Shown here piece by piece: positions 1 through 64,000 of a DNA stretch of 64,000 nt; within the stretch, counting starts at the first letter, position 1; every line of letters starts with the position of its first letter. The notes under the pieces are model-generated. The model saw only the letters and a program-made list of their open reading frames with translations. It searched no databases and was not told where the DNA came from. Position numbers and translations under genes: made by a program. Origin of the DNA: Myotis daubentonii (taxonomy: Eukaryota; Chordata; Mammalia; Chiroptera; Vespertilionidae); the NCBI RefSeq assembly GCF_963259705.1, contig NC_081840.1, forward strand, positions 152,952,282-153,016,281. Direction: 5' to 3'.

Positions 1-1230
1 TTATACAGCAAAAGCGAACTGATTGAGAAGTAGGATGATGAAAACAACAAACACTAAAACATCTGGCACTGAATTTGGGGAAAGTTGTTGAGTGGAGGTT
101 GGGGCCAAAGGTTGGAAAATTATGAACAATTTATTAGTTGAGGCTGGTTGAATAAGTCATATACAAAGCTGGAGAAATGGTGGTCCATGTTATGTAGGAG
201 CAAAACAACTGGGGAAATGTGTTCTCTGAAAACCAGCATGAAAGAAAATGCACCTCAGGAACTTGAGGACCTTGCCAGCTGATGTCCTGGCAAAATGCCC
301 ACAGTGTACGTTGGCTTCTTTAAGCTCTCTGTAATAAAATACAGGAAGAGTGCGATGGGCTAAAGAAAACCCTTTTCAGCTTGCACATGGGCTTCTGAGG
401 GAATATAGAGTAAGTGGAGCTTGCTGGTTTGGAAAAAAAAAATTCTCATTCTCAGAATCCACAGTTGTTAATAGATTCTTAAAGTAAACTAAGACCTGGA
501 GGTGAAGCTCAAGTCAAGTGTAAGTTGTGGGACCCTTTGTTCAGACTTCTGAAATGTTGAAGGTGGTTGGTGCTCTCAGTGATACATAAGGGCTTCTGAG
601 GTTCTTCAGAGTTCAGTCTCCCAGAGGCTCAATCACAAAATAGTTGTAAGAATATACCGAGAAAGACATGTCTCCAGGTCTTTGAGGGTGCAACTCCAGT
701 TGACTGAAGAGGATTAACTTGTAAGATATAAAAAGCCGCCACGATTTTAAGAGAGTTGCACATGAAAATGTGATGCTAGCTTGAACTAGAAGAGACTGAG
801 GTTTATGAAACTGCACTGTGGGCTCTGACCCTCAGTTTCCTATGGGCAGGAAGCAAGGTGAGAAAGGTGCTTATCTACCAACACAGCCATTTCTAAGGAA
901 ACTGTCCTGGAGGGTGCCTCTAGGAGCCCAGTGGGTGAAACCAAGAGTCATAAGAGTGACAGACAAGGGGGGCATCCCAGGAGTGGAAAGGAACACTGAG
1001 GTGGGGCTTCCTGAAGAATGATAACTTCCAGGTCTCTTCCAGAGAGCAGAACCAATGTGGACACTATGCATTGGCAGAATTTCACAGTCATAGTGGGCCA
1101 GGAACTATACTGTGTCTTCATTTCTCTTTTACTTAAGTGAGGGTGCCTTTTGCAAGTGTCCCCATACCCCACTGTTTTCTGGGTGTGCAAAGAACAGATA
1201 AATAATCATTTAAATCCTAGGTCTCTGGTC
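1..1230. other. Unassigned non-coding DNA
   Basis: I recognise no gene or repeat family here. Open frames are short, on both strands and mutually overlapping, with no protein family visible. The stretch may hold very old repeat remnants or unique intergenic DNA. Confidence 0.4.
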
Positions 1231-1402
1231 CTGGCCCGGGAGCTCAGTTGGTGAGAGTGCCATTCCGAGATGCCAAGGTTGCAGAATTGATCCCTGGTCA
1301 GGGCACATACAAGAATCAACCAATGAATGCATGAATAGATGGAACAACAAATCCATGTCTCTCTCTCTCTCTCTCAAATAAATACATAAAAACTTAAAAA
1401 AA
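1231..1402 (+). mobile_element. VES-type SINE (degraded)
   Basis: A tRNA-like head contains GAGCTCAGTTGG (A-box region) and TTGATCCCTGGTC (B-box region). A (TC)n stretch and an A-rich tail with AATAAATACAT follow. This is the usual head, body and CT/A tail of the vesper-bat VES SINE, a pol III retroposon moved by LINE-1. It is shortened in the middle compared with the other copies. The end is approximate. Confidence 0.8.
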
Positions 1403-2012
1403 TGCTTAGTCTCTGAATAAGAAGGGAAGAAGGGTTGCATTCAAGGAACTGCATGTAGACTTGATGTGGATGACAAGATCCTGAACCTTGAGCTTGAAGC
1501 CATGGTTGGACAAAGCTTGGACAAAGCATTGGGACCTTCCTTGGGTGGGGTGAGTGAGTTTTACAAGAGGGACTGATCCAAATCACTGGGGCAAGAGAGT
1601 GTGAATCATAATTGGGGTTGTTGCAGTAATGGTCTCCACTTGTTCAACCCTCTCCTAATGTGACCCATTGTGAGTCAGGGTTTGGCCATTGACTTGCTTT
1701 GGTTAATGGAACAAGAGCCCATTTAATCCAAGCACAGTTTTGAAAAAATGCTTGGACAGTGGGACTTGCCCTTCCCTGCCGATCATGGAATGATTGATGA
1801 TGAAAAACCAATAAGTTGGTACCTCCCATCATTTCAGCTGACAGCAAACATGAGGAAGAGGTCTCAAAGGAAAATAAATGCTACCCCAATGCCATGAGAA
1901 AAATATATTCTGTGTCAAGGACAGAACTTTAGAGTAAAATGTTCCAGATTACTTTGAGATTCCCATGCCTTAGATGATTTCTTTAAAGCTTATTGCTCAA
2001 AAATAAATGTAT
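1403..2012. other. Unassigned non-coding DNA
   Basis: No gene, RNA or repeat family is recognisable. All open frames are under 70 residues and unconvincing. Confidence 0.4.
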
Positions 2013-2256
2013 GGCCTTGGTTGGTTTGCTCAGTGGTTAGAGCATCAGCTCACAGACCCGAGGGTCTTAGGTTTGATTCCCTGTCAAGAGCACAGGCCTC
2101 AGTTCAGTTCAATCCTCACCCCCGTTGGGGTGAGTGCAGGAGGCAACCAATTGACGTGTCCCTCTCATGTGGATGGTTCTCTCTCTCCCTCCCTCCCTCT
2201 CTTTATCTCTCCCCCCTTCCACTCTCTCTAAAAAAAAATCAATGGAAAAATATCTT
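2013..2256 (+). mobile_element. VES-type SINE
   Basis: The tRNA-like head (GGTTTGCTCAGTGGTTAGAG and GTTTGATTCCC) is followed by GAGGCAACCAATTGACG, a long CT-rich tract and an A-rich tail. Body layout matches the other full-length VES copies in the window. An open frame across it comes from SINE sequence and is not a gene. Confidence 0.9.
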
Positions 2257-2599
2257 CAGGTTTTGATTAAAAAAAATGTTTTTAATTTTGTAATTGGGTG
2301 AGACATACTGTTTCTTCTCTTTGTATCCAGAACTTGTTTTGGTAAAGATGTAATTGACATGTATGATAACCAAGATAGAGAATTGAAAAATGTGCCTATT
2401 TGTACGCCTTAAGCCAGAATTCTCATATGACAGTCTCTTCATGGTGGCATGTGTTAAAAATAGGATTTACTTTAATTCTGTTCCAATTCTCATTGAATAC
2501 TGCAATATTTCTTTATCCTTATTTATATGGAGACAAAATCTATATGTTTGAGTAAATGCTGTTTATTGTATTTGTTGATATATTAGTATAAGTGTTGTC

Positions 2600-3060
2600 G
2601 ATGTAAGAATGTCCAAACTTGTAGAGAATTTTTATGAGATTATTTGAGCCCAAAACTGATGACCATTGCTGGGAAGCAAGATCTCGAATGCTCCAGAGAA
2701 TAGCAGTTTGCAGTATATTTTATGCATTTAAAATTAAGGAAGGAAGGTAAGGAAGATTTCATGAAGGTGGGAGAAAGCAGGGTGGGAATGGGTTAACAGG
2801 ATAGTTAAGCTTATGTGCCCTCTGGAGGGTGGTCCACTTTAGAAGCAGGGGTCTAAAAAGAGGTATTTCAAAGTTGTGTTAACCTAGGTGCCCAGAAACA
2901 ATGGACAGGACATGCTTAAGGTGAAGATAAGTCTTTTACTAAGTAAGTTACAGGCCTGGGGTGTGACTACCCACCGTAACCTGCCCAGTTAGGAATTTAT
3001 GATCAGGTCACCACCCTGTACGGTTACATCTGTAGAACCCCTTTTTCTTCCACAGTGTGA
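2600..3060. mobile_element. Possible old LTR remnant
   Basis: The phrase AATTTTTATGAGATTATTTG followed by GGGAAGCAAGATCTC resembles ERVL-type mammalian LTRs as I remember them. No clear TG...CA ends, polyadenylation signal layout or target duplication can be defined. It could instead be unclassified repeat or unique DNA. Confidence 0.25.
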
Positions 3061-3095
3061 CCAGATATTTATGGCCTAGATTCTGGAAAGACTTA

Positions 3096-3140
3096 GATGG
3101 TGAAATCTCAGATGGTGAAATCTCAGATGGTGAAATCTCT
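3096..3140 (+). repeat. 15-bp tandem repeat, 3 copies
   Basis: GATGGTGAAATCTCA is repeated three times in direct succession, the last copy ending in T. It is a short local duplication. Confidence 0.9.
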
Positions 3141-3237
3141 GATAATGAGAATCACACCCATTTAGCTATGTTCCCTTCCAGGTGGAAGCACCTTACATCA
3201 CCTGGCATCATGCCTTTTCATTGCTGAGCCTCTGAAT

Positions 3238-3449
3238 CAGTGGTTCTCAACCTTCCGGCCCTTTAAATACAGTTCCTCATGTTGTAACCCAACCATAAAA
3301 TTATTTTCATTGCTACTTCGTAACTGTAATGTTGCTACTGTTATGAATCGTAATATAAATATCTGATATGCAGGATGGTCTCAGGCGAGCCCTGTGAAAG
3401 GGTCGTTCGACTGCCAAAGGGGTCGCGACCCACAGGTTGAGGACCGCTG
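3238..3449. mobile_element. SPIN-like non-autonomous hAT transposon
   Basis: The 212-bp element has terminal inverted repeats CAGTGGTTCTCAACCT at the left and AGGTTGAGGACCGCTG at the right (14 of 16 pair). Inside are ACGATTCATAACAGT on the minus strand and GGGTCGTTCGACTGCC near the right end. These ends and interior match my memory of SPIN non-autonomous hAT elements, known from vesper bats, murine rodents, tenrec, opossum and several reptiles and amphibians and explained by horizontal transfer. No transposase is encoded. The 8-bp flanks CTCTGAAT and CATTTGTT do not match, so the target duplication has decayed or the ends were rearranged. Confidence 0.8.
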
Positions 3450-4339
3450 CATTTGTTACTGCTATCGTTCTGGAAACAGGGCAGTGTGTGCTGCGGAGAA
3501 CGCCCTGCGGTGTGTAACTTGAAGTGTTCACAGGCTTCCTGACTGGCCCTGGCTCGGGCCCTGGAGCTGTCAGTGTCTGGCAGGGAGCTCACAGCAGCAG
3601 ATGTTCCTGGGACTCTTCCCCACGTGAACTGTGAAAGCTACACTGCAGAAGACAGATGTGCTAGTTGCATTTTTTTTTAAATCACAGTACAGAGACATTA
3701 CACTTTGCTGGAAGGAAATAGCATCCCTTTTATAAAGTATCCCTTTCTTGTAAAGGTAGGCAAAGGAGATTTTGACTTTGGTCCCAGCTATGACAAAGTA
3801 ACTGGCACATGGCTAGCTCTGCCCCCACTTGACAACCATGAAACTGCACACAGTATATGGGGCCATTGTTTGCAGGCTTTGGACAAAGACAGTCCAAGAC
3901 TGCCACACATTTGATGGCATTTGTTTTAAAAAAGAGAAGCTCCTGGGATGAGTGTGACAATTATCCTGGTTTTTGGTCTGAGGACAATTCTCTACCACAG
4001 GACAAAATTTGGAGTCCAAGCAGAATGCTCTGATCCCGCTGAGCTAAGATCCTGCTGAGCTGAGATCTTGCTGAGCTGAGAGGCAGAGCTCAGAGTTTGG
4101 GGCAGGCGAGAGGCTTGAAACTGTGGACTTGGCCCTGGAGGACAAGGAGCTGCATAGAGCAGGGCACAGAGTCCTGAGCTGTGGACTGGCTTCTCATGCT
4201 CAGGGCAAGTGACAGCAAATCATGTCCACAAAAACGGTTGCTCTGAGATGGAGATACTGATGGTGAAGTTGGGTGAAATTTGTTGGAGTTTTAGTGCAGC
4301 CAGAGCAGAGAAAACTCAACATCTCATTAAATATCTGTT
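3450..4339. other. Unassigned non-coding DNA
   Basis: No gene or named repeat is recognised. Open frames here are short and lack family signatures. A small 16-bp tandem repeat lies at 4032-4079. Confidence 0.4.
4032..4079 (+). repeat. 16-bp tandem repeat, 3 copies
   Basis: Three successive units of the form GATCCTGCTGAGCTGA differ at one to three positions each. Confidence 0.85.
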
Positions 4340-4835
4340 CAACAAGATGGAACAAGAAATGCCATAGTAAAGATAATACATGACAATATTGCCCATTATA
4401 CAGCCCCGTCCCATGCCAGGCAGCTGCTTGGGGGAGATGACAAAATAGAGCTGATGTATAACTGAATAAAAGTAAAAACAGCACACTAAAATTTGCTAAA
4501 GTAGATTTTAGAGGGAAACTAATAGCAACAAATGCTTATATTAGAAAAAAAGGAAAGTTCTGATGTCAATGAGAAAATTGCATGCCTTAATAAACTAGAC
4601 CAAGAAGTGCAGAATAAGTGTGAGGTAAATATGAGGAAGGAAATAATAAAGATAAAGGAAGAAACTAACTCAATTAAAAATAAGGAAAACAAGTAAATAA
4701 CAGAATCCAAAAGCTGGCTCTTTAAAATGATGAGAGAAACTGATAAATCTGCATCTGAAATAATGAATAAACTAAGAAAAGAAAAAAAATATTAGTACTG
4801 GGAATGAGAGTATGGGCATCAGATACCAGGGTTAA
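4340..4835 (+). mobile_element. LINE-1 ORF2 fragment (sense)
   Basis: The sequence follows the mammalian LINE-1 ORF2 segment upstream of the reverse transcriptase: TTTTAGAGGGAAACTAATAG, then GCTTATATTAGAAAA, AAAAGCTGGCTCTTTAAAA and GGGAATGAGAGTATGGGCAT. The frame is broken by stops and indels, so it is a fossil. Homology stops exactly at 4835 and resumes at 5879 after a Helitron, so both halves belong to one insertion. The left edge is approximate. Confidence 0.75.
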
Positions 4836-4909
4836 TCTCTCTATATATAGAAGGCTAATATGCTAAGTGTCCCTCCATCAGTCTGACTGGTTGGTGTGGT
4901 GCACACTGA

Positions 4910-4922
4910 CCACCAGGGGCAG
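4910..4922 (+). promoter_or_regulatory. CTCF-like motif in Helitron
   Basis: CCACCAGGGGCAG lies inside the Helitron 5' region. It resembles the CTCF core but is one G short of the usual spacing, so it is probably weak. The inverted partner seen in related copies is absent here. Confidence 0.4.
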
Positions 4923-5117
4923 ATGCTCAATGCAGGAGCTACCGTGACACGCACTGACCATTTACAGAGAAACGTACCGTGGACCTGGCACCCACAAAGC
5001 AACACTCAGCTTCCCCCAAGTGGGACACAGGCCCCGCCACCACCCCAGAGCGACAGCCCACCAAATTGCAGCCAACTCTCATGGCCAGCCCAGAAACAGT
5101 CGCTGTGGGCGCAGAGC

Positions 5118-5154
5118 GGGGGCGGGGGGTGGGGGGGGGGAGTAAATGACGTCA
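5118..5154 (+). promoter_or_regulatory. GC box and CRE-like palindrome in Helitron cargo
   Basis: GGGGGCGGGG (Sp1-type GC box) at 5118-5127 and the full CREB/ATF palindrome TGACGTCA at 5147-5154 lie 19 bp apart across a G-rich run. This pairing is typical of CpG-island promoters and unusual in the surrounding AT-rich DNA. Promoter activity is inference only. Confidence 0.45.
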
Positions 5155-5264
5155 CATAGCAATGCCTAGCTTCCTCTCCCTAGCTACGACTAGCCTCCTT
5201 GCAGTTTCTCCAGCCCAAGAACATGACTGCTTTATAGCCAGGTGCAAACATTTACACTTTAACC

Positions 5265-5440
5265 AAATGTCTGTGAAGCGTTTTCCCATGCCTCATCTCA
5301 TTTGATCCTCACAGAAGTCCTGGAGTAAGTAGATAGCAGACTCAGTGGAATCCTATTTTCTTTTCATTAGCCGGAAAATGGAGATTTAGAAAGCTTAGAA
5401 GCTTGACCCGACTGAAAAGAAGTAAGAAACAGTAGACCTT
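5265..5440 (-). mobile_element. MIR-like SINE inside Helitron cargo
   Basis: CATCTCATTTGATCCTCACA and the following AGTAGATAG...GGAAAATGGAGA correspond to the reverse complement of the mammalian MIR core and 3' half. MIR is older than the LINE-1 this block interrupts, so it must have arrived as passenger DNA. Confidence 0.55.
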
Positions 5441-5664
5441 GAAAATGACTTCAGGTTTTCTCACTGAGCAGAATATAGTCAAACACTGTTGCAGTTAAAT
5501 ATTTAACCTTTTGTTCTCCCTGAGTGATCTACAATAATACTCTTCTGTGTGTTGATATTTACTGTTGTGTTGCTGACAATTACCTGAAAGAGAAGTTGGG
5601 GTGCTTCACTGGGCTGGAAAAAGTTTAGCTAAATCACAAAGCAGGTCTAATTAAGCAAGTTGAT

Positions 5665-5878
5665 TCTATATCTATAAAAGGCTAAGTTGCCTCGTGCATT
5701 CACAATACATATAAAGCTCTCTCTGGTGCCAATTGCATGTGTGTGTATTGATCTGTTATTGTCAATCATGAATTTGGTTGACACTTCTATTACAGAGAAA
5801 GGGTGGATAGCAATATTAAAATATTTCTTCTAATTAATTTTCTTTCAATGTGCATGAACTCATGCACTGGGCCACTAG
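5665..5878 (+). mobile_element. Short Helitron unit supplying the 3' end
   Basis: The 214-bp unit starts TCTATATCTATAAAAGGCTA and ends in the hairpin plus CTAG at 5875-5878. The interior is AT-rich and unlike the GC-rich type A elements, with GAAAGGGTGGATAGCAATAT, so it is a separate short subfamily. Confidence 0.75.
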
Positions 5879-6205
5879 TAAAATAATAATAAGGGGGAAA
5901 TAATTCTATACCAATAGAGGAAACACAAATTCCTTAGAAGATTAAAATTACCAAAGCTCATTTAAGAAAAGCGTGCATAACCATATAGCTATTAAAGAAA
6001 TTAAACTTTTAGTTAATACATTCCCCACAAACCTTGACCTACAGTTTCAGTAGTGAATTCTATCAAACATATAAGGAAAAATAATATCAATTCTACCCAT
6101 ACACTTTATTTTATAATTCTAGACTTTGCCTGACATTAAACCATAAAAACACACTTAAGAAGGTGAAATAGTAGAGAATTACCCTTCATCAATGCAGACT
6201 ACAAC

Positions 6206-6208
<3 letters not shown>
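5879..6208 (+). mobile_element. LINE-1 ORF2 fragment, continuation
   Basis: Continues the 4340-4835 fragment: AAATTACCAAAGCTCATTTA and GTGAATTCTATCAAACATAT are ORF2 landmarks just before the reverse transcriptase core. Stops and indels are frequent. Confidence 0.7.

Positions 6209-6260
<52 letters not shown>
6209..6260. repeat. (TA)n microsatellite
   Basis: About 25 uninterrupted TA units lie at the boundary between sense and antisense LINE-1 pieces. Confidence 0.97.
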
Positions 6261-6265
<5 letters not shown>

Positions 6266-6830
6266 GAGCAGTTTTAGGTTCAAAGATATTTGAGGGGGAG
6301 GTACAGATCCCTTGCCTCCACACATACCCCTAGCTCCCACACATCCACACACTGTCTCAATAACAACATCCCCACCAGATGGTACATTTGTTATAATTGA
6401 TGAAACTACATTGATCTATCACCATCCAAAGTCCATAGTTTATATTAGAGTCCCTCTTGGTTTTGAACATTCCTTGGGTTTGGACAAATGTATCCATCTT
6501 TATAGTATCATACAGAGTAGTTCCACTGCCCTCTTTCCCCCAACCCCCCACCCAGTTCCTCAGTGCTTTGCTAATTGCCACTTCATCCCTCCTTTCCCAG
6601 TAACCCTGGGGACCATTGATCTTCTGTCTCTATAGCCTGTTCTAGAATGACATATCTTTTGAATCATACAGTTTGTAGTCTTTTCAGATTGGAGTCTTTT
6701 ACTTAATAATATGGATTTAAGTTTCCTCCTTTTCATGAATCGATAGCTCATTTATTTTTAGTGCTAAATAGTATCCCACTGTTTGGATGTATCACAGTTG
6801 ATTTATCTTAGATGTGACAAGTTTCTGAGG
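6261..6830 (-). mobile_element. LINE-1 3' end fragment (antisense)
   Basis: The plus strand reads as the reverse complement of the 3' region of an older mammalian LINE-1. Landmarks are AGAGCAGTTTTAGGTTCA, GGTACATTTGTTATAATTGA, GGGTTTGGACAAATGTAT and GTTTGTAGTCTTTTCAGATT. The same segment recurs diverged at 23.1-23.6 kb. An open frame at 6312-6635 is an accident of this repeat. Confidence 0.8.
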
Positions 6831-6910
6831 AAACACTAGCATCTAGAATCCAACAATATATAAAATACATTCTGACCAATTGGAGGTTATGATAGTTCCC
6901 AATAGATAAA

Positions 6911-7207
6911 TCTATACAATAAAAGCCTAAGCGACTGTTACAGCAGAATGACCACAACGACTGGTCTCTGTGATGCACACTGACCACCAGGGGCAGATGT
7001 TCAATGCAAGAGCTGGCCCCTGGTGGTCAGTGTGCTGCCACAGGGGGAGTGCCACTCAGCCAGAAGCCTCTCCTGCCTCTGTGGCAGCACTAAGGAGCAG
7101 CGAGCAGGTGGGCGGTAAGGAGTGAAGGCTCCGGGACTGTGAGAGGGCGCAGGCCGGACTGAGGGACCCCCCTCCCTGTGCACGAATTTTGTGCACCGGG
7201 CTTCTAG
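6911..7207 (+). mobile_element. Helitron, type A, complete ends
   Basis: The 297-bp element starts TCTATACAATAAAAGCCTAA after an A and ends in the hairpin GTGCACGAATTTTGTGCAC plus GGGCTTCTAG before a T, as expected for insertion between A and T. It interrupts LINE-1 DNA. It contains an inverted pair of CTCF-like motifs and encodes no protein. Confidence 0.93.
6984..7026. promoter_or_regulatory. Inverted pair of CTCF-like motifs
   Basis: CCACCAGGGGCAG at 6984-6996 faces its reverse complement at 7014-7026, separated by 17 bp. Both lack one G compared with the best-matching copies elsewhere. The arms extend outward as ACACTGACCACCAGG and its complement, so the pair can also form a DNA hairpin. 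Confidence 0.5.
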
Positions 7208-8375
7208 TAATAATATAAGCATAAACTCATAACTGTAAACCTACTTTTGCCAACCCCTGTAGAGAAATAATATTAACACAATTCAATCTTCATTGATTAA
7301 AAATTCTCTTAGAAAATTTGAAATATAAGGAAACCATGTTAGCCTCAAAAACATTCAGCTACATCGTAGTAAGTGGTGAAAGACTGAATTATAGCCCTCT
7401 TTGATCAGGAACAAGACAAAGATATCTGTTCTCATCAGTTTTATTCATTGTACTAGATTCTTTAGAAAGTACAGGAAAGCAGGAAAAATGTAGAAAGGAA
7501 TAAACCCAATTTAATTTGCAGATGACATGATAATGAAAAATCCACAAGATTCTACCAATACTACTACTACTACTACAAACATCCAGAGCCAGTAATCAAG
7601 CTTGGCAATGTTGTAGGGGAAAAGACCAATATCATAAAAGAATTGTATTCCAATATACTTGTTCTGAAATAATGGAAATTGAAATTCAGCAAGCAAAAGC
7701 ATTTTCAAAAACGTCTAACAGTTGAAATAGGGATAATTCTATCAAAACTTGTGCAACATGTGCATACTGAGAAACATCAAACACCATGGAGAGAAATTAA
7801 AGAAGATCCAAATATAGCTAGAGTATATCATATTCATAGATTAGAAGACTCAACACATTAATATGTTAATTCTCCACAAATTAATATATTCAATTAAAAT
7901 TCTAGTAGGCTATTAAATTTGAGTGTTCATGACAACTTTATTCCTAGTAGCCAAAATTTGTAAAGAAATCTATCAAACTGGTGAATGGATGAATAAAATG
8001 TCGTTTTGTCTATAGAACCAGAACCACAGGAAAAAGAACTACTCAAACATGGTGCAACTAGAAAAGTTTTAAAAGTATTATGCTAAATGAAAGGGTCAGA
8101 CATAAAAGAATATCTATTGTATGATATCTTGTATGTAAAATTTTGTGCTGAACTAAATTAGGGTGACGAAAAGCAGATAAATGGTTGCTTAGGACTGGGT
8201 GGGATGGAAAAGATTAGAAATAAGATGGAAATTTGTGGGGCAATTAAAATGTTCTATACTGTGATTGTGTTGGTGGCTACATGGCTGGATATGTTGTCAA
8301 AACTCATCAAATTCTAAACTTAAAATTGATGATTTTATTTTAAGTATACCCCACTAAAGCTGATATAAAAATGAA
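7208..8375 (+). mobile_element. LINE-1 ORF2 reverse transcriptase and 3' end (sense)
   Basis: TTTGCAGATGAC at 7515-7526 encodes the F-A-D-D catalytic signature of LINE-1 reverse transcriptase. AGAAATTAAAGAAGATCCAA and AGACTCAACACATTAATATG lie downstream as in ORF2. From about 7930 the 3' region appears, including GAATGGATGAATAAAATG and ATGGTTGCTTAGGACTGGG. The frame is interrupted many times and no functional protein is possible. Confidence 0.75.
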
Positions 8376-10028
8376 TAGAAATGAAAACTTTGTCAGAAAA
8401 ACAGAAGGTGAGAGAAAACATTGCCAGAAGTCCTGCACTGCAAGAAATGCTAAAATAAGTTATTCATGCAGAAGAAAAATTACACCAGATGGAAACTTGT
8501 ATCAATAGAAAGAAATAAAAAGCACCAGAAATTGTAAATATGGAAACACATATGAAAGGCACTTTTACTGACTTGTTCACCATTTTAAACGATCGTAGAT
8601 GCTTTAATGAAAATATGACAGCAATGCATTGTTGAGCCCATAATGTATCTATATTTAAAATGTCTGACAGCAATAGCAGAACAGGCATGGGGAAATGGCA
8701 GTATGCTGTTGAAATGTTCCTGCACTATATGTGAAGGGCACCTGAGATGAGTTACAGTTATATGCTGTAAACTGAAGAGCTACCACTAAAATATAGAGAG
8801 GGATAGCTGTTTAAGCCATTCGGAGAGGCAGATTAAATCCTAAAAACACTTTCATCAAAAACAGGCCAGGAAGAATAAACAATGATCAATAAGATAAATA
8901 GAAAACACAGAGCAATATAGTATATTTAAATGCAATTCTTCTGAACATTACATTAGATATAAATTATCTAAGCATTTAATAGGAGGAGATTGTCTGCTTG
9001 GACAAAAAAAGCAAACTATGAAAGATTACTCAAAAAATGGTTTGAATTGTTCTGCTATTACTTAAATCAAATTCATCATTAAAAAATTTTCCACTAATAA
9101 TGTTTCAGTCCCAATTGCTTTACTGATAACTCTTACCAAATAGATAAAGAAAATGTTATCATTTTACACAATCTTTTCCAGAAATACAGTTTGAAATATT
9201 AGTAAAATTCATTTCAGGAGGCCAGCACTACCCTGATACCAAAATCACACTTGTACATATTACAAGAAACCTACTTGCCAATGTTTTCATGAATATAGAC
9301 ATAAAAATCCTGAAGAAGAGTTAGATGATCAAATCCAACAATATACAAATATGATTATACATTATGAGCAAGTTAATTGGAGAAATGCAATTTTGATTTA
9401 ACATTTGAAAAATCACTAAATGTAATTTACATATTAATAAACACTTAAAGAAGATCTACATGATTTTCTCAATAGTTGCATAAAAGTCATTTGAGAAAAT
9501 CAAACTCATTCATGATAAAACTTTGCAACAAACTAGAAATAGAAGATTATTGCCTCAACCTGATAAATGATATCTATGAGTAACCTACAGTTATCATCAT
9601 GCAGAGATACACTTCTCATAAACTATGGTACAGGGTATGGAAGTCAGTTCCCATTACTTCAGTTCAGTATTGGAAAGAAGTTCCTAGGCAATGCAATATA
9701 TCAAGAATTATTAATAATATTTATAAAGGTTGGAGAGGAAGAAGTAACTTTATTTGCACATTACTGAACTGTATACACAAGAAAAATTAAAAAACTACTA
9801 GATGTAATAAGTGAATTTAGCAAAGATTTAGATACAAGGTCACTATACAAAGATTAATTGTATTTCTCACTGTTAGCTATGAATAATATGAAAATCCAAA
9901 TACAAAAAGCATTTAAAATAGTATTAAAGCCACCAAATACTTAAGGAAAACTCTTTAAGGAAAGATTAAAGCATATTACATTGAAAAATACTATAACATT
10001 TATTAAAGAGAAATTTAAAAGAATTTAA

Positions 10029-10225
10029 GCCCTGGCCGGTATGGCTCAGTTGGTTGGAGCATCGTCTTATACACCAAAATGTGGCAGGTTTGATTCCCAG
10101 TCAGGTACATACCCAGGTTGTGGGTACCATCTTTGGCCGGTGTACATGTAGGAGGCAGCCAATCAATATTTCTCTTTCCCTCTCTCTCTCTTCCTCTCTC
10201 TAAAGTCCATTTTAAAAATTAAATG
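10029..10225 (+). mobile_element. VES-type SINE
   Basis: GCCCTGGCCGGTATGGCTCA and GGTTTGATTCCC form the tRNA-like head. AGGAGGCAGCCAATCAATAT, a (TC)n tract and an A-rich tail follow. It is inserted in LINE-1 sequence, which continues on both sides. Confidence 0.92.
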
Positions 10226-10992
10226 TACAAAATTAAATAAAATAACTTAAATATTGGAGAATTATACTATGCTAGTGAATTGGAAGACTCAGCATTGTTA
10301 AGATGTTATTCCCCACCAATTAATTAGTACATTTGATGAGCTATAAATCGAAATTATACTATGCTTGATTTTTCAGAAATTTACAAGCTAATTCTAAAAT
10401 TTATATGGAAATTCAAAGCACCTAGAATAGCTTAAATAAAAATAAAAATAAAATTAGAGGACATACACTGTAGAGATAGAAGATTAAATGAATAACATGA
10501 ATACAGTGTCCCAAAACATACTCATGCTAATTTGGCCTTCTGGTTTATAACAAAGATTCCAAAAACAATTCAATAGCTAATCATTAGTCCTTACAAGACA
10601 TGATTGCTGACATAACAGGATATTAATCTGGGGAAAAAATTAACTTTGACCAGTACCACATAGAGAACCAAAAATGTAAACACCTCAAGCTATAAATCTA
10701 GAAGAAAATACTCGAAAATACCTTCACAACAGTTCATTTGGCACAAATTTTTTAGTAAACAGAACAGATAACGAAAGCATGGGGCATGTACAGGCAGAAA
10801 AAATAAATTTAACTGGATCTGCTTAAACATTTATGCTCATCAAAAGAACTGTGTGAAGTGGAATTGCAAACATTAAATATCATAGTAGATATATCTATGA
10901 AAGGGCCTCATCCATGACATATTATGAAATACTACTAATCAGAAATAAAAATGTAGCTAATCTATAAAAACTGGAAGATAGACTTAAATAAA

Positions 10993-10995
<3 letters not shown>

Positions 10996-11047
<52 letters not shown>

Positions 11048-11048
11048 A
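10996..11048. repeat. (TA)n(TG)n compound microsatellite
   Basis: About 18 TA units pass into about 7 TG units. Confidence 0.95.
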
Positions 11049-11310
11049 TTAAGCAAATAAAAATTGTTCAGTTTCATTAATCATAATAAAATTGCAAACT
11101 AAAACCACAAGGTACCATTATGTATACCCTATAGACCTAAAGTTAAAAATATATTGAAAATACATTTTTATGTGTTCAAGGACCTTCTGAAACATTAATG
11201 AATATTTTATAATTTTTGGAGAAAACATGAGAAATCTTTGTCTTACCTTATATACAACATTCTCATATAATATTTCAAGATTGTAAGTTATAATGCTATC
11301 TGCCCTATAT

Positions 11311-11941
11311 TATTTCCTAGGAATTTTCTATTTAATTCTCATACTTCAGTGCTTAGCACATATTTTTCTTTATGAGTATCTTGCTCACTATCTTCAGAGA
11401 TTGTAGACAGAAATGCAATCCAAGTCAGAATTTCACTGCAATTTGCAGTATCTAATGCCTCCATGTGCAGTTGCTGGAAAGAAGTTGTACCCCAGCTTAG
11501 ATTTATGTTCCTTCTTCTGTAAGAGATTGCAGGGGCACCACTGTGCCCACCTAACCTCAGACTAATTGTACAATTAGTACAGCAATACAAGGTCTCTGAG
11601 CCAACACGAATTCCCTCCGGACATGATTAACTCTAGGGATTCTGGGCAACAGGAACAAATCACAAAGTGCAAAGTAATTAATGTTAGAGAACAAGAAGGA
11701 CAAGGAGGTCAAGCAGCTGGCCAAGTGCAATGGAAAGAAAAGTTTAGCTAAAACTATAGAAACATTTAGCTAAAGCCAAACTGAATTTTATGATTTTCTT
11801 TCCACTTCTGCTCATTTTTTTCTCTTGACTTTGTGTATGTAAAGTAGTAGGGTGTACAGGAACAAAGAGAAATTGATATAATTATGCAAACACAAAGAAA
11901 ACACTAAGTGAGAATAATAGTATTTTGAAATTTATAGTAGA
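11311..11941. other. Unassigned non-coding DNA
   Basis: No gene or repeat family is recognised. A minus-strand open frame at 11339-11590 has no recognisable motif. Confidence 0.4.
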
Positions 11942-12236
11942 CTAGAGGCCCAGTGCATGACATCTGTGGGGAATGGGCCTAAGCCGGCAGGCAGACATTT
12001 CCTGAGGGGTTCTTAGCTCTGCCACGGAGGCGGGAGAGGCTCCCGCCATCACCACTGTGCTCGTCAGCCATGAGCCTGACTTCTTGCTGAGTGGCCCTCC
12101 CCACTGTGGGAGAGCACTGACCACCAGGGGGCAGCTCCTGCATTGAGCATCTGCTCCCTGGTGGTCGGTGTACATCATAGTGACTGGTCATTCCATTGTT
12201 TGGTCTATTTGCATATTAGGGTTTTATTATATAGGA
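11942..12236 (-). mobile_element. Helitron, type A, complete ends
   Basis: Read on the minus strand it starts TCCTATATAATAAAACCCTA and ends at CTAG (11942-11945). Flanks are A at 11941 and T at 12237 on the plus strand. The 3' hairpin is imperfect. It carries an inverted pair of CTCF-like motifs. Confidence 0.92.
12121..12164. promoter_or_regulatory. Inverted pair of CTCF-like motifs
   Basis: CCACCAGGGGGCAG at 12121-12134 is a near-perfect match to the CTCF core. CTGCTCCCTGGTGG at 12151-12164 is the facing copy with one change. Sixteen bases separate them. Confidence 0.6.
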
Positions 12237-12607
12237 TGATGTTGTTCAGTGGGCAGCTGCTTGAATACTCAGAGGGGGTGTGCAGCGGGAGGTATGTCCG
12301 TGTTCTCAGTAAATCTTTTTTTATTTTTATTTTTTCAGTTATAAGAAGCACAGCAGATATGGACCCGAGTATAAAGAAATTACTTTTTTTGAGGCAATAT
12401 TGCCATCAACCCCCTAACACATGGGAAAATTGAAAAGATAAACACAAACACCAAAAGGGCAATAAAAATAGCTGATAAAAATAATGGTGCCATTCCTATT
12501 GTTTATGAAACTGAGTGAAGAAAAACATTTTTCTAGAATTCAAAGATGGTACCTCAAAATTCTCCTAGTTAACCCTTCCATAGGCACACCTGAAAAAGAA
12601 TATTCCT
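12237..12607. other. Unassigned AT-rich DNA
   Basis: No gene or repeat family is recognisable between the Helitron and the next VES SINE. Confidence 0.4.
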
Positions 12608-12823
12608 TGCACTAGCTGGTTTGGCTCAGTGGATAGAATGTTGGCCTGCGGACTGAAAGGTCCCTTGTTCAATTCAGGGCAAAGACATATGCCCGGGTTG
12701 CAGGCTCGATCCCCAGTTGTGGGTGTGCAGGAGGCAACTGATCTATGATTCTCTCTCATCATTGATGTTTCTATCTCTCTCTCTCCCTTCCTCTCTAAAA
12801 TCAATAAAAATATATTTTAAAAA
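12608..12823 (+). mobile_element. VES-type SINE
   Basis: ACTAGCTGGTTTGGCTCAGT and the B-box region form the head. GGAGGCAACTGATCTATGAT, a TC-rich tract and ATCAATAAAAATATATTTT complete the usual body and tail. Confidence 0.92.
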
Positions 12824-13089
12824 CAGGAAAAGTTCCTTGATTCTTTGTGCCTTCTTATTGATGTAAAATATTGCCTACATACCAGAAACACAGTATAGTC
12901 CTTAGCTCAATGTGTTCTAAAAATATATTCTGACATTTAGGTAGAAATCTGTAAGATGCTGCTGATTTTGACAGGTTAGTTAGAAAAGTCAGCAGGATAC
13001 ATGGACTATAAGATTTTACCCCATTGTGAGTACAACTAGAGAGAAAGGGAGGAAAATAAATGATTCCCCCTCCTCACTATGTGGCTTAG

Positions 13090-13740
13090 GACTCACTGGT
13101 CCAAACAAAGTTGGGTAGCATTTTGTGCAAAGGGCTCAGGAGTCCCTCAGGGCCTTTGAGCCATGTTGTAAAATATACAGTATATGGTGACAAAACATAA
13201 TAGTTAAAGCTCTGTTGAACAAGTAACATCCCAAAACAAACCCACCTTGAGCATTTAATAATCACGTGACAAAGACTGTGGGGGCCTTGTCTGGAGTACA
13301 CAGGATGTTCATGGCCAAAGCCAGTTTCCCAGATGCAGGTGCAAAAGCAAGGACACAGCAATCTTACTGTACCACACAGGCAGGCGTGCCCTTCTATAAC
13401 CCAAAATTGATGTCACTACTTGGCAAGAAGCCTCTTTTGTAAAAGTTAGTATAAAGTGTGTATTGGCCAGCCAGTGCGCGGCTGCTTGGCATGGCTCCTG
13501 TGTTTGCTGCTGTATTTTGCAATGGCTGCCATCCCAGCAGCAGCTACTGTGTGAGGCTCCTTTGAAGAACTGCTTTGTCTGATGGCTACTTAGCAGCAAT
13601 GGTTACTTGGACTGCAATAAAGACACTCTTATATACCCACTACTTCTCATGTCTTCTCTGTCCTATACCCAGTGTCTAAGGAGGTCCAGTTCCTGGCAGA
13701 GGGTCTCAGACCCAAAAGTTGATGTAGTTGGGCAGGATAA
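13090..13740 (+). mobile_element. LTR-like sequence (possible solo LTR)
   Basis: A TATA-like AGTATAAAG at about 13449, an AATAAA at about 13616 and a following TC-rich stretch (CTTCTCATGTCTTCTCTGTC) are arranged like U3, R and U5 of a retroviral LTR. CCAAT-like and GC-rich segments lie upstream. I see no primer-binding site, no gag/pol/env and no clear target duplication. It may be a solo LTR of an endogenous retrovirus or an unrelated promoter-like sequence. Confidence 0.4.
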
Positions 13741-14357
13741 AGGAGTAAGTATTCCCACAGGAGAATGAAGGATGAAGGAGCCAGCAGGATGAAGGAGTGA
13801 GTACTCTCCAACATAGATGAAGGTAGCAATCTGAAGCTTAGAGCACACACATGTAGACTGCAATCCTTTTGCAGATTCACAATAAACACTAGCATATTAT
13901 AGGATGTGAAACCTCTTTAGCTTTATCTGTAATCTTTAGCTCACTGTCAGTGCATTAGAGAGCTGCCTGTGAGTCCCAGTTTAAGACTCCCACATACTTT
14001 ACCAATCTGGGCCTGGAAATAAAAGCAGAGCTTTGCTGAATTAAATTGTTATGTTCGCTGATCCAAAGAGATTATTATGACAGTCAACTGAAACTTCCTG
14101 TTTGGGGAATGAGGAGTCACACTGAAGTACTTTTTGATGTGGCAGGGAAAAAAAACATCCTGTGCCACAAGCTGCAAAGTAATGCCTGGGAAAGTGTTTT
14201 CAAATGTCAGTGTCATTATTTCATTGCGCTGATATTTGGTTTCTCTTTCGTTTCGCTTTCTCTACTCCAGCAGTCCCATTTTCCTACCTCAGTATGCCCA
14301 CTGAGCCCACAAAAACACATTTACCTCTAATTTCAGTTGATCTATTTTATATATATA
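13741..14357. other. Unassigned DNA next to LTR-like block
   Basis: AGGATGAAGGAG recurs near 13766-13797. Otherwise no family is recognised. A second AATAAA lies near 13880. It might be a continuation of the LTR-like element. Confidence 0.35.
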
Positions 14358-16156
14358 CTAGAGGCCTGGTGCACAAAAATTTGTGCACTCGGGGGAGAGG
14401 GGAGTCCCTCAGCCCAGCCTGTGCCCTCTTCCAGTCTGGGACCCCTCGGGAGATAACGACCTGCTGGCTTAGGCCTGCTCCCGGGTGGCAGAGGGCAGGC
14501 CCAATCCCTAAGTGCAGCCCCTGGTTGGGCTCAGAGCAGGGTCGATTGGGGAGTTGGGGTGCTGCCCCCTGTCATGCACAGAGCAGGGTGGATCGGGAGG
14601 TTGTGATGCCACCCTCAGTCATGCTCAGGGTAGGGCCGATTGGGGGGTTGGGGCACTGCCCCCTGTCACACTCAAGGCAGGGTCGCTGAGGAGGTTGCGG
14701 TGCCATCCCTGTCACGCACAGAACAGGGCCAATCAGGGGGTTGGGGCGCTGCCCCCTGTCACTCAGAGAGCAGGGCCCATCAGGGGGGTTGGGGCTCCGT
14801 ACCCTGTCATGCACAGAGCAGGGTCGATCAGAGGGTCGGGGAGCTCCCCCCTGTCACGCACAGAACAGGGCCCATCAGGGGGTTGGGGACCTCCCCCCTG
14901 TCACGCACAGAGCAGGGCTGATTAGGGGGTTGAGGAGCTCCCACCTGTCACTCACAGAGTAGGGCCGATAGGGGAGTGGGGGCACTGCCACCTGTCACAC
15001 ACAGAGCAGGGCCAATGGGGAGGCTATGGCTCTACCCCGTCACACACAGAGCAGGGCCCGTGGGGGGCGGTTGGGGCATCGCCTTCTAACACCCACAGAG
15101 CAGGGCCAATTAGGGGGTTGGGGTGCCGCCATTGTCACACTCAGGGCAGGGCCAATGGGGAGGTTATGGCTCTACCCAGTTACACACAGAGTAGGGCCCG
15201 TGGTGGGGGTGGGTTGGGGCGCCGCACTCTGTCACACACAGAGCAGGGCTGATCAGGGGGTTGGGGCACTGCACCATGTCACACACAGAGCCGCAGGGCA
15301 ATCAGGGGGTTGGTGAGCTCCCCCCTATCAGGCACAGAGCAAGGCTGATCAGGGGGTTGGGGCGCCTTCCCCTGTCAGGAACAGAGCAGGTCGGATAGGG
15401 AGGTTGTGGCCCCGCCCCCTGTCACACACAGAACCACAGGGCGATCAGGGGGTTTGGGTGTTGCCTCCTGTCACGCTGATCCCGGTGTTGGGAGGCATAT
15501 TACCCTTTTACTATATAGGTTAGAGGCCTGGTACACTGATGGGGGCCGGCTGGTTTGCCCTGAAGGGTGTCCTGGATCAGGGTGGGGGTCCCCACTGGGG
15601 TGCCTGGCCAGCCTGGATGAGGGGATGATGACTGTTTGCAGCTGATCACACACCCTTCAGGGTGGGGATCCCCACTGGGGTGCCTGGCCAGTCTGGGTGA
15701 GGGGCTGAGGGCTGTTTTCAGGTCGGCGGGTGACTAAAGCTCCCAACCACTCTGTTTTTTCTTTTTTTATTCTGGGCCAGCTTTAGCTCTGAGGCTTGGC
15801 TCCAGCTCTTAGGCCTCGGCTGCTGAAAGCAGGTATGTGGTTTGTTTGGGTTCTATAATTGAAACACTGTTTCAACTCCAGCTCTGAGATCCTGGTTGGC
15901 TGAAAGCAGGTTTCTGGGGGTTTGTTTAGTTTCTATATTTGTAACAATGTTTCAAACTGCAAGCTCAGAGGCTGGCAGCAGCAGGCAGGAAATGTTGGAG
16001 TCCTCCCTCACTGAAGCAAGCAAGCCTCATGTTCGCTTCAAGCTGCCTGGCTGCCAGCCACCATCTTGGCTGGCAGTTAATTTGCATATCACCTTGATTA
16101 GTCAATGGGGAGGGTAGTGGATGTACGGCTAATTACCATGTTTCTCTTTTATTAGA
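14358..16156 (-). mobile_element. Composite Helitron (type B plus type A units)
   Basis: On the minus strand the unit starts with ATCTAATAAAAGAGAAACAT at about 16156 and ends in CTAG at 14358-14361, with A and T flanks. Near 15520 a type B 3' end (the complement of TAGAGGCCTGG) directly meets a type A 5' end (the complement of TTTTACTATATAGG), so two Helitrons are fused head to tail. The downstream type A half carries a 20-copy minisatellite. The same fusion, with the same loss of the C of CTAG, is found at 29696-30665. No Rep/helicase is encoded. Confidence 0.85.
14533..15480 (-). repeat. 47-48-bp minisatellite, about 20 copies
   Basis: The unit is GAGCAGGGCCGATCAGGGGG, then a G-rich middle, then GCCCCCTGTCACACACA. 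Units vary by substitutions and small indels, and a few have an extra 3-5 bp. Because stop codons are rare in the unit, open frames run through it in several frames on both strands. These are artefacts, not genes. Confidence 0.93.
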
Positions 16157-16159
16157 TAG

Positions 16160-16251
<92 letters not shown>
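16157..16251. repeat. (TA)n(CA)n compound microsatellite
   Basis: About 20 TA units are followed by about 25 CA units, filling the gap between the composite Helitron and the Tc1 element. Confidence 0.97.
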
Positions 16252-16256
<5 letters not shown>

Positions 16257-17439
16257 AGTGGCCAGATTATTATGACCACCTGACCTTTGTAGGCAAAATT
16301 AGTTATAATTTCACGCTGAAGTTGCGAGAGGGCCAGACCATTATAAATGGGGAAGCAGGTTGTTTACCATGACAGTAGAAGTGAATTTTTCTGAAGATAT
16401 GTGTAAACAATGCAATTTAACACCTTTGAACGTGGGATATATTTGAACATGAGTGGCCAGATTATTATGACCACCTGACGTTTGTAGGCAAATTAGCCGT
16501 ACACTGCACTGTATGGGATATGGAAGCCGAAGGCCTGTTTGAACACCTTTGCTGTCTGCAGTTACCAAGATAAAACGTCTCCAAGTCACAGAGGAACACA
16601 AGGATTGGACAGTTGAGCATTGGAAAAAAGTCATGTGGTCCGATGAATCACATTTCCAGTTGCATCATGCAGATGGCAGAGTGAGAATTTGGCTGAAACA
16701 GCATGCATGCATCACCCCACATGCATGAGTACAACTCTTCAAGCTTCTGGGGGCAGTGTTATGGTTTGGGGCATGTTTTCCCGGCATGATTTGGGCCCTT
16801 TAATTCGTGTGGAACAACGTCTGAATAGCACAACATACCTAAGTATCGTTGCTGATCAGGTTCATGTTGATGGTGTATCCCAATGGAGATGGCTTCTTCC
16901 AACAAGACAATGCGCCATGCCATGGTGCTCGTATTGTGCAGGAGTGCTTTCAAGAACATGAGGGAGATTTTACCTTGCTTAGGTGGCCCCCACAATCACC
17001 AGATCTCAATCCAATTGAGCATTTGTGGGACAAAATTAAAAGAGCCATCAGGCAGCTGTTTACACAACCATCAAATCTCACTGAACTGGACAGTGCTATT
17101 CATCGGGCATGGTGTCAGATTCCTCGCATCATCTTTCAACATCTTGTCGAGTCAATGCCAAGAAGAATTGCCGCAGTATTGAAGGCAAAAGGTGGCCCAA
17201 TGAAGTACTGATGGGGTGGTCATATTACCTGGACACTCATAATAATATATATCCCATGTTCAAAGGCTGTTAAATTGCATTGTTTACCCATATCTTCAGA
17301 AAAAAAAAATCACTTCTATTGTCTTGGTAAACAACCTGCTTCCCTATTTATAATGGTCTGGCCCTCTAGCAACTTCAGCGCGAAATTATAGCTAATTTGC
17401 CTACAAACGTCAGGTGGTCATAATAATCTGGACACAGTG
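16252..17439 (+). mobile_element. Tc1/mariner element with long terminal IR/DR
   Basis: Both ends carry about 200-bp inverted repeats (16252-16450 and 17239-17439). Within each, the motif GAGTGGCCAGATTATTATGA occurs at the outer end and again near the inner end (16256 and 16451; inverted at the right, where the inner copy is shorter). This resembles the IR/DR layout of Sleeping Beauty-type Tc1 elements. The right end is followed by TA. A left TA has been lost in the CA repeat. The transposase is broken, so the copy is dead. A short relative lies at 41027-41195. Confidence 0.85.
16541..17211 (+). pseudogene. Tc1/mariner transposase pseudogene
   Basis: Three reading frames together cover the middle and C-terminal catalytic part of a Tc1-type transposase. 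The first piece ends with WSDESHF, whose D (codon 16642-16644) is the likely first catalytic residue. It then hits a stop and a frameshift. A second piece has SGGSVMVWGMFS, typical of Tc1. The third (16849-17211) has QQDNAPCHGA, with the second D at 16906-16908, then WPPQSPDLNPIEHLWD with the glutamate. In this copy 36 residues lie between that D and E, i.e. DD36E. The N-terminal paired-like DNA-binding domain is missing, apparently deleted between the left repeat and 16541. At least two frameshifts and one stop make it inactive. Confidence 0.9.
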
Positions 17440-18495
17440 TATATATCCTTATCTCTTAAGGCTGCTATTTCTTCGTATTTATATTAAAATATTAAAGAAA
17501 AGCCTGATTTTATGATTGCGTCTGTTTTTATTTTTTTCCTTTTTCATGTCAGTTGCTGAGTGTCATTTTGAGCAGCCTATGCCTGGTTTCATCAATGCAG
17601 CTGCAAGAAGACTCACTCCTAGGGTCAGATCATTAGAGGGACTTTAATCCTTTAGAACAATTTTTCAATACTGTTTTACACCAGAGACTGCCTTGTACGA
17701 ATCCTCTTTACACTGACAAGAATAACACAGGAAGAAACTATTTGTCTCTGATCTCTGCAAAGAAGGAGAGCAAACAGGGCCCCTTAGGGGGTTTTCCATC
17801 TTTTCAAACTACCAGGAGGAGATTAATCAAAGATCTCTATGCTGCCTGATGTACAATCAGTTCCATAGTTGCGTGCCATTGATCAAGTTATGGTGGAATA
17901 GCAGGATCACAGCACCCAGCACAGTGCATTGCTGGAGCAGAAACAGAGCAGGTATGTGCTCACAAAGCAACATCTGGCAGTTCAGTACTCTCCCAAACAG
18001 TCTCAAAAACAGTGCTTACGTGCTGTTTGCCCTCACATCAGCTTCACTTTAGAATAATGAAAACCCCTAATGTTTCCTATCCATAGATAGCCTTCTCTTT
18101 GTGGAGATTCTCAATCTTATCAGCATCAATTTGCTTATGATTTATCCAGTATTTCTTTTGTGGATTGTACATATACAGAACAGTTTCACAGATGCAATCT
18201 CATTCCATGCCCACAATGAACACATGAAATAAGCCTAATATATGTTAAAATACTTCAATCAATGCACAGCAAACATCTCAGTGGGTAGAAGACTTAGAAA
18301 ATTATGGAGACCAATGGTCAGGCTATGGCCACCAACTTGTTTGCAAAAGTTGCTTTTAACTTTCTGGTCTCTGTCCCTTCAATTAAAATATAATTCTCTG
18401 TAGCGTCTTACACTCTAGTTTTTTCTGCACCTATTGTTCTCAAAGATATAATCAAATACTCTATTTGAGATAACTGTGGATCATATGAACTCTAC

Positions 18496-18497
<2 letters not shown>
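17440..18497. other. Unassigned non-coding DNA
   Basis: No gene or repeat family is recognised. Short open frames such as 17849-18052 have no motif. Confidence 0.4.

Positions 18498-18590
<93 letters not shown>
18498..18590. repeat. (TA)n(GA)n compound microsatellite
   Basis: About 24 TA units run into about 20 GA units. Confidence 0.97.
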
Positions 18591-18591
<1 letters not shown>

Positions 18592-18627
18592 TTTAATGCA
18601 AGATTAAATTTGAGTAATGCTTTTTAA

Positions 18628-19110
18628 ATCAGGTATCTGGGCCTGGCTGTAAAGGGAATGTTATACATCTTAGCAGAACTTTTTGAAATGAAGAGAGTTA
18701 TGGAGGAAGAACCTAAGACTTCTAGACTTTCTGAGAGAAGACAAAAACACACACAAAAAAATGTGTTTAAAAATAATGAAATAACCAGAGAAGTCTCAAG
18801 TGTTGTCTTGGAGGAACTTGAACAAGAAGAAGTAAAACCCGACTTCAGTAAAGTAAGAAAAGCAAACAAAAGTCACAGCTTATAGACAGGGATCATCAGT
18901 GATACCTTGGTGGACAGATTGGGGCTCAAGAACAAAGATGGCGGGCTCAGGGCAAGACCAGGGGAACAGAAGAATGTCTTTTAGCGAAGAAGTGGAAGCC
19001 ACCCAAGAAGCCTCCCGTAACATTTCATTCACTTTTCCGGCATCGCTGAAGCATACACTCCAAAAGGAAAATTTGGGGAAGCAGAGATGCACATTGATTT
19101 TTGCCAAATC
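18628..19110 (+). pseudogene. Unidentified coding-like remnant
   Basis: Two open frames lie in tandem. The first runs from about 18628, with the first ATG at 18658, to a stop at 18883-18885. It is rich in charged residues (EEEPKTSRLSERRQKHTQKN and LEELEQEEVKPDFSK). The second, 18899-19114, has SFSEEVEATQEASRNISFTF. Hydrophilic composition, exon-like codon use and lack of repeats suggest a decayed retrocopy or captured exon. I do not recognise the protein. No poly(A) tail or target duplication is visible. It may simply be chance. Confidence 0.25.
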
Positions 19111-19689
19111 ATAGTAAGAAATGTGAAAGTTCTAAGAAAGAAATAGGTGATCAAGCCAGGCAAAACATTTCAGGTAAAGAGGTGAGCTTTGTTGTCAGCT
19201 GAACTGCTGGGGGTTCAGGAACAGGAGAAATGAGAGAAGGAGCTGGATGAATACATTCCTTCTGTAAACTTACCCTCTGGGTACATGCAAGAGAGGAAGA
19301 AAGTAGGCATTTAGTCCAGGGCTGGATGAAGTCAAAATCAAAAAGAAAAGGAGAAAGCCCAGAGACCAGGATAGAAGAATCAGAGAGAGCAAAAGCAAAA
19401 GTTTGGAAACATCAGATTAACGGCAGTCATAACCATTGTTCATTATTATCTATTTGAGTTTAAAATTACACATATTATTCATTAAATGTATTAAATAGAA
19501 ATGAAATATGTATGCTTATTGATAGTTTTGTGTTATACCCAATATTTCATATTATTTCCCCTTCACACTATGTTTATAATGCATGACTTATTTCTGAAGT
19601 GTATTGCTATATACATTATATGGAAGTATCAGAATTAATTAATTGATGTAAATTATGAAACGTTGGGATTTATTTCTTTATTTTTATTT
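19111..19689. other. Unassigned non-coding DNA
   Basis: Purine-rich to about 19400 and AT-rich after that. It may continue the coding-like remnant upstream as untranslated sequence. No family is recognised. Confidence 0.35.
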
Positions 19690-20169
19690 TTTAATTTATT
19701 GTTATTTATTTATTTTTAATTCTTTATTGTTGACCTTTCCCCACCTCACAGGTGTGAGATGGTACCTCATTGTCGTTTTGATTTGCATCTCTCGGATGAT
19801 TAGTGACTTCGAGAATTTTTTCATGTCACTTGGCCTTCTGTATTCCCACCCCCCAGCACATGTCTCCATCCCCTTACTGTCTGTGTCCATGGTTATGCTT
19901 ATATGCATGCATACAAGTCCTTTGGTTTATCACTTACCCCTCCCTCTACCCACCCCTGCCTTCCCTCTGATGTTTGATGGTCTGTTCCATGCTTCTATGT
20001 CTCTGTATCTATTTTTGTTCATCAGTTTATGTTGTTCATTAGATTCCACAAATGAGTGAGATCATGTGATATTTATCTTTCACTGACTGGCTTATTTTGC
20101 TTAGCATAATAATTTCCAGGTCCATCCATGCTGTTGCAAAAGGTAAGAGATCCCTTTTTTATAGCCACA
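19690..20169 (-). mobile_element. Bat LINE-1 3' end (antisense)
   Basis: A T-rich tract (the poly(A) tail on the minus strand) is followed by the 3' UTR phrases TGCTTATATGCATGCATACA, TTTTGTTCATCAGTTTATGT and GAGTGAGATCATGTGATATT, which recur at 32.6, 36.1 and 41.7 kb. The family is comparatively young. Homology is split by two Helitrons at 20170-21429 and resumes at 21430. A 94-bp piece of ORF2 sits out of order inside the UTR (19748-19841). Confidence 0.85.
19748..19841 (-). repeat. ORF2 segment duplicated into LINE-1 3' UTR
   Basis: Matches 21772-21865 in the same orientation at constant offset (2024) without gaps and with about 8 differences. The normal 3' UTR (compare 41561-41700) lacks this segment. 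Confidence 0.85.
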
Positions 20170-20394
20170 CTAGAGGTTTAGTGCATGAATCTGTTCATAT
20201 TGAAAAGAAATTAATTAGAAGAAATATTTTAGAGGCTGGGAGGGACCGAGGAAGGTTGACTGGCCTGTCTTGCCCATTCCTGATGGGCCTGACCCAAGCA
20301 GCAAGCTAACCTACTGGTTGGAACGTCTGCCCCCTGGTGGTCAGTACACATCATAGTTACTGGTCCAGTGGTCTTAGGCTTTCATATATATAGA
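20170..20394 (-). mobile_element. Helitron, type A, abutting the next
   Basis: CTAG at 20170-20173 follows an A. On the minus strand the 5' end is TCTATATATATGAAAGCCTA, finishing at 20394, exactly where the next Helitron's CTAG begins. One CTCF-like motif is retained. The 3' hairpin is degraded and the 3' half is diverged. Confidence 0.85.
20327..20340 (-). promoter_or_regulatory. CTCF-like motif
   Basis: The plus strand reads CTGCCCCCTGGTGG, the complement of CCACCAGGGGGCAG, a full match to the CTCF core. No inverted partner is present in this copy. Confidence 0.55.
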
Positions 20395-21429
20395 CTAGGG
20401 GCCCGGTGCACGAAATTCGTGCACTGAGTGTGTGTGTGTGTGTGGGGGGGGGGAGTGTCCCTCAGCCCAGCCTGCCCCCTCTCACATACTGGGAGCCCTC
20501 AGGCGTTGACCCCCATCACCCTCCAATCGCAGGATCGGCCCCTTGCCCAGGCCTGACGCCTCCACCAGAGGTGTCAGGCTTGGACAGGGGACCCCCATCT
20601 CCCCCTGATCACTGGCTCTGGCCCCCGCCCAGGCCTGAGGCCTCTGGCCCAGGAATCATGCCTGGGCAGGGGACCCCCATCTCCCTCTGATCGCTTGCTC
20701 CACCCCCCGCCCAAGCCTGACGCCTCTGACCCAGGCTTCAGGCCTGGGCAACGGGACCATCATATCCCCCCAATCCCTGGCTCCGCCCCCCGCCCAGGCC
20801 TGATGCCTCGGCCAGAGGAGTTGACCCTCATCACCCTCCGATCACCAATCACCGGATCGGCCCCTTGACCAGGCCTGAGGCCTCCGGCAGAGGTGTCAGG
20901 CCTGGGCAGGGGACCCCCAGCTCCCCGCGGTTGCAGGCTCCGCCCCTGCCCAGGCCTGAGGCCTCTGGCCTAGGCGTCCGGCCCGGGCAGCGGGGATCCG
21001 CAGCTGCAGCGGCCCCGCGATCGTGGGCTCCGCTTTAGGCCCAGGCAAGGGACCCCTAGCTCCCGGGACTGCCAGCTTCGACCGTGTCCAGCTCCCATCG
21101 CTGGCTCCACCCCTACTTCCTGCTATCACTGGCCAGGGCGGCAAAGGCACCTGATTCTCCGATCATGGCTGGGGGGCAGCTCTTAGCTCCCCCCTGGGTT
21201 TCTGATCACTGTCAGTGGCAGGGGGCTTCTTCCTGCTTTCCCTTTCGCCTCCCTGCATTGTGCCTACATATGCAAATTAACCGCCATCTTGTTGGCAGTT
21301 AACTGCCAATCTTAGTTGGCAGTTAACTGCCAATCATAGTTGGCAGTTAATTTGCATATAGCCCTGATTAGCCAATGAAAAGGGTATCGTCGTACACCAA
21401 TTACCATTTTTCTCTTTTATTAGTGTAGA
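20395..21429 (-). mobile_element. Helitron, type B, 1,035 bp
   Basis: On the minus strand it begins TCTACACTAATAAAAGAG (to 21429, followed by T) and ends with the hairpin GTGCACGAATTTCGTGCAC and CTAG at 20395-20398. The interior is GC-rich with repeated phrases such as CAGGCCTGAGGCCTC and a (GT)n(G)n run near 20426. It abuts the type A copy at 20394 and is nested in LINE-1. It encodes no protein; frames across the GC-rich repeats are artefacts. Confidence 0.92.
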
Positions 21430-22610
21430 TAGATAGTATTCAGTTGTGTAAATGTACCACAGCTTTTTTATTCCCTCATCTACTAATGGGCACTTGGGTT
21501 GTTTCCAGATCTTAGCTATTGTAAATAGCACACAAAGTGTTACATTATATTCTTTCTGATTGCTGTTTTTAGATTCTTAGGATATATTCTGAGAAATGGA
21601 ATCACTGGGTCAAAAGGCAGTTATATTTTTTATTTTTTGAAGAAACTCCATGATGTTTTCCACTGTGGCTGCACCAGTCTGCATTCCCACCAGAAGGGTA
21701 CTAAAGGTTCCTTTTCTCCACATCCTCTCCAGCACTTGTCGTTTGTTGATTTGTTGATGATAGCCATTCTAACAGGTGTGAGATGGTACCTCATTGTCGT
21801 TTTGATTTGCATCTCTCAGATGATTAGTGACTTTGAACATGTTTTCATGTCTCTTGGCTTTCTGAATGTCCTCTTTTGAGAAGTGTCTATTTAGTTCCTT
21901 TGCCCATTTTTGATTGGATTGTTTATCATCCTTTTGTTAAGTTGAATGCGTTCCCTATAAATTTTGGAGACTAAACCTTACTGGATGTAACATTGGCAAA
22001 TATGTTCTCCCATGTAGTGGGCTTTCTGTTGTTTTGTTGATGGTTTCTTTTGCTGTGCTTTTTATTTTGATGTAGTCCCATTTGTTTATTTTCTCCTTAG
22101 TTCATATTGTCCTAGGAGATGTGTCAATAAAGATACTGCTATGTGATATGTCTGATATTTTGCTGCCTATAGATTCTTCTAAGATTTTTAATGGTTTGCC
22201 ATCTTACGTTTAATTTTTTTATCCATTTTGAGTTTATTTTTGTGTATGGTGTAAGTTGGTGGTCTAGTTTCATTTTTTTTTTTTTGCATGTATCTGTCCA
22301 ATTTTCCCAACACCATTTATTGAAGAGAGTGTCTTGACTCCATGGTATAGTCTTGCCTCCTTTGTCAAATATTAATTGAGAATAATGGCTTGGGTCTATT
22401 TCTGGGTTCTCTGTTCTGTCCCATTGGTCTACATATCTGTTCTTGTGACAGTACCAGGCCGCTTTGAGAACAGTGGCTTTGTATTGTGATCCCTCCAACT
22501 TTTTTCTTCTTTCTCAGGATTTCTGTGGCTGTTTGGGGTCTTTTTTTATTCCACGTGAATTTTTGGAGAGTTTGTTCTATATGCCATTGGTATTTTAATG
22601 GGAAACATTG
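21430..22610 (-). mobile_element. Bat LINE-1 ORF2 C-terminal part (antisense)
   Basis: Continues the 19690-20169 element: GGGTTGTTTCCAGATCTTAG, CCACTGTGGCTGCACCAGTC, GTTGATTTGTTGATGATAGC and CTTTGTCAAATATTAATTG are reverse complements of ORF2 C-terminal and flanking landmarks. On the minus strand 22139-22498 an open frame of 119 codons survives ([20 protein letters not shown]), which is ORF2 downstream of the reverse transcriptase. The 5' end is truncated near 22610. Confidence 0.9.
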
Positions 22611-22737
22611 GGGAATTAAATATATTTAACTAAGATATATTTAATTAATTAATAAAAGATGACATTCATGATTATTTTCTTTGGAAGACATCCTTAATAG
22701 AAAATGACAGATCTGAAAGAAATGACATTTAGAATTT

Positions 22738-22957
22738 TTTTTAAAAAAATATGTTTTTATTGATTTCAGAGAGAGGAAGGAAGAGCTAGAGAGAGATAGA
22801 AACATTGATGAGAGAGAAACATCTATCATCTGCCTCCTGCATGCCCACTCCTGGGGATCAAGCCCACAACCCGGGCATGTGCCTTGACCAGGAATGGAAC
22901 TAGTGATCTCTTAGTGCCTGGGATGACACTCAACCCACTGAGCTACAGAGGCCAGGT
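22738..22957 (-). mobile_element. VES-type SINE (antisense)
   Basis: The tail (TATTGATTTCAGAGAGAGGA), the body (CATCTGCCTCCTGCATGCCC) and the head (CCACTGAGCTACAGAGGCCA) read as the reverse complement of VES. Confidence 0.93.
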
Positions 22958-23059
22958 GACATTTAAAATTTTGATCCTGATTATACATGACTTCCAGAAA
23001 TGTTCTAGCAATTTACAATGATATGAATAATATTTTCTCGCACCCATACTTTGTTTTTT

Positions 23060-24577
23060 CCTTGTCTGTTTTAATATAGATGTGTTTCTTAGAGTAGCTA
23101 CAATGTTGTATATAAATCACAGAATGTTCCCAGACACCTGCTTCCCACAGCCTCCCTCAGTGTTAACAACCCCACCAGGTGGAACATTGAAGCAGTCAAT
23201 GAACCAACACTGACATGTCATCAACATCCATAGTTTACATTAGAGTCACACTTGTTGTACATTCTGTGGGTTTGGACAAATGCATAATGACATGTATTCA
23301 GCATTATAGTGTCATACAAAGTAGTTTCACTGCCCTAAACATCCTCTGAACTCTGCCTATTCATTCCTCTACCCAAACTCCTGGCATCTACTGATCTTTT
23401 TACTGTTTCCATAGTTTTGCCTTCTCCAGAATGTCATATAGTTGAAATCAGCTATATGTAGTCTTTTCAGAATGAATTCTTTCACATAGAAATATGCATT
23501 TAAGTTTCTCCATGTCTTTTCATGGCTTGACAGCTTATTTCTTTTTAGTACTGAATAAGATTTTATTGTATGAATTAACCACAGCTTATCTGTTCAATCA
23601 CTGAAAGATATATTGGTTGCTTCCAAGTTTTAGTTGGTATTAATAAAACTGCTATAAAAGTAGAGTGCAGGTTTTTATGTGGACACAAATTTTCAATTCC
23701 TTTGGGTAAATACCAACAAGCAAAATTGCTTGATCATTTGGTAAGAGTATAGTTTTATAAGAACCAAGCAAAGTAGCTGTACTATTTTGCATTTCCACAG
23801 TCAATCGATGAGAGTTCCTATTGTTCCACATCCTTGCCAGCATTTGGTGTTGTCAGTATTTTGAATTTTAGTTATTTTAATACATGTGTACTGTATCTCA
23901 ATTGTTTTAATTTGCATTTTCTCATAAGATTTGATAGATAGCATCTTTTCATGTGCTTATTTGGAGCTGTACATATTTTGGTGAGGAGTCTTCTTGTCTT
24001 TTGCTTATTTTCTAATTGATTGTTGGTGTTCTTACTATTCAATTTCAAGTTATTTATATATTTTGAATACCAGTCATTTATCAGACATGTCTTTTGAAAA
24101 TGTTTTCTCTCAGATCATGGCTTGTCTTTTCATTCTCTTAGTAGTATCTTTTTCAGAATAGAGTTTTTACATTTAATTAAGCCCAATTTACCATTTTTTT
24201 TTTCACTAATGTGCTTTCAGTATCTTATCTAAAAGTCATCACCAAACCCAAACTTGGCTAGAATATCTCTTATGTTATCTCTAGGAGTTTTATAGTTTTT
24301 GTGTTTTACATTTAGATCTATAATCTATTTTGAGTTAAATTTCATGCAATTATGCAGTATCAAAATATAGATCCATTTTGTTTGCATGTGGATGTCCAGT
24401 TGTTCCAGCACCATTTGTTGAAGAGATTATCCATACTCCATTCTATTATTTTTACTCCTTTGTCAAAGGTAAGTTAGATATATTTTTGTGCTTCTATTTT
24501 AGACTCTATTTATTTCCATTGATCTATGTTTCACCAATACCATACTATCTTTTGAGAAATTGCTTTATGAATGTATA
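23060..24577 (-). mobile_element. Older LINE-1, 3' UTR and ORF2 3' part (antisense)
   Basis: GTGGGTTTGGACAAATGC, CATGGCTTGACAGCTTATTT, GCATTTGGTGTTGTCAGTAT, TCATGTGCTTATTTGG and TTTATCAGACATGTCTTTTG appear in the expected order as reverse complements of LINE-1 3' UTR and ORF2 C-terminal coding sequence. Homology is interrupted at 24578 by another LINE-1 and resumes at 25021. No usable frame remains. Confidence 0.85.
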
Positions 24578-25020
24578 ATGAATATACAAATAACTGCACA
24601 TATATAGCATATATCAATTTGATTAGTTTGAACATAAGTATAGATCTGTGAAACCATCACCACAATCAAGGTAATAAAAATATCACTTCTGAAAGTTTCT
24701 AAGAACACTTACTCTGAAGTCTGCCCTGTTAACAAATGTTTTCAGTGTACAATATCGTATGCTAACTATAGGCTCTCTATTGCACAGCAGATCTCTAATC
24801 TCTACAACTTATTCATCTTGCTTAGCTGAAACTTTATACCCATTGAACAACAACTCCCCATTTTCTCCTGTCTCAGCCTAGGCAACCACCTTTCTACTCT
24901 CTGCTTCTGTGAGTTTGACTATCTTAGATTTCACATCTAAGTGAGACCACGCAGGACAAAGTCCTTCTGATATGGCTCACTTCACTTACCTTAATGTCTC
25001 CAGGTTCATCCACACTGCAT
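24578..25020 (-). mobile_element. Nested LINE-1 3' end (antisense)
   Basis: CAGCAGATCTCTAATCTCTA, CCATTGAACAACAACTCCCC, GGCAACCACCTTTCTACTCT and AGGTTCATCCACACTG mark a different LINE-1 3' UTR inserted within the flanking copy. Confidence 0.7.
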
Positions 25021-26120
<1,100 letters not shown>

Positions 26121-27516
26121 TGAAATATTAAAAATAACATTAACTTCATTATTAGTGAGGATAAAACTTTTTGATATACTTATTTCTAATTTTGAAAATT
26201 TACTGTCTGTATAACTTAACCATTTTTATATTGGTATAATATTCCTTATTGCAAGTACAATTTATGAGTTAACAACACTAAACTTTTTTCTTTTGTATGT
26301 TCAACAAAATGTGTTCATTGTTCTTATAAATTAGTTAAACTTATGTGGTGTCCTCACTATGTAGTTTTAATTCCTTTTCAACTTAGTTAAATGTACTGAT
26401 ATGTCTATTGTAATTCTGTACCTAAATGGGAAATGCCCTAATGAATTCTAGACAGATGTCAGTTACTTCATCTGTGAAATAAAGCAACTGATACAAACTT
26501 TGACACTTCTTTTATCTCTAAAACTGCTAGAATTGCCTGCCTCATTTCTGTTCTAACTGAAATTCAGGTAAAAGAGGGATGCTTCCTTTGTCAAAGATCC
26601 TGGCATAAGAGAAGACTGACAAAAGGCAATTTGTAGTGGAAGTGGCTTTGCATCATCTTTCTAGTCTGTGTGCTCACGAAATGCTGCTTACTCATCCTAA
26701 TGATCTGGAGATGGCAGGAGAGCTAGCTTGTCATGAAGAGTCAAAAGAGAATGACAGGACTCTTAAATAATCCATATTTTTCATTCATTGTCAATGAATG
26801 AAAATATTCAATCTTTATAGAATATTTGAAATAATCCACACAAATAATGGTTGAGTCACATGTAAAAATGGATATGTGTTGAGATGGATCAAATTAAATT
26901 TTTAATTTTCTTGCATTTTTCTGGACTCATGATTGACACTTTCTCCTGTTATTGGGATCTGTGGTATATAGGCAATAGGGTGAAAATCCTATGCTTTTAA
27001 AAATAAATCAAACATTATTATGTCAACAATTTGGAAGTGATTCAGACACCTGAGTCATGTAAGCAGCTCTTGAATCAGAAAACATCCTTTTTGGGATAAA
27101 AGAAGTATTTTGTGTTCTGGAAGCAAATATACAACTGTAGGTGACCTCAGAATGCCCACTTCCCAAGCCTCCCCAGCTCTTCATGCTGCACCGCAATCAA
27201 GCAATCTCTGAAGTCCTCTGCTTCCTGTCTGCTGTCAGCACTCATCAATTTCTCATTCAAAACTCATTTTCCATGCACCTTAGTGGTTAAACCATGGCCA
27301 TTCCCACTCATAGGCCCTACTCCACACTTTATAATTTAAATTTAATACACAAGATGGTCTGTTTTCAACAGAAGATTTCTGAGTGGGACCGATATAGACT
27401 CTCATCCACATCATAATAACTCATACATTTCTCAACAGCTGTTAGGAGGCCAGGAGGTGAGCTTACCACTAAATACACACAAAAAGAGGAGAGAAAGGTA
27501 AAAGCTTTAAAGAATG

Positions 27517-27518
<2 letters not shown>
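26121..27518. other. Unassigned DNA, probably old repeats and unique sequence
   Basis: I recognise no family with confidence. GAATGAATGAAAATATTC-like palindromic DNA near 26780-26815 is AT-rich and imperfect. No coding signal is seen. Confidence 0.35.

Positions 27519-27562
<44 letters not shown>
27519..27562. repeat. (CA)n microsatellite
   Basis: About 22 CA units. Confidence 0.97.
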
Positions 27563-27563
<1 letters not shown>

Positions 27564-28320
27564 AGATGAGGACTAATTGGAAAATGATGAGCAGTAGTTC
27601 ACTCAAATCTGTGCATCTGCAATTTCCTTTAAATGGTTCTTTTCCCAGGCAACACTTTGTGGAAAATGAATTCATTTTTAAAATCACAGAACTTTATTTA
27701 GGGGGTATACACACTTTGAGAAGCTACCAAAGCCTGTGAGTGTTTTTCTGAAGGTGTCAATTTGAATGCAATTATAGCATGTGCATGAAGCAGCAAACGG
27801 ATCAAGCCAGAAGCTAAATGCCTGTCATGCTTTTGATAGACAAATTACATAATGGGAGGGATAACCTGATTGGACCATTGTTTTTCTATTAGGAGACAGA
27901 AGAAACGGAAGGCAGTGTCTACTCGGCAACTTATTTATACGATGAAAAAAAATAACGGAGGTTGTTGTGCAAATCATCTCTTTTCTGTTTCAGCCTAAAA
28001 AAGCAAACCCCCAAACAAGCAAGCAAACAAACAAACAAAAAAACAAAAAAACGCACCAAAATACAAAACTCCAAACAACTCACTGGCCCTTGTTGCATTT
28101 ATTTTATGGGAATAGCTGACAGGTGAAAGGAGACCAAACAGACCTGCACATGCTCTTTATAAATTCCTTCTTCATTTAACTGTTAAGAACAGAGATGCCC
28201 TGGTGCTGAGGAACTGATCTAAAGGCACAGCTGACAGTTAGAGGAATGTTGGAGATTAGATTAGACCTCACAGCTGCAGAGTTTCTGCACAGAGTTTTGT
28301 TGTCATTCATTTGGGTGTTT
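27563..28320. other. Unassigned, low-repeat DNA
   Basis: No repeat family is seen apart from a (CAAA)n-rich patch at about 28013-28053. The stretch 27770-27930 is more complex in base composition than its surroundings and holds homeodomain-like and SOX-like words. It could be conserved regulatory DNA, but nothing here proves it. Confidence 0.3.
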
Positions 28321-28534
28321 GTTTACTTGGTAATTATTTTGTGAAATAGATAATACATGAATATATACAAAGTTACAAAGTAAGGTGAAAAGTGAGTATC
28401 CCTTGACCCCCATCTTTCCAATGTTCTTCCTCAGAAGTACAAATTTTACTAATTTCATTTTGAAATGAACATATACATAGACCGAGTTTCACTTATTTCT
28501 ACTCATATTTCTTGGCTGTCTTTCTGTTTAAGCA

Positions 28535-28698
28535 CTAGAGGCCCAATGCACAAAATTTGTACAAGAGTAGGCCTTCCTTCTCCGGCTGCCGGCACTGACT
28601 TCCCTCTGGCACCTGGGACCCAGGCTTCCCTCGCAGCCCAGGCTTTGTCTGGAAGGATGTCCAGTCTAATTAGCATATTATGCATTTATTGTTATAGA
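28535..28698 (-). mobile_element. Short Helitron, 164 bp
   Basis: CTAG at 28535-28538 follows A. On the minus strand the 5' end is TCTATAACAATAAATGCATA, with T at 28699. The 3' half (AGGCCTTCCTTCTCCGGCTG on the plus strand) matches the 3' half of the type B copy at 61064-61353, but the 5' half does not. This is therefore a chimera of Helitron ends. Confidence 0.88.
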
Positions 28699-28896
28699 TA
28701 TATACAGCTGCCTCTTTCTCTTACATGCTCCCTACTGGGTACTCTATTTTATTGATGTACATATTTTATTTAACAAGTCTCATTAATGGGCATTATTTTC
28801 TTATCAAGTTTGTGTTTGTATAAACCATGCTACAACATTTTGAACATACCTGCTTCTACAAAATAAATGCTAAGAAGAGATATTTGCTAGATCAGA

Positions 28897-28902
<6 letters not shown>

Positions 28903-28950
<48 letters not shown>
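28903..28950. repeat. (TA)n microsatellite
   Basis: About 23 TA units. Confidence 0.97.
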
Positions 28951-28952
<2 letters not shown>

Positions 28953-29327
28953 AAAATTACCTTTTATTGAGTTCTACTGATGTATCATTTATAAACAATA
29001 TGAAACAATTTGTTTTTCTGTGCTCTGGTGGGATGTCTGTCTGTCTATTTATCTGGCTATCTATTCACCCATCCATCTATCTATCCACTCATCATTTATT
29101 ATCTTTACAGCTTAACTAGGCAAAAGTTGTTTCTCAACTAACTTTTACTAACTTTTAAATTTTATTTCCATTATTAAAAGGGAATTTGAGCATCTTTTTC
29201 TGTTAAAGAAATGATATTTTTTTCTACTAAATATGTATTTCAACACATGGTAAATATATGTTTACACACATACAATTATATATAAAAATGATACGTTTAA
29301 CACAGAGTACTAGTAAATATGTGTACT

Positions 29328-29328
29328 A

Positions 29329-29377
<49 letters not shown>
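29328..29377. repeat. (TA)n microsatellite
   Basis: About 23 TA units, in a wider AT-rich tract (29230-29530) with recurring AATTATATATG words. Confidence 0.95.
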
Positions 29378-29382
<5 letters not shown>

Positions 29383-29621
29383 ATATATGCAAATTATATA
29401 TGTTGATCTCAGACAGTAATATATGCAAATATAATTATATATGTCTAACATAGTAAATATATATGCACATACAATTATATATACATATACATATATATAA
29501 ATTACATATAACTATACGTCTTACACACAGTAAATATACACACAGTATTCCTATGGAAAACAATACAATTAATAATAGAAGAATAAACTCAGTTTCGGGT
29601 GCTCACAACTGTAAAACTCCT

Positions 29622-29629
29622 TTTGCCTA

Positions 29630-29675
<46 letters not shown>

Positions 29676-29682
29676 CACAAAC
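29622..29682. repeat. (TATC)n microsatellite
   Basis: About 14 tetranucleotide units directly left of a composite Helitron. Confidence 0.97.
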
Positions 29683-29695
29683 ACATACAATTATA

Positions 29696-30665
29696 CTAGA
29701 GGCCCAGTGCACAAAAATTTGTGCACTCGGGGGCATCCCTCAGCCCAGCCTGTGCCCTCTCGCAGTCTGGGACCCCTCAGGGGATGATCACCTGCTGGCT
29801 TAGGACCGCTCCCTGGGGAATTGGACCTAAGCTGGCAGCCAGACATCCCTCTGGCAGCCCAGGAGCCCTCGGGGAATGTCCATTTGCCAGCGGGGAGTAG
29901 ACCTAAGCTGCAGCCGGGCATCCTTAGTGCTGCTGAGGAGGTAGGAGAGGCTCCCACCACCACCGCTATACTGGCAGCCATCAGCTTTTCTTGTGGCTGA
30001 GCAGAGCTCCCCCTGTGGGAGCGCACTGACCACCAGACGGCAGCTCCTGCATTGAGCGTCTGCCCCCTGGTGGTCAGTGTGTGTCATAATGACCAGTGAG
30101 TCCCAGTCATTCCGCTGTTAGGGTCATTTTGCATGTTACCCTTTTACTATATAGGATAGAGGCCTGGTGCATGGGTGAGGGCTGGCTGGTTTGCCTTGAA
30201 GGGTGTCCTGGATCAGGGTAGGTGTCCCGCTGGGGTGCCTGGCCAGCTTGGGTGAGGGGCTGAGGGCCGTTTTCAGGCTGGCCACAGCCCCTTCAGGATA
30301 GGGGTCCCCGCTGGGGTGCCTGGCCCACCTAGGTGAGTGGCTGATGGCTGTTTGCAGGCTGGCCACAGCCCCCAGCCACCCAAGCTCCCAGTGGAGGCTG
30401 GCTGGAAGCAGGTATCTGGGATTTATTTATCTTCTATAATTGAAACTTTGTTGCCTTGAGCGGAGGCCACAGCCGGCCAGGGCAGGCGGGAAGCTTGGCT
30501 TCCTCCATCGCCCGGGCAACCAAGCCTCTTGCTTGCTCCAGCTCTGTGGCTTCGGGCCGCCATCTTGGTTGGGTTAATTTGCATATAGTCACTCTGATTG
30601 GCTGGTGGGCGCAGCTTGGGGCATAGCAGAGGTGTGGTCAATTTGCATGTTTCTCTTTTATTAGA
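29696..30665 (-). mobile_element. Composite Helitron (type B plus type A units)
   Basis: CTAG at 29696-29699 follows A. On the minus strand the 5' end is TCTAATAAAAGAGAAACATG, finishing at 30665 before T. At 30156/30157 the complement of a type A 5' end (TTTTACTATATAGGA) directly meets TAGAGGCCTGG, the type B 3' end lacking its C. The junction and order equal those at 14358-16156, but the type A half here has no minisatellite. It carries a pair of CTCF-like motifs. Confidence 0.9.
30030..30073. promoter_or_regulatory. Inverted pair of CTCF-like motifs
   Basis: CCACCAGACGGCAG (30030-30043, two changes) faces CTGCCCCCTGGTGG (30060-30073, a perfect complement of the core), with 16 bp between. 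Confidence 0.55.
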
Positions 30666-31560
30666 TTAGATTTCTGTTTAATCCAGACTCATGTGGCCCC
30701 AGCTGAGTGTGGGTTAGAAGCTGCCCTCTGGCTGCCGACAGGACCCTGAGCTAAGAGGCCTCTTTCCCAGGGAGCCTGGCTCCGGGGCTGGTGGCCCTGA
30801 GAGTGCCTAGAGGAGGTGGCCCTTTGAAACTCTTTCTGCCTTGGTTACAGTCCTGGGGACCACACAGCTGCCCTGCGGGCCACCAGAGTGGCCATGAGAG
30901 GTGGCCCTGGTGGCAGCCGCAAAATTCGGGCCCAGATGTGGGTAGAGTTCCTGCCCAGACTCCAGCTCTGGATAGCGGCTGGGAAGCTGGAGGACAGTGA
31001 TGCCAGTGTCCCCATCCTACAGGGAGCACAGGGCCTCCTAGTGTGTACCAACCCAGATGCCGCCTCTGGGGCGACGCTCTGACCTGCAGACGCTGGACAC
31101 CAAGGCTGTGCTCATTAGGTGAGTCCTCTCCTGTCCCAGGCCAAGGGGCATGGGGCTCCAGGTTCCCAGTGGTTCAAAGCTACTAGATGTTCTATTCCTC
31201 AGATGCAGGCCTTAAAAGGGGGGTGCCCTGTGGGTTCCAGCCCTCCTCAGGTTGGACTCTCTCCCACCTGTGAAGCACACTGAAGTTCTTGACTAGGTGG
31301 TGGCCCCATCTCCTACCTGCTTCCACGTGGCCTCCCTGTCCCAGGCCCGGCTCCAGGAGCTGCAGGGCCAGGTGACAGGTTTTGTGAGGAGGTTGTTCCT
31401 TGCGTAGTTGTGGATTCAGTGTGTCCTGGGAGGAGGCGAGCTCGGGGTCCCTGGGTGTCCCCATCTTGAACAGGAATCGCAGCACCTTAATTTAGGCAGG
31501 TGTGAGGATTTCGGGAGCCTGTTTACCCAGCTTTCCACTGTCTTCTCAGGTATGCAGTAT
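30666..31560. other. GC-rich, exon-like island of unknown origin
   Basis: Base composition rises sharply between about 30690 and 31460. Splice-like words are present: CATCCTACAG|GG near 31020, TTAG|GTGAGTCC near 31118 and TTCCCAG|GG near 30770. Short frames (e.g. 30888-31082; CGGCTCCAGGAGCTGCAG near 31348 encodes RLQELQ) look like vertebrate coding DNA, but no frame stays open across the island and I do not recognise a protein. It could be a gene fragment, a decayed retrocopy or a captured CpG island. It begins right at the 5' edge of the composite Helitron. Confidence 0.3.
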
Positions 31561-31709
31561 GGTATGCTTCAGAAGGCCTGTCTCCACTTTGAGGTCCAGT
31601 CGCCTTTTCTACCAGTTGTTTTATGATGTTGTTCATTTACATTATACCTTCTCTTCAACTCAAAATTATTTTCATTTAAGATATGAAGTATTATTCAAAT
31701 TTATTATTT

Positions 31710-32565
31710 TTTAAGTTGGATACACAACCACATTTATTGAATTGTTGATTATTTTCCACTGACTTAACCTGTTTGAGTCTCTGCTTCCAATTATTTTTGG
31801 TCTATACCCAAATAGTGGGATTTCTCGGCCATATGGTAATTCTAAGTTTAACTTTTTGAAGAGCTGCCAAACTGTTTTCCACAATGAGGGCACCATTTTA
31901 CCTTCCCACCTGCAATGTGTGAGGGTTCTGATATCTCCACATCCTCACCAAGACTTTTATTTTACAATTATTTCTCTTTTTGTTGTGGTTGTAACTGTCT
32001 TCATGAGTGGGAAGTAATACATATTGTGGCTTTGAATTGCATTTCTCTAATGGCTAATTATAGTGAGCATCTTTTCATGTATTTATTACCCACTTGCATA
32101 TCTTTGGATAACTATTTATTAAAGTCATTTCCCATACTTAATTGGGTTATGTTTTTGTTATTGAGTTGTAAGAGTTTTTATGTTTTTTGAATACAAGTAC
32201 TTCAAAAATATATTATTTGCAAAAAATTCTCCCATTCTATAATTGTCTTTTAATATTTCTGATCATGTTCTTTAAACCATAAATGTTTTTAATTTTGAAA
32301 TCAAATTTATCTCTTTTTATTTTGTTACTCATGGTTTGGATTTTGGATGTCATATCTAAGAATCTATTGCCAAATACAAAATTATGAAGATTTGCTCCTA
32401 AGTTGTCTTCTAAAAGTTTAATAGTTATAACTCTTATATTTAGGTTATTAATCCGTTTTGAGTTAATTTTTGTATATGGTTGAAGTGGGGACATGCCTTC
32501 ATTCTTTTGCATGTGTGTATCCACTTATCCTAGCACCATTTATTAAACAGACTATTTAGTTTGTC
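31710..32565 (-). mobile_element. Old LINE-1 (antisense)
   Basis: CATATGGTAATTCTAAGTTT, GCTGCCAAACTGTTTTCCAC, TCATGTATTTATTACCCA and CCTAGCACCATTTATTAAAC are reverse complements of LINE-1 3' and ORF2 C-terminal landmarks. It is broken at 32566 by a younger LINE-1 piece. Confidence 0.75.
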
Positions 32566-32735
32566 CCCCTGGCCCCATCCCAGCCTTCCCTCTGAAATTC
32601 ATCAGTCTGTTCCATGCTTCTCTGTCTCTGGATTTATTTTGTTCATCAGTTTATTTTGTTCATTAGATCCCACATCTGAGTGAGATCATGTGATACTTAT
32701 CTTTCTCTGACTGGCTTATTTTGCTTAGCATAAGG
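32566..32735 (-). mobile_element. Short young bat LINE-1 3' fragment (antisense)
   Basis: TTCCATGCTTCTCTGTCTCT, GTTCATCAGTTTATTTTG and GAGTGAGATCATGTGATACT match the 3' UTR of the bat LINE-1 at 41561-42094. It is truncated at both ends and nested in the older LINE-1. Confidence 0.75.
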
Positions 32736-34315
32736 GTTTATTTTTAATTTCTCAACTCTACTCCATTAAAATAAAATGTCTATTCTTATGCCAATATCAT
32801 ACCATTTTTATTACTATAGCCAGACTTCTATTAATTTTCAGAATTCTGAAAACATTGATCATGAAAATTTTTGCCATTTATTGTTGCTTTTATGCAGGTA
32901 CAAACTTCCAGAAGTCATTATACTCTCATTTCTATAGATCATCAGCTTTATTTCATTTTTTTCATATATATGAAAATTGTTAGATATTCACTGTGTATTT
33001 TAAGCTTCTTCATTATAAAAGTATTCACCTTTCTCCCTCCCTCACTCATTTTCTCTTTCTGTCCCTAAATAAAAGTTTGCTTGATATTCAGATTGTAACT
33101 CCCTGTTTTTTTGTTACCACAATAGCTTGTAATATGTTTAATCATTATTTTATTTCATTTTAATTTTGAGCTTGGAAATGAACTGAAATTGGAGATATCC
33201 TTTCTTTTTTAAAAAACAAATATTTCACAGTATAATATACACAGAAGTGCAAATATCATAGATGTGTGCATTTTAAAGAACTTTTACAATTTTGATATAT
33301 TTTGTAAATAGCACCCAGCTCAAAGTGCTATTTTGAGGTTTGGAACAATGCCCAAACCTCAAAAACCTGCTCCCATTTTCCTTCAATTGTTTCCCCCATT
33401 AAAGGCGACCTTTATCTTGACATCTAATAGAATAGACTAGTTTTGTCTGTTATTTTGGACTGATTATAACTAATATAATCACTCTGTGTTTTGTTTTGTG
33501 ACTTATTTTGCTCAACTTTATATTTGGACTGTTTATCTCATGTGTTGCTGTAGATAATTTATTTTCATGATGAGTATTGTTCTGTTATGTAAATATACCA
33601 CAATTCATCCAGGCTTGTATTGAAAGGTGCTTGAGTAAGTTACATTTTATGGATATTAAGTGCAGTGCTGTTAGGAACATGCTGGTCTGTCTTATGGTGC
33701 ATATATTTCCAGCAGTGTGTGTTTCCAGTTCATCCATATGCTATATAATACATAGCATTTTTAATTTTTCTGAATTTTAGCCACTCTGGTGAGTACTTTT
33801 ATATATTATTGTGTTTGTCATTTGCATTCCTCTGATTGCTAATCAACTTGAACACCTTTCATGTGCCTATTTGCCATTTGCATATATCTTTCCGTTACTT
33901 TTTAAAGTATTTTGTCTAGTGTACTACTGTGTTTCCCATAGTGATTTGCAGTAATTCTTTATATATTGTCGAGTCTTTGTTGGTTGTAAAATGTCCTCTC
34001 CCACTTTGTGTTTGCCTTTATATTACTTTTCTATGTTTTAATAAACAAAAGTTCTTAATTTTGAAAAAGTCCACTTTATCATTTTGCTTTGTTGGTATTT
34101 TTCCACTTTAAGAGATATTTGCCTAAATTGAGATCATAAGATATTGTCCTGCATTTTTGTTAAAGCATTATTTTTTTTCTTTGACATTTATACCTGAAAT
34201 CCATTGATTTTTGTTTATAGAGTGAGGTGAGAATTAGTTGAGCTTTGTGTATAGGGTAAGGTAGGGACTTAGCTTTTTTTTTCTTTCTAAAGATACCCCA
34301 CTATGGTGAGAGAAT
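32736..34315 (-). mobile_element. Old LINE-1 fragments (antisense)
   Basis: 32736-33120 continues the element broken at 32565 (TATGCCAATATCATACCATT). From about 33190 another 3' UTR starts and runs into ORF2-like DNA (GAACATGCTGGTCTGTCTTA, TCATGTGCCTATTTGCCATT, TAATAAACAAAAGTTCTTAA). The boundary between the two is uncertain. Confidence 0.65.
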
Positions 34316-34347
34316 TCTGAGATATCCTACCTGCCACTGCTATCCTA

Positions 34348-35224
34348 TCTAATAATAGACAAACATGGTAATTGACCGTACCTTTGCTATGCCTCCCATT
34401 GGCTAATCAGCGCAATATTTGCATACTGCAGGCAAATCCTGCTGCGCTGCCCTGCCTGGGGCTGGCAGAAGCGCAATCCCTAGCCAACATGAGATCCTGG
34501 CCTGCCATGTGAGGGGCGGGGTGGGTGGCAGCATGGGATCCAGGCCTGTGGTGTGTGGGGCGAGGCGGGGGGGGGGGGGGGGGGACAGGGCGGGCAGCAG
34601 CCAGATCCCCAGCTTCCACCCACCCCAGCATGGGATCTGGGCCTATGGTGTGTGGGATAGGGTGGGCAGGGTGAGCAGCAGTGCGATCCCGAGCCTCCAC
34701 CTGACCCAGAGTGGGAATCTGGGCCTGTGGTGTGTGGGGCGGGTTGGGCATGGTGTGCGGCAGCGAGATCCCCAGCCACTGCCTACCCCAGCGTGGAATC
34801 TGGGCCTGTCATGTGTGGGGTGGGGTGGACGGGCAGGCAGCAGCACTATCTGAGCAGCCGCCTGACCCAGCTCGGGATCCAGGCCTTCCATCTGGAACCA
34901 GGGGAGACGGGGCAGACACCGCGGGATCGGGCCTGCCAACCGCCACCAGGGGAGCGGGCAAGCAGGGGAGCAGTTAGATGTCAATCAGGCCATCAGGGGA
35001 GTGGTTAGGGGGTCATCAGGCAGGCAGGCAAGGGAGTGGTTAGGAGCCAACAGACCTGGATTGTGAGAGGGATGTCCAACTGCTGGTTTAGGGTGACCAG
35101 GCCTGCAGGGGATCGGGCCTAAACTGGAAGTCAGACATCCCCCAAGGAGTCCCAGATTGAAGAGGGTGCAGGCTGGGCTGAGGGACACCCCCCAGTGCAT
35201 GAATTTCATGCACCGGGCCTCTAA
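34348..35224 (+). mobile_element. Helitron, type B, with internal GC-rich repeats
   Basis: Starts TCTAATAATAGACAAACATG after A and ends with the hairpin GTGCATGAATTTCATGCAC and GGGCCTCTAA, where the final CTAG has become CTAA (35221-35224), before T. A further CTAG at 35226-35229 is an alternative end. The interior holds about four copies of a 90-100-bp G-rich unit (34480-34860) and a run of 18 Gs. Open frames here (up to 144 codons) follow the repeat and are not genes. Confidence 0.88.
34567..34584 (+). repeat. (G)18 homopolymer, potential G-quadruplex
   Basis: Eighteen consecutive Gs, with more G runs on both sides, inside a Helitron minisatellite. It can support intramolecular G-quadruplex folding and is prone to sequencing error. 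Confidence 0.85.
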
Positions 35225-35261
35225 TCTAGTATAATCTCCTCCCCCAGAGCATATGAAGAAT

Positions 35262-35745
35262 TATAAGTATGATGAATTTTACTATTGATTAGGTCATGCA
35301 ATAGAACAAAGGTAATGTGATTTTTTAGATGTCATTAAGGCCCCAATTGAGTTCATTTTGTTTTAATTAAATGGGAGGTTATTCTGAGTGGGTCTAATAT
35401 AATCAGATGAGCCCTTCAGAGGGACTTGGCTTTTGTTGAAGGGAGAAGGTCAAAGCATGAGAGAAATTATTCTATTGGCTTTGAAAGAGTGAAGGGCCAT
35501 TTGGAGAGGGACCCACATGTGAAGGAACAGCAGCTGGTCTCTTATCAGTTGAGGTCTGAGTCCAACAAGCACAATAAGTGAGTCCCAACAACAACCATGT
35601 GCCAAGAAGAGGACCCAGAGCCTCCCCTCCTGACCAGCATCTCCAATGTGAGGCCCTGAGCAGAGAGCAGCTCACCAGTACCTGTACCTACAGAAATGGT
35701 GACTGATACATTTAAATTGTTTTAAGATACTAATATGTGCTATGT
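35262..35745 (+). mobile_element. MaLR-type solo LTR (MLT1-like)
   Basis: GGTAATGTGATTTTTTAGAT, GGAGGTTATTCTGAGTGGGT, GAGGCCCTGAGCAGAGAGCA and ACCTACAGAAATGGTGACTG, then TTGTTTTAAGATACTAATAT, follow the order of an MLT1-like LTR as I remember it. No internal retroviral sequence is attached. Subfamily is uncertain. Confidence 0.5.
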
Positions 35746-35788
35746 TCTTAGGGCCAAAGAAAACCAATGGACCAGTGATAAAAAACAA

Positions 35789-35826
35789 ACAAACAAAAAA
35801 CAAAACAAAACAAAACAAAAAAACAA
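35789..35826. repeat. (CAAAA)n-rich microsatellite
   Basis: Alternating CAAA and CAAAA units. Confidence 0.9.
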
Positions 35827-35844
35827 CACTGAAAAATACAGTAA

Positions 35845-36380
35845 TTCTCTGACTGGCTTATTTTGCTTAGTATAATGCTCACCAATTCCACTCATGCTGT
35901 TGAAAATGGTAAGAATTCCTACTCTTTTATCACAGCATAGTATTCCATTGTATAGATGTACCACTGTTTTTTAATCCACTCATCTGCTGATAGGCATTTA
36001 GGCTATTTCTAAATCTTAGCTATGATAAATTGTGCTGCTATGAACATAGGGGTGCATATATCCTTTCTGATTGGTGTTTCTATTTTCTTAATATCACTTG
36101 ATCTCACTCATTTGTGGAATATAATGAACAACATAAACTGATGAACAAAAACAGATCCAGAGACATAAAAGGATTGATCAGACCATCAAACCTAAGAGGG
36201 AAGGTAGGGGAGGGTGGGGATAAGGGGGACAGATCAACCAAAGGATTGATATGCATGCATATAAGCCTAACCAATAGACACTGACACCAGAGTGGTGATG
36301 GCATGAGTGGGAGGAGGGTGGGGGGCAATGGGGCAATGAGGACACATATGTAATACCTTAATCAATAAAGAAAAAAAAAA
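35845..36380 (+). mobile_element. Bat LINE-1 3' end with 5' inversion (twin priming)
   Basis: 35845-36083 reads antisense (TTCTCTGACTGGCTTATTTT, then ATAGGGGTGCATATATCCTT). From about 36088 the orientation flips to sense (GATCTCACTCATTTGTGGAA, then GATATGCATGCATATAAGCC) and ends with TACCTTAATCAATAAAG and a 10-A tail. An inverted 5' half joined to a sense 3' half is the signature of twin priming during LINE-1 integration. A clear target duplication is not visible. Confidence 0.88.
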
Positions 36381-36514
36381 TAGATGATTTCCCGAAGGCA
36401 TTGTAGCTCCATCTTGTGCATCAGCCACACAAAAATGTGTCTGTTTTAGGATTCACCATTGTGTGCCATTTACTAGTGAGTCAGTGCTGGTGCTGATATC
36501 ACATTATCTTCATA

Positions 36515-36830
36515 CTAGTGGCCCGGTGCATGGATTCGTGCACTATGAAAGGCAATTAATTACTGCAGCTTGGCAGTCAACCAGATTCAGGGCCAACAGT
36601 GCCCAGCAACAACATAACCCACGGCTGAAGGTGTAATCATGTGGCCCTGTGAGGAATTGGGCTCCTTCCTCTCTGGTTCTGGTATACGTCACCTGAGAAT
36701 CGCTGGTGCCGGTTCTCACCACAGCTCAGCAGCTCCTGCATTGAGCATCTGCCTCCTGGTGTTAAGTGTGTGTCATATGTACCGACTGGTCAGCTGGTTG
36801 GACGGTCACCTAGCCTTTTATATACAGAGA
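36515..36830 (-). mobile_element. Helitron, type A, diverged
   Basis: CTAG at 36515-36518 follows A. On the minus strand the 5' end is TCTCTGTATATAAAAGGCTA before a T at 36831. The CTCF-like motif at 36749-36762 is decayed (CTGCCTCCTGGTGT). The middle (36560-36700) differs from other type A copies and may be replaced sequence. Confidence 0.85.
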
Positions 36831-36849
36831 TAACAAGTCTTGGTATGTG

Positions 36850-37850
36850 ATAGTTTTAAGTCTTTTAGGTTTGTTATTCTACTTTAAAATGTCCTGGACA
36901 GTTCTTGTTCCTTTGCATTTCTGTACAGATTTTAGGAGAAGGCTGGATTTAAAACATGCAGAAATTTTGACTTGGATTGCACTGACTCTACAGAAACACC
37001 TATAATTTTATACTTTTCCCACAATTCCATATTTTAAGTACAGTAATATAAATTGATTTCATGCTATGAGCAAGAATACACTAAATATATTTCTATTCCT
37101 TCTATATTCCTCTCTTAATCTCACTGCCTGATTTCTGTTTATCTAAAATACTTTCTCTATATCAGTATGCTCATATTTAGAGTTTCCTAATTTATCATCT
37201 TTGATTCTTATCATTTTTCTTCTTCCAGTAAAAAAAATTATAAAATCAGTGTGTTTACACTGTTTTTCATTTTTCTTATGTCTTTCCTCAAAACTTTTGT
37301 GTGATTTCTGCATTGTCAAAGCTTCTGACATAAACATTCTGTTCTTTACCCACAAATAACATATTTGTTTTAGTTTTCCTTGCAGTAAAATAAAATAAAC
37401 TATGTTGCCATTTTGTTGACAGTATTTTTTCAGTCATCTTTTGGTTAGTGGAATTTGTTCTTTAGTAGTTTTTTTTTTTTTTTCTTTTTTTAGAAGGACT
37501 AATAGGTCATTACTTTTTTTTTCACTTTATTGCTTTTAACTTGAGTTACAGTTTGGCTGTTTATAAAATTCTTGGTTCACGCTTTCTTTTTTACATACTT
37601 TGCATTGTAGAATCTCCATCTCCTAGAATTTAATTTTGCTCTGCAGAAATATGAGGCCAGACCAATTGTTACTCCTCTTGGTTAAACTCACTGGATGACT
37701 TTTCTCTCTTGTATTTGCTGAGCTTTGCAACTATACTCAGATATTGCAGATGGGGATGCAGCTGTCTTTAACTTTTATTAAATCAAGATTTTCCATTCCT
37801 GATTTTTCTTGTTACTGTGGGGTAATGTCCAAGTTGGGAAAGAGAAATTA
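36850..37850 (-). mobile_element. Degraded LINE-1 fragments (antisense)
   Basis: TTGCATTTCTGTACAGATTT and GACTTGGATTGCACTGACTC match the reverse complement of ORF2 just upstream of the polymerase core. From about 37490, GGCTGTTTATAAAATTCTTG resembles a different LINE-1 or HAL1 segment. Boundaries and subfamilies are uncertain. Confidence 0.45.
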
Positions 37851-38134
37851 CAGATGTATTCTGTCACTTTTAAGCCAAGAAGTATCTATGCTACACTGCT
37901 TCCTTGGTTTGTTCTCATGAGTTATATATGTGTCTTTACCCATGTATATCATATTTCTTCTGTGAGGTATATAACGTTACACATGAGTCAGCAAAATAGA
38001 TAGCATTTCAGTGGTGGTTAAGTCAGTGAAATGTTCTTTTATGATTTACTAAACCCCTTATTTAGAAAACCAGATGTAATGATTTCCTCTGGTTAATAAT
38101 AATTAAAGCAAAAACATATTCAGCTGCAATGCCA

Positions 38135-38360
38135 GCAGTAGCAGCTAACAAGTATTATGTAGTTACTATGTACAACACAGTGTATTAATCCCTTCACATG
38201 GACTGTGACATTGAACTCTCATAACAGAGATGTACTTAGTTTTAGGTCTAGTCAATAAAGTAGCTTGAGAGAAGTGACTTAGTTGGCAAGTGACGGAGCA
38301 ACGATGGGACCTTGTTTTCTGAATTCAAAGTTGTCACTACCTTTGCATAGAGACTGCTCG
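38135..38360 (-). mobile_element. Possible MIR SINE (antisense)
   Basis: ACTATGTACAACACAGTGTA and ACATTGAACTCTCATAAC resemble the reverse complement of MIR 3' and core sequence. The match is weak. Confidence 0.35.
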
Positions 38361-38736
38361 GCTGGCATGCGCTTTCATTCCTATGTCAGTATTCAGCACT
38401 TTCTGCAACTCTAATGTTATGGAATGGTACTGTTTCCTTGAAGACCTGCCGTCATCTTTGTAGAGAGCATAATACGTACCTGCTATATAGTTTCATGGCT
38501 GAGACTATCCTTCCCTTTATTTCCCAATCTGTCCTGCACCCCTCTCTTTCCCCCACAGAAGCAGAGAAATAATGAAATAAACATTGCAAGTGGCTAAGAA
38601 AATGGGTTTTATATTATGATAGAGTTGGGTTGCTTTTCCTTTTCTGACCTTGTAGCTCAGGGTAATTAATACATAAGGTTATTTTGAGAATTGCATAAAA
38701 TAATCCTTATGGAAGGGAATTGCTATTATTACTCTT

Positions 38737-38962
38737 TTTAATATATATTTTATTGATTTTTTTTTTTTTTTTACAGAGAGGAAGGGGGAGGGATAGAGAG
38801 TTAGAAACATCGATGAGAGAGAAACATTGATCAGCTGCCTCCTGCACACCCCCTACTGGAAATGTGCCCGCAACCAAGGTACATGCCCTTGACCGGAATC
38901 GAACCTGGGACCTTTCAGTCCGCAGGCCGACGCTCTATCCACTGAGCTAAACCAGTTACGGC
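38737..38962 (-). mobile_element. VES SINE with perfect 10-bp target duplication
   Basis: The copy is flanked by TATTACTCTT at 38727-38736 and 38963-38972. On the minus strand an A box TAGCTCAGTGG (complement at 38939-38949) and a consensus B box GGTTCGATTCC (complement at 38895-38905) are intact. It is one of the best-preserved SINEs in the window and probably a recent insertion. Internal pol III promoter elements look usable. Confidence 0.96.
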
Positions 38963-39369
38963 TATTACTCTTATTATTTCTCCTTAGTCATATAATGGGG
39001 CGATACAAAAATGCAGAAAAATAGATAAAGCCATGTCAGGTCATGCGATAATTCTTATGTACAAAATTATTTAATTCTTGTGTAATTAAATAATGAACAA
39101 CTGTGAAAAATTATGAGTGGTAAAGTAAAATATTATGTATAGTTTGGTTAAATATAAAAATTTTTGAGTATGCATAAATAAATGCACAATATTTTATAAA
39201 TGGCTGAAATCTATTTCTTTTTCCTCCTGTAAGGAAGGAAAAAAAAATACATTCAAGCAAGGCTGAATTGCTTGGCATTTGTTGTACAGACAGACATAGG
39301 CTATGTATTTTAAAAAGATCCAGCATGTTATACTTTTAAAAAGTAGAAAATTGGCCCCACTGATGATTG

Positions 39370-39583
39370 GTTGGTGATTGGTAACTCAGTTGGTTGGGCA
39401 TTGTCCCATGTACAGGAAGGTTGACAGTTTGATTCCTTGTCAGGGCCCAGGCCCAGGTTTTGGGCTTGATCCCCAATAGGGTGGGTGGACGAGGCAGCCT
39501 AGAGATGTTTCACTTTCATATCAATTTTATCTCTCTCTCTCCCTTCCTTACTCTCTCTCAAATCAATAAAAAATATTTTACAA
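39370..39583 (+). mobile_element. VES-type SINE
   Basis: GTAACTCAGTTGGTTGGGCA and GTTTGATTCCTTGTCAGGG form the head. GAGGCAGCCTAGAGATG, a TC tract and ATCAATAAAAAATATTTTA complete it. Confidence 0.9.
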
Positions 39584-41026
39584 AGTGTAGAGAATCACTC
39601 ATGGAGTTTGTAGAACATGTTCTTTTGATTGGATTTTATTATGTTAAAGTAAACATGGATCCCTTTATTCCTGCTAAATAACAGAGAAACTTGGTAGGCA
39701 ATGGGTTATTCTTGACCCTTTCTAAGCAATGAGGAGGGCAGGGATGAAAATGTGATAGCGAGAGGCAATTTAAGAGATATGATCATGAAATCTCACAGTT
39801 TAGGACTCTAAGCAAGGAGAGGGAAAGCAGGAAGGAACACGGACACAAAGTGATACCATTTATGTTGAGCCGCCCCTTTATGTTCTTTGTGGTGCACTAG
39901 TCAAAAATAAATCATGATACAGTTAGTTTATTTTCCTTATTTCTATCTATTATGAGAAATAAGTCATTTCTTCTTTCTTTATGTAAATTTATTTTATACT
40001 TTATAAACAATCTTTTGTATAAATACAAAAACCAAAGATCTAGGAATTTAGGTATTATATTTGTTTAATTTTGGGGGGCATTTTTGTCTAAGGATTTTGC
40101 AAGGGACAGCAGGAACATGAATATTTGAGTAAAAGGGGGACACAGATTCCAGTTTTTTAGCTCAGAGTTACTCCACATATTGTGGGTCTCTGTAGGGTTC
40201 CTTGGGCTCTTAGTCTGTGAAAATATGCTCACTACTTTGTCACAACTCCCCAAAAAGATGGAATTTTATCATGCATTTGTCAGAAATAAATCTTGTATTG
40301 AAAACTTCATGGGAACACAGAAAAAAAAAAGATTGCATCGCACAAAACAGGGAGGGGTTAATTTTATTCTCTTAAAACACCTCTGATTGTCCCTAACATT
40401 ACTCTTCAGTTACCAATGGCCTTACTTCTTTCTCTTTATTTCACATGGCATTTAAATTTTCCAGTGTTGTATAGGTAAGTTAGCTCTGGCCATTCAGGTT
40501 TTAAAAAATCTAGTATTTAGCAGAATCAAAACATTTCTATATTAGAAAGCATTATAAGACTATATATTTTGCTGTGTCATGGCTCTGGGTCCTCATCTAC
40601 GTTATCAAATATGTATTCAAGTAGTCAAAAGAACTAGTAATTTCTACAGGAGAGGTGGGTGTGAGTTCTGCTTGCAATAAAAGATTTTTTTCCATAGCCT
40701 TTGGTCATTTATAACATTTTCTTATTTTATCTTTTTTTTCTGATTTACCCAAGTTTGAACAATTGGACAAAATCAATTTTTTTTCCATATAGGAGCAAAT
40801 AGTGACAGTCAGGAACAGAATATAAATCAGATTCTCTGAGAAAGTGTGGACCAGGGTAATACCTGTTTATAAGGTCGGAAAATCTTTGCCACATTTCAAA
40901 TTAATAACAAAGGAAAGAAAGACAAATAAAACATGAAGTACCATCTACAAGATAGGCACCATTAGCATTTGAATTATTAGATATGTAGACAAATTATGCA
41001 TATATATGTATATATACACTGAGTGG
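39584..41026. other. Unassigned non-coding DNA
   Basis: AT-rich; no gene or repeat family recognised. Open frames (e.g. 40065-40253, 40180-40386) have no motif. Confidence 0.4.
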
Positions 41027-41195
41027 CCAGATTATTACGACCACCCCATCAGTATAATGAAGTGAATCAGTTATGCAAATAATAATAATAATAAAACCTT
41101 GAGAGTATTTGCTTAGGAAGTTTTCAATATTCAGTATTTTTGCAAGTGTTAATGAAGTACTGATGGGCCGGTCATAATAATCTGGCCACTCAGTA
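41027..41195. mobile_element. Tc1/mariner MITE related to the 16-kb element
   Basis: CACTGAGTGGCCAGATTATT at the left pairs with AATAATCTGGCCACTCAGT at the right; TA lies on both sides. Just inside, CACCCCATCAGTA is mirrored by TACTGATGGGCC. AATGAAGTACTGATGGG also matches the end of the transposase pseudogene near 17203, so this is an internally deleted relative. It carries one (TAA)n run in the middle and no coding capacity. Confidence 0.9.
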
Positions 41196-41199
41196 TATA

Positions 41200-41545
41200 T
41201 CCTATATAATAAAAGGCTAATATGCAAACTGATAAATGGTAGAACGACCAGTCGCTATGATGCTCATTGACAACCAGGTGGCAGACACTCAACACAGGAG
41301 CTGCCCCCTGGTGGTCAGTGCACTCCCACAGGGGGAGCACTGCTCAGCTTGAAGCCAGGCTCACAGCTGGCAAGCACAGTGATGGTAGTGGGAGCTTATC
41401 CTGCCTCCACAGTAGCACTAGGATATCTGACTGCTGGTCTGTGGGACATACACTGAGGACTCCTGGACTGCAAGAGGATGCAGGCCAGTCTGAGGGAGCC
41501 CTCCCCCCTCCCTGAGTGCACAAATTTTGTGCACTGGGCCTCTAT
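41200..41545 (+). mobile_element. Helitron, type A
   Basis: Starts TCCTATATAATAAAAGGCTA after A and ends with the hairpin GTGCACAAATTTTGTGCAC and GGGCCTCTAT, so the terminal CTAG is mutated. It begins 5 bp after the Tc1 MITE and carries a pair of CTCF-like motifs. Confidence 0.92.
41271..41314. promoter_or_regulatory. Inverted pair of CTCF-like motifs
   Basis: CAACCAGGTGGCAG (41271-41284, two changes) faces a perfect CTGCCCCCTGGTGG at 41301-41314. Spacing is 16 bp, as in the related copies. Confidence 0.55.
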
Positions 41546-41560
41546 TTGACATCCATTTTC

Positions 41561-42094
41561 TTTTTTTTTTATTTCTTTATTGATTAAGGTATTACATATG
41601 TGTCTTCATCCCCCCATTTCCCTCCAAGCCCCCTCCACTCATGCCATCACCCCCCTGTTGTCTGTGTCCATTGGTTAGGCTTATATGCATGCATACAAGT
41701 CCTTTGGTTGATTTCTTGCCCTTACCCCCACCCTCCCCTACCTTCCCTCTGAGGTTTGACAGTCTGATCGATGCTTCTCTGTCTCTGGATCTGTTTTTGT
41801 TCATCAGTTTATGTTCTTCATTATGTTCCATAAATGAGTGAGATCATGTGATATTTATCTTTCTCTGACTGGCTTACTTCACTTAGCATAATGCTCTCCA
41901 GTTCCATCTATGCTGTTGCAAATGGTAAGAACTCCTTTTTTACCGCATCATAGCATTCCATTGTGTAGATGTACCACAGTTTTTTAATCCACTCATCTGC
42001 TGATGGGCACTTAGGCTGTTGCCAAATATTAGCTATGGTAAATTGTGCTGCTATGAACATAGGGGTGCATATATCCTTTTTGATTGGTGTTTCT
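41561..42094 (-). mobile_element. Bat LINE-1 3' end, 5'-truncated (antisense)
   Basis: A T10 tract (poly(A) on the minus strand) precedes TTTATTGATTAAGGTATTAC, GGCTTATATGCATGCATACA and the remaining 3' UTR. Truncation is at about 42094 (TTGGTGTTTCTGAT). It is the least interrupted 3' UTR copy here and a useful reference for the others. Confidence 0.92.
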
Positions 42095-43425
42095 GATAAA
42101 CTTGAGAAAGAATAGCATTAATTTAATTAAAGTGAATGGGATAAAAGAATGATGGAATATTTTTACTTCCCCAAAATATCACCTATACCTTTTCATGAAC
42201 ACTTATACTTCTCCAAGTGAGGTCCATGCATTGTACATTATAGTCATCACATGTTGTAGGTGGTGATACATATTCCTGGGCTCTTACACACAGCTACTAG
42301 CATGTAGCTGGAGACTGCACAGCCCCTAGATTGCTGTTCATATGAACTGCAGTGAGACTTCGGTTTCTGAAGGAGTTTGAAGACTCATTTGTTGCCTCTC
42401 TCTCTTTCTCCCCGACCTTGGTGAATATTTGATGATGTTAATCTGGTACACAAATAACAACAATAACAAAAAAGTGCCTAATAGACACTCTTCATCAGTT
42501 TACAAAATGTGTAGTTCTATCACATTTCAAAACTTGGGAGTCTATCCTACAAATTCCACAGTATTAGGAGGCCACCGTAGGACCTGGATGGGGGGAGGGC
42601 TGGACTCCCTCTGTCTGGTACTCATGCATAGATTATACGTCATGATAGAAAAGAAAAGGTGCTATGCAAATCTATTCTGCAGATCCTTTTTTGTTAACTA
42701 GGAGAAAATGCTCTGATAATTGTTCTTACAAAACGTAAGAGGGAACACAAATACTGACACTCATAATATTAATAACAGAATCATAAAATAATTGAAAGCT
42801 ATCCAGAGACACAACATTCCTTAAATAGTTTAGCCTTCAACATTGAGATAAGTTAAACCTATTTCCAAATAGGATACTTAATAATGTTTAAATATAAAAC
42901 CCCAAGAGTTCCACCCTGTTTTATAGGTTATTTAATTTTCATTCTTTAAAAGAATGTGGATGACTGCGAACAATATTTTTTCATATGTAAAATACCCTAT
43001 AACTGGAGTACATCTGTTTGGAGAACTTCTTTTCCCCAGACTTACCCAAATGGATTCAGAAGATGACATGGCTTCTCTGCATGATTTTCCTTAATTCTCA
43101 TCCTCATTTTCTTTCATTTTCTCTGAGAAATATGCCTTGAATAATGGTGTCCTGGGACTTGTAAGTCTTAGACTTGAATTACCTCACGTTCAAACACTTG
43201 GTTTGTTTATTAAATAATTAATCATACTCATCAATACCTTTGGATCCTTTGGAATTCAGTGGTGGCATACAATGAAAAGGGCTGCAGCTTTATTGAAAGA
43301 ACGACATGTCAGTTAGCCTCTACAAGTAAATTTATCATCAAAATCATAATTTTTCTTTACATACTGGATAGCTGAAGCATGTGCAGCTTCTGTCTGTGCA
43401 ATCTGATTTTTTAAAATTGCCTTTA
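42095..43425. other. Unassigned non-coding DNA
   Basis: No gene or repeat family is recognised. A frame at 42429-42701 has no recognisable motif. Confidence 0.4.
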
Positions 43426-43610
43426 AAATTATTTTTATTGATCTATAATTAACATATAACATTATGTAAGTTTAGAGCTTACAAGGTATTGATTTGATAC
43501 ATTTATATATTGCAATATGCTTACTATGGTAGCATTAGTTAACACCTCTATCTCATCACATAATTATCACTTTTTGCCTCTTTTTGATGAGTTCAGTTGA
43601 ATAAAGAAAC
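43426..43610 (-). mobile_element. LINE-1 3' UTR fragment (antisense)
   Basis: TTATTTTTATTGATCTATAA, ATTAACATATAACATTATGT and CTATCTCATCACATAATTAT are typical of old LINE-1 3' UTRs on the minus strand. Confidence 0.55.
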
Positions 43611-43687
43611 TAGTTATTGATGGCATCACCCACTATGTTGATCAATTATATTTTTCTAAAAATGGATACATGTTAAAAAATTTCCTT

Positions 43688-43907
43688 GCCAGGCTGGTGT
43701 GGCTCAGTGATTGAGTATTAATCCATGAACTAAAAGGTCCTGGGTTCAGTTCCCCGTCAGGATGCATGCCCAGGTTGCAGACTCGATCCCCAGTAGGGGG
43801 CGTTCAGGAGGCAGTCGATTAATATGTCTCTCTCATCAATGTTTCTGTCTATTCCTCTTCCTTCTTCTCTCTCCAAATCAATACAAACATTTAAAAAATA
43901 TAAAAAT
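43688..43907 (+). mobile_element. VES-type SINE
   Basis: GCCAGGCTGGTGTGGCTCAG and GGTTCAGTTCCCCGTCAGG form the head. CAGGAGGCAGTCGATTAATA, a TC tract and an A-rich tail follow. Confidence 0.92.
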
Positions 43908-44361
43908 AATTCCATATTAGGCCTTGCATGGAATTTTTTTCCCAAAGAGCTAATATGCTTATATGATTCTTATGTTAAATTGGACAAATTAGAGATACTT
44001 TTCTGTCTTTGCTTTGATTATTAGAAATGAAAGTATCACTTCCTCAAGGAAATTGTCCCAAACCTTCCAAGATCATATTAATTTATTACTTGATGTCACA
44101 GAATCATTTTGCTTCCTAGACTACATAGTTCTTAAATGCACATTCTTTGTATAATGATTTAAAGTTTGTGTGATGCACTTTACTGTTAATTTAGAGGATC
44201 ACATATATATTTTTAAATACCTTTCATTTTCTAATGATAAAAACACAGTCCCAAAACACAAGTGGCATTTAAAGAAAAAAAAATGCATTACCAAATGAAC
44301 CAGTAAAACAATATTAGTATCAATAGCTTCCATGGACTATTTTTTAAAATATGATTCTTAT

Positions 44362-44592
44362 GCCCTGACTGGTGTAGCACAGTGGTTAGGTGCTGACCTC
44401 TGAATGAAGGGCATATATTCTATACTATCAAGTACATATACCTGGACTGTAGGTTCAATCCCCAACCCCAGTTGGGACATGTGAAGGAACCAATTGACGT
44501 CTCTCTCTCACAACGGGTTTCTTTTCTCTCTATCTCTCTCTCCCTCCCTCTGTCCCTTCCACTCTTTCAAAAAAGATCAATGGGAAAAATTT
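44362..44592 (+). mobile_element. VES-type SINE
   Basis: GCCCTGACTGGTGTAGCACA forms the head. GGAACCAATTGACGTCTC and a long TC tract follow, with AAAAAAGATCAATGGGAAAA at the end. The head contains an extra 20-bp stretch compared with other copies. Confidence 0.9.
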
Positions 44593-45465
44593 ATTTTTTT
44601 CTATTTCCTTTATTTCTTCTTCTTTTTTCTCTATTTTTCTCATTGGCATTATATAAAAAGACATTTCAAAAAAAGATATTTTTTCTCTTTTATCCAAATT
44701 ATTTTTCTCTATCTACCTATCATCACTCCCTCTTGATGTCATCAATGAAGTAATTTACTAAATTTTAATGGTTGTAGTGTTAAAACTTATTTATGAAGTC
44801 ATTATAATATTTTCCAATCATTTGTTATTTTTAAATAAATGTTGCTGGTGAATTTCTGTTTGATGTAGTTATCTCTAGCTAAATTATTATTTTGTCCAGA
44901 TCAATGTATAAAATTAGTAACGACTCAGATTCTTCCATTTGCTTTCCACATGTTTTAATAGCCAAGAGATTATTTATGAAGTTGAATTTCCTTTTGGTTA
45001 ATTGTGAACTAGAGAAGTTGAATTAAAATTTTGTTCACATTACTACTAGTATTGATATTATAAAATGTCTAGTTTGAGATTGTACTGTGATTATATATGT
45101 TGTTTAAAATTTTTATGACAGTTGAACATATTCTGGTCTTATTCCTTTAGGTATTTTTTTTATAACAGGTGAGAATCTCAGTTGATCTCTTTATATCCGT
45201 ATAAAACCCACCAACAATTTTAGTACCTGATACAAGTACAATTGGAATCAAAAGAGAGGTCCCACCTCAGGTCCCCAAAGTTATCCCTCTCTTCCGCCCT
45301 CTCACAATTTTAGGAAAGTGTATCACATATTACCCCCAATATTAAAAGTTTCCCACTGTGGCCCTCCTTCTATAAGCATAGAAAACTTTTCATTTATGGT
45401 GACTGGGATTAGAGACATGTGCATATATTGCCACCTCAGGGCAAGGATTGACTGGATATGGTAAA
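44593..45465. other. Unassigned AT-rich DNA
   Basis: T-rich sequence directly after the SINE, then no recognised family. Possibly very old LINE DNA. Confidence 0.35.
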
Positions 45466-45811
45466 AAAATGAAAGACACAGACAATTGGTCAGAGATCAC
45501 TAGATTGTCTCCAAAACCCACTCCTTACAACTTCTTTCACTCAAATATATGATCAGTGAGGTGATGGTCAGAGGGAAAGGGGATTGGGGCCTGGCTGAAG
45601 GTGATGATTAGAGGGAAAGAGCAAAGTCAGTGGGGTTGGGGAATGGAAACATCTATAATGAAAATGAAAGACACAGACAATTGGTCAGAGATCACTACAT
45701 TGTCTCGAAAATCCACTCCTTACAACTTCTTTCACTCAAATATATGATCAGTGAGGTGATGGTCAGAGGGAAAGGGCAAAGTGGGCGGGGATGGGAACAT
45801 CTATAATAGTG
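45466..45811 (+). repeat. Tandem duplication, 195-bp unit, two copies
   Basis: AATGAAAGACACAGACAATT starts copy 1 (45466-45660) and copy 2 (45661-45811). The first 113 bp match with only a few substitutions. Copy 2 then lacks about 44 bp and rejoins at GGGAACATCTATAAT. The tail with CAACAATAAAAATAAAG resembles the 3' UTR tail of some bat LINE-1 elements, so the unit may derive from a LINE-1 3' end. Confidence 0.85.
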
Positions 45812-47398
45812 TCAACAATAAAAATAAAGTTAAAAATAAAATATGAGGTCAATATAAAATGTTCAGAGTAATCACAATTTTATGAAATAAAACAGTTATA
45901 TTTGTAAATGTATAGAAGGAAATTCATCATAATATCAATAATGATGGTCTCTCTATAGTAGGATAATAGCTGCTTTTTATTTGTGTTATTTTCCTTTCCC
46001 CCAACATTGTTTAGTAAACGTTTTATTTTTTATAGAAAAGACTCAGACATTATCACAAGTCTCAATATAATTTGTGTTTCATATTTCTTAATTTTTGGAA
46101 AAAGTATAGATGGTTCCACTATATGTAAGGATGTTAGCCAGGGCACTTTTGAAAAGTGCAAAAGGCAGGGTGGTATTGTATATTTTGTGTATATACCTTT
46201 ATTTTATTTAAATTACTGACCTTCCAAAGTTTATGAAAACCACAAGGACAGCAAAGCAGTCAAGAGTTAAATTATATGGAAATTCACTTAAGGTGATTTC
46301 CTAGTTTTAAGCTCTTGCATCTCTTTCTAGATGGGCATGAGAAAGAGGGTGTGGAAATTAGCTTTTGGATGGCATGGGATTGAGAAAGATTAGCTTAGTG
46401 AGCAATGCTCTGAAAAGCAAATGTCTGTCTGCCGGAACGTTTGCGCTAAAGGATGTGGCTTTTCCTAATCCTTTATCCTGGATGCACAATAATGCAATAT
46501 CCACCAGGAAATTAAAGCTTTAAAATGACAGTTATAAATTATTTTGATGGATAGTAAAGAAGATGATAAAAATTGCATTTCTGAAAATTATTTTGCAAAG
46601 TTTCTTGATCAGGTTCTACAAAAGATGATTTGTGAATGGTAATTACAGCTGGGTGAGTACACTGGTCCTGTGGTTTGGGACTGTTAGGGACACGAGCCAA
46701 GCATTTAGCAAATTAAAAATTGGGAGCTGCTGATACTAAAGAAAACTTTAAGGTTCAACATGTTGAGACTCAATGAATATGTTCAAATTCTTAGACTACA
46801 TCATCAAGACTTTCAGGGTAGATGCAGTAGTCAAAATTAAAATTGCCATGTTTTGAGAGATAACAAATTTATCAGTCATTATAAATGCAACATAAAAAAA
46901 TGAAAAGTAAGGTATTGACTGAAGCCAGCATACAGTTCACATCTTCCCCAATTTGTTACTGCCTGAAGGAAAATAAATATTAGGGAGGATGAAATTTTAG
47001 TGATTCATCTTCAAACTGATGATTCATTTGTACAATAAATGCTTTCATCAAAATTCATAAACTTGGCAATATTAGAATCATTTTAATAAGGTAAGTAAAA
47101 TGTGACCTTCCCTAACTATGCAGACAAAATCAATTTTATTAACTGCTAATTGACTTTTTATAGAGAATAACCTTTTAGCCTGTCTTAATCCAGCAGCTTG
47201 ACACTGTTGTTTAATAAAATTATACATGTAGTTAGTACTTTTTAAAATTGTGCTTTGGTTGTCAAAGTCCATTTTGCCTGTTCTTCTCACTACCAACTCC
47301 ACAGGACATAGGCATTGAATAAATTCAATTTGATAATCATGTCGTTTGCTTCATTGCCAAAACAAAGTGTCTACTGGATAGAAACCATAGTCTTCCTA
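45812..47398. other. Unassigned non-coding DNA
   Basis: No repeat family or gene is recognised. An open frame at 45983-46219 shows no domain. Confidence 0.4.
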
Positions 47399-47815
47399 TC
47401 CTATATAATAAAAGCCCAGCGACCAAAATGGCAGAACAACCAGAATGACCAGAGACCAGAACAACCACACCCCTCACCCTGGTCGGCTGCCCCTGGCCCC
47501 CAGAGAGTGGTTAGCGTTGATCAGGGAGGCAGGCAGAGTGCTTAGGGGTGATCAGGCAGGCAGAGTGCTTAGGGGCCATCAGGCAGGCAGGCAGAATGGT
47601 TAGGGGCAATCAGGCAGGCAGGCAGGCAGAATGGTTAGGGGTTATCAGGCAGGCAGGTAAGTGTTTAGGGGCGATCAGGCAGGCAGATGAGCAGTTAGGG
47701 GCTAGCGATCCTGGATTGCGAGAGGAACATCCCCAAAGGGATCCCGGATTTTGAGAGGGTGCAGGCTGGGCTGAGGAGCCTTCCCATGCATGAATTTTGT
47801 GCACTGGGCCTCTAG
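47399..47815 (+). mobile_element. Helitron, type A, with short minisatellite
   Basis: Starts TCCTATATAATAAAAGCCCA after A and ends with TGCATGAATTTTGTGCAC and CTAG (47812-47815) before T. The middle (47520-47700) holds about five units of a 30-40-bp repeat with GGCAGGCAGAATGGTTAGGG and ATCAGGCAGGCA. A frame through it is an artefact of the repeat. It lacks the CTCF-like pair, so it is a different subfamily of type A. Confidence 0.92.
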
Positions 47816-49190
47816 TTTATCTATAAAAGAGCATAGGGATAGGAGAAACATTCATTTAGCATTTTAAGGTACTGAAAAGATCTATCTAGACTAAACAGCA
47901 AAATTGATTATTTTGCTAGGACAGTAATTTAATTGTTACTCTTATTTATTATATACATATATATGAAATTTATATGCATGAGTATAAGAATTTATGCATG
48001 CACACAGAAATTCTCATCTATCTTACACATGAAATGGTGGCAAGATTTCAGAATTAACTACAACAATTGCTCAAATTAGTGAATATTTTACTGTTTCATA
48101 TTTAGTCTTGGAGCACCAATAAAAATAAGATAAATTTACGTTTATAGTTCTGAACTTAAAATTATAAATTGCAGCAAAGTTACATAATTGACTGGTTATA
48201 TATTCCCTGGAGTCTTTGGGATTTAAATTCTTTGGCTAATATATCGAATCAAATAACTACTTCTTCCTTAGAAGATTTATGCCCATTGATAAGAAACTAC
48301 TCTGAGTTCATTGCCTGCAGTAGAGACCAGCTTCTTAAACTTCTGTTTTTCTGAGTCTTGCTCTCACTTTTAAAATGTTGTCAGTCATTGAAGTCAGGTA
48401 GACCATATTTTTCTCAGTCACTACATTGGGGCAACTACATATATACCTTTTCCCATCATATTTATTTTTAAATGGCCATTATACTTCAGTTAATTAAAGA
48501 TCATTGGAGGGTTGAAGCTATGTCTCTTACCTGGCTTAATTTCTAGAATTTACCAAGTGGCCTGTCCCCCTTTGGGAATTAATATATGACATCTCTTCAA
48601 AATATTCATAAGTGGGCTTGCAATGAAAAAAATAAAAAAGAAATATATGAATAAAAAAAGTAAAAGATTTCCATGTTTTCCAGGGTTTTGACTGCTTGGA
48701 AATATGGAGATTTAAAAAAAATCATCTTTCAGATCTCAGTGGCTCCATAAATCAATCGTGTGACATGATCTCTATTAAGAATTGTATGTTTTTGGATGAT
48801 CTCTAAGGAGAGACCATGGTTTCTTAGCCATCATGAAGCAGATTTTAAAAAGCATTATTCCTATTTTCTTATAAGCGTCATAGCCTGTGAGGGCGCAGGG
48901 AGAGGACCAGCTCGGTGGCCTTCACAGAGTGCAGCTGTGGCCAAGACATGGTCATCCTCGACGTGAGATGCCACGGCATCACTTTTTACTCTCATACTGT
49001 CTGTCAAAGCTTTTCACCTGTTGACTCAGAGTGAATGGTTTTGAAGGCAAAGGCTTTACGAGGTCACTCAGGACTTTTAAGCCCCAAACATTATACATTT
49101 TTCCATAATGCCTTCTTGAAGAATTTCCAATTAAGAGTTATGACATCATACTATGTTTCATTTTAATGTTCACACTCGTAAAATCATTAT
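47816..49190. other. Unassigned DNA, mostly low complexity to unique
   Basis: No family is recognised. A short GC- and CpG-richer patch at 48880-48985 stands out against AT-rich surroundings but has no coding frame. Confidence 0.35.
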
Positions 49191-49316
49191 TCTTTTTTAT
49201 CTTAGTAGGAATGGTGGATTATTTTGATTACTTCTTAACATTGAACCAGCCTCACATGTCCATAGTAAAGCCCACTTGAACATATAATTCATTTTATATC
49301 TTGCTGATTTGATATA

Positions 49317-49596
49317 CAGTGGGGCCTTGACCTATGAATGTCCCGACTAACGAGTTTTTCGAGATATGAGCCGTCTCTCGGCTGATTTTTTGCTTTGAGT
49401 TGCGAGCTAAAATTCGGGTTACGAGCCAGCTTCAGATACCCCACCGCTAGTTGGCACAGCGAACATCACAGTGAATGCCACAACATTAGCCCAGCATCAC
49501 GTGTCTCACTCGTTCACAATTGATTTGACATACAAGTAATTTGAGTTATGAGCTCCGTCACGGAATGAATTAAATTCATAAGTCAAGGCCCCACTG
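49317..49596. mobile_element. pogo/Tigger-like MITE, 280 bp
   Basis: Inverted repeats CAGTGGGGCCTTGACCTATG and its partner at the right end (CATAAGTCAAGGCCCCACTG) are flanked by TA on both sides (49315-49316 and 49597-49598). Terminal CAGTG and a TA target duplication point to the Tc1/mariner superfamily, probably pogo/Tigger-like. It has no transposase. Confidence 0.88.
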
Positions 49597-50357
49597 TATT
49601 TTGTTGAGTAATTTTGCACCGAAGTTCATGAGAGATAATAGTTTGTATTTCTTCTTCTACTTCCTTTTTTCTTAATTACTGTCTAGTTTTGGTATTGCAG
49701 TAATTTTAACTACATAAAATTGGGAAGCATTTTTCCTGCTCTATTTTGTGGAATGAATTGTGTAAACTTTTTTTTTAATGTTTTGTAGAATTTTCAGTGA
49801 TACCATCTGGCTGTCGGGTGGAGTATCTTGTTTTTGTTTTCAGAACTTTTAATTTTCAAATTCAATATCTTTAATAGTTCTAGTACTAGTCTAGTTTGGT
49901 TGCTTCATTTATCTTTGTTGAGTAATAGTAGTTACGTCTTTCAAAAATTGATCCATTTCTTCAAAGTTGTCAAATTTATGAACATGATTTTGTTTGTAGT
50001 ATTCTCTTATGTTCCTTGTAATTTGCTGCAGAATTTGATAGAGTATTCTCTATTTTATTTCTATAGTTAGTGATGTATGACTTTACTGATATTTTCATAA
50101 ACAAATTTTGTTTTGTTGATTTTCTCTATTGTTTACCTATTTTAATTTTAGTTGATTTCTGATTTTAGTTGCTTATAAATTTCTCTTTATGGCAGAAATT
50201 TTGCTATTTTTTTCTAACTTTTTGAGTTAGATTATCGATTTGAGGCCTCATATATTATTATACATTGTTATTGTTTTAAATTTCTATCAATAGTATTTTA
50301 AATGTCTTGCACTTATTTTAATTTTATATTTTCATTTAGTTCCATGTATTTTATTTA

Positions 50358-50580
50358 TTTATTTTTAAAATATATTTTTATTGATTTTAGAGAGGAAGAG
50401 AGAGGGAGAGAGAGATATAGAAACATCAATGGTGAAAGAGAATTATTGATCAGCTCCCTCCTGCATACTCTATACTGAGGATTGAGCCTGCAATCCAGGC
50501 ATGTGCCCTGACTGGGAATTGAATAGTGAACTCCTAGTTCATAGATCAATGCTCAACCACTGAGCCAGGCCAGCTGGGCA
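50358..50580 (-). mobile_element. VES-type SINE (antisense)
   Basis: ATTTTTATTGATTTTAGAGA, GATCAGCTCCCTCCTGCATA and CCACTGAGCCAGGCCAGCTG are the reverse complement of tail, body and head. ATGTATTTTA occurs on both sides (50344 and 50588), probably part of the target duplication. Confidence 0.93.
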
Positions 50581-51319
50581 TATTTCTATGTATTTTAAAA
50601 CGTTGAGGATTCCTTGATTTATGGATTATATAGAAGTGTGTTGTTTAATATTTCAGTGATTGCATAATTTCCTATTTTCTTTGTCATTAATTTTTAATTG
50701 ATTTCATTGGTATCAGAGAACATACTTTGTATGATTTTAGTTTTTTAAGCACCTGAGATATTTCATGAATCAAGATATAATCTGTTGTGGTGTTTGTTAC
50801 ATGGATGCTTGAACAAATGTGTGTTTGCTCTAACAGCGAGAAGTGTTAAGTAAAGTCAGATCCTGTTGGTTGTGCTGTTCCGTTGGTCCTATTACGGTTG
50901 CTTTTCTGTGGATGGGTCCTCACTTCTCAGCACTGCTATTCTGGAAGGGAACCTCCTAATGAGATTTTAAGGTAGTGTTTTGCAATTTTTTTTTCTATTT
51001 ACTAATGGCATTCTCCTAAAATCCTCCTATTTTTTTTTTCTTATTCTGAAGTGGTTTGATGATCTGTTGTTTCATGTTCAAATCTGAAGATTTCCATTTG
51101 CATATTGTATTATTTCTTATTAGTCGCTCTGAAAGAGTTCACACTAATATTCTATAACAATTTGAAACCACCTTTATCATTTTTCAGGATGTTGTAAAAA
51201 TTCCTGGAAATAAAGTTTAATTGATAAGAAAGTTAAAGAGAATTTTTAAGGAAACAAATAGAAATTTAAATGAGCAAAAATTATGGTAATTATTTTTTAA
51301 AAAAGACTAGTTCTTTTTT

Positions 51320-51435
51320 CAAAATTATTGAATTTATTCAATTCAATAATTGACGTTGGCTAATAAAATTATATATGTTTCAGGTGTACCATTTTTAATA
51401 CATCATCTGTATATTGTATTTTGTGCTCAGTAGAA
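51320..51435 (-). mobile_element. Short LINE-1 3' end (antisense)
   Basis: TTCAGGTGTACC and ATTGACGTTGGCTAATAAAA resemble the 3' terminus seen at 51935-52335 (TTGAGGTGACATTGGTTAAT). Only about 110 bp remain. Confidence 0.5.
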
Positions 51436-51509
51436 GACTAGTTGCTCCTAATCCATTTGATAATAAAATTAATTGAAAATGGGTATTTGTATGTAACAAA
51501 TATTATCAT

Positions 51510-51583
<74 letters not shown>
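51510..51583. repeat. (CA)n(TA)n compound microsatellite
   Basis: About 10 CA units, then about 25 TA units with one interruption. Confidence 0.95.
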
Positions 51584-51782
51584 TAAATGATTTCAGAGAT
51601 AGTAAGGGAGAGGGAGAGAGATAGAAACATCAATGATGAGAGAGAATCATCCATTGGTTGCCTTTTGCACACCCCCCACTGGGGATGGAGCCCACAACCT
51701 GGGCATGTGCCCTGACTGGGAATTAAACATGACCTCCTGGTTCATTGTTAAATATCCAACCACTGAGCCATAATGGCTGGGC
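51584..51782 (-). mobile_element. VES-type SINE (antisense)
   Basis: GAGAGATAGAAACATCAATG, CACACCCCCCACTGGGGATG and CCACTGAGCCATAATGGCTG read as reverse complement VES. The tail merges with the adjacent TA microsatellite. Confidence 0.92.
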
Positions 51783-51934
51783 ACAAATATTATCATTTTC
51801 CATGTAATGCAATTTAATATAAGAACTAAAAGGTCAGGTTTCATAAATTCTTGATAAGTTCATATTTACTGAGTTAAGTGTCAACTATCTTAGTTTTCAT
51901 TCTATCTTATTTACATATATCAAATTCATATATA

Positions 51935-52335
51935 TCTTTTTTCTTTTTATTTAAATTTATTGAGGTGACATTGGTTAATAACATTATAGAAGTTTCAGGT
52001 GTACAATTCCATAGTACACCATCTACATATTCCATTGTTCGCTTACCACCTAAAGTCGTCTCCTTCCATTGCCACCTATTTGACCCTCTTCACCTCTTCA
52101 TCTTCACTCTACCTTCTTCTCCTTTGATAACTTTCATATTATTGTCTATGTTTCTGAGTTTGTATGTTAGTTTTCTGATTTATACCTCACATATGAGTGA
52201 AGTCATGTGGCCTTTGTTCTTTTTGATTTGACTTCTTTTCACTTAGCATAATAGCCTTAAGGTCCATCCATATAGTGGCAAAAGGTAGTATTTCATCTTT
52301 TTTATGGCTGAGTAATATTCCACTGTACGTCTTAA
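51935..52335 (-). mobile_element. LINE-1 3' end (antisense)
   Basis: TTTATTGAGGTGACATTGGT, TTTCAGGTGTACAATTCCAT, ACATATGAGTGAAGTCATGT and TTAGCATAATAGCCTTAAGG form a bat LINE-1 3' UTR on the minus strand, 5'-truncated near 52335. Confidence 0.85.
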
Positions 52336-53187
52336 TAGACACTAAATTTATTGGGATCTTCTCTTTTCTGGATTTTTGATTACCACTGTGCTTTGGAGAA
52401 AATTATATAGTAGTTTTGCAGAGATTGCTGTTTACATTAAAACTCTTTACGAAAAAAAACACACAAAACTTTTTTACCAATATTTATATAAAATCAAGTT
52501 TCACACAAGAAAAATCAATTACAGTCTGACTACAAAATCATTTTCAAGCAACTATAATTTCCTCCATGGATAAAGAGATAAGCACTTTTAACATTTCAAA
52601 ATATCCTCTTACAATACTTTCATTCTACCAAGGTATGTTCTTGATCCTCCTTTGTGACTGCCCCAGAGTTCTTAGTGAACTTTACTGACCTCCAGTGCAC
52701 CTCACTGCCCTTACTTGTACCCTTGTCAGATGGCATGCTCTATTTTAGATGTCTAGACGATCTGATAATTAATCTGACCTGTTGTGTGACCAAATGATAT
52801 ATTTGATTTTCTTTCTCCTTTTTTTTCTGAAAAGTGAGATATTTATATTTTAATTTGGTGTCTCAGTGTCAAAATAGAAGACTGATTTTATCTTGAGGTT
52901 ATTTAGGCTAATTTCACAAGCAAGACTATTCTGAAGGATTATCTGTGATATTATAAAGGGTTGTGTAATTATATTATAAGGTCTATATACTTTTCTAAAG
53001 TTCCTTTCTCCAGCCAACACACATTAACATGGTTCATATTAAATTAAGGCACAGTGCTAGACATAGCTATAAATGAATGAATGAACAATAAAACGTGGTC
53101 ATGGACTTTTAGAGTCTAATGAAGTCAACCCTGCATAAATGCAGAAGAGAAGAAAATATGTTATATAATGAAAGCTTAATTTTTTTA
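52336..53187. other. Unassigned non-coding DNA
   Basis: No recognised family or gene. TAAATGAATGAATGAACAAT near 53077 may be a scrap of an old SINE. Confidence 0.35.
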
Positions 53188-53390
53188 AAAATACATTTTT
53201 ATTGATCTTGAGAGAGGGGTAGAGCGTTAGAAACACTGATGAGAGAGTAACGACACTGATAGGGTGCCTCCTGAACACCCCCTACTGGGGATCAAGACCA
53301 CAAGCTGGGCCTGTGCCCTGAATGGGAATCAAACCAGTGACCTCTCAGTTCATAGGTCGATGCTCAAACACTGAGCAACACTGGCCAGGT
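53188..53390 (-). mobile_element. VES-type SINE (antisense)
   Basis: ATTTTTATTGATCTTGAGAG, CACCCCCTACTGGGGATCAA and CACTGAGCAACACTGGCCAG are the reverse complement of tail, body and head. Confidence 0.92.
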
Positions 53391-53754
53391 ACAAATGCTT
53401 AATTTTTAAATTTAAACTAGGAACCTTTTTGTAATTGATTTAAGCTAAAATTTTTACTTAAAATCATCTACTGAAAAGAAACATTAATCAAATTAAGTAG
53501 AATCTGAGCTTTTTGTTCACCTTTGAATTCTGTTCTCCTAGTACACTTTATAGAAAATAATTGATTAATTAATGTTTGAAATGTGAATAAAAAACTAAAC
53601 TAGTTGTAATGTGAAGAAATATTTTTATACTAATATCAAAACAGTTTACAGATATATAAACAGTTTACTCTCACACACTCAGAACATATGATAAGATATA
53701 TGCCATATATGTACACAACAAAAGCTAAATAAATCTCTCATTAGAAGACTTAAA

Positions 53755-54095
53755 AATAATTTAAAAAATTTAAAATTACAGTTGACATACAATATTATAT
53801 TAGCTTCAGGTGCACATCACAGTGGTTATATAGTTATATAATGTACAAAGTGATCCCCAATAATTCAAGTACCCACCTGGAACCATACGTAGTTATAATA
53901 TTATTGACTATACTCCCTGTTGTACCATACATCCCATAGCTATTTTGTAACTTCCTATTTGTTCTTCTTAATACCTTCATCTTTTTCACCCATCCCTCCA
54001 ACCCTCCTGCCATTTGGTGACCATCTCTATACATTTCTTCTCTATATTTGTGTTTGTTTCTGTTTCGTTTTAAGACTTTTACAAGTGGTATAACT
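53755..54095 (-). mobile_element. LINE-1 3' UTR fragment (antisense)
   Basis: GTTGACATACAATATTATAT, TTCAGGTGCACATCACAGTG and ATTATTGACTATACTCCCTG are typical LINE-1 3' UTR phrases on the minus strand. Confidence 0.75.
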
Positions 54096-54890
54096 CCACA
54101 TTTCTTGCCTAAATGGATATGTTAAAATATATATCTCTGATGATTCAAAAGAGGATATCTAAGGAGAATCTTTTTTAGAAATAATAACACTTTCACTATC
54201 CATAAAGCCTCTCGCTTGAGCATGTCACTTAAACAGTTTTTTTAAAATAGGCAGTGCATGTTTGTTTCAAGATGGGCAGAGAGGACACATCTATATTCTT
54301 TTACTTATGTGACTCTGCTTAAATCATACCAGGTGAATTACAAAACCATGACATAATAAACTCATCATCTTGAATAATATTTAACATCTTTCTGAATTAA
54401 AGAAAGTCAATGTGTCAGCTTGACAGGCTAAAGAGAGTTGAGTAAGCTATGGGTGAATATGTATTCAGAAGGAGTATAGCAGGGAGCTGACCCCCAGCAA
54501 AATAACACAGAGCCCTGACCTCTGAAATTGCAAGGTCAGAGTGAGATGTGCTGTGAAATACAGGAGATGAAGTCACTTCAAAAAGTGTATATTTAGAACT
54601 GTCAACCTTTCCACTTCCCTATTCCAACTTTACAAATAATATGCTGCCAGCAAAGCACTCACACCTCACATTCCAACCCCAGGCAGCAACGGGAGGTTTA
54701 TTAACAGAGATATTAATCACAGCATCTGTGACAAGCTCTGGGGAAGCTAGAGTGGGTGTTGGTGACTTAGATTCCAGCCACATCTGGCATATGAGGTGGC
54801 CCCTCCACCAATCGTCCAGTCCAGAAATGGCTTAGTTCACACCCACAGAGTCATCAGCCAGCCTTCCTATTACTTCGCCTTAAAATATTA
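54096..54890. other. Unassigned non-coding DNA
   Basis: No recognised family or gene. The frame at 54641-54835 has no motif. Confidence 0.4.
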
Positions 54891-55050
54891 ATGAGAGACC
54901 CAGTATTAATGTATGCTTGATGGCATCTTTAACATAAAACTGAAAATACAGACAATGGGGTATTGAGGGCCTGGGGGAGAGGGGAACAGGAGAGGGCTGT
55001 GGGAAAGGAAGACTATGTAATACTTTCAATAATAAAGATTTAAAAAGAAA
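54891..55050 (+). mobile_element. Possible LINE-1 3' tail (sense)
   Basis: AAATACAGACAATGGGGTAT, a purine-rich stretch and GTAATACTTTCAATAATAAA with an A-rich end look like the tail of a bat LINE-1 3' UTR. The family call is tentative. Confidence 0.4.
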
Positions 55051-56303
55051 GAAACAAAATTGTTCATGGATAAGACAAAGGGGTGGAACTTCTAATTTGT
55101 ACACTCAGAAGGATTCAAGAAGATATTGTATCCATATGAGAAGAACTGGATTCTAAGAATGAGAAAACAATTAGAAAATGATAAGGACTTTTTAAAAAAG
55201 AAAAGAGTTTGGAAAATAGAATTTTCACAAAATATAACACTTGAATGCAATGCTCGGGAGAGAAAAAATTAAGAGAAAAAAACCAATTTAGGGAATCCAA
55301 TATCTGGCTAATAGAATTTCAACAAAAATTAACATAAAGAAAATTATCCAAAAAAAAAAAGCAGAAGAGATTCTTCAGAGATCTATGGGTATTCTAAGAG
55401 AAAAGACAAAATGAGTATTAGACAGCATTAAAAAAAGAACCCCACATACCTAGCATTGTGGACTTTTAGAACTCTAGGGATAAAGAAAACATAAAAATCT
55501 CTACAAAGAAAAATCACATAATCTTAATTGAAATGAAGAGCAAAGAGAAAACTGGTTAGTGTTCCATTTCACACAGATATATTGGGTGAATGTATACAAT
55601 GAAACAATTTCATTAACATATTTTCAGGAAATTATTCTGATACTTTTACACCCCATCCAAAATCTGAAGAGCACATGTGTACACTCCCCTCCTCCCCCAC
55701 AGCAGATATTCTGAAAAGTAGACTTGAGGTTATTCTCCAATAAGACAGGTGCTAAACCAGGCAAAAGGAAGACTGGGATTTAAGAATTACTGGTTCCCAC
55801 TCCTATGCATGATGCATAGCACATCTCAGGTGTCAGTGCCACAAACAGAGAACAAGCATTTTCTATTACAGCAAAGGAAGGAAGAGATCAGTAAAATGAT
55901 CTCTGTGCAAAGAGAGGATTCCAGAGATCAGACAGTGTGTCAGAAGAAATTAAGCACATGAAAAAAGTGAAGAATGAAAGGCTGCCCTTACCAAGGAAAA
56001 TCATGTAAATGTGAAAATCAAGGAACATTTTTGCAAATTTTTCAAGGGGAGAAATTTCATCCTAAGAGTCCATTTAATCATTATTCTAAACTGTGAGCAA
56101 TACTTATACATAATGCATTTTCACCAATTGGAATCAAAGGGCGGATAAAACAGGAGAGAGTGAGGTTTTAGATTGTGATGTAAATGTGACCAAACTCAGC
56201 ATTGTAAAAGTACTGAAGATAAAGTCAAAGGAGAAAGGAGAGGTGAACATAGGTTAGGGATACTCACATCATTTTGTAAAATGCAGAATCAAGATGAAGT
56301 CTT

Positions 56304-56395
56304 CATTTTTGAGGATAGAAAAGGGAAGAGAAGTAGTTTACGTATATACCATTAAAATGAGCAAAGTAATCCATAGATATACTGAGAGTTGACAG
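56304..56395 (+). repeat. Diverged dispersed repeat, copy 1
   Basis: TTTTTGAGGATAGAAAAGGG and CCATTAAAATGAGCAAAG match 58141-58230 in the same orientation with roughly 85% identity by eye and one small gap. It may be part of an older interspersed element present twice. Confidence 0.6.
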
Positions 56396-58140
56396 GTGGC
56401 AGTGATGAGGAGTATGAATAAATGAGATTGTCATATACAATGATAATTAGTAATCTTTGAAGCAGATAATCAAGAAATGGAAGTCTTTGGATTATTTACA
56501 AAAATGCAGGCAACTTCCAGAATAACCTAAAAGAAGAAGGATTATAAATGTTATGTATTGAAAGAGTTGTGTTGGGTTACACTATGGGTAAGTTTTGTGA
56601 CTGTGCAGTAAACAAGTCTGTTTTAATTAGTCATCCTTTAATAGGATTTTAGTTTTAAGCCATATATTATTTTCAAGAACTTTTCATTTACAAGTTTAGG
56701 AAAGATGGTAGTGAAAGTATGATCGTTGCTTTGTAGATAAGAAAACTGAGTCTCACAATACTTGCTTGGTTTTGCCCAAGACCTGGTCAGTGGTGGAGAG
56801 CAGGTGATGGTGCCAGATTTCTCAGTCTGGTGCTTCTTGTGTGGGGTGGAAAGCTCCATGAAGCCCCATGGTTCTTTCAGATATCTATAAGGATATTCTA
56901 GGAGATGTCAATGAGTAGGAAAACAATGAAAACCCTCCCCTGTATTAACTTTTGTCAGAGGTTAAAGCAGAGAATTTGAGAAGAAAACCAGCCAGCATAA
57001 CTTGCTTAATACTTGGAGTGGCGATGGTTCCCATTTAAAAGTAAATGTTTTTTGTTCCTCACCGAGAATTGATATAGTTACTGTTTTCCCTTTTATGCTG
57101 GAATGGAGGAACAATTGGCTCTAGACAAGAGTCAACTATTCATTTTAAGTGCCCAATAAAAGTTTTGTATAGATACTTGAAGTGCCAGCCACAGGAAAGG
57201 AAATTAGAAACCTAGGCAATATTTGAACACAGGTCTGAGGTTATTTGAACTAATGACGACATTTATTACTAATGAGACTGAAGATATGATGAGATGTTCT
57301 TTGTGAGCAAGCATAGCATCTCTTGGCAACCACTGATTTTATTTCAGAAAAGGGTACCTTTACTTTCTCACACATAGTTTATCTGACTATGGGACTCAAT
57401 TGTTGGAATATTGAAGTGTTGTGACTTATTGTAATTAAGTCCACATGTAATTTTTTTCTGTAAAATAATTGTAAGCTTCCACTGTATTGAAGGAAATGCT
57501 TTCTAATAAAGAAAGTTTGTGTTAAAAGTGAAAATATTTCCCTAGATTCTAAAATAATTTTAATTAATAATCTAACAGGTACAGCATTTTACAATACTTT
57601 AATATGGGGAAAGGTTGTAAAGTCAGTCACTATGCCTTATTCTAATAGCATAATGCTCATAAAATTAGTACTTGTAGGAGCAGACACTCCAGTAATATGT
57701 AATTTATGTGTGTGTTATTTTCTGAGTACCTTTGCAGTAAATACAATTTTTGCAATGAGAGGAATGATTAAAAATGTGCAATTTGTTAGGCTTGTTCTCC
57801 TTTCCTTGGACAAGTGGTTGTGCATTCTATAATAATAAATATCTACATATAAAATCAAAGGTTGGGCTTAAGAGGATGATGTATAAATAAACTACTTCAT
57901 TATTTTTTAAGTTAAAGTATAATAAACAATTCTTTAGTAAAAAATAAACCAACCAAAAAAATCAATGTTCAAATTAAAGAAGATAAACATTAAGATATAT
58001 TTTCAGTGTTTATAGATGAATTAAATATATTTTCTCTATATTTTTATAATTATACAATTATATATTATTTTATTGAGGTGCAAATGTTAAAAAAAAAAAA
58101 TTGAAATGCCCTGTGATCACTTCTCCTCTTACCAGAAATC

Positions 58141-58230
58141 ATTTTTGAGGACAGAAAAGGAAAGAATAGAAGTAGTTTACCTATATGCCATTAAAATGAG
58201 CAAAGGAAACAATAGGCATTAGATATGCTG
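58141..58230 (+). repeat. Diverged dispersed repeat, copy 2
   Basis: Partner of 56304-56395: TTTTTGAGGACAGAAAAGGA and CCATTAAAATGAGCAAAGGA. It lies about 1.84 kb further on. Confidence 0.6.
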
Positions 58231-59933
58231 TTAGTTTGGTGCACAACTGTCCAGATATTTTTCTCCATTACTGTCCAATACATTATGATTATGTTTACAG
58301 GATATATGTTATTTTATGACTCTAGCTTTTTCACATATGAGGATTATTCAACATGAGCACAGTTATTTCAATATAGGTCACCATTAAATAGTCTTCCACC
58401 ACTTTCAAAATTATCAAAGTTTTACTTAAACTTAAGGTGTTTTCAATATTAATCTAAACAATATTAGTATATGGTTCAAAATAGAATGGAGATTATTTAA
58501 ATGCATTTCTATTCTTGGGGATCATAGGAAAACAGAACTTGAATAAAATATTAAGGAAAGGCTATTAAGAGATATTAGAACTAATAATGAGAAGGAATAT
58601 TTTGACACTTGTTTAAGTCAGTCTCTGTTCCTGCTATGCAATTTTGAGAAATGCTAGTCTATATGTATTTTAAAAAGTAACTATTTCTATTATTAAAATA
58701 TCAGTCTGGTAACTACCACGTAGTTTATGCATAATGCTAATATCCACATATGGAGTTCTCATAGTGTACTAGTGATCACCTTCACACCTTGCCCCTGATT
58801 CCAGAAAGTTTGGTGAATATGATGACTATTCTGGAGTCCCTGTAAGATTCTAAAAGTTCTGAAATATCCTTAGTAACAACTTTTTCCCAATTATCACCTT
58901 CATAGGTATGACAAATGGATTAGTTGTTTTATGTGAGTTAATAAGTGTGTTTCTATTTAATAAATAAAGAGTAGAGACTATTGCTGGTCATTGTTCTATT
59001 TTCCAGGGCACATAGTATATGATGACATTTTACCTGTTGAATTAATTTAATAATGAAAGGGAAGACAAGTTAAAAGTCATGAGGACCAGATGCTTAGTGG
59101 TTTTGCTACAAAGGAGACCACATAGTGCCATGTTGATAGAGATATAAAAATCAGAAAGGACATGGAGTACATAGGTGGGAACAGGGACATTTGCGAGGGA
59201 AGGGGTTGGGAAAAAAAGTCAAAGGCAGGGAATATATTCTGGATGAGAAAGAAGACAAGTGCCATTAGAAATTACTTAATGCCAGCACATGGAGTCTAAG
59301 ATGAGCCAAAATTGTTCACCACTCATTGTGAAGAAAGAAAAATTCATCTCCTGTGTTCATTCATTCATTTGCCAACTAATTGTTCAATGCCTACTACTAC
59401 TACTGTTACAAGGCAGGCTCTGTTCCACGCTTTTGGAATACATCATCAGACAAAGGTTCTAGGTCAATAGAACTATAATGTTTAAGGGGAAAGTCTTTGA
59501 ACAATAAATATTAGTATGTAAGTAAATTATGTAGGATGTCAGAAGATGGAAGTTGCTCTGAAAATAAAAGTAATCGGAAGCAGGACAAAGGGAATAATAA
59601 ATAATTTATAGTATAAATAGCAGTCAAGTTGGACTTTATTAAAATTTAGTTACCTAATGGGATTTGAAGAAGATAAGTGGAGTGGTTTGGTCAAGAGAAC
59701 AATGAAGGAGAGCATTCCACGTGGAGGAAACTTTTAGAGGAAGGAGCCAAAGGGAGAATGTATCTGGATGTTGAAGAATAGCCAGGAGGCTAGAGTTGCT
59801 GGAGTGGGGAGCAGCAGAAAACTAAGTTGGAAATTAAGAGTCAGATGATGTGAAGCATTTTATGCCATTGTACAAGTTTTTCTTTTACTGGGAAGGTATT
59901 ACCAAAAGATTTATTACATGACTGGACTATTCT

Positions 59934-59936
<3 letters not shown>

Positions 59937-59987
<51 letters not shown>

Positions 59988-60003
59988 CCTCCCTCCCTCC
60001 TTC
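59937..60003. repeat. (TC)n microsatellite with (TCCC) edge
   Basis: About 25 TC units followed by CCTCCCTCCC-type sequence. Minus-strand frames giving RERERE are artefacts. Confidence 0.97.
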
Positions 60004-61063
60004 CCTTTTTCCTTAAGCTCCTCTAGCTCTGGACTCATATTTTGGTCAGTATCTACATTTAGATGTACTCTCTCCATATGTTGAGTTGTAGATGTCATCT
60101 AAAGCTATGAGACTGAAAGAAAAAAGTAGGGTGTAGACAAAAGAGAAGAGGACCAAATTCTGGAGTTGAGGCATACCAACATTATGACATCAGTGATAAG
60201 AGGAAGAACTAGAAAAAAGGACAAAATGAATAACTAGTAGATAGAAGGATGTACCTGTCAGAATGTGATCAGAAAAGAAGAACCATAGGATTGGTCTAGA
60301 TGGGGATTTATTATAGGGATTTGTCCTTATATAATGATGGGAGCTGTTTAAACAGTTTACATGTGGCTGTCGCTATTGCTGGACCTATCCTAGGAGTGGG
60401 AGAAGCTGATGAAGCAGCTCTGGAAAGAGACAGAGGTATTTCAGACTTACTTTCCTTGAGCCCCTTACCAACAAGGTGCACTGGCAGGTCGGCAACAGTA
60501 GAGACGTTTACCCAAACACTAACCTTCTAAACATAAAAAGGATATGACTGCTGCTTTGTTGCTTCCTCTCCAGTCTGACATCAAATATCTCTTGTGTACC
60601 AACCTGGCAGTACTGTGAAAGGACAGGTATTTCAAGAAATATGGTTTTAACTTAGCTAAGTTTACAATACAAATCAACCAGCAAGAAAAACTAAGAATTT
60701 TAGTGACCTGGAAACAAGTAAGTAAAGGTCAATTGTGTGATTTAAGGAAGGGAAAATGGCCAATGATGCCATATGCTGCTGATAGGTACTGGTAAGATGA
60801 CTGAGTAGTTATCTTCAGTGTAGAGGACATTGGTAAAATGGATAACAACAGGGTCAATGGAATTGTGTGTGGTGGGGGTTGAAAAATACAGTGAAGTGGA
60901 TTTTTCACTTTGTAGGAGAGGAAGAGAGAGAGTAGTAGAGACAATACCATGAAGAAGTTCTATCAAAAAAAGAGTAAGGAAATTGGGTAATAATTAACCA
61001 GGGGGAAAAATCAAACATTTTTTAAGCAGGGAAAAATGGCAAAATTTTAAAAGTTGATAGGAA

Positions 61064-61353
61064 TCTACACTAATAAAAGAGAAACATGCAAATTGGTGTC
61101 ACTCCACTATGCCCGCCAGCCAATCAGATGAGTATGCAAATTAACCCAACAAAGATGGTGGTTAATTTGCATACACAGGCAAGGAACGAAGACTGAAGAC
61201 TCCGGCCAGAGTGAAGACTGAAGACTGAAGAGGCTTGGCTTCTCTGCTGCGGCCGGACCAAAGGCCTGGGTCCCAGGTGCCGGAGGAAAACCGGTGCCGG
61301 CAGCCAGGGGAAGGAAGGCCTATTGTGTGAATCTTCATGCAATGGGCTTCTAG
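61064..61353 (+). mobile_element. Helitron, type B, 290 bp
   Basis: Starts TCTACACTAATAAAAGAG after A and ends GGGCTTCTAG at 61353, directly followed by the TC of the next Helitron. The 3' hairpin is diverged (TGTGTGAATCTTCATGCA). GAAGACTGAAGACT-like tandem repeats lie at 61185-61230. Confidence 0.92.
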
Positions 61354-61477
61354 TCTTATATAATAAAAGCCTAATATGCTAAGTGTCTGGTTGTCTGGTC
61401 GTTTGTTCAACCAATCAAAGTGTAATATGCTAATGATATACTAAGGTCTCTCAACTGCTCACTATGATGTGCACTGA

Positions 61478-61491
61478 CCACCAGGGGGCAG
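61478..61491 (+). promoter_or_regulatory. CTCF-like motif
   Basis: CCACCAGGGGGCAG preceded by CACTGA, a full match to the CTCF core. No inverted partner is present in this copy. Confidence 0.55.
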
Positions 61492-61506
61492 ATGCTCCAA
61501 CTGATA

Positions 61507-61669
61507 GGAGGAAGTGTAAGAGGTGAAGCACTCATCCAGAGGTTGGGAGAATGAATGGACCCAGGATTTTAGCACAATTGGCTAGCAGCTAGAAGGACCC
61601 AGAGAGGGTTCATGGCTATAAGTCTACAAAATAAGGACTTCTACATTAGCCCTGTTTTTAAATACAGAG
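61507..61669 (+). repeat. 163-bp copied segment inside Helitron
   Basis: Identical to 62271-62433 except one base (A at 61618, G at 62382), same orientation, constant offset 764, no gaps. Homology begins at GGAGGAAGTG and ends at AATACAGAG, sharply at both sides. Confidence 0.97.
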
Positions 61670-61952
61670 TTTTTAGCTTGCTGCTGGAGTCCGGATGATC
61701 GGGACTGAGCAAGATGGGCCAGGCATGCTCTGGAGCCTTCCTTCAGTCCCTCCACAGCTGGCCAACCTCCCACATCTCTCCCTGGTCCCAATCATGCACC
61801 TGTGGTGTCCCTTGGCCTGCCCTTCACCCTCTCACATTCTGGGACTCCTTGGGGGGATATTGGAGAGCCTGTTTTGGCCCGATCCTACAGGCCAGGCCAA
61901 GGTACCCCACTGGTGCATGAATTAGTGCATTGGGCCTCTAGTAAACCATAGA

Positions 61953-61966
61953 GATAGATAGGTGAT

Positions 61967-62022
<56 letters not shown>

Positions 62023-62023
62023 T
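61953..62023. repeat. (GATA)n microsatellite
   Basis: About 14 GATA units with interruptions, 15 bp after the Helitron end. Confidence 0.97.
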
Positions 62024-62270
62024 TGATGTTTTAGGAGAATTGCTGGGTGATATCTTTTAGCCATCAAGAAGGGCATGATCTGATACACAAATGATGGGAA
62101 GGGCTTTCTATAGAAGCATAACCATCTCTTTCATAGCAAATGGGGAGGCAGACCAAGGAGTTGATGGGCTCTTGGTTGTCTGGGTGGTATTTCATCTAAT
62201 GACTCCAAATTGAAGCAGGAAGCAAAGATATCAGCTAAGAGGGAAGATGGGGAGAGGATGTTGGAGGTTT

Positions 62271-62433
62271 GGAGGAAGTGTAAGAGGTGAAGCACTCATC
62301 CAGAGGTTGGGAGAATGAATGGACCCAGGATTTTAGCACAATTGGCTAGCAGCTAGAAGGACCCAGAGAGGGTTCATGGCTGTAAGTCTACAAAATAAGG
62401 ACTTCTACATTAGCCCTGTTTTTAAATACAGAG
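62271..62433 (+). repeat. Source copy of the segment inside the Helitron
   Basis: This copy is continuous with surrounding old repeat DNA on both sides and is therefore the likely source. It starts 334 bp beyond the 3' CTAG of the Helitron that contains the duplicate. Confidence 0.85.
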
Positions 62434-62440
62434 AAAAGGA

Positions 62441-64000
62441 ATATAACTTTGCAGCAAATTTTAATTTTTTCAAAAACTCTTTTACTAGGTTATGCCAGCA
62501 GCAAAGCACCAGGCTAGGTAGACAGAAGCCAGCTCCCCTGGGAGTTATTTACATTAAGCTCTGTGTAGCAGTAGTTCCAATTTAATAATATGCCCATAAT
62601 CAAACTTATAACCTAAATTTGAAAGCCTTTAAAAACACTTAGTAAGGTGGAAATGTAAGGGCATCCTAATTACAAACTATGTAGAGAGATTAATGTACCT
62701 CATCAAATAATTTTTTTTAGAGTGAGTGCAAACCAGAGCCTTAGTCCCCTGAATGTCCTGTTCCGTGGCCTCTTTATTGCTGTTCCCAGGCTTGCATAGT
62801 TGGGGTTTTACATATTAATTAAGCAGCCTGCAAAGAGAAGCACTTCAACACATAATGAGTGCATATGGAGATGAATCAGTTATTGGCACCAACCACCACC
62901 ACAGCCATATGCAGCTCATTTTATTTTATTTTAATTTTGCTATTTCTCTGGCCCACCCACTAAATTTTATTTTCTCTGCCAAGTTACACCCCTGTGCTTG
63001 GTTTAGAAACAAGACACAATATTATACTTCTGTATTCACACTTAAAACACATTGTAATAACATTGGTTTCTGATCTCTCTTCAATGATAATTTTAGGAGG
63101 AAATGGTTTAAAAATGGAGAAAGGCCTGAAAGAATGAGGTAACAGAATGACTCCAATGGATATGCTGCAGTGCCACACTATTTGAGGGGGACACAAAGGT
63201 ACAGTTAAGGCCTTGTTCTTGTTACTGGTCTGTCCAGCCAGCTTCACTGCCTTGATTATAAAATGCTTTAAGACAATTCTTTGGGGGAGGGGCAAAGAAA
63301 GGCTGGGAAGAGCCCAGTGCACAGGTATGTTGAAGCCAGCAGTGGGGTGTGGGGAAGTGGGGGGAAGCTATGTCAGTCCAGACATTAGAAGATTTAACTT
63401 TGCGAATAGTTCTCCAGAAAGTACATTGGACAGAGAATTCAGATGATTTTCCCTAAAAAGCTGAGTGCACTCAGAAATTTCCCATGGAATCTATTGAAAA
63501 TTAGGTTTATAAAGGGTTGATTTTAAAGTTGCATGACCAGAGCCTCTGGAATCCAAATTAAATGCCACTGTCAGTCTTTAAGCCACAAGGTAACGCATAA
63601 TCCCGGAAAATTGAAAGTAACACTCCTGTCTTCTAATCAATGCCTTCTGCATCAGTATATTTTGATCTGTGTGTGACCAATATTCTAATATTTGAATCAA
63701 AGCCACAAACATTAGAATAGACCCAAAAGTATGACTTTAAATCTTAAGTAATCCCATAACGTCCACATTAATTTTTTTCTTAATATAAGCTTCCTATCTC
63801 ATTTCCTTTACAATATGGAATACACAGCATAAGATACATCATAACAGACATTTACTTTTAAGTTCTTCCATCTCCCAAGGAAGTGACTAGGGAACATACC
63901 TTCCAACTAATAATTTTATCAAAAATATTAGTGCCTTGTGCTCACTGACTGCTTGATAAAAGCCACCACAGCAGCAACTAACACCAGGGTAGAACATCCT
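62441..64000. other. Unassigned non-coding DNA
   Basis: No gene or repeat family is recognised to the end of the window. Frames at 62984-63322 (minus) and 63213-63446 (plus) overlap and have no motifs. Confidence 0.4.

What the first reader, a model, noticed from the sequence alone, without database searches (positions are those of the whole stretch)
4836..5878. Helitron that seems to have captured about 0.5 kb of host DNA by read-through
LINE-1 ORF2 homology stops at 4835 and resumes at 5879, so the whole 1,043 bp is one insertion site. It begins with a Helitron 5' end without its own 3' end, continues into non-Helitron DNA with a MIR-like SINE older than the LINE-1, and stops at the 3' end of a second Helitron. 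This fits the read-through model, in which the terminator is missed and a downstream Helitron end is used.
Basis: partly seen in the sequence, partly recalled or inferred. Interest (0 to 1): 0.85.

Follow-up and report, generated by a model that had tools for sequence, protein, structure and literature searches.

The report
Composite bat Helitron carrying host DNA
This stretch is one copy of a large family of rolling-circle transposons in a bat-like genome that long ago picked up about half a kilobase of host DNA together with a whole second small transposon; it is a good example of a known process, not a new capture at this spot.

Summary
Window 4836-5878 is one clean insertion in an old LINE-1 (A4835|TC...CTAG5878|T5879); a LINE-1 paralogue runs straight through the site. 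The element has three parts: a Helitron 5' part (H1, 4836-~5139), host DNA with a MIR fragment (~5140-5664), and a complete small Helitron (H2, ~5665-5878) with its own 5' end, 3' hairpin and CTAG.

It is not a capture made here. All 40 scored genome hits (one is this copy) carry the same unit, in a long and a short form, in differing sites. A 17-base cargo word occurs 1,346 times. Among 20 copies sampled in listing order, 19 share the cargo's left edge behind H1 and 19 have H2. H2 also exists alone. The capture therefore happened once, in an ancestor, and was amplified.

Read-through from an H1 copy lacking its terminator, across host DNA, to the terminator of a downstream H2 is the best mechanism (about 0.64). 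It is inferred: no pre-capture donor was found, two genome searches did not complete, and no other mammal was available. Host-DNA capture by bat Helitrons is already documented, so this is a member of a known kind.

The parts
4430..4835 (+). Old LINE-1 ORF2 sequence, left of the insertion
   Evidence: (matches LINE-1 ORF2p residues 321-389, E 0.0022)
4836..4877 (+). H1 5' end (TC...AAGGCTAATATGC), present in both long and short forms of the family
4878..5139 (+). H1 body, GC-rich, present only in the long form; 4885-4940 is shared with another Helitron at 6959-7014
5140..5664 (+). Cargo: non-Helitron host DNA; same left edge in 19 of 20 sampled copies
5274..5330 (-). MIR SINE fragment inside the cargo (approximate)
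   Evidence: recalled MIR consensus; 0 of 300 shuffles reach the score
5665..5878 (+). H2: complete small Helitron, own 5' end TCTATATCTATAAAAGGCTAAG (or TC at 5671 after A5670), body and 3' end; exists alone elsewhere
5850..5878 (+). 3' hairpin GTGCATGAACTCATGCAC and terminal CTAG
5879..6205 (+). LINE-1 resumes at the target T

Best explanation
The 1,043-bp element is one copy of a Helibat-type Helitron family, apparently non-autonomous, with composite structure: H1 5' part, 0.52 kb of host DNA with a MIR, and a complete H2 Helitron. The insertion is a normal Helitron insertion between A and T in a LINE-1 (shown). Sampled copies share both internal joints (shown), so one ancestral locus made the combination and was then amplified (inferred from shown facts). 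Most likely that locus had an H1 copy without its 3' end, then ordinary host DNA, then an H2 Helitron. Rolling-circle transfer began at H1's 5' TC, found no terminator at H1, ran through the host DNA and the whole of H2, and stopped at H2's hairpin and CTAG (inferred). The transposase would have come from an autonomous Helibat (inferred; the cargo has stops in all six frames). A later change of the H1 body gave the short form, which shares the same cargo edge (order inferred).
For: All 40 scored genome hits carry this unit: the window's own, 24 other long and 15 short copies. Read by eye, of the 39 non-window copies 26 show a 5' TC, with A before it in 22; 33 keep CTAG, with T after it in 31. 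One search's cruder parser gave A in 25 of 30 and T in 34 of 36. Same-side flanks gave 21 similarity rows among 1,560 pairs, most at different offsets. The cargo word occurs 1,346 times, reversed-pattern control 0. In 20 sampled copies, 14 are long, 5 short, 1 lacks H1; 19 have H2, three of them beyond a nested insert. H2 alone without cargo: 8 of 25 pattern hits, three with A|TC...CTAG|T intact. Helraiser experiments give capture of flanking DNA in about 11.7% of events, at least 36% without the hairpin (PMC4778049, section 11 read in full).
Against: No donor locus was found; the search at the cargo's 5' edge did not complete. The base before the inner 5' end is T in the common form (T5664|TC5665), not the usual A, although TC at 5671 does follow A5670. 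Window elements 36830-36515 and 20394-20170 pair an H1-like 5' part with an H2-like 3' end, so both ends could come from one related group. H1 positions 1-306 differ more among the 25 long copies than cargo or H2 (about 0.10 against 0.045-0.048 without CpG), which a single clean amplification would not predict, though poor alignment of that GC-rich part may explain it. Solo H2 could be a deletion product of the composite instead of its parent. In three of eight fetched copies with an altered cargo end (L075, L076, L079) H2 was not seen in the stretch fetched.
Confidence: 0.64

Rival explanations
1. Internal capture in a single Helitron: a break inside an H1-type Helitron was repaired by copying host DNA that ran into an H2 element, rejoining in the 3' end that the two Helitron types share.
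For: H1-like 5' parts and H2-like 3' ends occur together in two other window elements with unlike middles. The filler-DNA model is supported for insect Hel1 Helitrons (PMC6544945, passages read). H1 shows no missed terminator.
Against: It needs the copied DNA to run exactly into a complete H2 including its 5' end and to rejoin without a scar; read-through gives that for free.
Confidence: 0.2
2. Two-step origin: a Helitron already carried the cargo and a more distal 3' end; H2 then inserted at the cargo end, and later copies stopped early at the H2 terminator.
For: The cargo/H2 border is TA-rich and repeatedly hit by later insertions. H2 was not seen in the stretch fetched for L075, L076 and L079 nor within 2 kb for L102, apart from a 29-base 3' end match.
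Against: 127 of the 1,346 word copies lack the standard H2 text at the tested place. The 15 bases shown for the 100 listed reveal no recurrent alternative continuation on inspection, and of 8 fetched 5 have H2.
Confidence: 0.12
3. Independent insertions of H1 and H2 into ancestral host DNA at this locus.
For: H1-like and H2 Helitrons do exist separately.
Against: LINE-1 is continuous across the site and the same three-part unit sits in differing sites.
Confidence: 0.01

Closest known systems
Helibat non-autonomous families of vespertilionid bats (HelibatN1-N3 and others)
   Same: 5' TC, 3' CTAG with hairpin, insertion between A and T, high copy number; HelibatN3 at least carries host cargo (PMC4778049, passages)
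   Different: Sequence identity to any named family could not be tested: no Repbase or Dfam library was available
HelibatN3 (NUBPL promoter capture)
   Same: A Helibat family that arose from a capture of host DNA and was then amplified
   Different: The recalled NUBPL start MGIWQR is not seen in the six frames of this cargo; here the cargo ends in a complete second Helitron. The N3 sequence itself was not compared
Helraiser read-through products and de novo 3' ends in Myotis (PMC4778049)
   Same: Transfer past or without the normal 3' end, stopping at a downstream terminator
   Different: As far as the passages seen say, those are experimental insertions and single exemplars; this is an amplified family with the second Helitron kept whole

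Membership tests
Helibat-type Helitron | 5' TC and 3' CTRR ends | tested here: met
   TC at 4836, CTAG at 5875-5878; by eye, 26 of 39 other copies keep a readable TC and 33 of 39 keep CTAG
Helibat-type Helitron | Insertion between A and T without target duplication | tested here: met
   A4835|T5879; LINE-1 paralogue continuous; A before TC in 22 of 26, T after CTAG in 31 of 33 (by eye)
Helibat-type Helitron | Short palindrome near the 3' end | tested here: met
   7-bp-stem hairpin 7 bases before CTAG; z -2.13, 7 of 200 shuffles as good
Helibat-type Helitron | Mobilised by RepHel transposase | not testable with these tools
   Mobility inferred from copies; no transposase tested
HelibatN3 | NUBPL promoter and first codons as cargo | tested here: inconclusive
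   Recalled NUBPL start not seen in six frames; the N3 sequence itself was not available
Read-through (3' transduction) capture | Cargo lies between a Helitron 5' part and the 3' end of a downstream Helitron | tested here: met
Read-through (3' transduction) capture | Donor locus with H1, host DNA and H2 in place, or pre-insertion host DNA | tested here: inconclusive
   3' side: no clean donor in 8 fetched of 127 places; the 5' side search did not complete
Filler-DNA capture | Source locus with short end homologies to the acceptor | not tested
   No source locus was found to compare

The most novel reading that the evidence does not exclude
The composite has two stacked 5' ends feeding one terminator. 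Starting at the outer end moves the whole unit; starting at the inner end releases H2 alone. The solo H2 copies would then be by-products of the composite, giving a natural test of how often a Helitron chooses an inner start.
Probability: 0.15. Interest if true: 0.5.

Novelty: new member of a known kind. Interest (0 to 1): 0.36.

Why it matters
A family with well over a thousand copies that keeps the first 5' part, the host stretch and the whole second Helitron with its own 5' end is a clear fossil of a two-Helitron junction. It makes the donor locus searchable across bats and other mammals, and so lets read-through and filler-DNA capture be told apart on a natural case.

Tried and rejected
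Donor search on the cargo's 3' side: a pattern that demands the cargo end without two A's of the H2 start gave 127 places, 100 listed. Many of the short strings read as nested Helitrons, SINEs, microsatellites or changed TA length. Eight were fetched: H2 is seen in L077 (internal part), L078, L080 and L081; in L074 it follows further on; in L075, L076 and L079 it is not seen in the stretch fetched, which goes into other repeats. L074/L082 looked promising because it lacks H1, but cargo position 213 abuts what looks like LINE-1 and H2 follows after about 300 bases of other DNA, so it is most simply a damaged copy. The genome searches for cargo without H1 and for H1 body without cargo did not complete. 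In the 337 kb held, the script flagged two H1-body hits without cargo: a fragment near L101/L107, and L093, which does adjoin cargo by its own listing. Age of solo H2 against composite H2: 0.058 (n=8) against 0.042 (n=14) and 0.046 (n=17), Mann-Whitney p 0.16, not decisive. Tree of 25 long and 15 short copies: star-like and mixed, does not say which form is older. Two papers on bat Helitrons (PMC1794268; doi 10.1093/gbe/evu204) are not held.

Full report
What is there. The flanks are an old LINE-1. A search with the joined flanks (502 bases) returned the window's own two halves plus diverged LINE-1 copies; 40 of 49 candidates were scored. One alignment at C23:95.7407 Mb spans query 52-268, across the joint at 250. 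Full local alignment of that locus has no gap at the joint. A second locus, C4:206.637 Mb, also runs through, with 5-6 base gaps close to the joint. At protein level the left flank matches LINE-1 ORF2p residues 321-389 (E 0.0022) and the right flank 448-492 (E 1.3, weak alone). The 1,043 bases are therefore one insertion.

It is a family. A genome search with the element scored 40 of 5,295 candidates: the element itself, 24 other long copies at 82-86% identity, and 15 short copies at 89-90% over positions from about 305-312 to 1043. In 13 of the 15 short copies a separate match to the first 34-44 positions lies just upstream. Read by eye, of 39 non-window copies 26 show a 5' TC (A before it in 22) and 33 keep CTAG (T after it in 31). 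The parser gave A in 25 of 30 and T in 34 of 36, but some of its 5' starts are not true ends. Same-side flanks gave 21 similarity rows among 1,560 pairs. Most lie at different offsets; L014, L044 and L047 are near register because each sits behind the 3' end of another Helitron. The 40 scored are the best-scoring, so ages from them are biased low.

How many. The 17-base word CTAATTAAGCAAGTTTA at the cargo's 3' end occurs 1,346 times, against 0 for the reversed pattern. With several per cent divergence, several thousand copies are likely (inference).

Sample in listing order. I fetched 20 of the first 21 listed places of that word, all on contig C1, skipping one that one search showed with an altered border. 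H1 of long type is present in 14, of short type in 5, and absent in 1 (L089, where the cargo starts at position 480). The cargo starts at consensus position 1-4 in the other 19. H2 is present, whole or in part, in 16 within the fetched stretch. It lies beyond a nested insert in 3 more (L083, L091, L096). In 1 (L102) only a 29-base match to the H2 3' end was found in the next 2 kb. Both internal joints are thus shared, so the combination formed once.

The 3' part is a whole Helitron. The cargo is followed in the consensus by TTCTATATCTATAAAAGGCTAAGTTGAC, which matches the Helitron 5' end TCTATATATATAAAAGGCTAA at 20 of 21 places. A pattern requiring this start with the aligned cargo bases changed gave 25 places. 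Eight hold H2 without any cargo (L049, L052, L053, L054, L059, L062, L069, L070), and L052, L062 and L070 read A|TC...CTAG|T. Solo and composite H2 consensus sequences differ mainly at CpG-prone positions and in the 5' TA run (A in 8 of 8 solo, C in 36 of 57 composite at one place). With CpG, TpG and CpA places left out, one C/T-variable position differs. The commonest border form is TTTATTCTATATCTATAAAAGG: 13 of 50 border strings parsed, a set that includes the loci picked for an altered border. The base before TC there is T, but the TC six bases further in follows A, so the exact H2 start is unsettled.

The host part. The cargo consensus is 523 bp. Its minus strand resembles MIR at 134-190 (score 44.5; best of 300 shuffles 32.5; consensus recalled). 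All six frames carry stops. No gene was identified.

H1. Pieces of the first ~110 bases, mostly 50-110, occur in other window Helitrons without cargo. Elements at 36830-36515 and 20394-20170 (minus strand) pair an H1-like 5' part with an H2-like 3' end and unlike middles. I saw no Helitron 3' end between H1 and cargo in the consensus. Among long copies, H1 positions 1-306 are about twice as diverged as cargo and H2 even without CpG sites (0.104 and 0.097 against 0.045 and 0.048). Poor alignment, base composition or mixed origins could each explain this. Long and short copies do not separate on a tree of the shared part.

Mechanism. A Helitron that lacks or misses its 3' hairpin reads on to a later terminator. 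This was shown with the reconstructed bat Helitron Helraiser: about 11.7% of events with the intact element captured flanking DNA, and at least 36% without the hairpin carried the neighbouring cassette (PMC4778049; section 11 read in full; other passages). Passages of the same paper report 39 of 395 copies of three recent Myotis subfamilies with new 3' ends, and HelibatN3 as an amplified capture of a NUBPL fragment. The present element fits: H1 without an end, host DNA, then a complete H2 whose terminator serves the unit. The main rival is filler DNA, supported for insect Hel1 (PMC6544945, passages). I put read-through at about 0.64.

What was not shown. No donor locus was found and no other mammal genome was available. 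The genome searches for cargo without H1 and for H1 body without cargo were repeated many times and never answered. Whether the family already has a Repbase or Dfam name was not testable. In the listings of four paper searches and the passages read I saw no description of this composite, but the full texts were not read and two key bat Helitron papers are not held.

Verdict. It is a new member of a known kind, possibly already catalogued.

Noticed in passing
window 6911-7207 (+): A second complete Helibat-type element (A|TCTATACAATAAAAGCC...CTTCTAG|T) about 1 kb downstream.
   Followed up: partly
window 36830-36515 (-) and 20394-20170 (-): Small Helitrons with an H1-like 5' part, an H2-like 3' end and different middles; the second abuts the 3' CTAG of another Helitron directly (20395|20394).
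   Followed up: partly
cargo/H2 border of the family, e.g. L083, L086, L091, L096, L097: The TA-rich border is a repeated target for later insertions, Helitrons in both orientations among them, and for microsatellite growth.
   Followed up: partly
L101/L107 (C1:25.242 Mb): A composite copy whose H2 is cut short and continues into a 20-base palindrome CCAGGACACTAGTGTCCTGG and an H1-body fragment with an inverted repeat.
   Followed up: partly
L082 (C1:65.145-65.149 Mb): Copy without H1: LINE-1-like DNA abuts cargo position 213, and about 300 bases of unknown DNA separate cargo from H2.
   Followed up: partly
window about 5147-5154: The cargo begins with TGACGTCA, which matches the recalled cAMP-response element; whether the cargo is a captured promoter is unknown.
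   Followed up: no
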